A DNA stretch of 40,940 nt from Cyanobacteria bacterium FACHB-63 (GTDB taxonomy: Bacteria > Cyanobacteriota > Cyanobacteriia > Leptolyngbyales > Leptolyngbyaceae): the NCBI GenBank assembly GCA_014695255.1, contig JACJNX010000090.1:1-40940 (forward strand), written 5' to 3'. Positions within the stretch are counted from its first letter, which is position 1; each line of letters opens with the position of its first letter. A program made the translations under genes and the position numbers. The notes under the pieces were generated by a model. That model saw only the letters and a list, made by a program, of their open reading frames with translations. It had not been told where the DNA came from and made no database searches. Below, piece by piece: positions 1 through 40,940 of the stretch.

Positions 1-49
1 CAGATGGACTTCTAAAATTTCGTACATTTATGTTTCCTGGCGAAGTGCT

Positions 50-1000
50 ATGACATTGACTCACACACTGAACAACATCCAAGTCGTTCGTGACCCTTTT
101 CCCCACATCATCATCGATAACTTTCTAGACGAGGACTTGGCTCGCCAAATTGAGCGGAACTTTCCGAAACCAGAGGAAATGCCACGTCACTCCCCAGACT
201 ATGGATTGCTAGATGGCTGGCACCTCAATCCCCGCCACCAGACGATCGCACAGCGCGCAAGCTCAAAAAGCCTGTTCAAGCTGCTTGAATCTCCAGAATT
301 CAGGAAGTATATGCAAGAAGTTTTTGGAGTAGAGCAGCCTTTATTCTGCGATCCGCTCTATCAAGGCGCAGGGTTTTTAACTGCTAAAAAGGGGGGTGTA
401 CACAAAATCCACCGCGATCGCAATCGTCACTTAAACACCCACTTTTACCGTCGTCTCACCCTACTTACCTATTTCAATCGAGGATGGAAACCCGGATATG
501 GCGGCGAACTGAACTTATGGGATAGGAAAATCGAGCAAAACGTTGTGATTGAGCCATTATTCAATCGCTGCGTTGTCTTTGAAAATACAAGACATGCTTT
601 CCATAGTGTTTCTGATGTCACTTTGCCAGCGGGAATGACTCGTAAGGCAATCAATTTCTATTACTACACCGAGTTTCCTGCGCCCGAAGAGCGTTATACC
701 CATATTCACGATACAGAGTTCTTTGCCGCTCCTGGAGAGAAGCTACAGTTTTGGAAGTATGTAACATTCACACGCTTTCCGATCCTTTTAATTGATACTG
801 CGATCAATCGCAACGAAGCTGCTGCTCGATTTCTGCAAAAGAGTGGACTACGATTGCTATATTTACGCTCAGCCGCAGCAGTGTTAAAGATAGTTTCTCC
901 AAAGAAGTACCAGAAGTTGCTTAAATCTAGCCGGTGGAACTTGTTTCAGAAGCCAGACGCTCGATTGATCGAATATTGGAAGAGATACAACAATCAATAG
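50..1000 (+). CDS. 2OG-Fe(II) oxygenase family protein
   Basis: A 316-residue protein with the double-stranded beta-helix signature of 2-oxoglutarate/Fe(II) dioxygenases of the prolyl-4-hydroxylase type. The N-terminal stretch (residues 16-28, PFPHIIIDNFLDE) is the usual opening of this family. The iron ligands appear to be His121 and Asp123 in an HRD motif and a distal His near 182-185 (RHAFHSV); Arg198 (MTRKAINFYYYT) would bind 2-oxoglutarate. Residues 150-158 (YGGELNLWD) form the typical strand between them. The C-terminal 100 residues are not recognised. The substrate cannot be told from sequence; relatives hydroxylate protein or small-molecule substrates. The ATG at 50 has no strong ribosome binding site, and the gene's upstream neighbourhood is outside the window. 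It is followed by a bidirectional terminator. Confidence 0.85.
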   Translation: MTLTHTLNNIQVVRDPFPHIIIDNFLDEDLARQIERNFPKPEEMPRHSPDYGLLDGWHLNPRHQTIAQRASSKSLFKLLESPEFRKYMQEVFGVEQPLFCDPLYQGAGFLTAKKGGVHKIHRDRNRHLNTHFYRRLTLLTYFNRGWKPGYGGELNLWDRKIEQNVVIEPLFNRCVVFENTRHAFHSVSDVTLPAGMTRKAINFYYYTEFPAPEERYTHIHDTEFFAAPGEKLQFWKYVTFTRFPILLIDTAINRNEAAARFLQKSGLRLLYLRSAAAVLKIVSPKKYQKLLKSSRWNLFQKPDARLIEYWKRYNNQ

Positions 1001-1055
1001 ACTTTGCGAGATTGCTCAAAGCGCTAGAACTTTGAGGCTTTACTGCTGCTTAGAA

Positions 1056-1090
1056 GGGCGATCGCTCTAGTTCAAGTCGATCGCCCCTTT
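1056..1090. terminator. Bidirectional intrinsic terminator
   Basis: GGGCGATCG (1056-1064) pairs perfectly with CGATCGCCC (1078-1086) around a 13-base loop. It is flanked by short A and T runs and lies between the converging oxygenase and S1-protein genes. The stem contains HIP1-type sequence, a common arrangement in cyanobacterial terminators. Confidence 0.6.
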
Positions 1091-1094
1091 ATCC

Positions 1095-1982
1095 TCAACC
1101 CAACAGATTTTTCCGAGCGCGTTCCTGCCGCGATTCGGCTTCTTCCATCAGTTTGGCGAAGTCCTCGATCGCTTCTCCCGGATAATTCTCAAACACACGA
1201 GTCGAAAGCGAAATCCGACCCCGCCCTTCATCCAAATCGACAATCATCGCTTTAATCACCTGTCCAACTTGCAGCAGCGAGGGAAGGGATTCGATGTAGT
1301 TCTTACTAATTTGATTGATATGAAGTAGACCCGTTGTGCCATCAAATTCGGCAAACGCACCAAACGGCTTGAGACTGGTAATCGTTGCTTCGACCAGTTG
1401 ACCCACTTCTAACTGACTAAAGTTTGCCGCTCGTGCTGCGAGGCGATTTGATAAAACAATCTTGTTACGATCGCGATCCAGTTCCAAAAACGTCGCAGAT
1501 AATGTCTGCCCTTTCAGCGCATCGAGATTTTCACGTTCGACTAAGTGCGATCGTGGAATAAAGCCCCGTAATCCCTGCACATCAACAGTAACGCCCCCTT
1601 TATTTGAGCCAGTCACCCGAACTTGTAAACTCTGATTGGTTGTCTGCAAATCTGCAAGGCGCTCCCAAACTTTCTGAAGCTCAAGCTGGCGCAGAGAAAT
1701 GGTCACGCGCCCATCGGCATCCTGTTCGCGCACAATGACGAATTCTCGCTCCTCATCCAACGGCAGAACTGCCGACACATCTGTCACTCGTCGCACACTC
1801 GCTTCCTCGATCGGCAAAAACGCCGGAGATTTTCCTCCGATATCGACTAAAGCACCATCGCTTTCGTAACTAAACGCTTTACCCGTCACTCGTTTCCCCT
1901 TCTGAAACTCGTAATCGTGCTGCTCTAGAGCTTTAGCGAAATCTTCCATCGAAAAGGAAGCATTAGTCGATCGATCTAGCAT
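1095..1982 (-). CDS. rps1b: 30S ribosomal protein S1-like (Rps1b-type) RNA-binding protein
   Basis: A 295-residue protein built from three S1/OB-fold domains, roughly residues 30-100, 115-182 and 193-263. The third is the most canonical (GQLVEATITSLKPFGAFAEF, then GLLHINQIS and GRISLST). The second carries GGVTVDVQGLRGFIPRSHL. S1 proteins hold mRNA on the 30S subunit; cyanobacteria have two short forms, Rps1a and Rps1b. At 295 residues with a short N-terminal extension and only three S1 repeats, this matches the Rps1b class better than the roughly 330-residue Rps1a, but I separate the two only by length. The start ATG at 1982 follows AGGAATC at a reasonable distance. It is separated from the dienelactone hydrolase gene upstream by about 50 bases and may be cotranscribed with it. 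Confidence 0.85.
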   Translation of the reverse strand: MLDRSTNASFSMEDFAKALEQHDYEFQKGKRVTGKAFSYESDGALVDIGGKSPAFLPIEEASVRRVTDVSAVLPLDEEREFVIVREQDADGRVTISLRQLELQKVWERLADLQTTNQSLQVRVTGSNKGGVTVDVQGLRGFIPRSHLVERENLDALKGQTLSATFLELDRDRNKIVLSNRLAARAANFSQLEVGQLVEATITSLKPFGAFAEFDGTTGLLHINQISKNYIESLPSLLQVGQVIKAMIVDLDEGRGRISLSTRVFENYPGEAIEDFAKLMEEAESRQERARKNLLG

Positions 1983-2032
1983 TTCTACTGATTCCTGAAA
2001 AATACGATCGCCACTTGACTGGCTTTCTAATT

Positions 2033-2746
2033 CTAGTGCCTTAGTCTCAAAAATAACGTCTTAACTTGTTCCCAAGCATCCGCCGCCGCAGTGGAATTGT
2101 AGTCCGATCGCTGATCGCAAAAGAATCCATGTCCTGCTGGATAGCGAAAGACACGATGATCAATATGATGTTCTTTCAGCGCGGCTTCGATCTGGTCAAT
2201 TTGGTCGATCGGGATCAGTGGATCTTGTGTGCCGAAAAAGGCGTACAGCGTTCCTTGAATTTCTGGCGTTCGGGCGATCGTGGGTTCTCCCCCGCCCGGA
2301 GTCATCGTCGCAATTCCTGCACCATAAAAAGAAGCGGTCGCCTTCACTTCAGGCAAAGTTGCTGCCAGATAGACAACGTGCCCACCGAAGCAAAACCCGA
2401 TCGTGCCCACTTCGTTAAAGCCTTTGGCTTGCAGAAACGCGATCGTCGCCCTCAAATCGCTCAACAATTGATCCGTCGTCGTTTGATCCTTGTGGAATCG
2501 CCCTAGCTTGGTATCTTCCTCACTGTATCCCACCTCAAACCCGGGTGCGGTTCGTTGAAAGATTGCGGGTGCGATCGCCAAGTAGCCCTCTTGCGCCAAT
2601 CGCTTTGTCACTTCTTGAATATGCGAGTTCACCCCGAAAATTTCTTGAACCACAATAATTGCTCCCGATGCGGAAACATCCGGTTCGCTGATGTAGGCAT
2701 CAATATCAAGTGAACCATTTGAAAGTTTGATCCAGGAGGAATTCAC
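2033..2746 (-). CDS. Dienelactone hydrolase family protein
   Basis: A 237-residue alpha/beta hydrolase of the dienelactone hydrolase family. The nucleophile is Cys119 in GFCFGG, as in classical DLH rather than a Ser esterase. The acid is Asp175 (FGTQDPLIP) and the base His206 (PAGHGF). The glutamate in VVQEIFGVN (about residue 35), which in DLH tunes the cysteine, is also present. All catalytic elements are thus in place. Family members hydrolyse lactone rings of dienelactones or related esters; in cyanobacteria the true substrate is unknown. The start is a GTG at 2746 with only a weak GTGAG-like ribosome binding site. It is cytoplasmic, with no signal peptide. The S1-protein gene follows on the same strand. 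Confidence 0.88.
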   Translation of the reverse strand: MNSSWIKLSNGSLDIDAYISEPDVSASGAIIVVQEIFGVNSHIQEVTKRLAQEGYLAIAPAIFQRTAPGFEVGYSEEDTKLGRFHKDQTTTDQLLSDLRATIAFLQAKGFNEVGTIGFCFGGHVVYLAATLPEVKATASFYGAGIATMTPGGGEPTIARTPEIQGTLYAFFGTQDPLIPIDQIDQIEAALKEHHIDHRVFRYPAGHGFFCDQRSDYNSTAAADAWEQVKTLFLRLRH

Positions 2747-3043
2747 GATCGCGTCTCACAACACAACACTCTGTATTCTGAACGAAAAACGCAACTCCAG
2801 ATCGACGAAAACAGACCACTCTGACTTTAACTACCATGACAAATTCAAAAGGGCGCTTGAAATGTCGCAGGCTATACTGTCTGTATCAGGGTCAGTAGAA
2901 TTAATGGTAAGCAGATAAAGCTGAGTTCATAAAAGCGGAAGTGATTCAGGAATAATAAGGTCTAGTTTCAGTACAAGCGATCGTAACCCCGAAGCAGTAC
3001 CCAACTCATTGCCTCCGGTCTCTTCTAAAATGGGGACAACGTT
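2747..3043. other. Intergenic region between divergent genes; nothing identified
   Basis: This stretch lies between the divergent DLH and GntR genes and must hold at least one promoter. It is AT-richer than its neighbours. I see no RNA gene, repeat or convincing conserved ORF in it. Confidence 0.4.
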
Positions 3044-3071
3044 TGTGGACTGATTAATGTGGGCTGATTAA
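3044..3071 (+). promoter_or_regulatory. 14-bp tandem direct repeat upstream of the GntR gene
   Basis: TGTGGACTGATTAA (3044-3057) is followed at once by TGTGGGCTGATTAA (3058-3071), with one mismatch in 14. It sits 62 bases before the GntR start codon. Its placement suits a protein-binding site, for example for autoregulation, but that is inference; it may be a chance duplication. Confidence 0.35.
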
Positions 3072-3132
3072 ACGCACAACAACTAAAAGATTTTTCCAGT
3101 AAATTCCATGATTGAGGTTTGAGGGCACGGGC

Positions 3133-4119
3133 ATGGTGCAATTTCATATTCAGCCAGATAGCGATATCCCGGCATCAACTCAACTGTATAACCAGATTTT
3201 ATTTGCGATCGCATCGCGGCAATTTCCACCCGGACATCGGTTGCCCAGCACTCGACAACTGGCGATGCAAACTGGACTGCACCGCAATACAATTAGCAAA
3301 GTGTATCGCCAACTCGAAGATGCAGGCGTAGTCGATGCCCAAGCTGGGTCTGGAATTTATGTGCGTGACCAAGGGCACGATACGGGGTCACGTATCAAGT
3401 CTCCACTGCTTGAGCAATATCCCCAGGCACACAAAATCATTCAATCTAGCTTAGATGAACTGGTCAAACAAGGCTGCTCACTCGGACAAGCGCGAGAATT
3501 GTTCCTTGCCGAGATCGATTGGCGATTGCGCTGTAGTGCTTCAGTTCTGGTGACGGCTCCCCAGCATGATTTGGCGAACGGGGAAGTTTTAATGCGGGAG
3601 CTAGAACGCGCTCTAGCAATTCCAATGCAGCTTGTGCCGATGGAAGAACTTGGACAAGTGCTCGATCAAACGCGATCCAGTACCGTCGTTACCAGTCGTT
3701 ACTTTATCGCCCAAGCCGAAGCGATCGCATCGCCTAAAGCAGCGCGAGTGATTCCGATCGATATCTACGACTTCGAGCAGGAATTGAAGCAAGTGAAAGC
3801 GATGCCAAAAGGCACTTGTTTAGGCATTGTCAGCTTGAGCGGTGGAACCGTCGGCGTAGCAGAAGTGATTATTCACAGCTTACGCGGCGACGATTTGTTA
3901 GTGATGACCGCGCAGATAGACGATCGCTATAAGCTCAATGCAATGGTGAGAACGGCACAAACAATCTTTTGCTTTGATCAAGTGAGTTGTGCAAGCGTGA
4001 AAGCAACGATTTCAGCTTCTCGCGATGACATCATTCGCCCGCCTCAAGTCATCTGCTGCGAAAACTTTATTGTGGGCAAATCGATTAATCTACTGAGACG
4101 AGAGTTAGGACTGGAATAA
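3133..4119 (+). CDS. GntR family transcriptional regulator
   Basis: A 328-residue regulator. The first 75 residues form a GntR winged helix-turn-helix: STQLYNQILFAIASRQFPPG, then LPSTRQLAMQTGLHRNTISK and LEDAGVVDAQAGSGIYV. The remaining 250 residues form an effector or oligomerisation domain that I cannot assign to FadR, HutC or MocR (no aminotransferase lysine motif is visible). I place the start at the ATG at 3133, which has GAGGG seven bases upstream, rather than a TTG seven codons earlier. The gene stops three bases before the convergent hybrid-kinase gene. The 14-bp direct repeat just upstream could be its own operator. The target genes are unknown. Confidence 0.82.
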   Translation: MVQFHIQPDSDIPASTQLYNQILFAIASRQFPPGHRLPSTRQLAMQTGLHRNTISKVYRQLEDAGVVDAQAGSGIYVRDQGHDTGSRIKSPLLEQYPQAHKIIQSSLDELVKQGCSLGQARELFLAEIDWRLRCSASVLVTAPQHDLANGEVLMRELERALAIPMQLVPMEELGQVLDQTRSSTVVTSRYFIAQAEAIASPKAARVIPIDIYDFEQELKQVKAMPKGTCLGIVSLSGGTVGVAEVIIHSLRGDDLLVMTAQIDDRYKLNAMVRTAQTIFCFDQVSCASVKATISASRDDIIRPPQVICCENFIVGKSINLLRRELGLE

Positions 4120-4122
4120 GAA

Positions 4123-6174
4123 TTAGGCCATTCTGATGGGTAGAGCCAGCTTCAAAACTGTCATTCCCGATCGCTGGCTCACAATTAAATCTGCACCTAA
4201 ATCAAATGCGCATCGTCGCAGTAATGCCAATCTTAAGGTAGAAACATTTTGTCTTCGCTGCGGCGCAATTTCTTCAGCATCCTCCAAAACACAATTCGCA
4301 GAGAGACAAAACGTTTGCCGCTCAAAATCAATTTGCGTGTGAAGTTGAATCGGTAAATCAGGAGTCAACTGATTGAGATGCAAGAGCATTTGACTCAGCG
4401 CTTTTTCCAACGTAGGCAAGTGAACCAGCAGTTTGGGAACTGGGTCTAGCGTTCGTTCAAGCTGAATTACGATCGTAGTGTCTCGCGAAAATCGCTCGAT
4501 TAGAAGCGCTAACCAGTCGTGAATTTGCACTTCGTTCAGCGGCATCGCATCCAAAGAATTTGACGAACTCTGAAACGCAAGCAAATCGCTCACTAAGCGG
4601 AATTTCTCTTGCCACCCCTGCCGCAGAATGCTTAAGTATTGACCTAACCGTTGAACATGAGTGTTGGGGGCATCTGGATCGTTAAGAGAATCAACTCCAC
4701 GCTCCATCAGTTCAATCACCATCCGCATATTCGTTAGCGGTGTCCGCAGTTCGTGAGACAGCGCTTCAATGAACTCATCCTGGAGTGCCTTAATCTGCCC
4801 CAGTTCCGCAATCTGCGCTTGTGCAATCTGGCTTTGCTGGGCAGATTGATAAGCTCGAATCGCTTGGCTTACCAGTTGCCCGATCGCTTCGGCTTGAAAC
4901 TCGCTCCAGCGTGGGTACTCTGGCAAAATGATGCCGAATTCGCCGATTGTGCCGTGCTGTCCCTGAATTGGGCAGACAACCACTTGAGGCAAGGCACGAT
5001 AAATCGGCGGCAGAATTTCCAAAGGCGGGCAAATCCAGCACTGGCGCTGAAACAGCCGGGAGTAAAACGACGAGAATTTTGCAGTCTCTACCATGCGCCG
5101 CAGCAGCGATCGCGGTTCCGTATCTTCAGCATTAAACTCGGCAGCGATCGTCGAAATCATCGCGGCTGGGTCGTGAAAGGCAATCCAACTGTAGTGAAAG
5201 TTTAAGGTTTGCCCAATTTCTTGCAGCATCCATTGGAGAAATTCGGTTTGATCGGTATCGCAGCGATCGAAAATGTGCTGGCGGAGTCGATCAACCGCGA
5301 TTGCAAATTGAAGCTGTTCAGTCCGCTCTTTTAGCTGAGCGCTTAACAGCGATTGCGTGGTCTCCAGAATTTGCTTTTGGGCATCTAGGCTCGACTCGCG
5401 CTGGCAGCGATCGCTCATATCCTGAAACACCATAACGCCACCAATAATCTCTCCGTCTCGGTTGCGAATTGGGGAGGCACTGTCACCGACAGGGCGCTTC
5501 GTTCCGTCGCGCGATCGTAAAACCGCACGAGCAGGTAATGTAATTGTATCACCCTGACATAAAGCTGCCAGAATCGGGTTGTTGATCGCTGCTCCAGTTT
5601 CTTCGTCGATCAGATCTAGCACCCGTCCTGCAAATTCTCCTAAAGCTTGCTCCTGCGTCCAGCCTGTGAAAAACTCTGCGGCAGGATTCATAAAGGTAAT
5701 GAATCCATCGACATCAGTGGCGATCGTGGCATCCCCAATGCTGACCAAGGTGGTGGCATACCATTGCTGGACATCTTTAAGGGCGACTTCCATTTGGTGA
5801 CGACGCAGGGCAACCTGAATTGTGGTGTGCAAATCTGCTTCGTGAAACGGTTTAATCAGGTAGCCAAATGGAGAAGTTTCGGTGGCGCGTCTGAGCGTGT
5901 ATTCGTCTGCGTGAGCCGTGAGGTAGACAACAGGAAGATTCAGCTTGAGATAGAGATATTCTGCCGCAGAAACGCCGTCGTTTTTTCCCTGCAAGCAGAT
6001 ATCCATCAAGACCAAATCCGGGCGCTGGCTAGCGGCAATCTGGATGGCTTGACGAGCACTGGTTGCGATCGCAATGACTTGATAGCCGAATGTTTGTAAT
6101 ACTTCCTGCACATGCCAAGCGACAACGCTTTGGTCTTCAACAACGAGAATTCTTTTCACGCTCACCGCTCTCAC
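4123..6174 (-). CDS. Response regulator receiver-PAS-GAF-like-histidine kinase hybrid, degenerate ATPase
   Basis: A 683-residue sensor protein. Residues 7-120 are a CheY-like receiver with Asp58 as phospho-acceptor and Lys108 as the conserved lysine. A PAS domain spans about 135-260 (TDVDGFITFMNPAAEFFTGW). A coiled segment leads into a probable GAF domain (290-445). A HisKA dimerisation helix carries His474 in ALSHELRTPL. The C-terminal 200 residues sit where HATPase_c should be, yet I see no N-box asparagines, no DxGxG and no GxGLGL motif; the matching stretch reads LPTLEKALSQMLLHLNQL. ATP binding is therefore doubtful. It lies 53 bases downstream of a PAS-HisKA_2 kinase gene on the same strand, suggesting an operon and a phosphorelay. 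The start is one of three nearby GTG codons (6174, 6165, 6159); the choice is uncertain. Confidence 0.85.
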   Translation of the reverse strand: MRAVSVKRILVVEDQSVVAWHVQEVLQTFGYQVIAIATSARQAIQIAASQRPDLVLMDICLQGKNDGVSAAEYLYLKLNLPVVYLTAHADEYTLRRATETSPFGYLIKPFHEADLHTTIQVALRRHQMEVALKDVQQWYATTLVSIGDATIATDVDGFITFMNPAAEFFTGWTQEQALGEFAGRVLDLIDEETGAAINNPILAALCQGDTITLPARAVLRSRDGTKRPVGDSASPIRNRDGEIIGGVMVFQDMSDRCQRESSLDAQKQILETTQSLLSAQLKERTEQLQFAIAVDRLRQHIFDRCDTDQTEFLQWMLQEIGQTLNFHYSWIAFHDPAAMISTIAAEFNAEDTEPRSLLRRMVETAKFSSFYSRLFQRQCWICPPLEILPPIYRALPQVVVCPIQGQHGTIGEFGIILPEYPRWSEFQAEAIGQLVSQAIRAYQSAQQSQIAQAQIAELGQIKALQDEFIEALSHELRTPLTNMRMVIELMERGVDSLNDPDAPNTHVQRLGQYLSILRQGWQEKFRLVSDLLAFQSSSNSLDAMPLNEVQIHDWLALLIERFSRDTTIVIQLERTLDPVPKLLVHLPTLEKALSQMLLHLNQLTPDLPIQLHTQIDFERQTFCLSANCVLEDAEEIAPQRRQNVSTLRLALLRRCAFDLGADLIVSQRSGMTVLKLALPIRMA

Positions 6175-6227
6175 TTCTTAACTCGCTCTTATTGTAGGCT
6201 CTGTTGCAATAACTTTAAACAACAGAT

Positions 6228-7427
6228 TTAAGCGCAGTTGAATGTGACATTGAACCGAGTTTTTTGAGTTTTTTCAACTGTAATCTGAGCATTTAATTGA
6301 TTCGCTAAAGCATTAACTAAGCGCAAGCCCATCGATCGAATTTCTTGTAGCTGGAAACTCTCAGGAAGAATTTTTCCGTTATTTTCTACGGTTAGGCAAA
6401 TCCCAGAAGAATCATGGTTCAAGGTGACTGTTACTTCGCCGGTTTCTTCGTTCATAAATCCATGCTTCAAAGCGTTGGTCATGAGTTCATTTAGAATTAG
6501 CCCACATGGAATTGCTTTCTCTAAGCTGACTACGATATTTGGCTGAACTTGAACCGATAAGCTTACGTGCTCTGGCTGAATTCGATAAATGTTAAATAAA
6601 CTTAGCGTCAAAGACTGTACATATTCTGACAGGTTGATATGAGCAAAATCTTCAGAGCGGTATAAAGTATCGTGAACTAATGCCATCGAACTAATGCGGC
6701 TTTGACTATCCTTGAAAATTTCTTTTACTTCAGGATCCTGAATGCGCTGTGCTTGTAAATAAATTAAGCTCGAAATAATTTGCAAATTGTTTTTGACGCG
6801 ATGATGAATTTCTTTCAGTAATGCTTCTTTCTCTTGTAGAGACGCTTGGACTTTGGCTTCTGCTAACTTCTGAATGGTAATGTCTTCGATCGTTCCGGTA
6901 TGCCCAATTAACTCTTCCTGTTCTGAAAGCATCGGAGCAGTTCTGACGTGCAGCCAGCGGATTTCTTGAGCCGGGGTAATAATTCGGAATTGCTCGGTGT
7001 GAGGTCGCCCAGCCTTGGCATCTTCGATCCAAGGGTGCAAAACGCGATCGCGATCATCGGGATGTACATAGTTTAGCCAACGCTCGCCAACACTTTCTTC
7101 AAGCGTATGTCCAACGATTTCTTCACAGCGAGAATTGATGTAGGTAAGCTGTCCCTGCACATCACAGCTAAAAACGCCAAAGGGTAAACAGGCACTGAGC
7201 GCTAACCACTGTTCCTCGGTTTGATGCGTTGCGATTAGCAGCGATGCAGAGTGCGGATTAAGCAGCGTTTCGAGTTGAACAAGGACAGTCGAGAGGGAGC
7301 GATCGATCTCAGGTTGAACGGGTTGCGGTAGAGCGGCGATCGAGCGGTGAAACGCCTGAACTTGTGCTTTAAAAGCACGAATGCGTAATTCTAGTTCAGG
7401 AGGATTCGGGCCTAAAGTCTCGTCCAT
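6228..7427 (-). CDS. PAS domain sensor histidine kinase, HisKA_2 family
   Basis: A 399-residue soluble kinase with no membrane segment. Residues 70-190 form a PAS fold with a PAC-like end (FGVFSCDVQGQLTYINSRC, then HTGTIEDIT). The phospho-acceptor block is EIHHRVKNNLQ at 207-217, the signature of the HisKA_2 class that often works with separate receivers. The ATPase domain retains an N-box (LILNELMTNALKHGF), a weak G1 box (VENNGK, where Asp is replaced) and a MGLRLVNAL segment. It is the first gene of a likely two-gene operon with the receiver-PAS-HisKA protein downstream, which has a receiver domain but no visible ATPase motifs; the pair may form one phosphorelay. The sensed signal is unknown. 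Confidence 0.87.
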   Translation of the reverse strand: MDETLGPNPPELELRIRAFKAQVQAFHRSIAALPQPVQPEIDRSLSTVLVQLETLLNPHSASLLIATHQTEEQWLALSACLPFGVFSCDVQGQLTYINSRCEEIVGHTLEESVGERWLNYVHPDDRDRVLHPWIEDAKAGRPHTEQFRIITPAQEIRWLHVRTAPMLSEQEELIGHTGTIEDITIQKLAEAKVQASLQEKEALLKEIHHRVKNNLQIISSLIYLQAQRIQDPEVKEIFKDSQSRISSMALVHDTLYRSEDFAHINLSEYVQSLTLSLFNIYRIQPEHVSLSVQVQPNIVVSLEKAIPCGLILNELMTNALKHGFMNEETGEVTVTLNHDSSGICLTVENNGKILPESFQLQEIRSMGLRLVNALANQLNAQITVEKTQKTRFNVTFNCA

Positions 7428-7524
7428 ATGACATGAATCCCAGAGGTCATAGCAAACTTTATCAGAGATTTAGCCCGATATTTGAGCTTAGCAGCAGGCT
7501 TTACCTTGAAAGTGAGAGCCGAGC

Positions 7525-7609
7525 TATAGCGATCCGGTTTGAGTTGTGAACGCTAAAAGGGTGGGGAGTAGGGAGTTCCCTACTCCCCACCTAATTTAGA
7601 ATCGCTATA
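7525..7609. repeat. Nested palindromic intergenic element, 85 bp
   Basis: The outer arms TATAGCGAT (7525-7533) and ATCGCTATA (7601-7609) are perfect inverted repeats. Inside them CTAAA (7553-7557) faces TTTAG (7595-7599). The core 7561-7590 has two perfect 14-base arms (GTGGGGAGTAGGGA and its complement) separated by two bases. No ORF lies within. The nested symmetry and GGGAGTAGGGAG-type core resemble the small dispersed palindromic repeats of cyanobacterial genomes. A transcript would fold into a long hairpin. Confidence 0.65.
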
Positions 7610-7668
7610 CCTCCGCCTCTATCGGAGAACCGATTAAAGAGTTCGGCTTTCTCTTTCATAGATAGTAC

Positions 7669-7721
7669 GTACGCTAAGCAATTTTCGCGTATGATGATTC
7701 TAGTTGAAATATTTAGCGTAC
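7669..7721 (+). promoter_or_regulatory. Operator-like inverted repeat upstream of the HlyD gene
   Basis: GTACGCTAA (7669-7677) and TTAGCGTAC (7713-7721) are perfect inverted copies. The right copy lies within a further near-palindrome ATTTAG-CGTA-CTAAAT (7711-7726). Paired sites of this kind in front of an efflux membrane-fusion gene suit a TetR or MarR repressor, but no such regulator lies next door in the window. Confidence 0.4.
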
Positions 7722-7787
7722 TAAATAAATAGGTATATCAATCCTCCTTAGCCCTAATCTGTTCACCGCTTCACTGTGAGATCTGTC

Positions 7788-9179
7788 ATGAAAGCTGCCT
7801 CGTTAAATGGTCATCAACCCAAACAAGTTGAGATTCCCCAAGTTTCAGTCATCGAGCCGAAACAAGCCCCGGTCACTACAGCTCAGCCAATCGCCGAACC
7901 CCAAACTGCCCCGGCTGGAGAAAGTCCTGTTCCTGAATCTCCGAAAGCCTCTAAGAATTGGAAGGGTTTGAAGATGGCGTTAGCAGGGCTAGGTGTGGGT
8001 GGTGCGATCGTGGCGGGTGCATTCGGCTACAACTATTGGCAATTTTCCTCAGCGCATCAATCGACGGATAATGCGACTGTCACCGGAAATATTCACTCGA
8101 TCGGTTCACGAGTTTCAGGAACGGTCGAGCAAGTGTTCGTTGAGGACAACCAGGAAGTTGAGATGGGACAACCCCTGATTCGACTGGATCAGCGTGATTA
8201 TCAAATTAAGCTCAGTCAAGCCCAAGCAGATCTTGAAGCCGCTCGCCGGAAAGCAAATTCGGCTCAGTTGAGTATTGCTCTGAACTCGAAGAATGCCGAA
8301 GCTGCGACGAGTCAAGCCCAAGGCGGAATCGGGCAGGCACAAGCCGAGATCGCTTCAGCGCAGGCGCAAGTGTCAGAAGCTCAAGCCGGAGTGCCGCAGG
8401 CACAGGCAGCCCTAGACCAAGCAAACGCCACCTTGCAGAAAACGCAGACTGATTTCAATCGATTCCAGTCGCTCTTTAGTTCTGGCGCGGTGTCGCAGCG
8501 CGATTTAGACTCGGCACGGCAAGCATATGAAGTCGCCAGAGCACAGCGTGATGCGGCTTCACAAGGAGTCCGCCAAGCCCAAGCGAAGGTGGCTCAAGCT
8601 CACCAAGCTGTTGCTAATGCAGAGTCAGGCTTGAATACTTCGCAAGGCGGTATCGAACAAGCTCAAGCGAAAGGCGTTCAAACGGAAGTGAGCCGCGCCG
8701 ATTATCAAACCGCACAGGCTGCGATCGCTCAAGCGCAAACTGCATTAAAGAATGCGGCTCAGCAGCTCTCCTACACTTCGATTACGGCTCCTGTGAATGG
8801 AAGAATCGGACGGAAGAATGTGCAAGTGGGTCAGCAAGTGCAACTGGGAGCGCCGTTACTCGCGATCGTGGATGATCAGTATTGGGTGACTGCAAACTTC
8901 AAGGAAACGCAGTTAGAGAAGATGCGTCCGGGACAAAAGGCTGAAATTAAGCTGGATTCGTTCCCGCATCACACCTTTACTGGGCGAGTTGAAAGCTTGT
9001 CTCCGGCATCGGGTGCTCAGTTTGCCTTACTGCCGCCGGATAATGCGACGGGTAACTTTACCAAGGTCGTGCAGCGAATTCCGGTGCGGGTGGTGTTCGA
9101 TCGTGAAAGCGTTCGAGGATTCGAGCAAGCGATCACACCGGGAATGTCGGCAGAAGTCACGGTTGAGACGGGTAAGTAA
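7788..9179 (+). CDS. HlyD/EmrA family efflux membrane-fusion protein
   Basis: A 463-residue periplasmic adaptor. A proline-rich cytoplasmic N-terminus of about 60 residues is followed by one transmembrane helix (LKMALAGLGVGGAIVAGAFGY). Next come a first lipoyl half (STDNATVTGNIHSIGSRVSG), a long Ala/Gln-rich coiled-coil hairpin of roughly 180 residues, the second lipoyl half (SITAPVNGRIGRKNVQVGQQV) and a beta-barrel (YWVTANFKETQLEKMRPGQ), which is characteristic of EmrA. Such proteins link an inner-membrane MFS pump to an outer-membrane channel for export of drugs or metabolites. No pump gene is adjacent, so it is an orphan here. I prefer the ATG at 7788 to a GTG four codons earlier. The upstream inverted repeat may be its operator. 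Confidence 0.88.
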   Translation: MKAASLNGHQPKQVEIPQVSVIEPKQAPVTTAQPIAEPQTAPAGESPVPESPKASKNWKGLKMALAGLGVGGAIVAGAFGYNYWQFSSAHQSTDNATVTGNIHSIGSRVSGTVEQVFVEDNQEVEMGQPLIRLDQRDYQIKLSQAQADLEAARRKANSAQLSIALNSKNAEAATSQAQGGIGQAQAEIASAQAQVSEAQAGVPQAQAALDQANATLQKTQTDFNRFQSLFSSGAVSQRDLDSARQAYEVARAQRDAASQGVRQAQAKVAQAHQAVANAESGLNTSQGGIEQAQAKGVQTEVSRADYQTAQAAIAQAQTALKNAAQQLSYTSITAPVNGRIGRKNVQVGQQVQLGAPLLAIVDDQYWVTANFKETQLEKMRPGQKAEIKLDSFPHHTFTGRVESLSPASGAQFALLPPDNATGNFTKVVQRIPVRVVFDRESVRGFEQAITPGMSAEVTVETGK

Positions 9180-9182
9180 ATG

Positions 9183-9214
9183 AAAAAGGGGCGATCAACG
9201 ATCGCCCTTATTTT
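9183..9214. terminator. Bidirectional intrinsic terminator between hlyD-like gene and ssb
   Basis: GGGCGATC (9189-9196) and GATCGCCC (9200-9207) form an 8-bp stem with a 3-base loop. There is an A5 run on the left and TTATTTT on the right, so it can end transcripts from both converging genes. Confidence 0.75.
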
Positions 9215-9572
9215 ATGCCGCTTCAGGCTCCTCTTCTTTGACGCGATCGAGATGCACATCTAAAACATTCATTTCTAGTCCGGCTCTCGGCACGTTTCCA
9301 ACACTAGAGATATAAGGATTGGGTTCGACTGATCCGGTACAGATGACTAGCGATCCTTTCTTTAGATATGGGAGTGCCCGCCAAGCGGCTGATTTTTCCC
9401 AAATACTGAGCGACACGGTAAACGACTCTTCCCGATTGCGGGACTTGCGAACATAAAGCGCTACGTTTGCGACCTGAGCGGCTCTGCCGTCTTTTAGCGT
9501 TACTGTTTTTACGCTGGCATCGGCGGCGAGATTGCCGCTGACAATCCACTGGTTGAGTCCCGCGCTCGACAT
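9213..9572 (-). CDS. ssb: Single-stranded DNA-binding protein
   Basis: A 119-residue OB-fold protein of the SSB family. The opening (LNQWIVSGNLAADASVKTV) and the central strand pair (EESFTVSLSIWEKSAAWRALPYLKKGSLVICTGSV) are characteristic. It is shorter than Escherichia coli SSB (about 178 residues): the acidic partner-binding tail DDDIPF is missing, and the protein ends in EEEPEAA. Such short SSBs are usual in cyanobacteria. It would coat single-stranded DNA during replication, repair or recombination. The gene lies downstream of chlH on the same strand, but a strong terminator at 9631-9659 separates them, so it probably has its own promoter in the short gap. Confidence 0.88.
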   Translation of the reverse strand: MSSAGLNQWIVSGNLAADASVKTVTLKDGRAAQVANVALYVRKSRNREESFTVSLSIWEKSAAWRALPYLKKGSLVICTGSVEPNPYISSVGNVPRAGLEMNVLDVHLDRVKEEEPEAA

Positions 9573-9630
9573 AAAGCTTCCTCTTTGCTGGGGTTTAATT
9601 CAGAGTGCCCAGTGATCAGAGGTTAGACAC

Positions 9631-9659
9631 AAAAAAAGAGGCACAATTGATCGTGCCTC
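9631..9659 (-). terminator. Intrinsic terminator of chlH
   Basis: On the minus strand GAGGCAC (9659-9653) and GTGCCTC (9644-9638) form a 7-bp stem around an 8-base loop, followed by seven T residues (9637-9631). It lies 22 bases after the chlH stop codon. Confidence 0.88.
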
Positions 9660-9680
9660 CTAAGACTATTTCAAGGTGAA

Positions 9681-12600
9681 TTACTCAACGCCTTCGATTC
9701 GATCTTCGACTTCTTGATAGAGTTCGCGGAGTCGATCGAGGTTTTCTTCGCTGGTTTCCCAATAGCCGCGACCGTTGGCTTCGAGCAAGGTTGTCACCAT
9801 CTTGCGGAATGAGTTGGGATTGAGGTCTAGCAGACGCTTGCACATTTCCTCGTCTTTGAAGAACGTGGTGTTAGTGTCTTCGTAAACCCAGTTATCGACT
9901 GCATTCGCGGTAGCTGACCAGCCCATTGTGTTGACTAATCGCTTCGATAGTTCCCGGACTCCTTCGTATCCGTGGCTCAACATGCCCTCATACCATTTGG
10001 GATTGAGCATTTTGGTACGGGCATCGAGTCGTACCGTCTCAGAAAGGGTACGAATCTGAGCATTGGCGGTCGTGGTGTCTGCCATGTAAGAAGCAGGCAT
10101 CTTACCGTCATCACGCAGTCGAGACACAATCTTTGTTGGGTCAGAATCGTAGTAGTGCGAGACATCAGTAAGCGAGATCTCAGAAGAATCAAGGTTCTGA
10201 AAGGTCATGTCGGCAGTCTTCAGCGAGGCGCGGAACAACTGCTCGTTTTGTTCCATCATTCCAGGATTGTCCGAGGAGAAGGCGAACCCTTTGCGTGCGA
10301 GGTACATATTTTGTAGTTCCTCTTCGTTTTCCCAGGTGCCATTCTCAACCGCTAAATTGATGTTTGACGAGTACGAACCGGAAGCGTTGGAGAACACGCG
10401 GGTTGCCGCTTGACGCAGGTTGATTCCGAGTTCGTCGGCTTGCTTCATCGCGTGTTTGCGAACGAAGTTCATCTCTAACGGTTCCTCGGCTTCGGCTGCC
10501 ATTTTGACCGCTCGATCGAGCAATGCCATTTGGTTAATGAACAAGTCACGGAACACACCGGAGCAGTTAACGACGACATCGATCCGAGGTCTGCCCAACT
10601 CTTCGAGCGGAATCAGTTCAAGCTTGTTGATGCGTCCGAGTGAATCTGGCATCGGGCGAACACCAACCATCCAGAGAATCTGCGCGAGAGATTCACCATA
10701 GGTTTTGATGTTGTCGGTTCCCCAAAGAACGCAAGCGATCGTTTCAGGGTAATCGCCATTGTTTTCTGCACATTGACGAGCGATCAGACGATCGACCACA
10801 ATTTTTGCCGACTTGACGGCTGCGGCAGTCGGAATCGATTGCGGATCAAGCGCATGAATGTTCTTTCCAGTGGGTAAGACATCCGGGTTCCGAATCGGGT
10901 CGCCACCTGGTCCCGGAATGATGTATTCTCCTTCGAGTGCGGTGAGCAATGCACCCAATTCATTATCTGCAACGACTTGTTTGAGGCAGAACTGCAAGAA
11001 CTCGACCAACGGCTTCATTGCTTCTTGATCCACATTCGCGTAGCCTGCTTCTTGGAGTGCTTCGATCCAAGGCTCTTTCTTGCCGCCGAAGTTGAACAGA
11101 TTACCCAACATCGAAGTTTTAGAAACGCGACCGTCTTGATCGACTTGGGCTTTTACCATTGCAGTCACCGCCGCACGAGTCGCTTGATTGATGTCGTTTA
11201 ACAGTTGCACATCGTCGAGCACGCCTCGATCGCTGTTCTGGAAAATCTCATCAATGTCGCGGTTCAAGCTATTCGCAATGATCCGAGGCAAGCTCACCAT
11301 GTTTTCTTCAGGTCGATCAAGGCTAGCAATGTTCACTAGCGTTGCGATCGCTTCATCGGCTGAGGGTGGCTTACCAATGACGTGCAATCCACAAGGTAAC
11401 AGTCGCGATTCGATTTCCATCAGTTTGATGTAGACCTTACCGACGATCGTGTCTCGCTCTTCTTGCGTCAGTTCAGCGGCATTGTCCGGGAATGTGATGT
11501 CTTTATCAAGGTTACAAATGCGAGCTTTGTCCATGATCGTATCGACAATCTGAACACCCCGTCCGGAGTCTTTCAGCGTTTGATAAGAGCCGACTAATTC
11601 GCTGAGTTCTTTTAGACCTTTGTACAGTCCAGCATTCTCAGCAGGTGGAGTTAGGTAGCTAATCGTTTCGGCATACGATCGACGTTTAGCGATCGTTGCT
11701 TCTGATGGATTGTTCGCGGCATAGTAATACAGGTTCGGAATCGTACCGATCAAGCTATCCGGGTAGCATTCCTCAGACATTCCAATCTGCTTACCGGGCA
11801 TGAATTCGAGCGATCCATGGGTTCCAAAGTGCAGCACTGCATCCGCTTTCCAGATTTTCTCTAGATAGGTGTAGTAAGCTGCGAATCCGTGGTGGGGACT
11901 TGCCGATCGCGAGAACAATAGCCGCATCGGGTCGCCTTCATATCCAAAGGTCGGCTGAACTCCGATGAAGACATTACCGAACGACTTTCCATACACTAAT
12001 AGATTCTGTCCATCAGTGTTGAGATGTCCAGGAGCAGGACCCCAAGACGGAATCAATCGTTCATGGTACGGGGTAAGCTCCTCGTACTCTGGCACCGACA
12101 TTTTGTAGGCGATGTTGAGTTCTGGGCTGTTGTACTGTGCTCGCGCATCATGCAGCACTTCCAGCATCAACGCTTCCGCCGATTCCGGAAAATCTTGGAC
12201 ATCGTAGCCGTTTTGCTTCAGCGACTCCAGCACTTTATGAATAGAGCCGAACACATCAAGGTAAGCTGCCGTTCCCACATTTCCTTTATCTGGCGGGAAG
12301 CTAAACACGGTGATCGCAACTCGCTTATGCAGTTTCGGCTTGCGGCGCAAGTTTGCCCACTTAAGAGCGCGTTGTGCGATCGCCTCGACTCGATCTTGCA
12401 GGGCGATCGCTTTTCCGGTTGCGCCATCTCGACCCGAAACGATAATCGGTTCGATCGCACCATCGAGTTCCGGTAGCGCAATTTGCAGCGCCACTTGAAT
12501 CGGGTGTAAACCGAGTTCGCTATCTTGCCATTCTTCGGTAGTTTGGAAGACGAGCGGCAATGCCACCATGTACGGGCGATTCAGACGACGCAGAGCTTCG

Positions 12601-13655
12601 ATCGCTTTCGGGTGATCCTGACGAGCGGGACCCCCAACCAGCGCAAATCCGGTGAGCGACACGACCACATCGACGATCGAGCCTCCGGTAATCGGATCAT
12701 AAAAGAAGGCATCCACAGGCTTCGAGAAGTCCAAGCCTCCGGCAAACACCGGAATTACCCGCGCTCCCATCGATTCGATTTCTTGCACCATTGCCACATA
12801 GTGAGCATCGTCACCTGTCACTAAGTGCGTTCTTTGCAGCACTAAGCCAACGGTTGGAACAAGCGGATCGCGCATATCTTCTCGAATATCTTTGCGCGAG
12901 TTAAACCAGTTCAGATACTCTTTGAGATCCTCGAACATGGCTGGAGCCATCGGATGCCAAATACCCAGATCCGGGAAAACTTGCGGATCTTGAACTTCGC
13001 CTCCGACTTCACCCTTAAACACATACTTATCTGCCAACATCAGCAGGAAGTTTTCCAGGTTCTCAGCGTTGCCACCTAGCCAATACTGGAAACTCAGCAT
13101 AAAATTGCGAGCATCCTGCGCCTTGTCCATTGGCAGATATTTCAGCACTTTCGGCAGTGTATTCAAGAGCTTTAGCATTGCGTCTTGGAAGCCTGCGCCA
13201 GAGTTTTCCTTGCGCTTCTTCATAAACTGCGCGATCGCGCTCTTCGATTGCCCTAACTGTGCCATCGAGAAGCTGCCTAATTTATTCAGGCGCATCACCT
13301 GTGGCATCGACGGGAAGACGACTGCGGCATCTAAGCGATCGCGATGCGGCTCGACTGCGGCAACGACTTTCTCAGCTAAATCTTCAAGAAAGATCAGTGA
13401 AGCAATGAAAATATTCGCTTCAGAAACATCTTTCTCAAAGGCTGCATAGTTCTCCGGGTTACGGAGTTCTTCGATCAGATAGCCACTGATTTCGACCGCA
13501 ATTTTCGGATGATTCGCGTTAATTGATCGGACGGCGGCGGAGAGCGCACTTTGATATTGTGGCTCTAACACGACATAGACCACCTTGAGTAAAGACCGCC
13601 CTGTTAAGTCCTCAGGAACAATGTGTCGAACGGTGGGCTTGACGTGAGTGAACAT
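9681..13655 (-). CDS. chlH: Magnesium chelatase subunit H
   Basis: A 1324-residue protein matching the large porphyrin-binding subunit of magnesium chelatase (usual length about 1330). With ChlI and ChlD it inserts Mg2+ into protoporphyrin IX, the first committed step of chlorophyll synthesis. Recognisable blocks include the N-terminal [15 protein letters not shown], the central [19 protein letters not shown] with its conserved histidines, [20 protein letters not shown] and the C-terminal [16 protein letters not shown]. The frame stays open for 69 codons upstream (to 13862), but the conserved protein starts at the ATG at 13655. That ATG has AAGGAG nine bases before it, and the upstream residues show no family similarity I can see. 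A candidate RpaB-dependent promoter lies about 200 bases upstream. Confidence 0.96.
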
Positions 13656-13848
13656 TCGCTCAGACTCCTTGTATGCGTGTTCTTTTGTTAAAACAGCGAA
13701 CCAAGCACCCAGTTCAGATCTGAACCTGAACCAAGCTAGAGAATGTAACGCTTTATGAAGCAATCTTCTCGGCTTAGCGATCGCAAAATGGATTTCATCT
13801 ACATTTGTGTTTTTACCAGAAAACGTATGCAGAAAGAGCATTTCGGCG
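13656..13848 (-). other. Long 5' leader region of chlH
   Basis: About 190 bases would be transcribed ahead of chlH if the candidate promoter at 13849-13854 is used. The chlH frame is open through it, but I see no conserved peptide, hairpin-plus-T-run terminator or known riboswitch. Confidence 0.35.
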
Positions 13849-13905
13849 CTTATCTGACACAAATTGATAAAAAACCTGCAATTTTTTGTTACCTAGCGTT
13901 ACAGA
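13849..13905 (-). promoter_or_regulatory. Candidate chlH promoter with HLR1-like RpaB site
   Basis: GTTACCTA (13888-13895) and GTTACAGA (13898-13905), read on the plus strand, are two 8-base direct repeats two bases apart. Each fits the HLR1 half-site (G/T)TTACA(T/A)(T/A) at seven of eight positions. On the minus strand a GATAAG -10-like hexamer lies at 13854-13849, which would put the repeats near -63 to -46. That is where RpaB is reported to act as an activator. No -35 TTGACA is present, as expected for an activator-dependent promoter. The match is by eye. Confidence 0.45.
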
Positions 13906-13963
13906 AATTTGAGGATCGTTTATTCTTTTGTTAATCTTTCTTCAAGATTTATTGTTACAAATC

Positions 13964-14341
13964 TTAATCTTTTACTTCTGAGTCTTTCAGAATGACTTGC
14001 TGTACCCAATCTGGCAATCGCTCTGCTCGACCCAGAATCGACATTGAAAAGCCGACGACCATCAAGCTACTGACGATCGCAATGAACGGGGAATGTTTTG
14101 CAATCCCGGAATCCCTCAGGATTCTGGCGATTGGGCGACTTTGCCTGCGGAGTTGCTGACTCGATAATTTTTTCACCCGAAAGGGATCGCGTACATAATG
14201 ACCGCTCAAGCTGACGACGAGGCGCGATCGGCAATGCGGGCAGGTAAGCAAACCACCCACCGATTTAACGGAAGGCAATCCACCAACGCGATGGCAAACC
14301 GGACAAGCATTAGAACCGCGATCAAAGGTATCAGCATTCAT
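13964..14341 (-). CDS. Zinc-ribbon, single-pass membrane protein of unknown function
   Basis: A 125-residue protein. Cys13/Cys16 (CPVC) and Cys34/Cys37 (CPHC) form a probable zinc ribbon. A basic linker follows (residues 50-80), then one hydrophobic helix at about 85-104 (FIAIVSSLMVVGFSMSILG) and a short tail. There is no signal peptide, so the zinc ribbon would face the cytoplasm if the positive-inside rule holds. It resembles small conserved cyanobacterial proteins without known function. It lies upstream of chlH on the same strand, about 300 bases away, with the chlH promoter candidate in between, so a functional link is not shown. Confidence 0.65.
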   Translation of the reverse strand: MNADTFDRGSNACPVCHRVGGLPSVKSVGGLLTCPHCRSRLVVSLSGHYVRDPFRVKKLSSQQLRRQSRPIARILRDSGIAKHSPFIAIVSSLMVVGFSMSILGRAERLPDWVQQVILKDSEVKD

Positions 14342-14562
14342 TGGACGCAGGAAAGCAGCAGGACAACAGGGTTAAGGTTGCTAAAGGCGCTTTTCTTAAA
14401 TAGGGAAATGTGAACTAGGGCAAATCCTATTCAGACTTAAGTAATGGAGCGGATGAGATTTTGAACTATTTGAACTAACTAATTTAGTTATAACCAGTCT
14501 ACCCGCCATTGATAAGATCGACAGAAATTGTTCGGCAAGATCGTTGAAACTTGATACTTCCC

Positions 14563-15039
14563 TCATTCTTCCGAATCATTTCGCCTAGACACGAGGGCAA
14601 TCCGCTCCAAGCGCTTCACCACAACCAGCGTAATTAGAGTCAGCAAGGTTCCCAGAACGGTAAGCTGCCAAAGTCCTGCTCCAGCCGTGATGCCCAAGGC
14701 GGCTGTGACCCAAATCGAGGCAGCAGAAGTTAAGCCTTTGACTTCCTGTCCATTTTTGTTGGGGCGCGATCGATGCAAAATTTCTCCGGCTCCCAAAAAT
14801 CCAACACCCGTCGCTACACCTTGAATCGTGCGGCTTAAGCCATCGGCTGAACCGCTCACTTGGATCGGGACGAGAATGAACAAGGCAGACCCCAGGCTGA
14901 CGAGCATGTGGGTTCTAAGTCCCCCTGCTTTGTGGCGCTGCTGACGCTCCCAGCCGATCGCGCCGCCTGCGACGATCGCGCTTCCTAATCGAAATAACAA
15001 TCCGCCCCAGTTGTGAATATCGATCAAATAGTTCGCCAT
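14563..15039 (-). CDS. MgtC/SapB family membrane protein
   Basis: A 158-residue integral membrane protein with about four hydrophobic helices. It carries the family signatures RLGSAIVAGGAIGWERQ, AGGLRTHMLVSLGSALF, IQGVATGVGFLGAGEIL and VKGLTSAASIWVTAALG. MgtC-like proteins are linked to growth at low Mg2+ and, in Salmonella, to inhibition of the F1Fo ATP synthase; the cyanobacterial role is unsettled. The length fits the short form without the C-terminal ACT-like domain. About 220 bases without a recognisable feature separate it from the zinc-ribbon gene on the same strand. Confidence 0.88.
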   Translation of the reverse strand: MANYLIDIHNWGGLLFRLGSAIVAGGAIGWERQQRHKAGGLRTHMLVSLGSALFILVPIQVSGSADGLSRTIQGVATGVGFLGAGEILHRSRPNKNGQEVKGLTSAASIWVTAALGITAGAGLWQLTVLGTLLTLITLVVVKRLERIALVSRRNDSEE

Positions 15040-15325
15040 AACCTATAAACATTTACCATCACAAAATATTGACGCAAGAAACCAAGAACAATTCTCATGG
15101 TCTCCTATTTCTTTTGATAACAACCTAATGATTTGATCGTATCCAAGACATTTTTTTGGCTGTAGAAATCATTACCAAATTTAACTCCATTATCTAGGGA
15201 ACTCCACCCACAGAACGGGTAGCTTGCCCATAGCGAAAATTAGTTTGTCCTTTTATCGTTTAAATAGGGCTGCGGGTGAAAACCAAAACACAGTAGCGCC
15301 TCTATTCCAATTACGGTCAAAAGTC

Positions 15326-15499
15326 ATGCCTGAATGTCCTTGCTGCTCTGAAAAGCTTTTACGTCACGTTCGTCATGGCAAAGTGTACTGGTTTTGCACT
15401 CATTGTTGGCAAGAAATGCCAAATTTAGAAGCGCTGGTTTATCAAGCTGCGGTCGTACCCAAAGAAAGAGTTGCTAAAAAAGACGCTGTATTAACCTGA
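15326..15499 (+). CDS. Short double-CxxC zinc-finger protein
   Basis: A 57-residue protein with a compact four-cysteine zinc-binding motif: CPCC at residues 4-7 and CTHC at about 25-28, followed by WQEMPNL. The spacing around HVRHGKVYWFCTHC resembles small conserved cyanobacterial proteins found in many genomes. I choose the ATG at 15326 because the motif begins at once. The frame is open to 15224, but those upstream residues are not cysteine-bearing and look like untranslated leader. The function is unknown. It ends 29 bases before the hydroquinone reductase gene on the same strand and may be cotranscribed with it. Confidence 0.6.
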   Translation: MPECPCCSEKLLRHVRHGKVYWFCTHCWQEMPNLEALVYQAAVVPKERVAKKDAVLT

Positions 15500-15528
15500 T
15501 GTTGTTTAGCTAGATTTGGGAGTACGAT

Positions 15529-16494
15529 ATGGCGCTGGGAATGATGGTAGATGGCAAGTGGACAACCGATTGGAATGAACGCGATAACAGCGGGAAATTC
15601 AACCGAACTCCCACAAAGTTTCGTAATTCCATTACTGCTGATGACAAGAGTGGCTTTCCAGCCGCATCAGGTCGATATCACCTTTATATCTCACTTGCTT
15701 GTCCTTGGGCGCATCGCACATTAATTATGCGATCGCTCAAAGGGCTAGAATCTGCGATTGGGCTGTCGATCGTGGATGCAGTATTAAGCGATAAAGGCTG
15801 GTATTTCTCAAACAATTCTGGCGCAATGCCTGATTCTGTAAATCACACTGAATATCTGCAAGAAATCTATCTAAAAGCAGATGAAAAGTACACGGGACGA
15901 ATTACCGTTCCGGTGCTTTGGGATAAAGAGAAACAGACGATCGTTAACAACGAATCTCGCGAAATTATTCGGATGCTTGACACCGAATTTAACGAGTTTG
16001 CAACGCAAGAAATTGATCTTTATCCGCGAGCTTTACGGCAGCGAATTGATGACACGATCGACAAGATTTATACGCCGATTAATAACGGGGTTTATCGATC
16101 GGGATTTGCCACGACTCAAGAAGCTTATGAAGAAGCAGTTAGAGAGCTTTTTCAGAATCTAGATTATTGGGAAACGGTGCTATCAGAGCAGCGATATCTA
16201 TGCGGAAATCAACTCACAGAAGCGGACGTTTGTATGTTTACAACGCTGCTGCGGTTTGATTCAGTGTATTACGGCCATTTCAAGTGTAATGTGCGTCGAA
16301 TTGTCGATTATCCAAATCTATGGAACTACCTGAAAGATCTCTATCAGCATCCACAGATTAAGCCAACCTGCAATCTTGACCACATTAAGCGGCACTACTA
16401 TATGAGTCAAACGCAAATCAACCCGACTCGGATTGTGCCGATCGGACCTGAGATTGATTTCGACGCGCCGCACGATCGATCGCGATTTGCTTAA
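15529..16494 (+). CDS. Glutathionyl-hydroquinone reductase (Xi-class glutathione transferase)
   Basis: A 321-residue protein of the YqjG/ECM4/PcpF group. The thioredoxin-like N-terminal domain carries the CPWA motif with catalytic Cys58 (SLACPWAHRTLIMR). The all-helical C-terminal domain follows (YLCGNQLTEADVCMFTTLLRFD, then LWNYLKDLYQHP). These enzymes use glutathione to reduce S-glutathionyl-hydroquinones and related conjugates in the cytoplasm. Length and motifs are typical. The ATG at 15529 has GGGAG six bases upstream. Its stop codon overlaps the stop codon of the convergent coiled-coil gene (16491-16494). Confidence 0.93.
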   Translation: MALGMMVDGKWTTDWNERDNSGKFNRTPTKFRNSITADDKSGFPAASGRYHLYISLACPWAHRTLIMRSLKGLESAIGLSIVDAVLSDKGWYFSNNSGAMPDSVNHTEYLQEIYLKADEKYTGRITVPVLWDKEKQTIVNNESREIIRMLDTEFNEFATQEIDLYPRALRQRIDDTIDKIYTPINNGVYRSGFATTQEAYEEAVRELFQNLDYWETVLSEQRYLCGNQLTEADVCMFTTLLRFDSVYYGHFKCNVRRIVDYPNLWNYLKDLYQHPQIKPTCNLDHIKRHYYMSQTQINPTRIVPIGPEIDFDAPHDRSRFA

Positions 16495-17300
16495 TCGAAC
16501 CAGCCAATGTCTTGATCCGAAACCTTGGACGATGCAGGATCGTTCGGAAAAATCGGGTGTGCTAAAGCGGCAGCTTGACGCTTTCTCATGATGTCCTGGT
16601 GACTTCTGAGATCTGCGTTATCTGCTGGAGCCTTTGTCGCTAACTGCGACGGCTTTTCAGGCTGCTTTGCTTTAAGCTGCTGATTTTCTTCGATCAGCTT
16701 CTGGTTGGAGTCTGCAAGTTGTAGCGCGGCTTGTTGGGCTTGTGCGAGGTCAGCGCGAAGCTGCTCCACTTTTTTCCCGTCAGTTTGAAGGTGCTTGTTT
16801 TCTTCTTGAAGGCGCTTGTTTTCTTCAATCAGCTTCTGATTGGCTTCGGCAAGATGTAGCGCGTCTTTTTGGGCTTTGGCAAGCTCAGACTGGAGATGAG
16901 ATGCTTTTTCAGCAGCATTTTTCTCCGAATGTTTGAGCTTATTTTGTAATTGAGTGACTTCTTCAGCGCTGTGCTGATTTTCCGCGAGTAGGTTTTTATT
17001 TTCTTCAGCTAATTTCAGTGCGGTTTGCTGAGCTTCTTCGAGGTCAGACTGAGCTTGATTTGCTTTTTCGAGGTTGGTTTCAAGCGTTTGAGCGATCGCT
17101 GTTTGCTCCTCGATTTGAGTTTGCAACTGTTCGATCGTGTGTTGCAGTTTTTTCTCGTTTTGTTGCGTTTGTTCTAGCTCATGTTTCAAGTCTTCAATTT
17201 TTTCGAGCAGTTCTGCATGATTAGAAGGACTAGCCTCTGGTGCGATCGTCGGAGTTTTGCCGTTTTGCGCGGGTGTTTTTCGCTGCCGTTGCGTTGCCAT
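16491..17300 (-). CDS. Coiled-coil protein with three 24-residue repeats
   Basis: A 269-residue protein that is almost wholly predicted coiled coil between residues 28 and 212, rich in Glu, Lys, Gln and Leu. Three related 24-residue units occur at about 86-109, 139-162 and 184-207; the last two share LAQAQ/LAKAQ followed by QKLIEEN. The ends are low-complexity: a basic, Pro-rich N-terminus and a Pro/Lys-rich linker near 212-222. The last 30 residues (ending DQDIGWFD) look globular or motif-like. There is no signal peptide or membrane segment. The function is unknown; a structural or scaffold role is a guess. It may be cotranscribed with the glutaminase gene, which lies 51 bases upstream on the same strand. 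Confidence 0.7.
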   Translation of the reverse strand: MATQRQRKTPAQNGKTPTIAPEASPSNHAELLEKIEDLKHELEQTQQNEKKLQHTIEQLQTQIEEQTAIAQTLETNLEKANQAQSDLEEAQQTALKLAEENKNLLAENQHSAEEVTQLQNKLKHSEKNAAEKASHLQSELAKAQKDALHLAEANQKLIEENKRLQEENKHLQTDGKKVEQLRADLAQAQQAALQLADSNQKLIEENQQLKAKQPEKPSQLATKAPADNADLRSHQDIMRKRQAAALAHPIFPNDPASSKVSDQDIGWFD

Positions 17301-17351
17301 TGTTCGTTCCCTTAGTTGCTATCTTCAACCCTACACCCGATTCAAGATTGC

Positions 17352-18338
17352 TCAAACCGATGTTGATGAATCTTTGCTTGAGAGCTTTTGTAGGAAGTGG
17401 GTACAGCCCATTGGTAGATCAAAGATGTGCAGTTGAAAATGACGAGATAGCTCTTCGCACACTCTAATACCGCGTACACTATTTCCGTGAACATCGAGCA
17501 ATGGTGAAAAGACAGCAATTCCAACCTGATTGGGCACGACTGCGATAATACCTCCGGAAACACCACTTTTCGCTGGAAGCCCAACTTTATAAGCCCATTC
17601 GCCTGCAAAATTGTACATTCCACAGGTATACATCACAGATAAGATATCGCGAATATATTCGGTAGCGACCGCGCGATCGCCAGTAATCGGATTAATCCCT
17701 TTGTTTGCTAATGTGGCTGCCATCACTGCTAAATCATGGCAGTTTACTAAAATTGCACACTGTTGAAAGTAAAGATCCAATGCTTCATCGATCTTTTCAT
17801 CGATCATGCCAAAGTGATACATCAAATGCGCTAAAGCACGATTTCGGTGTCCAGTTGTGCGCTCAGACATAAATACAGAAATATCGATAAAAACATCACG
17901 TCCGGTATATTTCTGAAACACTTCTAACAATCGATTGACTCGCTCGGTGGCAGTGCGCCCTTGAATTAAACTTGTGGTTGCGATCGCGCCTGCATTCACC
18001 ATCGGGTTATCCGGTCGCTTGGAGTTCTCATCGAGCCGAATAATCGAATTAAACGGATCGCCCGTTGGCTCGACTCCGACTTTTCTCAGTAAAGTTTCTC
18101 GCCCACGATCTTCCAATGCCATACCATAGGCAAAGACTTTTGAAATCGATTGAATCGTAAACAGTTGGCTTGAATCTCCAACTTGAAACACTTGCCCATC
18201 AACGGTCACAACGCAAATACTAAACCAATCTGGATCGGCTTTTGTAAGCTCTGGAATGTAGGTCGCAACCTCGCCCTCTTTGAGATTGCGATACTTTAGA
18301 TATAGTTCTTCGAGGAAGCCTTGGAACGGATGAGACAT
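17352..18338 (-). CDS. glsA: Glutaminase A
   Basis: A 328-residue serine-dependent glutaminase of the beta-lactamase fold, converting L-glutamine to L-glutamate and ammonia in the cytoplasm. The catalytic SxxK motif is Ser64-Ile-Ser-Lys67 ([13 protein letters not shown]). Further family blocks are [43 protein letters not shown] and [13 protein letters not shown]. The C-terminus is a little longer than the usual 308 residues (an added tail of about 15 residues). It is divergent from the sensor kinase gene, with only 46 bases between the start codons, so the two promoters must overlap or be very short. Confidence 0.95.
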
Positions 18339-18384
18339 TGTTTTAACCGATGCAGCAAAAAGATAGTATCGCTATTTTCCTAAT

Positions 18385-19659
18385 ATGTTTCAAACGACGC
18401 GACGACGATTAGCACTTTGGTATACAACGGTAACAGCAGTATTGCTGTTCGTATTTGCGAGTGGATTCTATTTTTATGTTCGATCGACGCTAATCGAGCG
18501 GATTGATGATACGTTAAATCACGTTGCAGAAGTCGTGCAGCGATCGCTGGTGATTCAAGCGGTGGGCGATCAAGTCAGCGTTAATGTCGAAGCCAGTTTT
18601 CGCGATAATTCGGTTTCACTCGAAGATGATCACATTGATCTTGAATGGTTTGATCCGAATGGACATCAGCTTTGGTCAACGTTTGCCGAACCGCTTTCTG
18701 TGCCGTTACATCTCAATCATGACGGCGAAACCGTTCATGCTTCAAAAACACAGCTTTTACGCCAAGTCACAGAGCGCGTTCAGATTGGGCAACGCGTCTT
18801 GGGATATTTGCGCGTGAGTCATCCTTGGTTTGAGGTGACAAAGCCGACTCGTCAACTGTTTTTTGATTTGAGCCTTGGTACAGCAACAATGATCGGAATT
18901 GTTGCCGCAATCGGTTGGTTTCTTTCCGGCATCGCGATGCAGCCGATTCGCGAATCTTATCAACGCTTGAAACAATTTACGGCGGATGCCTCTCATGAAC
19001 TGAGAAACCCGATCGCAATTATTCAAACGAATGTACAAGTTGCGCTTTCTGATCCAGATCCAGATCCACAAACGCAACAGCAACATTTACAAGTGATTGA
19101 ACGCCTAACGCGACGCTTAGGAAAGCTAGTCGATGATTTACTTTTTCTTGCTCGACAAGATAGCGGCATTGTTCAACCGCAACGCAGCGCGATCGAGCTA
19201 GATGAATTGCTCGATGAAGTGTTAGAAGAACAAGGAATGACGGCAGCAGAAAAAGAAATTTCACTTTCGTACAAAGTCGATCGCAGCTTGGAATATTGGC
19301 TGCAAGGCGATCGCGATCAATTATCAAGATTATTCACGAATTTAATTAGCAACGCGATTAAATACACACCAGAGAATCGAGAAATCACAGTAGAGCTAAC
19401 ACAGTTGAAATCTGGATTACAAACGAAAGTAATTGATACTGGAATCGGAATTCCAGAAGATGCGATCGTGCATTTATTCGATCGTTTTTATCGCGTTGAT
19501 CCAGCCCGCACAAAGTCAACAGGCGGATCAGGATTGGGTTTAGCGATCGCGCAAGCTATTGTAGAGAACCACAACGGACAGATTCAGATTGAAAGTCAAG
19601 TCAATCAAGGTACAACGGTGACTGTTATTCTGCCACAAGCACAAATAGAGTTAGCATAA
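18385..19659 (+). CDS. Two-component sensor histidine kinase, membrane-bound
   Basis: A 424-residue class I histidine kinase. Transmembrane helices lie at about 11-32 and 161-183, bracketing a periplasmic sensor loop of about 128 residues. No clear HAMP domain is visible; a short linker leads straight to HisKA with His204 (DASHELRNPIAI). The ATPase domain is complete: LFTNLISNAIKYTPE (N), VIDTGIGIP (G1), FDRFYRVDPARTKSTGGSGLGLAI (F/G2). No cognate response regulator is adjacent in the window. The signal is unknown. It ends 10 bases before the convergent HEPN gene. Confidence 0.92.
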   Translation: MFQTTRRRLALWYTTVTAVLLFVFASGFYFYVRSTLIERIDDTLNHVAEVVQRSLVIQAVGDQVSVNVEASFRDNSVSLEDDHIDLEWFDPNGHQLWSTFAEPLSVPLHLNHDGETVHASKTQLLRQVTERVQIGQRVLGYLRVSHPWFEVTKPTRQLFFDLSLGTATMIGIVAAIGWFLSGIAMQPIRESYQRLKQFTADASHELRNPIAIIQTNVQVALSDPDPDPQTQQQHLQVIERLTRRLGKLVDDLLFLARQDSGIVQPQRSAIELDELLDEVLEEQGMTAAEKEISLSYKVDRSLEYWLQGDRDQLSRLFTNLISNAIKYTPENREITVELTQLKSGLQTKVIDTGIGIPEDAIVHLFDRFYRVDPARTKSTGGSGLGLAIAQAIVENHNGQIQIESQVNQGTTVTVILPQAQIELA

Positions 19660-19669
19660 TTTCTTAGAT

Positions 19670-20038
19670 TCAAAGCAGCAATTGTTCTACGCGGTTCACG
19701 AATAACTGCGCTGCCGCTAAAGTAGACTCAAATTGACTGTCCGTTAGTTCATCATCATCGTAATCGCCGACTTGCCGCAGCGTGTAAGTTTCACTGAGTA
19801 ACTGAGAAAAATCTTTTGGCAGCTCGCCTGTTTTAATGAAATGCTGACCAAAAAGCTGAATGACTCCACGATGAGTGCGGCTCTCGATCGATTTAGAAGC
19901 TAAACACGCTTGAGCAGCATAGAACATCGCGTAGTAACAACGAGAAACGCAAACCCGACCAAGATTGTTTACAAGAAGAAGCTCTGCGGCAGCTAATTCC
20001 TCATTAGTACGCCCCAGTAAGCGCGAAACTTGAGTCAT
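19670..20038 (-). CDS. HEPN domain protein of an MNT/HEPN pair
   Basis: A 122-residue helical protein of the HEPN superfamily (COG1895-like). The core is SRCYYAMFYAAQACLASK, followed by SRTHRGVIQLFGQHFIKTG, both typical of this group. The canonical Rx4-6H ribonuclease motif of HepT-type toxins is not present in that form. I take the ATG at 20038, 10 bases after the MNT stop, rather than an earlier codon that would overlap the MNT gene. MNT/HEPN pairs act as toxin-antitoxin modules in several bacteria, with the nucleotidyltransferase neutralising HEPN; whether this subtype is toxic is not known from sequence. Confidence 0.8.
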   Translation of the reverse strand: MTQVSRLLGRTNEELAAAELLLVNNLGRVCVSRCYYAMFYAAQACLASKSIESRTHRGVIQLFGQHFIKTGELPKDFSQLLSETYTLRQVGDYDDDELTDSQFESTLAAAQLFVNRVEQLLL

Positions 20039-20048
20039 AGAGGTTGCA

Positions 20049-20369
20049 TCATACAGTAATTCCCTCCTTGCGAACATTCTTCATAAAAGGAGAGGTACGC
20101 TGCTCAAAGTCAAGCTCTGAGACTGGAAAAGCAGCAATCAACTCGTCGTATTTCAGATTCAAATCATTGACCAGACTGCCCATTCTAAAGATTTCGTCAC
20201 CCTTAGAAACCTTTCCACGCAGAACGACCATGACATCAATATCGGAATCTTCTGTTGCTTCGTTTCGGGCTTGAGAACCAAACAGAATCAGTCGGGCAAA
20301 TCGATCGCCGTACAGTTCTTGCAAGCCTTGTCTCAGTTCCTCAAGCAGTGCCGTTAGCTTCTGATTCAT
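20049..20369 (-). CDS. Minimal nucleotidyltransferase (MNT) domain protein
   Basis: A 106-residue protein of the MNT family. The signature is GSQARNEATEDSDIDVMVVL at residues 31-50, giving the GS motif and metal-binding Asp43 and Asp45. In related modules such proteins transfer AMP to the HEPN partner. The frame is open further upstream to 20525, but that part lies inside the dihydrouridine synthase gene and is its shadow. The ATG at 20369 overlaps the synthase stop codon as ATGA, which implies translational coupling. The HEPN gene follows 10 bases after the stop. Confidence 0.85.
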   Translation of the reverse strand: MNQKLTALLEELRQGLQELYGDRFARLILFGSQARNEATEDSDIDVMVVLRGKVSKGDEIFRMGSLVNDLNLKYDELIAAFPVSELDFEQRTSPFMKNVRKEGITV

Positions 20370-21418
20370 ACTGGCAGCAATTCTGCTTCTGGTTCTTCTT
20401 GCCAACCCGATCGAGACAATCGCTCGATCGCTTGATCCAACAACTCTAAGCCTTGAGTCACGTTCTCGATCACGCTCAGTTGTCCGCGCAGTTCTGCTGC
20501 ACCTGCAAAGCCTTTCGAGTACCAAGTCATGTGCTTTCTAGCTTGCCGCACACCCCGATCGCCCTTGTATTCCCAGAGCATCTGTAGATGATCGCGGGCG
20601 CACTCTAAGCGCTCGATCGGTGTTGGTTTAATCTTCTCAGTTCCCGTCTTGAGAAAGTAATCAATTTCGCCGACTAAGAACGGATATCCCAACGTTCCCC
20701 GCGAACACATCACGCCATCTGCTTTAGTGAATTCCAAACATCTGACAGCAGCTTCAACCGAGAAGATATCGCCGTTAGCAATCACCGGAATCGAGAGAAC
20801 TTCTTTGACTTTGGCGATCCATTCCCACTTTGCAGCACCGTTGTAGCCCTGAGCGCGGGTGCGACCGTGAACCGTAATCATTTTGGCTCCCGCATCTTCC
20901 ATCCGCTTGGCAAAGTCGAGAATGTTGATTTCCTTTTCTGTCCAACCAATGCGTGTTTTGACCGTAACCGGAACATCCACCGCATTGACGACCGATCGCA
21001 CAATTTCCTCTGCCAGTTCCGGTTGACGTAACAGCGATGAACCGCCCCCATTTTTGGTGATCTTATTCACCGGACAGCCCATGTTGAGATCGACTGTATC
21101 TGCCCCTTCACCGACTGCTTTTTGCGCCGCTTCTGCTAAGAAATCAGGACGACAATCAAAGAGTTGAATGCTGATCGGACGTTCGTTTGGATCAACTTCC
21201 ATCAAGATCGGTAGCTCTTTGACGTAGTGCAGACCTGTTGCGTTCACCATTTCCGTGTACATCATCGAGTCGGGTGCATGACGACGCACCAATCGACGAA
21301 ATACTAAATCTGTCACACCCGATAGTGGAGATTGCAACACGCGGCTTTTGACCTCAAACGCTCCAATCTTCAGAGGTTGAGCAAGGCGAGTTTGCAGGTC
21401 GGAGGAAAGAGTCAACAT
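20366..21418 (-). CDS. dusB: tRNA-dihydrouridine synthase
   Basis: A 350-residue flavoenzyme that reduces uridine to dihydrouridine in the D-loop of tRNA with NADPH. It has the Dus signatures LQSPLSGVTDLVFRRLVRR, SIQLFDC, DTVDLNMGCPVNKITKNGGG (with the catalytic Cys), TVKTRIGW, ITVHGRTRAQGYNG and IPVIANGDI. The opening IGAFEVKSRVLQSPLSGVTD and overall length fit the DusB-like group common in cyanobacteria; the choice among Dus subclasses is tentative. The ATG at 21418 is preferred to a GTG three codons earlier; neither has a clear ribosome binding site. The stop overlaps the MNT start by the ATGA arrangement. Confidence 0.93.
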   Translation of the reverse strand: MLTLSSDLQTRLAQPLKIGAFEVKSRVLQSPLSGVTDLVFRRLVRRHAPDSMMYTEMVNATGLHYVKELPILMEVDPNERPISIQLFDCRPDFLAEAAQKAVGEGADTVDLNMGCPVNKITKNGGGSSLLRQPELAEEIVRSVVNAVDVPVTVKTRIGWTEKEINILDFAKRMEDAGAKMITVHGRTRAQGYNGAAKWEWIAKVKEVLSIPVIANGDIFSVEAAVRCLEFTKADGVMCSRGTLGYPFLVGEIDYFLKTGTEKIKPTPIERLECARDHLQMLWEYKGDRGVRQARKHMTWYSKGFAGAAELRGQLSVIENVTQGLELLDQAIERLSRSGWQEEPEAELLPV

Positions 21419-21505
21419 AGCCAGCACAAGCGATCGTATTCGACGTTTTCCAGCATAGACGATCCTGCCAGAGTTCGACTGAAATGCTTCAGCTTCCGAG
21501 AATGA

Positions 21506-22120
21506 TTAGTGTTTATATCCGGCTTCGTGTTCACGCAAAGGTCTTCTTAATGCTTCGGCAACAAGATTAATCGATCGCTTATCCGTGACCATCCAAGCAT
21601 GAAGCGGCACAGGAATTTGAATCGATTCACCCACAGGTAACACCGAACTATTTGCAGGCACGATAATTCCATCAAACGGTGTCCAAATCGAGGTGAAATT
21701 AATACGATCGAGCATCTTCACATCCCGGTTCAAATCATGGATGAATTCACTATTTGGGCGCATTTGCACACAACCTGAACGTTGCGATAAATAAGCTGCG
21801 ATCGTGCCATTATGCGGAGCAGAAATGCTGACAAATCGCTGCACCCGATCAATCCCACCTAAGCGCTGAACATAATAGCGACTCACCAATCCGCCCATAC
21901 TGAATCCAACTAAATCGATCGGCTGATTCGCAGGTAAGCTCACTTCGATAAAATCTGCTAATTGTTGCGCAAGTCGATCAAGTTCACAATCTCCATTTGC
22001 CGGAAGCAAATCTAAGCCATGAGCTCTCCAACCTTGACGTTCAAGCGCTTGAGTCATCGTCTTAAACAACGAAAACGTATCAGTAATGCCATGAACTAAA
22101 ACAACCGGATTGAGTGTCAT
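21506..22120 (-). CDS. Triacylglycerol lipase-like alpha/beta hydrolase
   Basis: A 204-residue alpha/beta hydrolase. It opens with PVVLVHGITDT (oxyanion hole HG), has the nucleophile Ser74 in GFSMGG, and SAPHNGT after strand beta-6, typical of class 2 lipases and esterases such as LipA-type enzymes. The acid is probably the Asp in WTPFDGIIVP and the base the His in PVPLHAWMV. No signal peptide is visible, so it acts in the cytoplasm or at a membrane face. It resembles a conserved cyanobacterial lipase-like family of unproven substrate. It lies between the DUF2294 and dihydrouridine synthase genes on the same strand with gaps of about 85 bases. Confidence 0.85.
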   Translation of the reverse strand: MTLNPVVLVHGITDTFSLFKTMTQALERQGWRAHGLDLLPANGDCELDRLAQQLADFIEVSLPANQPIDLVGFSMGGLVSRYYVQRLGGIDRVQRFVSISAPHNGTIAAYLSQRSGCVQMRPNSEFIHDLNRDVKMLDRINFTSIWTPFDGIIVPANSSVLPVGESIQIPVPLHAWMVTDKRSINLVAEALRRPLREHEAGYKH

Positions 22121-22202
22121 TGTCGATCGAGAAACGCATTTCCCTTACCCTACTATTTTTGGTTGCCGTTGGTGTTATGAAATAGACAGCCGCACAAATG
22201 TC

Positions 22203-22637
22203 CTATTCAGGCGTTTCTTCTGGCGATCGTTCTGTGCCATTCCGTCGTTTGGATTTCGGAATTGACTCTGGATCACGCACACTGGGCGGCTCTTTCAGGA
22301 TTGCAATTAATGCCGAAACTCCAGCTTGTAAATTTGTGCTACTCAGCACGTCAACGACTGCGGCAGCAGCAGCTTCTTCGATTAAAGCAATAGTTTCAGC
22401 TTTCATCTGGTTTTCGAGTTCACTCCGGAACAATTGAGCGATCTCCTGTTGTCCTACTTCAATTAGAAAACATTCTGCGGGGGTCGAGATTTGTTCTAGA
22501 ACGATCGCAAGCTTCTCATCAAAAAATTGACAGGTGACTTTTTCTGGACGCTGTCCGGTTCGCTCTCGATAAAGTGCTTGTAATTTCTGTCCAATCGTGC
22601 GCTCAATCTGTCCACGGGTTGGATTATCGTTTGTCAT
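22203..22637 (-). CDS. DUF2294 domain-containing protein
   Basis: A 144-residue soluble protein with the DUF2294 pattern: TRGQIERTIGQKLQALYRER, then GQRPEKVTCQFFDEKLAIVLEQ, and a long alanine-rich helix (IALIEEAAAAAVVDVL) near residues 82-100. The C-terminal 25 residues are charged and probably disordered. Members occur in many bacteria, often several per cyanobacterial genome. No reaction is known; a sodium-translocating decarboxylase name sometimes attached to the family is not supported by anything here. First gene of a same-strand run leading to lipase, dihydrouridine synthase, MNT and HEPN. Confidence 0.8.
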   Translation of the reverse strand: MTNDNPTRGQIERTIGQKLQALYRERTGQRPEKVTCQFFDEKLAIVLEQISTPAECFLIEVGQQEIAQLFRSELENQMKAETIALIEEAAAAAVVDVLSSTNLQAGVSALIAILKEPPSVRDPESIPKSKRRNGTERSPEETPE

Positions 22638-22800
22638 AATTTAATCAAACATCTCAATCTCAATCGAAACTGAGCAGATAAGTATAAAGCTACATTTAAC
22701 CTAGACTTAAGGTAGGCAGTTTAATTGATTTTCTCCTCTATCAATAGAAAGGATTTAAGAGAAGAATATCCGCTGTTCCTGAAATTTCTCAGAGTGTCTT

Positions 22801-23715
22801 ATGTCAATTCTCAAAACGATTCTAATCTCCGGTGGATTGCTTGTTTTTTCGTCTGGAGTGTTGTCTGTTCAGGCGACTCCACTGCAGATTGCACAAGCGG
22901 CTAAACCGTCTGCTGAGTCTAAAGTCAATCAAGGCTTAGCGCTGATTCAACAAGGCAAACTGAATGATGCGATCGCTGCCTTTCGCCAAGCCGCACGCCT
23001 CAATCCTAACCTCGCTGCGGCTCACTATAATCTCGGTCTTGCACTCAGACAAGCGGGACAGCTACAGCCTTCGGCAGATGCCTTTTATCAAGCCCTCAAA
23101 GCCGATCCAAATTTTGCGATGGCTTACGCTAATTTAGGAGCAGCGCTGCTTGAAGGCAATAACATCAAGCAGGCACGAGACTATTTAACCAAAGCAGTCC
23201 AACTTGATCCAAGTTCTGGCGTGGCGCAATATAATCTCGGGTTAGTGCTGACGCAGGAAAAGAACTATGCAGGCGCAGCGCAAGCCTTTCAAAAAGCGGC
23301 AAGCTTGAGTCCGAATGCACCGGAGCCTTTATTCCAGCTAGGGCAAGCTTATCAGCAACAGGGGAAAGCCCAGAACGCGATCGCCGCCTTTCAGCAAGCG
23401 ATTCAGCGCAATCCTAACTATGTCGAGGCGCACTACAGCTTAGGATTAGTGTTCTACTATCAGAACAATCTCGATCGAGCCTTAGATGCGTTTCGTCAAG
23501 CCACTAAGATCAACTCCAAGTTTGCAAGCGGCTATTATGCCGCAGGTCTAGCGTTTGTGCGGCAGGGCAAAACAACAGACGCAGAACGAGTCTTGCGATA
23601 TGCAAAAGATTTGTTTGTGGCTCAGGGCAATGCAGCGTGGGCAAAGAAAACAGAGCAGCAGCTCCAGCAGATTGAGCGCCTTGGACGCGGGCAACTGCGA
23701 AACCGAGTCAATTAA
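22801..23715 (+). CDS. Secreted tetratricopeptide-repeat protein
   Basis: A 304-residue protein with an N-terminal signal peptide (hydrophobic core TILISGGLLVFSSGVLSV, likely cleavage after VQA at about residue 25). About seven consecutive TPR units cover residues 42-280, recognisable by repeats such as AHYNLGLALRQAGQLQPSADAF and ending in DPN/NPN every 34 residues. TPR arrays bind partner proteins; the partner is unknown. The protein probably acts in the periplasm or thylakoid lumen. There is no lipobox cysteine at the cleavage site. The sequence upstream (22640-22800) is AT-rich and presumably carries its promoter, but I see no clear boxes. Confidence 0.85.
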   Translation: MSILKTILISGGLLVFSSGVLSVQATPLQIAQAAKPSAESKVNQGLALIQQGKLNDAIAAFRQAARLNPNLAAAHYNLGLALRQAGQLQPSADAFYQALKADPNFAMAYANLGAALLEGNNIKQARDYLTKAVQLDPSSGVAQYNLGLVLTQEKNYAGAAQAFQKAASLSPNAPEPLFQLGQAYQQQGKAQNAIAAFQQAIQRNPNYVEAHYSLGLVFYYQNNLDRALDAFRQATKINSKFASGYYAAGLAFVRQGKTTDAERVLRYAKDLFVAQGNAAWAKKTEQQLQQIERLGRGQLRNRVN

Positions 23716-23826
23716 TAGCGCAGGTCTGGCGATCGTAGGCATTATCGTGCAATCTTCATGCTGAAGCGTCCTTCTACTGCCTTAGTGCAGGAAGAGATGC
23801 CACAAAGCTAGATCTCAAGCTGAACT

Positions 23827-23887
23827 GAATGCGGTAGGTTCTCATCGATTGCGTCTTTTGCGTAATCCATAAAAACCTATCGCATTC
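23827..23887. repeat. Long imperfect hairpin between converging genes
   Basis: GAATGCGGTAGGTT (23827-23840) pairs with AACCTATCGCATTC (23874-23887) with one G-U-type mismatch. Inside, GATTGCG (23847-23853) can pair with CGTAATC (23861-23867), leaving a 7-base loop. It lies between the TPR gene and aroF 3' ends. There is no T run of terminator type, so it may be a 3' processing structure or a dispersed repeat. Confidence 0.45.
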
Positions 23888-23897
23888 TTTGTTTTGG

Positions 23898-24752
23898 TTA
23901 AACAATCGCAAACTGTGGGCACTCCACGCCGTACATTTTTCGCCCGACTGCTTCGGCAACCGGCTTGATGCTGCGAACCAACTGCATCATGGTTTCGAGC
24001 GACAGCGCTTGCTGAGCATCCGATACGGACTGATCCGGCTCAGGATGGCATTCGATGATTAAGCCATCTGCTCCACAAGCGATCGCTGCTCTCGACAAGT
24101 CTGCAATTAATTCCCGCCGTCCGGCTGCGTGGCTCGGATCAACAATCACAGGCAAGTGTGTAAGCTGTTTCAGGGCTACAACCGCACCTAAATCGAGGAC
24201 ATTGCGCGTGTAGCTATCGAAGCTGCGGATACCCCGCTCACACAGCACCACATTGGGATTACCGTGGCTCATTATATATTCGGCTGCCATGATGAATTCC
24301 TCGATCGTCGCTGCCAGTCCGCGCTTCAATAAGATCGGTTTCCCTGCCTGTCCCAAAGCTTTGAGCAAATCAAAATTCTGCATATTGCGACTTCCGACTT
24401 GCAGCATATCTGCATAGGCTGAAATTTCTTCAATCTGCGAAATTGCCATCACTTCGGTGACAACGGGCAGATCATAGCGCTGGCGCACCGTTGCAAGAAT
24501 TTCCAACCCTTCCAGACCAGCCCCCTGAAAAGCGTAAGGGGAAGTGCGCGGTTTGTACACACCTCCCCTTAATGCTTGAATCGGAGCCGATTTGAGTTCG
24601 CGGGCGATCGTTTCCATTTGCGTTAGACTTTCGACGGCACAAGGGCCGCCAATAATTACGACTTCCTCACCGCCGATCGACACCTCTTTTGACAAAGAAA
24701 CAATCGATCTCTGATCGGGGGTAGCTTTGCGGACTAATCTTGCATCTTTCAT
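23898..24752 (-). CDS. aroF: 3-deoxy-7-phosphoheptulonate (DAHP) synthase, type I-beta
   Basis: A 284-residue enzyme that condenses phosphoenolpyruvate and erythrose 4-phosphate, the first step of the shikimate pathway to Phe, Tyr and Trp. Key blocks: IIGGPCAVES with metal ligand Cys38, RGGVYKPRTSPYAFQG, LQVGSRNMQNF, LLKRGLAATIEEF, IVDPSHAAGRRE (His ligand) and IIECHPEPDQSVSDAQQ (Glu and Asp ligands). Only about 30 residues precede the barrel, so there is no ferredoxin-like, ACT or chorismate-mutase regulatory domain; feedback inhibition of the protein is therefore doubtful. The ATG at 24752 has AGGAG nine bases upstream. The leader carries two tandem aromatic-codon attenuators (24794-25048), which are likely its main control. 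Confidence 0.95.
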   Translation of the reverse strand: MKDARLVRKATPDQRSIVSLSKEVSIGGEEVVIIGGPCAVESLTQMETIARELKSAPIQALRGGVYKPRTSPYAFQGAGLEGLEILATVRQRYDLPVVTEVMAISQIEEISAYADMLQVGSRNMQNFDLLKALGQAGKPILLKRGLAATIEEFIMAAEYIMSHGNPNVVLCERGIRSFDSYTRNVLDLGAVVALKQLTHLPVIVDPSHAAGRRELIADLSRAAIACGADGLIIECHPEPDQSVSDAQQALSLETMMQLVRSIKPVAEAVGRKMYGVECPQFAIV

Positions 24753-24793
24753 GGACTGAAACTCCTGTAAATGTAAATGGGATGAACTTCAAC

Positions 24794-24825
24794 AAAAAAC
24801 CCGGAGCCTCTCAGGGTTCCGGGTT
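24794..24825 (-). terminator. Attenuator terminator 2 (proximal to aroF)
   Basis: On the minus strand AACCCGGA (24825-24818) and TCCGGGTT (24805-24798) form an 8-bp GC-rich stem, extended inside by AGG/CCT-type pairs, followed by six T residues overlapping its base (24799-24794). It lies 41 bases before the aroF start codon and after leader ORF 2, so it would stop transcription before aroF. Confidence 0.9.
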
Positions 24826-24858
24826 GGCAATTGCAAATGCAAAAAACTCACCCAGAAC
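24816..24858 (-). promoter_or_regulatory. Antiterminator pairing of attenuator 2
   Basis: Minus-strand GTTCTGGGT (24858-24850, last codons and stop of leader 2) can pair over nine bases, with one G-U, with ACCCGGAAC (24824-24816), the 5' arm of terminator 2. A competing pairing joins ACTCACC (24907-24901, leader codons 2-4) with GGTGAGT (24852-24846). These are the 2:3 and 1:2 structures of a classical attenuator. Confidence 0.75.
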
Positions 24859-24910
24859 GCCTTTGGGTAAAAAAGTAAAAACCGTAAAGCCAGGAAGTGA
24901 GGTGAGTCAT
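24848..24910 (-). CDS. Aromatic-rich leader peptide 2 of the aroF attenuator
   Basis: A 20-codon ORF, ATG at 24910 and TGA at 24850-24848, encoding MTHLTSWLYGFYFFTQRRSG. Six of eight residues from 7 to 14 are aromatic (one Trp, two Tyr, three Phe), far above chance. It directly precedes a terminator whose 5' arm can pair with the ORF's last codons. In ribosome-mediated attenuation, shortage of charged tRNA stalls the ribosome on such codons and favours the antiterminator. No Shine-Dalgarno sequence is evident. The peptide itself is probably without function; the act of translation is what matters. Confidence 0.82.
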   Translation of the reverse strand: MTHLTSWLYGFYFFTQRRSG

Positions 24911-24933
24911 TGCAATCGGAAATTGAGGACATT

Positions 24934-24963
24934 AAAAAAGCCGCAGATCTTAACTCTGCGGCT
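24934..24963 (-). terminator. Attenuator terminator 1 (distal to aroF)
   Basis: Minus-strand AGCCGCAGA (24963-24955) and TCTGCGGCT (24947-24939) form a perfect 9-bp stem with a 7-base loop, followed by six T residues (24939-24934, the first within the stem). It lies after leader ORF 1 and before leader ORF 2. It could also serve as a terminator for the kinase gene upstream. Confidence 0.9.
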
Positions 24964-25006
24964 CACCAGACGGACACATGAGGATTTACCTCGCCGGGTG
25001 AGCCGC
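24958..25006 (-). promoter_or_regulatory. Antiterminator pairing of attenuator 1
   Basis: Minus-strand GCGGCTCACC (25006-24997, codons 14-18 of leader 1) pairs perfectly over ten bases with GGTGAGCCGC (24967-24958), which overlaps the 5' arm of terminator 1. The two pairings exclude each other. I find no clear 1:2 protector helix for this unit. Confidence 0.75.
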
Positions 25007-25048
25007 CGATCGCCAAAAAAAGTAAAAGTAGGAAACGCTGTAACGCAT
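24986..25048 (-). CDS. Aromatic-rich leader peptide 1 of the aroF attenuator
   Basis: A second 20-codon ORF, ATG at 25048 and TAA at 24988-24986, encoding MRYSVSYFYFFWRSAAHPAR. Residues 7-12 are six aromatic residues in a row (Tyr, Phe, Tyr, Phe, Phe, Trp), with another Tyr at position 3. It has the same length as leader 2, shares the FYFF core, and is followed in the same way by an antiterminator segment and an intrinsic terminator. No Shine-Dalgarno sequence is visible; if the promoter candidate at 25060-25088 is right, the message would begin only a few bases before the ATG. Confidence 0.82.
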   Translation of the reverse strand: MRYSVSYFYFFWRSAAHPAR

Positions 25049-25059
25049 TTGCTGATTTG

Positions 25060-25088
25060 GCTATAAAGTTCGATACTCTGAACCGTAA
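25060..25088 (-). promoter_or_regulatory. Candidate promoter of the aroF leader
   Basis: Minus-strand TTACGG (25088-25083) and TATAGC (25065-25060) are 17 bases apart and could be weak -35 and -10 boxes. A TTGACT hexamer at 25111-25106 is a better -35 but has no good -10 at the right distance. The call is by eye and tentative. Confidence 0.3.
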
Positions 25089-25152
25089 CAGAGAAATCGA
25101 GCGAAAGTCAAGCCCCCCGATCGGGTGATGTCATGATTTCAAGAAGGTAGCT

Positions 25153-28100
25153 TCAATCGCCTTCTTGTCTGATCGGCAGTGAAATCACGAATTCTGTTCC
25201 TTGATTGAGCGCCGAATGAACTTCGATCGATCCCTGATGTTTCTCGACCACAATTTGCCGGACGATCGCGAGTCCTAATCCTGTGCCTTTGCCCACCGCT
25301 TTCGTTGTGAATAAGTGATCAAAAATCCTCGATCTAACCTCCTCACACATTCCCTTGCCGTTGTCGCGGATATGGATTTCTACCCTATTCTCTCTAGTCT
25401 TGACGGTTTGAACCGTGATTTTTTGGGGATTAGCTTCTAGCTCAGTAAAAGAAGAGTGTTGTGCCATCTCATCGAACATATCGATCGCGTTCGCAAAAAT
25501 GTTCATAAACACCTGATTCAGTTGTCCCGGAAAACAGTCAATATTCGGAATGTCTCCATAGTTCGTCACCACTTCAATGGCAGGACGTTGATCATTCGCT
25601 TTCAGCCGATATTTGAGAATCAGAATGGTGCTGTCGATGCCTTCGTGGAGATTTGCTGCGATCGTATCTTCTGTATCCGCGCGGGAGAAGGTTCGCAGGC
25701 TGGTGCTAATCGCTTTGATTCGCTCCGTGGCTGTTCTCATCGAGCGTAACAGTTTAGGCAGATCGGTTTTGAGAAACTCGACATCAATCTCGTCCGCAAA
25801 CTCTTGTACAGGCGGAGCCGCATTCGGATGATGTTGCTGATACAGGTCTACATACTTCAGTAAGTCCTGCACAAACTCTGCTGCATTATTAATGCTGCCA
25901 TTCAAGAAGCCGAGCGGGTTATTAATTTCGTGAGCCACACCCGCTACTAAGTTACCCAGCGCCGACATCTTTTCACTTTGCACCATTTGCATTTGAGCCT
26001 GCTGAAGCTTTGTTAAGGCTTGCTCTAAGCTCTGATTCTTCTCCTGGATGGCAAGCGTTAGGTGTTGACGATCGGTCACATCCAGCGAGATCGAAACGCC
26101 CCCTAAAATTTCTCCATTTTGAGCAATCAACGGCGCATTAAACCACTCGCAGATAATACGTTCCCCATTCTTCTTGATATTTTCATTCAGGGCTTGTGTT
26201 CCGCCAGTTTGCTGCAAAATTCCGGCTGCTACATCATCGACGTAAGGCTGAAACTCCTCTGGAACGATGATGCGAAAATGCTGTCCCATGACTTCTTCGG
26301 CTGAATAACCAAAGGTGGCTGCGGCAGCACGATTCCAGGCTTGAATTTCAAATTTTGTGTTCCACTCCAGTACCGCGATCGGAGATTGCTGGATCAAAAG
26401 GTTTAATCGCTGCTGGGATTGTTCGATTTGGTAAGAGCGTTCTTGCTCTCGTGCGTAGAGCTTTGCGTTTTCGATCGCAATAGCAGCCTGTCCCGTTAAA
26501 ATCTTCACAGTCTCTAAGCAATCGATCGTAAACGCTCCTTTTACCAGGTTGTTCTCTAGATACATCAATCCAATGAGCTTTCCTTGATAAGTGATCGGAG
26601 TACAGAGTAACGACTGAGGTTGATGCTTGAGAACATAAGGATCATTCACATAAATGCTTTCAGATGCAGCATCGCCTGAGACGATCGCACTTTGAGTGCG
26701 AGCCACGTACTGAAGAACAGTCAAGGGGACATCCTGGCTTTGGGTGAGTGGGATTGCTTCTACGACAATTGCTGACTCTTCTTGATCGGTATCTGCGACT
26801 TCAATAAAAAGTTCACCGTCGCGATCGAGCACAATGCACCCTTTCTGTGCCCCTGCATTTTCCAAAATGATGTGTAAAAGCCGATCGAGCAATTGATTCA
26901 GCACCAGTTCGCTAGAGATTGCCTCAGTCGCTTTGAGAATGGTTGCTAGATCTAAAAAGCCACTATTTGTACTGCTGCTGCTCTTGGTATGGGTAATGGT
27001 AGCAGAGTGTATGGGATCAAGTGTAGAAAAATAGCGAGGATACTGCGCTTCGAGTTGCTTCACTTTTGCAGTTGCGCCCCACTGCTGATACTGTTGGTGC
27101 GCTTCAGTTAAGTACGCCTGAGCAATTTTTGGCTTGCTCAGACTGAAGTAAAACTTAGCAGCAAGTTCATTTGCTAATGCTGCTTCTTGAATATAGCCCT
27201 GTTCGATCGCACCTGCGATCGAGCGATCGTACTGTTCCATTGCTGCATAGGTATCTCCAACAATGCGAGAACGCTCAGCTTCTACAAGATCATACTTATG
27301 TTGGAAGTTCATCGGAGCAAACTGCGCCCAAATCCGCATTTGATTCTGATTGAAGGCAACACTTTTAAGCATTGCAGCACTATCGATAGAATGATCCGAG
27401 CAAATTGCTAGGGTTGCTAATGAGTCGTATAAATTATAGATTGCAACACAATACATCCCCGCAATGCCATGAATGCAGAGTTTAAGTTGATTAGCTGTCG
27501 CGATCGCAACCTCATATTTTTCAAACCCGTAGCTGAGAATCAAGAGATTGAGTAAACGGTAGCATTCTTGAGTTTGATCGCTTTTAGAAGAATTGCTCTG
27601 ATCCTGGATTAGACGATACACATCATTAGGCTGAGCAATCAAAGCTGAAACACTCGTTTCCCAAACTTGATGAAAATTCAAGATGGCTTCTTGGTGTAAG
27701 CTATCAATCTTCTGCCTCCAAAGTAGCATCTCTGAATAGAGGGAATCTAATCTGTTTCCGGCAAAGTAGGCGTAGACACAGTAGCAGTGCAGTGCAAGCG
27801 CAGCAAACTCCAAATCTCCGCTTCCAATCCCAAATTGATAGGCTTTGAGCAGTTGTGGAATCGTCTGTCGCAGTGCTGTTCCCCAAGGATTGACAAATCC
27901 TTCGAGATTGACCAGTGTGCGAGCGTGCAAATCTTTGCTGATTACAGTATTCAGTAGCCTTGCAGCAAGCCGTCCAAACTGTAATCCTAGCGGTAGACTA
28001 TCGCTATGGCTGCACAAAACTTGTCCATACACCGCATAGAAAAATACAGACTCCGGTGCGTTTCCATGCAACATTGATAGATGAATTGCAGTCTCAACCA

Positions 28101-30915
28101 GGAAACGGTGTAATTCTGGGGTTGAATAGTAGACTGTTACCTCCACACTGGCACAGATTCGTAGAGCTGCTAGATACCGATGATCACGCATTCGAGGAAG
28201 GTCAGCTAGTGCCTTAACTTCTGCTTCAGAGAGGGTGAGCAAGGTCGATCGCACTGCTGTCTGCTCGGTTGAATCTGGGGGTGCTGTGCGAATGGAAACA
28301 CCCAAAGATTGCAGAACAACGATCGCAAAATTGACCGCATCAATCATGCGATTTTGTGCCATGCAAGCTTGAATCCAAAGCTCACAAACTCCTACTCGAT
28401 CCAATAGGTCTAAACTATGCGCTGAGACCCGACTGCCCAGCGCCTCTAGCTGGGCAAACTGTCCTGTCAGGTAAGCAGCTTGTGCTGCATCTTCATAGAG
28501 TGACAAGGTGGCATGATAGTTTTTTTGCCAACAATCAGGCGGTAAACAACGAATTGCAATCTGCAAATAGCCTAGAGCATGTTGATACGCGGCAGAGGAT
28601 TTCGCTCGAAGTGCAGCAATTCGGTTTAGCTGCACAAGCTGATCCCGCTCTGCTTCAGAAACAAGGTCGATCGCGCTATTCCAGTGATTGACGAGTTCAA
28701 AGACATTCGCCTCGATTTCGATCTCTGATAAGTGCTGTTGCAGAAGGCGAGCGATCGCAAGATGCGTCAGTTTTTTCTGATTGTCGGCAATTAGGGCATA
28801 AGCTGCTTGCTGGACGCGATCGTGGAGGAACTTGAATTTTGGATTTCGGGCTTTCAGATCTACACTCCCGGTTTCATCTAAAAAAGCACGATAATGCTGA
28901 TCTAATGGCAAGATGAACTCTTGGTCGATCGCGCTCCATAACGCTTGTAAAGTCTGAAAGGCAGAGAGCTGACTGACGGTAGAAAGCGTTTTGAGATCAA
29001 ATTGATTCCCAATACAAGCGGCTAATTGCAATATCGTCTGAGTTTGTACCGAGAGTTTTTGGAATTTCGCGACCATCAACTCTACAACATTCTCAGTGAT
29101 GTTACATTGGCGGATTTGTTTGATGTCCCATTGCCAGGAATTTGTTTCAAAATTAAAGGTGAGTAAGTTTTCAGAATGCAGCGCCTTGAGTAATTGCGTT
29201 ACAAAAAAAGGATTTCCTTGCGTTTTGTCATAGAGTACTTTTGCCAAAGGTTGAACTGTAGAATAGTGACAACACAAGGCATCTGCAACGAATTGCATCA
29301 CATCATGCAGCGATAAAGCTTCTAAGGTGATGTGTTCAAACCTGACCGCTTTCGATTCCAATTGTGTTAGCACCTGCATCAAGGGATGAGTTGCATCGAC
29401 TTCGTTATCCCGATAAGCCAAAATTAATAAGCGATGTTGGTTCTCTGGGCGACTTAAAAACTCAGGCAGGCTTGAAATTGTAGCTGCATCTGCCCATTGC
29501 AAATCGTCCATAAACTCAATCAGGGGAGCCTCTGGTGTTGATGCTGTCAACATAAAGGCAAAAAAGGTTTGAAAAAAGCGTTTTTGGGCTGCTACCGGGG
29601 GGATTTCGGGTAAGGACGGTTGCTGACCGATTAGCCATTCCAATTCTGGAACAATGTCAATCACAGCCCGTCCATTTGCACCAACCGCAGCAGAAAAGCG
29701 ATCGCGCCAATATTCTACCTGTTCTTGAGTTTCGCCCAAGATTTGTCGGATTAGTTCCCCATAGGCTTCTGCAACCCAGGTGTAGGGAACCTCTCGTTTG
29801 AACTGATCAAACTTACCCGCAATAAAATGCGCGTGACTGGCCGTGACAGGCTTGAAGAGTTCTCGAATTAAGGCGGTTTTACCCACTCCAGAGTAGCCAC
29901 CGATTACGACTAATTCACAGCTTCCCTGTCTTGCTCGCTCGAATGCGGCTAGCAGTGTTTGGAGTTGGGAATTGCGCCCATAAAGCTTCTCAGGAATGTT
30001 GAGTTGAGCAATGCGATCGAGCCTACCAATTTCAAACGGCGAGATCGTTCCCGTTGTCTGTAATTCGTCTAGGCAGTGTTGCAAATCCGCCTGTAATCCC
30101 TTTACGCTTTGATAGCGATCTTCTGCGTTTTTTGCCATCAGCTTCGTGACAATTTCGGCGATCGCAGTTGGCACTTCTGGCCTCAGCGAATGAATTTCAG
30201 GCGGTTCCTTTGCTAGATGACTGTAGACAATCTCAAGCGCATCTTCCCCAACAAAGGGAACTTGTCCGGTGAGAAGTTCATAGAGCGTCACACCCAATGA
30301 ATAGAAATCGCTGCGGTAGTCGATCGACCGGTTCATTCGTCCCGTTTGTTCGGGAGAGAGATAAGCAAGGGTTCCTTCGAGTTGATTGGGGTGCTGAAGT
30401 TCTTGAGTTTGATGAGACAGTTGAGAAGCAATGCTGAAGTCAATCAGGCGGATTTGTTTTGCGTCAGGATTGATCAGAATGTTTGCAGGCTTGATGTCTT
30501 TATGAACGATTTTATGATTGTGTAAGTGACCGAGTGTAATGCTGAGTTGCAGTGCGATCGAGAGAAACTCAGCGGTCGAGATTTGCTGATGCTGTTGTTT
30601 GATGTGTTGTAGGTAGTCGGACAAAGACAGCCCGCCACAATCTTCCATTACGAGTACATCCCCATCTTCACAGGACTCTAACCCGATCGCCTTGACGATT
30701 CCGGGGATCTCTAGCTGTTTGACCAATGTGTATTGATTGCGAAACTGCACCTTTTCTTCTAAGGATGGCGCTTCATGACGCAATCGCTTCAGGATAACTG
30801 GCGTTTGATCGGTGATCCGGACAGCACGATAGACCAGAGTTCTTGAACCTCGATACAGTATTCCGATCACTGAGTAGCCTGACAATCCAGCTATTGGGTC
30901 AAATGTTGCCTGCAT
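25153..30915 (-). CDS. Multidomain serine/threonine-histidine kinase (HstK-type) with AAA ATPase, GAF and PAS domains
   Basis: A 1920-residue signalling protein. Residues 10-280: Ser/Thr kinase with HKDIKPANIL at about 138, DFSIA at about 158 and a SPEQTGRMN activation segment. Residues 310-600: AAA/MalT-like ATPase with Walker A GGYSGVGKT at about 339. Residues 600-1300: long helical TPR-like region. Then a GAF domain (SELVLNQLLDRLLHIILENAGAQKG... omitted core, near 1340-1490), a PAS domain (near 1510-1640), HisKA with His1662 (GVAHEINNPLG) and a complete ATPase (FANAIDMFDEM, IRDNGKGM, FTTKAVGKGTGLGLAI). Such double kinases are a known cyanobacterial class, exemplified by HstK of Anabaena. 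No transmembrane segment. Signal and targets are unknown. Its transcript could run into the aroF leader, as no strong terminator separates them. Confidence 0.93.
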   Translation of the reverse strand: MQATFDPIAGLSGYSVIGILYRGSRTLVYRAVRITDQTPVILKRLRHEAPSLEEKVQFRNQYTLVKQLEIPGIVKAIGLESCEDGDVLVMEDCGGLSLSDYLQHIKQQHQQISTAEFLSIALQLSITLGHLHNHKIVHKDIKPANILINPDAKQIRLIDFSIASQLSHQTQELQHPNQLEGTLAYLSPEQTGRMNRSIDYRSDFYSLGVTLYELLTGQVPFVGEDALEIVYSHLAKEPPEIHSLRPEVPTAIAEIVTKLMAKNAEDRYQSVKGLQADLQHCLDELQTTGTISPFEIGRLDRIAQLNIPEKLYGRNSQLQTLLAAFERARQGSCELVVIGGYSGVGKTALIRELFKPVTASHAHFIAGKFDQFKREVPYTWVAEAYGELIRQILGETQEQVEYWRDRFSAAVGANGRAVIDIVPELEWLIGQQPSLPEIPPVAAQKRFFQTFFAFMLTASTPEAPLIEFMDDLQWADAATISSLPEFLSRPENQHRLLILAYRDNEVDATHPLMQVLTQLESKAVRFEHITLEALSLHDVMQFVADALCCHYSTVQPLAKVLYDKTQGNPFFVTQLLKALHSENLLTFNFETNSWQWDIKQIRQCNITENVVELMVAKFQKLSVQTQTILQLAACIGNQFDLKTLSTVSQLSAFQTLQALWSAIDQEFILPLDQHYRAFLDETGSVDLKARNPKFKFLHDRVQQAAYALIADNQKKLTHLAIARLLQQHLSEIEIEANVFELVNHWNSAIDLVSEAERDQLVQLNRIAALRAKSSAAYQHALGYLQIAIRCLPPDCWQKNYHATLSLYEDAAQAAYLTGQFAQLEALGSRVSAHSLDLLDRVGVCELWIQACMAQNRMIDAVNFAIVVLQSLGVSIRTAPPDSTEQTAVRSTLLTLSEAEVKALADLPRMRDHRYLAALRICASVEVTVYYSTPELHRFLVETAIHLSMLHGNAPESVFFYAVYGQVLCSHSDSLPLGLQFGRLAARLLNTVISKDLHARTLVNLEGFVNPWGTALRQTIPQLLKAYQFGIGSGDLEFAALALHCYCVYAYFAGNRLDSLYSEMLLWRQKIDSLHQEAILNFHQVWETSVSALIAQPNDVYRLIQDQSNSSKSDQTQECYRLLNLLILSYGFEKYEVAIATANQLKLCIHGIAGMYCVAIYNLYDSLATLAICSDHSIDSAAMLKSVAFNQNQMRIWAQFAPMNFQHKYDLVEAERSRIVGDTYAAMEQYDRSIAGAIEQGYIQEAALANELAAKFYFSLSKPKIAQAYLTEAHQQYQQWGATAKVKQLEAQYPRYFSTLDPIHSATITHTKSSSSTNSGFLDLATILKATEAISSELVLNQLLDRLLHIILENAGAQKGCIVLDRDGELFIEVADTDQEESAIVVEAIPLTQSQDVPLTVLQYVARTQSAIVSGDAASESIYVNDPYVLKHQPQSLLCTPITYQGKLIGLMYLENNLVKGAFTIDCLETVKILTGQAAIAIENAKLYAREQERSYQIEQSQQRLNLLIQQSPIAVLEWNTKFEIQAWNRAAAATFGYSAEEVMGQHFRIIVPEEFQPYVDDVAAGILQQTGGTQALNENIKKNGERIICEWFNAPLIAQNGEILGGVSISLDVTDRQHLTLAIQEKNQSLEQALTKLQQAQMQMVQSEKMSALGNLVAGVAHEINNPLGFLNGSINNAAEFVQDLLKYVDLYQQHHPNAAPPVQEFADEIDVEFLKTDLPKLLRSMRTATERIKAISTSLRTFSRADTEDTIAANLHEGIDSTILILKYRLKANDQRPAIEVVTNYGDIPNIDCFPGQLNQVFMNIFANAIDMFDEMAQHSSFTELEANPQKITVQTVKTRENRVEIHIRDNGKGMCEEVRSRIFDHLFTTKAVGKGTGLGLAIVRQIVVEKHQGSIEVHSALNQGTEFVISLPIRQEGD

Positions 30916-31189
30916 GATGAGGGTTTAAGTTTCTTAAAGCCGTAAATCTTATGCAGAGAATACCCATGATTCGCGGTGCGCTCATGTCATGAGATCACAC
31001 ATAGCAATAGATGTAGATCACAAAAAATCATTTGAGCCATTTTCAGAATAGGCGCGATCGATTGTATTGGGGTTTCTTTCGATCGATAGAGGTCGTCTGA
31101 TTTGTAAATCGATATCTAATCAGTAAGCTGCTTGAGGAAAGCGATTCTAAGTGCAGTGCAACAATCTATCAGACGAGCAGGAAATCAAA

Positions 31190-32167
31190 ATGGTTGAAGT
31201 TGGCTATCATGCCTCGCACGAGCAATTTAAGCCGAGTATATTAATCAAGCTTGTGCAGACAGCAGAGCAAGCCGGATTCACACGCATTTCTTGCTCGGAT
31301 CACTTTCATCCTTGGAGTGAACGGCAAGGAGAAAGCGGATTTGCTTGGTCTTGGCTCGGTGCTGCGATGCAGGCGACAAATTTGCCGTTTATTGTGGTGT
31401 GTGCGCCTGGACAGCGCTATCACCCTGCAATCATTGCTCAAGCCTCAGCAACTTTGGCGGAGATGTTTCCAGAACGGTTTTCGATTTGTGTGGGCAGTGG
31501 ACAAGCGCTGAACGAGCTGATCACGGGCGATCGTTGGTTAGCGAAAGCCCAACGCAATCAGCGCCTCAAAGAATGTGTGGATGTGATGCGATCGTTGTGG
31601 GCGGGAGAAACGGTGACGCACTATGGCTTGGTGCAAGTGGAGGAAGCAAAGCTGTACACAAGAGCGATCGTTCCTCCAAAGATAATTGGAGCCGCCATCA
31701 CTCCTGAAACGGCAAAATGGGTCGGAGGATGGGCAGATGCGTTAATTACAGTTTCTCAGCCCTTGCCAAAACTGAAGGAAGTCGTCGAAGCGTTTCGGCA
31801 AGGGGGCGGAACTGGAAAGCCGATGTATCTCAAAGTCCAGCTTTCGTATGCTGAGGATGAAGCGTTGGCACGTAGAATGGCCCACGATCAATGGCGCACA
31901 AATATCTTTCAGAGTGCGGTGTTGTCTGACTTACGAAGTCCTCAGCAGTTTGACCAGATGGCAGAGTTAGTGCAACCCGAAGAAATGGATGAATTTGTCC
32001 TAATTTCTGCTAAACCGGATCAGTTTGTTGAATGGCTTCAGCAATATGCTGATTTAGGATTTGACACGCTCTATCTACATAATGTGAATCGCGAACAAGA
32101 ACAGTTTATTGAATCGTTTGGCAAGAGTGTATTGCCAGCGATCGCACGCTCGCGATTGTACGCTTAA
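31190..32167 (+). CDS. LLM-class flavin-dependent oxidoreductase (non-F420 type)
   Basis: A 325-residue TIM-barrel protein of the luciferase-like monooxygenase superfamily, close to the F420-dependent glucose-6-phosphate dehydrogenase-like group but of the kind annotated as non-F420 flavinoid oxidoreductase. Family features are VGYHASHEQFKPSILIKLV, ISCSDHFHPW, RFSICVGSGQALNELITG and the C-terminal LGFDTLYLHNV. It probably uses FMN; the substrate is unknown. I take the ATG at 31190, with AGGAA about seven bases upstream, over a GTG 13 codons earlier. It is divergent from the giant kinase gene; the 270 bases between show AT-rich sequence but no feature I can name. The convergent sterol-desaturase gene ends one base beyond its stop. 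Confidence 0.87.
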   Translation: MVEVGYHASHEQFKPSILIKLVQTAEQAGFTRISCSDHFHPWSERQGESGFAWSWLGAAMQATNLPFIVVCAPGQRYHPAIIAQASATLAEMFPERFSICVGSGQALNELITGDRWLAKAQRNQRLKECVDVMRSLWAGETVTHYGLVQVEEAKLYTRAIVPPKIIGAAITPETAKWVGGWADALITVSQPLPKLKEVVEAFRQGGGTGKPMYLKVQLSYAEDEALARRMAHDQWRTNIFQSAVLSDLRSPQQFDQMAELVQPEEMDEFVLISAKPDQFVEWLQQYADLGFDTLYLHNVNREQEQFIESFGKSVLPAIARSRLYA

Positions 32168-32168
32168 C

Positions 32169-32666
32169 TTACCACCAGCGCAACTGCAAGTAATTGCGAT
32201 CGGGCTGACTTAATTCTTGTTCGGTCAACCATTCGACGGGCTTGTAAGTGCCAAACACATGATCCCACCAGTCCACAGCTAAACCAAAGTTGTGATGCCA
32301 CATGCCGTATTTATGATGTACGTAATGAACAGGCATTTTCATCCAAAAGCATTTGGTGGGATTTTCGTGCTGTAGCTGATGCGCGTAAGACGAGAATGCA
32401 GCATAGACCAATCCACCCAAGAACCAACCGATTCCCGCCTCGATCGACACAAAAAACAACAGCCCCATAATCAAAATCGTGCCCTTGAGGTAGTCGAAGA
32501 ATTCCCAGAGTACGCCTTGTCCTTCGTTGCGGCGATGATGATCGCGATGCCGTTCGCCTAATTTATACGGCTTGTGCATCAGCCGATGTACCCAATATTC
32601 AACCAAACTTGCCAACACAAACGCGATCGTAAAACACAATACGCCAACGCCGATTCTTCCAAGCAC
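32169..32666 (-). CDS. Sterol desaturase/fatty acid hydroxylase superfamily protein
   Basis: A 165-residue integral membrane protein with the eight-histidine di-iron motif: HRLMH (27-31), HRDHH (40-44), and a C-terminal cluster PVHYVHHKYGMWHHN. About three to four hydrophobic helices flank it. The superfamily hydroxylates or desaturates sterols, fatty acids and carotenoids; short members such as beta-carotene hydroxylase CrtZ/CrtR-like proteins have a similar layout, but I cannot name the substrate. The start is a GTG at 32666 with AGGAGA about eight bases upstream. It is divergent from the cytochrome gene, with a 90-base gap. Confidence 0.85.
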   Translation of the reverse strand: MLGRIGVGVLCFTIAFVLASLVEYWVHRLMHKPYKLGERHRDHHRRNEGQGVLWEFFDYLKGTILIMGLLFFVSIEAGIGWFLGGLVYAAFSSYAHQLQHENPTKCFWMKMPVHYVHHKYGMWHHNFGLAVDWWDHVFGTYKPVEWLTEQELSQPDRNYLQLRWW

Positions 32667-32756
32667 AACCCGCTTCTCCTAACCTCACAACATCTGTTAT
32701 TGTGCCGAACATTTCCCGGATGTGTCAAAATCCGAGAATAAGATTCTGAGATTCAA

Positions 32757-33077
32757 ATGCTGAAAATCATTGCGATCGCGTTAACGGCTTTATTTCTATG
32801 CGCTACTCCGGTTTGGGCAGCAGAACCCAGCGGAGCAAAGCTGTTTGAGGTGCAGTGTGCGGGATGTCATGCGAATGGCGGCAACATTGTACGACGGGGT
32901 AAAACGTTGAAATTGAAAGCATTGGAGAAAAACGGATACGCCACCGTAGACGCGATCGCCAGCATTATTACCAACGGCAAAGGGAATATGTCGGCATACA
33001 AAGACCGACTCAGTGACACCGAGATTCAGACCGTGGCTCAGTATGTTCTCGATCGAGCCAACCAAAACTGGAAATAA
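32757..33077 (+). CDS. petJ: Cytochrome c6-like c-type cytochrome
   Basis: A 106-residue precursor. A signal peptide (about residues 1-22, cleavage after VWA/AA) directs it to the thylakoid lumen. The haem-binding motif is CAGCH with Cys34, Cys37 and axial His38; the sixth ligand is probably Met78 (KGNMSAY). The mature part matches cytochrome c6 in length and in KTLKLKALEKNG and the final AQYVLDRANQNW. Cytochrome c6 carries electrons from cytochrome b6f to photosystem I or the terminal oxidase. Some positions (the GGNIVRRGKT loop, MSAYKDRLSD) recall the low-potential c6B/c6C variants, so the classic PetJ role is likely but not certain. Confidence 0.85.
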   Translation: MLKIIAIALTALFLCATPVWAAEPSGAKLFEVQCAGCHANGGNIVRRGKTLKLKALEKNGYATVDAIASIITNGKGNMSAYKDRLSDTEIQTVAQYVLDRANQNWK

Positions 33078-33084
33078 GACTGCT

Positions 33085-33120
33085 CTAAGTTGGAAAACTT
33101 AGGGTATCGTGTGGAACACG
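33085..33120 (+). other. Two small hairpins between petJ and the coiled-coil gene
   Basis: CTAAGTT-GGAA-AACTTAG (33085-33102) and CGTGT-GGA-ACACG (33108-33120) are adjacent perfect hairpins. Neither is followed by a T run, so they are weak terminators at best and could stabilise either transcript. Confidence 0.35.
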
Positions 33121-33150
33121 GAAAATTGATCGTGAAAAGGATGCGTTGCC

Positions 33151-33570
33151 ATGTCTCAAGAGGTTGTCGGTTGGCTCAGAGAAGTAAAAGACTTACAGCA
33201 GCAAGTGAAAGCAGTGCGAGCTTCGGAACTCATGGCACATGCCAGCGCCGATAACTGGCGTAAACGCTATGAAACGGAAGCCGAACAGCGCCGCAATCAA
33301 ACCCAAGCAATGCAGAAGACGATCGCGCAATTGCAGGCTGAACTCGATCGCTTAAAAAATCAGTCCTACTCTTCTGAGATTGATCCTGAAGTTGCCCAAC
33401 TGCAAACCGTTGCTGAACTGCAAGCAAAATTAACTGAGGTTTGGCGCGATCGCAATCAACTCGCCCAAGCGCTCAAAGCCGAACAACTTAGCCACGCCCA
33501 AACCCGCAACAACCTGACAACTGCATTGGGAGACACCGTAGATATGCTCTCGAAGCTAAAGCAGACTTAA
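33151..33570 (+). CDS. Conserved coiled-coil protein of unknown function
   Basis: A 139-residue soluble protein that is helical nearly throughout, with heptad-like leucines (LREVKDLQQQVKAVRASEL, then MQKTIAQLQAELDRLKN) and a short break near residues 70-80 (SYSSEIDPEV). There is no signal peptide or catalytic motif. It resembles short conserved cyanobacterial coiled-coil proteins of unknown role. Its stop codon abuts the 23-bp tandem duplication that forms the 3' end of the convergent glycosyltransferase gene. Confidence 0.7.
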   Translation: MSQEVVGWLREVKDLQQQVKAVRASELMAHASADNWRKRYETEAEQRRNQTQAMQKTIAQLQAELDRLKNQSYSSEIDPEVAQLQTVAELQAKLTEVWRDRNQLAQALKAEQLSHAQTRNNLTTALGDTVDMLSKLKQT

Positions 33571-33615
33571 GAAGGCGCACTTAACGATCGCCAGAAGGCG
33601 CACTTAACGATCGCC
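33570..33615. repeat. Perfect 23-bp tandem duplication
   Basis: Bases 33570-33592 are repeated exactly at 33593-33615 (unit starts AGAAGGCGCACTTAACG and ends ATCGCC). The duplication covers the 3' end of the glycosyltransferase gene. Because 23 is not a multiple of three, the two copies are read in different frames and the second-read copy supplies the stop codon. Confidence 0.9.
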
Positions 33616-34780
33616 CACGCCATGTCCAGCCCCATCCGGTTTCGGTTTTGACGATCGATCCCAACATGATCGCACACACGATCAATCCCCCTATCCCCAT
33701 TGTCCACCAGTATCGCGGCGAAATTGAGAGAAGCGGTTCGTTCTTGGCTCGAATCCAATAATGCTGCACCAGTGCGATCGCGCTCAATCCCAAAACGATC
33801 GCGTTCCAAATCGTCAAACCAGAGAATACGAGATTCATTAGCCCGATCGCTAGCCCAATCGAAGGCACTGCAAAAATCAGCAGCGTTACAAACGCACAGT
33901 AGAGTGTAGATTGATAATCGCGATTCGCTCCTTCAAACCAATTTTTTGTCCAGCCTTCCCATAAAGCAGAAAACGATCGATACATCTGCACCTCAGCCAG
34001 TCCTCGCCCTAAGCCGTACCACAGCTTTAATCCTTTCTGTTTAACCCGACGACTTAGCTCAACATCTTCAACCACACAATCATGGACAGCAGCATGACCT
34101 CCGATCGCGTCATACGCGCTGCGTCGAAACAACATAAACGGGCCTGCGGCAAAGGCAGTATCTGACTTTGGATCGTTGACAAGAGCAAACTCAAACCCAA
34201 CATCCAGCAGCATCACAATCAGGGGCTGCACTAACCATTCCGACCAGTGCCGACATAAAACCACAACTGAAAGCGATAACAAATCGGTTTTTTCTTGTTG
34301 GGCATAAGCGATCGTCGTTTCAATACACTGTGGCTTAAGTCGCACATCCGCATCAATAAACAGCAAAAATTCGCCCTGTGCGTGTTTTACTGCTTGAGTA
34401 CAAGCCCAATTTTTCCCGACCCAGACCTCACCCGCAGGACGCTCGCCCGCGGAGAATAGCTTCAATCGTTCATCCTGTCGCGATTCCTGAAAAAGCCCCA
34501 CGATCGCTCTAGTTTCATCCGTCGATTGATCGTCGATAACTAACACTTCAAGCTGATCCGCATTGAGCGCTGTCCCCTCCAGCACGGCTGTCAAACAAGC
34601 TTCAATATTTGCAGCTTCGTTGTATGCCGGAATAATCACAGACACTTTGGGCAAAGGCTCAACCGACTGCGATCGCACTGCAATCGTCGGCGCACCTTTG
34701 AGCGCTCGATCGAGGTTTTGAGAAAAAATCGCGATCGCAACGACTGAAGCAACCAGAACAAACGCAACGAGCAACACCAT
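33581..34780 (-). CDS. Family 2 glycosyltransferase, membrane-bound (CruG/HpnB-like)
   Basis: A GT2 enzyme of about 399 residues. An N-terminal membrane helix (MVLLVAFVLVASVVAIAIF) is followed by the GT-A catalytic domain: VSVIIPAYNEAANIEACL, VLVIDDQSTDET, FIDADVRLKP (metal-binding DxD) and the acceptor-site VEDVELSRRVKQKG. Three or four further helices lie at the C-terminus. The layout resembles HpnB (hopanoid-associated) and the cyanobacterial carotenoid glycosyltransferase CruG; the acceptor cannot be told here. The frame is open to 34888, but that would overlap the start of divergent psb32, so I place the start near the ATG at 34780; this is uncertain. The last eight residues are an extension made by the 23-bp tandem duplication. 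Confidence 0.82.
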   Translation of the reverse strand: MVLLVAFVLVASVVAIAIFSQNLDRALKGAPTIAVRSQSVEPLPKVSVIIPAYNEAANIEACLTAVLEGTALNADQLEVLVIDDQSTDETRAIVGLFQESRQDERLKLFSAGERPAGEVWVGKNWACTQAVKHAQGEFLLFIDADVRLKPQCIETTIAYAQQEKTDLLSLSVVVLCRHWSEWLVQPLIVMLLDVGFEFALVNDPKSDTAFAAGPFMLFRRSAYDAIGGHAAVHDCVVEDVELSRRVKQKGLKLWYGLGRGLAEVQMYRSFSALWEGWTKNWFEGANRDYQSTLYCAFVTLLIFAVPSIGLAIGLMNLVFSGLTIWNAIVLGLSAIALVQHYWIRAKNEPLLSISPRYWWTMGIGGLIVCAIMLGSIVKTETGWGWTWRGRSLSAPSGDR

Positions 34781-34870
34781 GCCGAACCCAACACCTAACG
34801 CCTTCAACCTTATCGCATAGATTTCAAAACCGTTGTATTTTGAGAGAGAAAGAGATACCACGATCGCACT

Positions 34871-35554
34871 ATGAAAAAGCTCCTCCATCCTTTCTGTCGG
34901 GGCTGGTTCCTTGCTTTGGTTTTAGCTACCTTGGCTTGGACTACTCCCGCTTTTGCAACCAGTTTGTACGAAGTGCCGCCCGTCACTGATGACGTGCGCG
35001 TGGTTGATTTAGCTGAGATTATCAGTCGCTTCAATGAAGGCAAACTGACCGAAACCTTCACTGATTTAGCAAACAAAACCGGACAAGAAGTTCACTTTGT
35101 CACGATTCGACGGCTTGACTACGATGAAACGATCGATTCATTTGCCAATAAATTATTCAAGCAATGGTTCCCCACGCCTGAAGCCAGCGCCAATCAAACC
35201 CTGGTGGTTTTAGACAATGTGACGAATAATGCTGCGATCGTCACTGGCGAAAAGGTCAAATCCATTCTGTCTGACCAGATTGCTCAAAGTGTCTCTCAGG
35301 AGACAATGCAGGTTCCCTTGAAAAAAGGCGATCGCTATAATCAGGCATTTTTGGATGTGGGCGATCGTTTAGTCGCGGTGCTGTCAGGTGAACCTGATCC
35401 GGGACCGCCTGTAGTGGTCGATGAGGTGAAAACCGAGGGAACTTTCGCATCGCGAGAAAAAACCGCGCAAAGTAATGCACTTCCCTGGGTGGTTGGCTTG
35501 CTGATTGCCGCAACGGTGATTCCGATGGTGACTTATTACTGGTATGTGCGATAG
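34871..35554 (+). CDS. psb32: TPM-domain photosystem II repair protein Psb32
   Basis: A 227-residue thylakoid protein. It has a signal peptide with a long hydrophobic core (FLALVLATLAWTTPAFA, cleavage at about residue 29), a TPM_phosphatase domain at about 40-170 (VVDLAEIISRFNEGKLTETF, then QTLVVLDNVTNNAAIVTG), a Pro-rich linker and one C-terminal helix (LPWVVGLLIAATVIPMVTYYW). This matches Psb32, the cyanobacterial relative of plant TLP18.3, which protects photosystem II from photoinhibition and helps its repair. The soluble domain should lie in the lumen. The ATG at 34871 is supported by the signal peptide. It is divergent from the glycosyltransferase gene. Confidence 0.88.
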   Translation: MKKLLHPFCRGWFLALVLATLAWTTPAFATSLYEVPPVTDDVRVVDLAEIISRFNEGKLTETFTDLANKTGQEVHFVTIRRLDYDETIDSFANKLFKQWFPTPEASANQTLVVLDNVTNNAAIVTGEKVKSILSDQIAQSVSQETMQVPLKKGDRYNQAFLDVGDRLVAVLSGEPDPGPPVVVDEVKTEGTFASREKTAQSNALPWVVGLLIAATVIPMVTYYWYVR

Positions 35555-35565
35555 CATCCGTGATC

Positions 35566-35593
35566 GTAGCGACGCGATTCATCGCGTCGCTAC
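35566..35593. repeat. Perfect palindrome GTAGCGACGCGAT type
   Basis: GTAGCGACGCGAT (35566-35578) and ATCGCGTCGCTAC (35581-35593) are perfect 13-base arms two bases apart. It lies 11 bases after the psb32 stop, between converging genes. It closely resembles the dispersed GTAGAGACGCGAT-type palindromes found many times in cyanobacterial genomes, and may also act as a transcription end. Confidence 0.7.
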
Positions 35594-35624
35594 CAGAAAT
35601 TCTAAAGCGGGTTGCGATCGCCCC

Positions 35625-36668
35625 TCAAGCCTCCAGTGCAAGCTGAATTAACTGATCCACTAAGCTCGGATAAGAAATTCCTGCCGCTTCCCACATCATC
35701 GGGTACATACTGGTTGCCGTAAAACCAGGCAATGTATTGATTTCATTAATCAAGACTTCACCCGTAGATTCAACATAGAAGAAATCTACACGGCTTAAGC
35801 CCAAAGCATCCACCGCACGAAACGCCTGTAATGCTCGCTCTTGAATCAAGCTAGTAATTTCCGGAGGTAAATTCGCTGGAATGATATGGCTTGATTTGCC
35901 TGCGGTGTACTTGGTTTCATAGTCATAAAAATCGCTGTCAAAGCGGATTTCACCGACGACTGAAGCCTTCGCTTGATCATTTCCTAAAACCGCACATTCA
36001 ACTTCACGCGCTACGACTCCCGCTTCAACAATAATCCGTCGATCGTAACTCGCCGCACTGTCTAACGCTGCTTCTAGCTCTGCACGAGTCCGCGCCTTTG
36101 AGATTCCGACTGATGATCCGAGATTCGCAGGCTTGACAAAGCAAGGATAACCCAGCTCCGCTTCGATACGATCGCACAATTTCGGAAACACACAGGGATT
36201 TGAATACACCTCAGCCCGGCTGACTCCCAAATATTTTACCTGCGGTAAGCCTGCTTGAGCAAACGCCATCTTCATCGTCAGCTTATCCATTCCTACCGCA
36301 GATCCCAACACTCCAGAGCCAACAAAGGGTTTCTGCATCAAGGTCAGCAAGCCTTGAATCGTGCCGTCTTCGCCGTTAGGTCCATGCAAAATTGGGAACC
36401 AAACATCAACTAGAGAAGCTTCAGCCGGAAATTGCCAGAGATTCGTGGCACTATCTTCACAATTAATCGCACCGGACTGCAACACCGATCGTGCAATCTC
36501 CGGCGATCGCCATTGTCCGTCTTTCTGAATATAGAACGGCATCAAATCGTATTTCTCGGCATTGGCCGGATCGCTGAGGGCTTGAGCAATCGATCGCGCC
36601 GATGCGATCGAGACTTCATGTTCACCGGAGCGCCCACCAAACAGCAATCCAACGTTGAGCTTCGTCAT
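35625..36668 (-). CDS. ddl: D-alanine--D-alanine ligase
   Basis: A 347-residue ATP-grasp enzyme that joins two D-alanines for peptidoglycan precursor synthesis in the cytoplasm. Motifs: [63 protein letters not shown] (ATP and substrate loop), and [20 protein letters not shown] with the metal-binding Glu and Asn. The length is typical of the VanA/DdlA-like form with an insertion after residue 70. The ATG at 36668 opens directly with the family's first strand. It stands alone here, with no mur genes beside it. Confidence 0.96.
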
Positions 36669-37298
36669 AATCTGATCCTAATTTTCTTTGGCACTTTAGA
36701 CCATTTGGAGAACTGCGTCTAGGGGAAGTCCAGAAATTCCGCAACGATCGATCAGGCGCAACGTGCATCAATCAAATAGGTATAACACCAGCTACAGAGT
36801 GTGATACACCCATTTCTTTAGAATTAAGCATTATGAAACTTTGCTCTAAGAATAAAAAATCTCTTTGAAATTTCGTTAAAGTTCAGTCGCCGCCTTCTAC
36901 GTATTTTCCGCAGCAGTGATAACCTTCGAGCAAGTGCATCAAAACAGTGCCATAAGCTAGCATCTCCTCATTTACTGCATGGAGTCCAGATTCTCAAGCA
37001 GGATTTGAAGTCAGCATCTACACCGCCAGCAATTACATCTGAATTGATGTTTTGTGAGTCAATTTACAGCAATTATCTGAACGTTATTAGTCTCCATCAC
37101 AGTGCCTTAAGTCTGTGATGGTCTCAGGCTGCGCGATCGAGTATCTAGAGCGCGCCCAGGGTGATCAATGCCGCAACCTATACATCTTGTACATCTGCCG
37201 ATTCAAGTCAGGTTGGGTTTTGCCTGACGATTTTTGGCAATCCCATTCTTAGTGTCAGGTTGACGCTTGCCCCGCCGTCGATTTTATGTTTAAGAAAA
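36669..37298. other. 630-base intergenic region with one hairpin
   Basis: This region lies between divergent ddl and the DUF4347 gene and must hold both promoters. The only structure I can point to is CCATCACAG (37094-37102) facing CTGTGATGG (37113-37121), a perfect 9-bp stem with a 10-base loop. The rest is AT-rich without a convincing ORF, tRNA or repeat. Confidence 0.5.
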
Positions 37299-38063
37299 AT
37301 GCAAAATTCTTCTAATGTCCTAGATTTAGAGCATTTAAGCCATTCTTCCCGCTTTGATTCTGCCCCATTTCATCTCACTAATTCAACCAGTTCACAGACA
37401 CTCCGAGCAGCGCAGCCAGCGAGCTTGCCCGATCGCTTGGTTTTTATTGATTCCTCGATTGAACACTTTGAAAGTCTTGCCCAGAGCGCGACCGCGGGTA
37501 CAAAAGTTGTGCTGCTTGATCCCGGCAGCGATGGAATTGATCAAATTAGCAAAGTTCTCGCCGAATATCGAGACATTGCCAGCATTCACATTCTGTCTCA
37601 CGGCAGCATTGGTAGCCTCGCTCTCGGCAGTGCAACACTCGATCTCGGTTCGATCTCTCACTACCGTAATCAACTTCAAACCTGGTCAGATGTGCTCTCT
37701 GCTGACGCGGACTTGTTGCTGTACGGCTGTAATGTTGCGGCTGATAACTCCTCACTGATCACACAACTCAGTGAAATTACGGGAGCAGATGTTGCAGGCT
37801 CGATCGATATCACCGGCAATCTTGCCCAGGGTGGCAACTGGACACTCGAAGCGGCGACAGGTGCGATCGAATCCACCTTACCGTTTGAGCGCGATCGACT
37901 TGCCTCTTATACAGGCATACTTGCCGAGGGGAACGGTCTACGCGGTGAATACTTCGACAACATCGACTTCACGAATTCAAGACTGACCCGCACCGATACC
38001 ACTGTAAACTCTTCACCACCACCGACGATGGAGTGCGGCTGTTCATCGATGAACAGCCGGTAA
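37299..38063 (+). CDS. DUF4347 domain protein, N-terminal fragment of a broken gene
   Basis: A fragment of about 254 residues from the ATG at 37299 (a GTG 46 codons earlier is open but unlikely). Residues 45-195 form a DUF4347 domain: RLVFIDSSIEHFESL, VVLLDPGSDGIDQI, IHILSHGSIGSL and LLLYGCNVAADNSS, ending in GNWTLEAATG. This domain opens many very large cyanobacterial surface or secreted proteins. A PA14 domain begins after it (GNGLRGEYFDNIDFTN) but is lost at base 38009, where about 103 bases present in the neighbouring PA14 copy are missing and the frame shifts to a premature stop. Confidence 0.8.
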   Translation: MQNSSNVLDLEHLSHSSRFDSAPFHLTNSTSSQTLRAAQPASLPDRLVFIDSSIEHFESLAQSATAGTKVVLLDPGSDGIDQISKVLAEYRDIASIHILSHGSIGSLALGSATLDLGSISHYRNQLQTWSDVLSADADLLLYGCNVAADNSSLITQLSEITGADVAGSIDITGNLAQGGNWTLEAATGAIESTLPFERDRLASYTGILAEGNGLRGEYFDNIDFTNSRLTRTDTTVNSSPPPTMECGCSSMNSR

Positions 38064-40480
38064 TCAGCAGCTTCATTAATCAACCTGCAACTGAGCGCAC
38101 GGGCACGATTAGTTTGATGGCAGGTCAACGATACAACATTCGCCTGGAGTATTTCGAGAACGGAGGACAAGCGGTTGCACAACTCGCTTGGGCGGCTCCA
38201 GGCATCACAAAACAAACCGTACCGGGCACTCAACTGTTTAACAGTAGTACCCCAGGTACTCCGCCACCGCCAACCACGGGTACGGGTAATGGTCTACGCG
38301 GTGAATACTTCGACAGTATGAGCTTCACAGACTTTAGATTTGCTCGGACTGATGCAAACGTGAACTTTAACTGGGCAAGGAGTTCACCTGATTCGCGCAT
38401 TGCTCCTAATACCTTCTCGGTTCGCTGGACGGGTCAGGTTCAGCCCCTTTACAGCGATACCTACACCTTCTTCACCACTACCGATGATGGGGTACGGCTG
38501 TTTGTAGATGGAAAACTAGTCATTGACAACTTTGCCGATCAAGCCGCGACTGAACGCAGAGGCACGATCGCACTGCAAGCCGGACAGGGATACGACATTC
38601 GCATGGAATACTATGAAAACGGTCTCGATGCCCTGGCACAACTCGGTTGGTTTAGCGCGAATCAAGCTCGTCAAATCATTCCACAATCGCAGCTTTACAG
38701 CAACAGCTTCTCGGCAAATCCAGGAACGCTCGTGATCGGAACCAATAGCGTCAGCGTCAACGAAAATTCAGGCACGGCATCGATTCGCGTCGATCGAGTC
38801 GGCGGTAGCGATGGGATTGCAACTGTCCGCTACACCACCGGAGAAGGGAGCGCCAAAGCGGGAACAGACTTCACCGCCACCGTAGGTCAACTTACCTTTG
38901 CAGCAGGTGAAACCAGCAAAACAGTAACGATTCCAATTCTGGATGACGGCGTCGCAGAAGTCACCGAAGATTTTGGCTTTGGATTGGGAGAAACCACGGG
39001 CGCAGCCTTGGGAATCAACCGCACGGCGCTGATAACTGTTATTGATAATGATTCGCCGTCTAGCTATACCTTTAGCGCCGCAGAATACAACGTCAATGAG
39101 AACGCTGGAGTGGCAACGATCACTGTTCGACGTAATGGAAATACCGCCCTCGCTGGCAGCATTAACTATGCCACCAGCAATGGGACTGCAACGGCTGGTT
39201 CAGACTACACCGCAGCCTCTGGTATCCTCACTTTTGCCGCCGGAGAAACCACCAGTAAGACCTTCACGATCGCGCTCAGAGATGATACAGAAGGCGAGCG
39301 CAATGAAACCGTTAATCTCACGTTGAGCAATCCGATCGGGGGTAGTTTAGGCACTCAGCCAGCCGCAACACTGTCGATCGCAGACAATGATTTCGGCAAT
39401 ATCAGTCGTCAAGCAGTGATTTCGGGACTCTTGCAGCCAACTGCGTTCGATTGGACACCGGGCAGTGAATATATGTTCATTGCTCAGAAAAATGGCGTAG
39501 TGCGAGTGGCACGCAATGGAGTGTTGCAACAAACGCCAGCCGTAGACATTTCTGAAATTGTCAATAGTCCCCGCGATCGTGGTTTGCTCGGTTTAGCGGT
39601 GCATCCGCAATTTTTTAATGGCAATCCGTATGTCTACTTGCTGTACTCGTATGATCCGCCTGAAACGCGCAGTGCCTCTGGTTTGGCGGCTCGTGATGGC
39701 GTAGGCAATCGTACCGCACGATTAGGACGATTTACCGCAACGATTACCAACGGAGTGGTGTCGATCGCTCCGGGCAGCGAAGTGGTGATTCTTGGTAAAA
39801 ACAGTCTTTGGCAGTACATCAGTCGCCCAGACTTAAATAGCACCAACGATTTCAGCGTTCCCGAATCAGGTCGAGACGCGAGTGGCAACTATGTTCAGGA
39901 CTTCCTAATCATTGATAGTGAATCACACACGATCGGATCGGTGAGATTTGGTACGGATGGCTACTTGTATGTGAGTAACGGTGATGGTGCTTCATATAAT
40001 GCAGTTGATCCAAGAGCATTCCGTAGCTTAACGCTCGACAACTTATCCGGTAAGATTCTGCGGATTGATCCGATTACAGGAGCTGCGCCGTCCTCAAATC
40101 CATTCTTCGATGGCAACGCTCAGAGTAATCGATCGAAGATCTGGCAATATGGTTTGAGAAATCCGTTCCGCTTTACGATTAACCGAACTAATGGACAGCC
40201 TTACATTGGTGATGTCGGTTGGTCACAGTGGGAAGAAGTCAACACCGGACGGGCTGGCACAAACTTTGGTTGGGTGGCATATGAAGGCAACTTCAGAACG
40301 GGCGGCTATGATAGGCTGCCCAATGTCCAAGCATTTTATAGCAGTGGTGAAACGGTGACGAATCCGGTTTATAGCTATCGTCACGATGGCGGCGGTGGCA
40401 ATGCGATCAATGTTGGCGATTCTACACCGGAAATACTTTTCCTGCGGTCTATGACGGTAATTTATTCATTACTGATATGA
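38033..40480 (+). CDS. PA14/Calx-beta/sorbosone dehydrogenase-like fragment of the broken gene
   Basis: An open frame of 815 codons. It starts inside the first PA14 domain (RLFIDEQPVISSF), continues with a full second PA14 domain (GNGLRGEYFDSMSFTDFRFA to about residue 215), two Calx-beta repeats (near 235-335 and 345-450, each with a GSAKAGTDFTA or TATAGSDYTA core), and a beta-propeller of the soluble glucose/sorbosone dehydrogenase family (RGLLGLAVHPQFF, KIWQYGLRNPFRFTI, DVGWSQWEEVN). PA14 binds glycans and Calx-beta binds calcium, so an extracellular sugar-related role is likely. The frame is cut near 40419 by a one-base shift; the last 25 or so residues before the stop are out of frame. 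Confidence 0.78.
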   Translation: MRLFIDEQPVISSFINQPATERTGTISLMAGQRYNIRLEYFENGGQAVAQLAWAAPGITKQTVPGTQLFNSSTPGTPPPPTTGTGNGLRGEYFDSMSFTDFRFARTDANVNFNWARSSPDSRIAPNTFSVRWTGQVQPLYSDTYTFFTTTDDGVRLFVDGKLVIDNFADQAATERRGTIALQAGQGYDIRMEYYENGLDALAQLGWFSANQARQIIPQSQLYSNSFSANPGTLVIGTNSVSVNENSGTASIRVDRVGGSDGIATVRYTTGEGSAKAGTDFTATVGQLTFAAGETSKTVTIPILDDGVAEVTEDFGFGLGETTGAALGINRTALITVIDNDSPSSYTFSAAEYNVNENAGVATITVRRNGNTALAGSINYATSNGTATAGSDYTAASGILTFAAGETTSKTFTIALRDDTEGERNETVNLTLSNPIGGSLGTQPAATLSIADNDFGNISRQAVISGLLQPTAFDWTPGSEYMFIAQKNGVVRVARNGVLQQTPAVDISEIVNSPRDRGLLGLAVHPQFFNGNPYVYLLYSYDPPETRSASGLAARDGVGNRTARLGRFTATITNGVVSIAPGSEVVILGKNSLWQYISRPDLNSTNDFSVPESGRDASGNYVQDFLIIDSESHTIGSVRFGTDGYLYVSNGDGASYNAVDPRAFRSLTLDNLSGKILRIDPITGAAPSSNPFFDGNAQSNRSKIWQYGLRNPFRFTINRTNGQPYIGDVGWSQWEEVNTGRAGTNFGWVAYEGNFRTGGYDRLPNVQAFYSSGETVTNPVYSYRHDGGGGNAINVGDSTPEILFLRSMTVIYSLLI

Positions 40481-40666
40481 GCCGGGGAACTGTGGATGCG
40501 TTGATCTTCGATGAAACAGGAAAATTTGTTGGTCAGCGGCGCTTTGCCCAGGATCTATTTGGCTTGACGCAAATCAGAACCGGCGCTGACGGCAACCTAT
40601 ACTATTCCAGCTTAGCTACGGGTGAAATTGGGCGCTGGCGACCTGTATAGCTTGGACTAATCATCA

Positions 40667-40740
40667 CGAAAGACAGGGTTGATTAGCGTGCAGCCCTGTC
40701 TTTCGTCTCATTCTGCTTCAAGCATAAGCAGAATGAGACG
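40667..40740 (+). terminator. Two abutting long hairpins after the dehydrogenase gene
   Basis: CGAAAGACAGGG (40667-40678) pairs with CCCTGTCTTTCG (40694-40705), 12 bp. CGTCTCATTCTGCTT (40704-40718) pairs with AAGCAGAATGAGACG (40726-40740), 15 bp with a 7-base loop. They share the two bases 40704-40705. They lie 16 bases after the reconstructed stop codon. No strong T run follows, so termination is likely only for the first, whose 3' arm holds TTT. Confidence 0.55.
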
Positions 40741-40814
40741 ATCGACGCATCCCATCAGGTCTAGAAGAAGCACAGAGATTCTCATCTACAATCAGGTCAT
40801 GTCCGCTCAGTTGG

Positions 40815-40853
40815 GTCATGCTTAATTGTCATGCTTAATTGTCATGCTTAATT
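40815..40853. repeat. Three perfect 13-bp tandem repeats at the XdhC start
   Basis: GTCATGCTTAATT occurs three times without gaps (40815-40827, 40828-40840, 40841-40853). Each copy offers an ATG, but only the third (40844) is in frame with the XdhC-like gene; ATG 40831 meets a stop after six codons. Confidence 0.92.
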
Positions 40854-40940
40854 GTTATCGTCAACTGTTAGAAAAAATGCCTGCGGTGCTGGCAACCGTG
40901 ATGCAGGTCAAAGGCTCTGTACCGCGTGAAGTCGGCGCGA
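40844..40940 (+). CDS. XdhC/CoxI family protein, N-terminal part only
   Basis: The window ends 97 bases into this gene. The visible residues (MLNCYRQLLEKMPAVLATVM, then QVKGSVPREVGA) match the start of XdhC/CoxI proteins, in which a helix is followed by a strand and the GS-PR-GA loop. These proteins help insert or protect the molybdenum cofactor of xanthine dehydrogenase and related hydroxylases. The in-frame ATG lies within the third copy of a 13-bp tandem repeat. No clear Shine-Dalgarno sequence is seen because the repeat fills the space. Confidence 0.75.
   Translation, partial: MLNCYRQLLEKMPAVLATVMQVKGSVPREVGA

Follow-up and report, generated by a model that had tools for sequence, protein, structure and literature searches.

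How can the synthesis of a DAHP synthase be matched to the supply of aromatic amino acids when the enzyme lacks a regulatory domain? This question is raised by the aroF locus of Cyanobacteria bacterium FACHB-63, which we analysed within a window of 40,940 nt (the whole stretch of contig JACJNX010000090.1 under study). A preliminary description, made from the letters and a list of open reading frames, had proposed that two attenuators stand in series before a gene for a barrel-only DAHP synthase, and both the sequence of the window and that of relatives of the locus support this arrangement. We consider it very probable that aroF is controlled by ribosome-mediated attenuation in response to the charging of Phe, Tyr and Trp tRNAs, with two serial units behind one promoter. 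Many cyanobacteria seem to place such a pair ahead of a reduced form of the first enzyme in aromatic amino acid synthesis.

Layout of the aroF leader

The leader lies on the minus strand between 25117 and 24753 and comprises, from 5' to 3', a promoter-like pair, leader 1, terminator 1, leader 2 and terminator 2, followed by aroF. As claimed beforehand, two leader ORFs of 63 nt each are found here upstream of the gene for a DAHP synthase of 284 residues, and, in the window as in its relatives, each ORF overlaps an antiterminator arm and precedes a terminator. The features are as follows.

25106-25111, minus strand: -35-like element TTGACT of the predicted promoter (TTGAC-19 nt-TACGGT; like arrangement in 28/48 loci)
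25082-25087, minus strand: -10-like element TACGGT, from pattern comparison over loci
24986-25048, minus strand: leader 1 ORF, 63 nt, MRYSVSYFYFFWRSAAHPAR; core kept in 48/48 non-redundant loci
24997-25006, minus strand: 5' arm of the unit 1 antiterminator (region 2), within the end of leader 1, from alignment pairing
24958-24967, minus strand: 3' arm of the unit 1 antiterminator (region 3), from alignment pairing
24934-24964, minus strand: unit 1 terminator, hairpin 24964-24938 with T-run, from consensus scan and alignment pairing
24901-24915, minus strand: region 1 of unit 2, around the leader 2 start codon, pairing with 24853-24838 in the window
24848-24910, minus strand: leader 2 ORF, 63 nt, MTHLTSWLYGFYFFTQRRSG, from ORF list and codon alignment
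24850-24861, minus strand: 5' arm of the unit 2 antiterminator (region 2), overlapping the end of leader 2, from alignment pairing
24838-24853, minus strand: partner of the leader 2 start region, from own-versus-swapped pairing over 48 loci
24815-24825, minus strand: 3' arm of the unit 2 antiterminator (region 3), from alignment pairing
24794-24824, minus strand: unit 2 terminator, hairpin 24824-24799 with T-run to 24794, from direct reading, fold and alignment
24762-24766, minus strand: AGGAG, likely ribosome binding site of aroF, judged by its position
23898-24752, minus strand: aroF, type Ibeta DAHP synthase, barrel only, 284 aa, from NCBIfam, Pfam and solved relatives

Transcription probably starts near 25076. 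A consensus scan for terminators matched unit 1 as its one hit, which by itself is no proof because shuffled sequences average 0.8 hits. The same scan missed the terminator of unit 2, which was read directly in the sequence and is present in the fold.

Conservation of the leader peptides

Dinucleotide shuffling of the 365-nt stretch, repeated 5000 times, gave two ORFs with 6 or more aromatic residues in 8 in just 5 cases and one such ORF in 137, and no further ORF of this aromatic richness exists on either strand of the 41-kb window.

Relatives of aroF number 444 in the GTDB contig collection. Among the best 80 of these 444, which we examined, 76 loci carry both leaders in the same order, including three (L013, L036, L051) whose leader 1 falls under a threshold of 5 aromatic residues in 8 and was added by hand. 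L053 has leader 2 only, and L020, L035 and L071 are cut by contig ends 47, 102 and 91 nt upstream. Together with the window the 76 make 77 loci, in which the two leader stops lie 135-238 nt apart and the second stop lies 74-316 nt from aroF; a redundancy filter left 48 loci for alignments.

These loci qualify two traits that had been noted for the pair. The equal length of 63 nt is correct for the window but does not extend to the group, as many relatives have a leader 1 of 57 nt, and the FYFF core common to both leaders is confined to the clade of the window, most relatives having FYFW instead. The presence of all three aromatic residues, by contrast, is general: it was confirmed in 75/77 leaders 1 and 76/77 leaders 2.

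In an unselected codon alignment of the 48 loci, which replaces an earlier codon table that had been selected by regular expression and was biased by that selection, the core of leader 1 is aromatic in 236/240 cells, with a Trp codon TGG that is invariant in 48/48 loci, and the core of leader 2 is aromatic in 327/335 cells. Phe, Tyr and Trp replace one another, Tyr and Gly codons differ in their third base between loci, Phe is encoded almost exclusively by TTT, and conservation is far lower in the columns beyond the cores. This pattern of codon substitution indicates that the leader peptides are under selection at the peptide level. A few loci deviate in leader 2: in L049, L052, L054 and L060 it is devoid of the usual ATG and would begin at GTG or another codon, and in L110 (G174:C1:729900-730600), read by eye, it has no stop at the usual place and continues through the terminator, which is either a true departure or a sequence error.

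Alternative RNA structures in both units

RNAalifold proposed an antiterminator in both units from the two alignments. We compared each of the four helices over the 48 loci with 500 shuffles per helix, which ignore relatedness. The antiterminator of unit 1 is paired in 96.0% of cells and has 25 both-side changes (shuffled mean 5.3), and its terminator is paired in 98.4% with 12 both-side changes (shuffled mean 1.3); the corresponding values in unit 2 are 99.5% and 6 changes (0.4) for the antiterminator and 94.8% and 17 changes (6.5) for the terminator. The covariation score exceeds that of all 500 shuffles for each of the four helices, and sliding the partner strand lowers the paired cells to 4.9-68.3%. 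Two other measures gave less: further pair types are not above control in unit 1 (80/500 and 149/500 shuffles as high) or in unit 2 (146/500 and 499/500), and in the unit 2 terminator the count of pairs changed on both sides does not rise above control either (195/500 shuffles).

In each unit antiterminator and terminator are mutually exclusive, region 3 being common to both. In unit 1 the overlap is confined to the stem base, and the antiterminator displaces just the lowest few pairs of the terminator. ORFs, alternative helices in each unit, spacing, order and the link to aroF are established at the level of aligned sequences.

The spacing between codons and helices is equally regular. Counted from the last aromatic codon (first base), the antiterminator arm lies at 8 or 11 nt in 46/48 loci in unit 1 and at 14 nt in 44/48 in unit 2, and the arm and the stop codon are 13 nt apart in 43/48 (unit 1) and 7 nt apart in 47/48 (unit 2). 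With the leading edge of the ribosome assumed at 12 nt, a ribosome at the stop codon would leave zero antiterminator pairs free in 48/48 loci of both units, and one at the first aromatic codon would leave nearly all of them free. At the last aromatic codon the computed free pairs average 6.5 of 10 in unit 1, where the ribosome still covers 3.5 of 10 on average, and 7.8 of 8 in unit 2.

While region 4 is unmade, a ribosome at the last aromatic codon yields a computed fold dominated by the antiterminator in 46/48 loci (unit 1) and 47/48 (unit 2). Once region 4 is made, the energies with a stalled ribosome come near balance with the terminator slightly ahead (means -0.6, -0.6, -0.5 and -1.5 kcal/mol), and antitermination is preferred with the stall at the last aromatic codon in 2/48 loci (unit 1) and 16/47 (unit 2). 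Because these energies slightly favour the terminator, antitermination would have to rest on the order and kinetics of synthesis. The values are minimum-free-energy toys, calculated without pseudoknots, kinetics or proteins, and the structure named as winner in each ribosome state is in all cases a computed one.

A model for control by two attenuators in series

A single promoter upstream of leader 1 would produce a leader RNA with two classical attenuators, followed by aroF. An undelayed ribosome would reach the stop codon and mask the 5' arm of the antiterminator, so that the terminator forms. A shortage of charged Phe-, Tyr- or Trp-tRNA would make the ribosome stall at the aromatic run; the 5' arm, just past its leading edge, would then be free to pair with region 3 before region 4 exists, and this pairing of regions 2 and 3 would allow RNA polymerase to continue. 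Polymerase would have to pass both units. That the leaders stall ribosomes and respond to starvation we infer from codon content and spacing. If the read-through probabilities of the two units multiply, the pair may give the tighter shut-off and steeper response that the preliminary description had supposed.

The distribution of promoter-like sequences is consistent with such a common transcript. The pattern TTGAC-17 to 20 nt-TANNRT occurs upstream of leader 1 in 28/48 loci (mononucleotide shuffles average 0.45 and reach at most 3), a count that is descriptive, as the pattern was written after a few loci had been viewed, and that leaves 20/48 loci without a match. The same pattern is found in 0/48 loci between leader 1 and leader 2 and in 0/48 between leader 2 and aroF. 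A generic and stricter promoter scan returned no promoter-like site in the leader region. The conserved promoter-like element thus lies only upstream of leader 1, which suggests that both units, and not one alone, are transcribed with aroF.

Distribution of the tandem leader

The covariance-model search that had been recommended as a check was carried out with models R1 (unit 1) and R2 (unit 2) on 292 genomes of the phylum, using filters that are stricter and may lose weak matches. R1 was found in 29 and R2 in 28 of the 292 genomes, which may include genomes used in building the models. A close aroF ortholog (>400 bits and at least 70% identity; the next match scores 314 bits) is present in 29/292 genomes, and in 27 of these 29 R1 is followed by R2 and then by aroF, all on a single strand, with R1 163-333 nt and R2 13-172 nt from the aroF match. 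In this survey the tandem is present in 9 of the 10 families that hold a close ortholog. By the models, G116 has R1 only and G143 has R2 only, with promoter-like sequence directly before leader 2; both loci (L105 and L106) were read by eye. Among the 263 genomes without a close ortholog, 262 have neither unit and one (G030) has a remnant of unit 1.

Within the order of the window, a close ortholog occurs in 34/42 genomes. R2 was found in each of 30 further orthologs of the order and R1 in 29 of them, in one case as a partial unit at a contig end, with L159 lacking unit 1. Ten of the 30 are identical to loci of the models, and the 20 new ones have R1 in 19 and R2 in 20. Relatives therefore do not retain the terminators at the expense of the aromatic ORFs, an outcome that had been named as telling against attenuation; they keep both. 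The 12 non-orthologous DAHP synthase genes examined in other genomes are preceded by no tandem ORFs and by none resembling the present leaders, and 3 of the 12 have one upstream ORF with 5 aromatic residues in 8. Viral contigs hold 3 distant relatives (45-46% identity), and plasmids hold none at E up to 1e-90.

Several individual loci deserve a separate remark. In G030 (L107, G030:C48:71500-75500), unit 1 stands, by eye, directly before an apparent fragment of aroF, which reads as the remnant of a locus in which a deletion took the base of the unit 1 terminator, unit 2 and most of aroF. In L053 (1-394, a Microcoleus MAG), unit 1 is missing and unit 2 alone precedes aroF; the sequence abutting leader 2 resembles what we take to be the right end of an IS200/IS605 element. 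In a Richelia MAG (L034, 1140-1500), short repeats that span over 200 nt separate unit 2 from aroF, and an aroF ortholog with one in-frame TGA (G042:C1:3292652-3293467) has both units intact according to the models.

Alternative explanations

The two hairpins might be ordinary terminators, the first of them ending an upstream gene, with the aromatic ORFs as mere by-products of T-rich sequence. A same-strand gene does end close by in the window, at 25153, and the prevalence of TTT among Phe codons would fit. Of the 48 loci, however, 33 have a nearest upstream ORF that runs in the opposite direction, so that unit 1 is not generally the terminator of an upstream gene, and the upstream neighbours of the 48 form about 30 unrelated groups (by crude ORF calls). 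Aromatic identity is moreover kept despite the variable third bases of Tyr and Gly codons and with the invariant TGG of leader 1, the alternative antiterminator helices are conserved, and two such ORFs hardly ever arise in shuffled sequence, all of which makes this explanation highly improbable. We give just as little credit to a T-box, riboswitch or protein-bound leader that senses amino acids directly and to which the ORFs would be secondary. It is established that T-boxes and riboswitches can stand in tandem before amino acid genes, a precedent in that they too are two serial switches for one ligand class, but no such family matches here: at gathering score no Rfam family is present in the window, the T-box covariance model is unmatched, and below gathering score 24700-25200 contains three weak, unrelated Rfam matches with a best E of 0.039. 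What is conserved, instead, are codons at a fixed distance from an antiterminator. The terminated leader RNAs, predicted at ~140 and ~280 nt, could finally act in trans as sRNAs, with control of aroF as a secondary effect. Leaders that end early can be stable RNAs, and excerpts of a study on Nostoc 7120 give 327 predicted sRNAs ending at terminators (PMC4734099); yet the units occur only with aroF in our survey, as their near-complete lack from genomes without a close ortholog illustrates, and a main role in trans is very unlikely.

Do the two units do the same? They are not copies and differ in kind, a point that the preliminary description had missed: their stems and leader endings are unlike throughout. 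In unit 2, the start region pairs with sequence behind the stop codon, the own partner giving a mean of -16.8 kcal/mol against -13.7 for swapped partners, with 0/5000 permutations as good. The same helix was sought in unit 1 of the 48 loci and gave no signal (-10.8 against -10.6 kcal/mol, 1109/5000 permutations). With forced structures in untranslated RNA, terminator minus antiterminator amounts to -7.9 kcal/mol in unit 2, the terminator being favoured in 46/48 loci, and to -0.1 kcal/mol in unit 1, where it is favoured in 23/48. These calculations suggest that unit 2 would be closed by default and unit 1 would not.

Unlike functions of the units, with an untranslated unit 1 that is neutral or open and a unit 2 that is closed unless a ribosome stalls, because its start region pairs with the post-stop sequence, would make the pair a sensor and a safety lock and not equal copies. 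The pairing signal seen in unit 2 and not in unit 1, the energies and the differing stems and leader endings argue for this reading. Against it, the energies are toy values, the stretch tested includes bases past the start codon, the own partner ranks in the best tenth for only 16/48 loci (5 expected), and single genomes tolerate the loss of either unit; we hold it to be quite possible, if somewhat short of probable. Also quite possible, though again short of probable, is a deeply conserved two-stage leader in which unit 1 terminates only if its leader is fully translated and unit 2 terminates unless a ribosome is stalled. If true, polymerase would pass only in genuine shortage of aromatic tRNAs and not when translation merely starts slowly, and close coupling of transcription and translation would work in cyanobacteria.

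AroF and the other DAHP synthases of the genome

AroF is a TIM-barrel DAHP synthase of the TIGR01361 group without an N-terminal ferredoxin-like or chorismate mutase domain, and its solved relatives include barrel-only as well as domain-bearing forms. The absence of a regulatory domain, noted before on inspection, is corroborated by the profiles: the match to NCBIfam NF006421 begins only at position 69 of 338, so that AroF is without the N-terminal regulatory domain, and no ferredoxin-like domain is detected by Pfam. The enzyme may consequently be insensitive to end-product inhibition, and it is plausible that leader control takes the place of allostery for AroF.

Two more PF00793 genes are present in the genome, encoding proteins of 353 and 274 aa. 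The 353-aa protein (L082) is a second DAHP synthase with the ferredoxin-like domain PF18152, the 274-aa protein is probably a KDO8P synthase, judging from its sequence, and a type II DAHP synthase was not found in the genome. The 500 nt before pheA, before trpE and before a second chorismate-binding gene hold no ORF with at least 4 aromatic residues in 8, and neither do the 1242 nt that precede the second DAHP synthase gene. The RNA models of unit 1 and unit 2, applied to this genome at E up to 10, match the locus in the window only. The cell thus retains a second DAHP synthase that has a regulatory domain and lacks such a leader. A DAHP synthase with a regulatory domain and a leader-controlled one may divide the work between them, which matters for the engineering of aromatic products in cyanobacteria.

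Relation to known attenuation systems

Attenuated genes on record include trp, phe and pheST of E. coli and aroF of C. glutamicum, the last under control of aroR (excerpts of PMC11802643). According to the same excerpts, trpL-trpE and pheL-pheA of E. coli likewise combine a short ORF enriched in end-product codons with alternative antiterminator and terminator helices and an arm just beyond the critical codons. The cyanobacterial leader differs from trpL and pheL in its serial units, in the presence of all three aromatics in each leader, in the gene of the common pathway that it precedes, and in the antiterminator of unit 1, which contests only the base of the terminator stem. In C. glutamicum, the aroR leader (Neshat et al. 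2014, cited after PMC11802643) also has an aromatic sequence, Phe-Tyr-Phe, before a DAHP synthase gene and permits read-through when Phe is limited; it differs in being one unit of an actinobacterium with a quoted motif without Trp, the likeness being one of description.

Two leader ORFs with attenuators on a single leader RNA are known from Salmonella mgtCBR, where they respond to ATP and proline, respectively, act additively and are called a singular example (excerpts of PMC3641672). That both present leaders hold Phe, Tyr and Trp codons speaks against different signals for the two units here. Tables in parts of a comparative study (PMC1173090) contain predicted attenuators before aroAIbeta of Thermus and Thermoanaerobacter, which concern the same enzyme family. 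For Streptococcus pneumoniae they show an aromatic supraoperon with two such units, which precede different parts of a gene cluster, unlike the serial units described here. All are given as table symbols without the type of attenuator. The table rows covered include no cyanobacterium.

A comparative study from 2016 states, in the portion consulted, that there were no reliable data on attenuation in cyanobacteria (PMC4833913), a view that an attenuator pair before nearly every close aroF ortholog would change. Among the entries listed by our searches of open-access literature, none concerns a leader-peptide attenuator before a cyanobacterial aroF, which is weak evidence of absence, as subscription papers and supplements lay largely outside the search. 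The switch mechanism is known, and the tandem arrangement and the cyanobacterial setting seem to be undescribed. The literature searched likewise gave no answer as to what a second attenuator adds in leader-peptide systems. The natural series of loci with two units, unit 1 only or unit 2 only allows this contribution to be asked, and the tandem leader would provide a native probe of transcription-translation coupling in cyanobacteria.

Neighbouring genes in the window

The upstream same-strand gene that ends near the leader region (minus strand, 25153-30915) encodes a protein of 1920 aa with Ser/Thr kinase, AAA ATPase, GAF, PAS and histidine kinase ATPase domains. This gene lies just upstream of aroF here and is not conserved at that position in most relatives. 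A stand-alone MpsC-domain protein (PF10057) is encoded at 22203-22637 on the minus strand.
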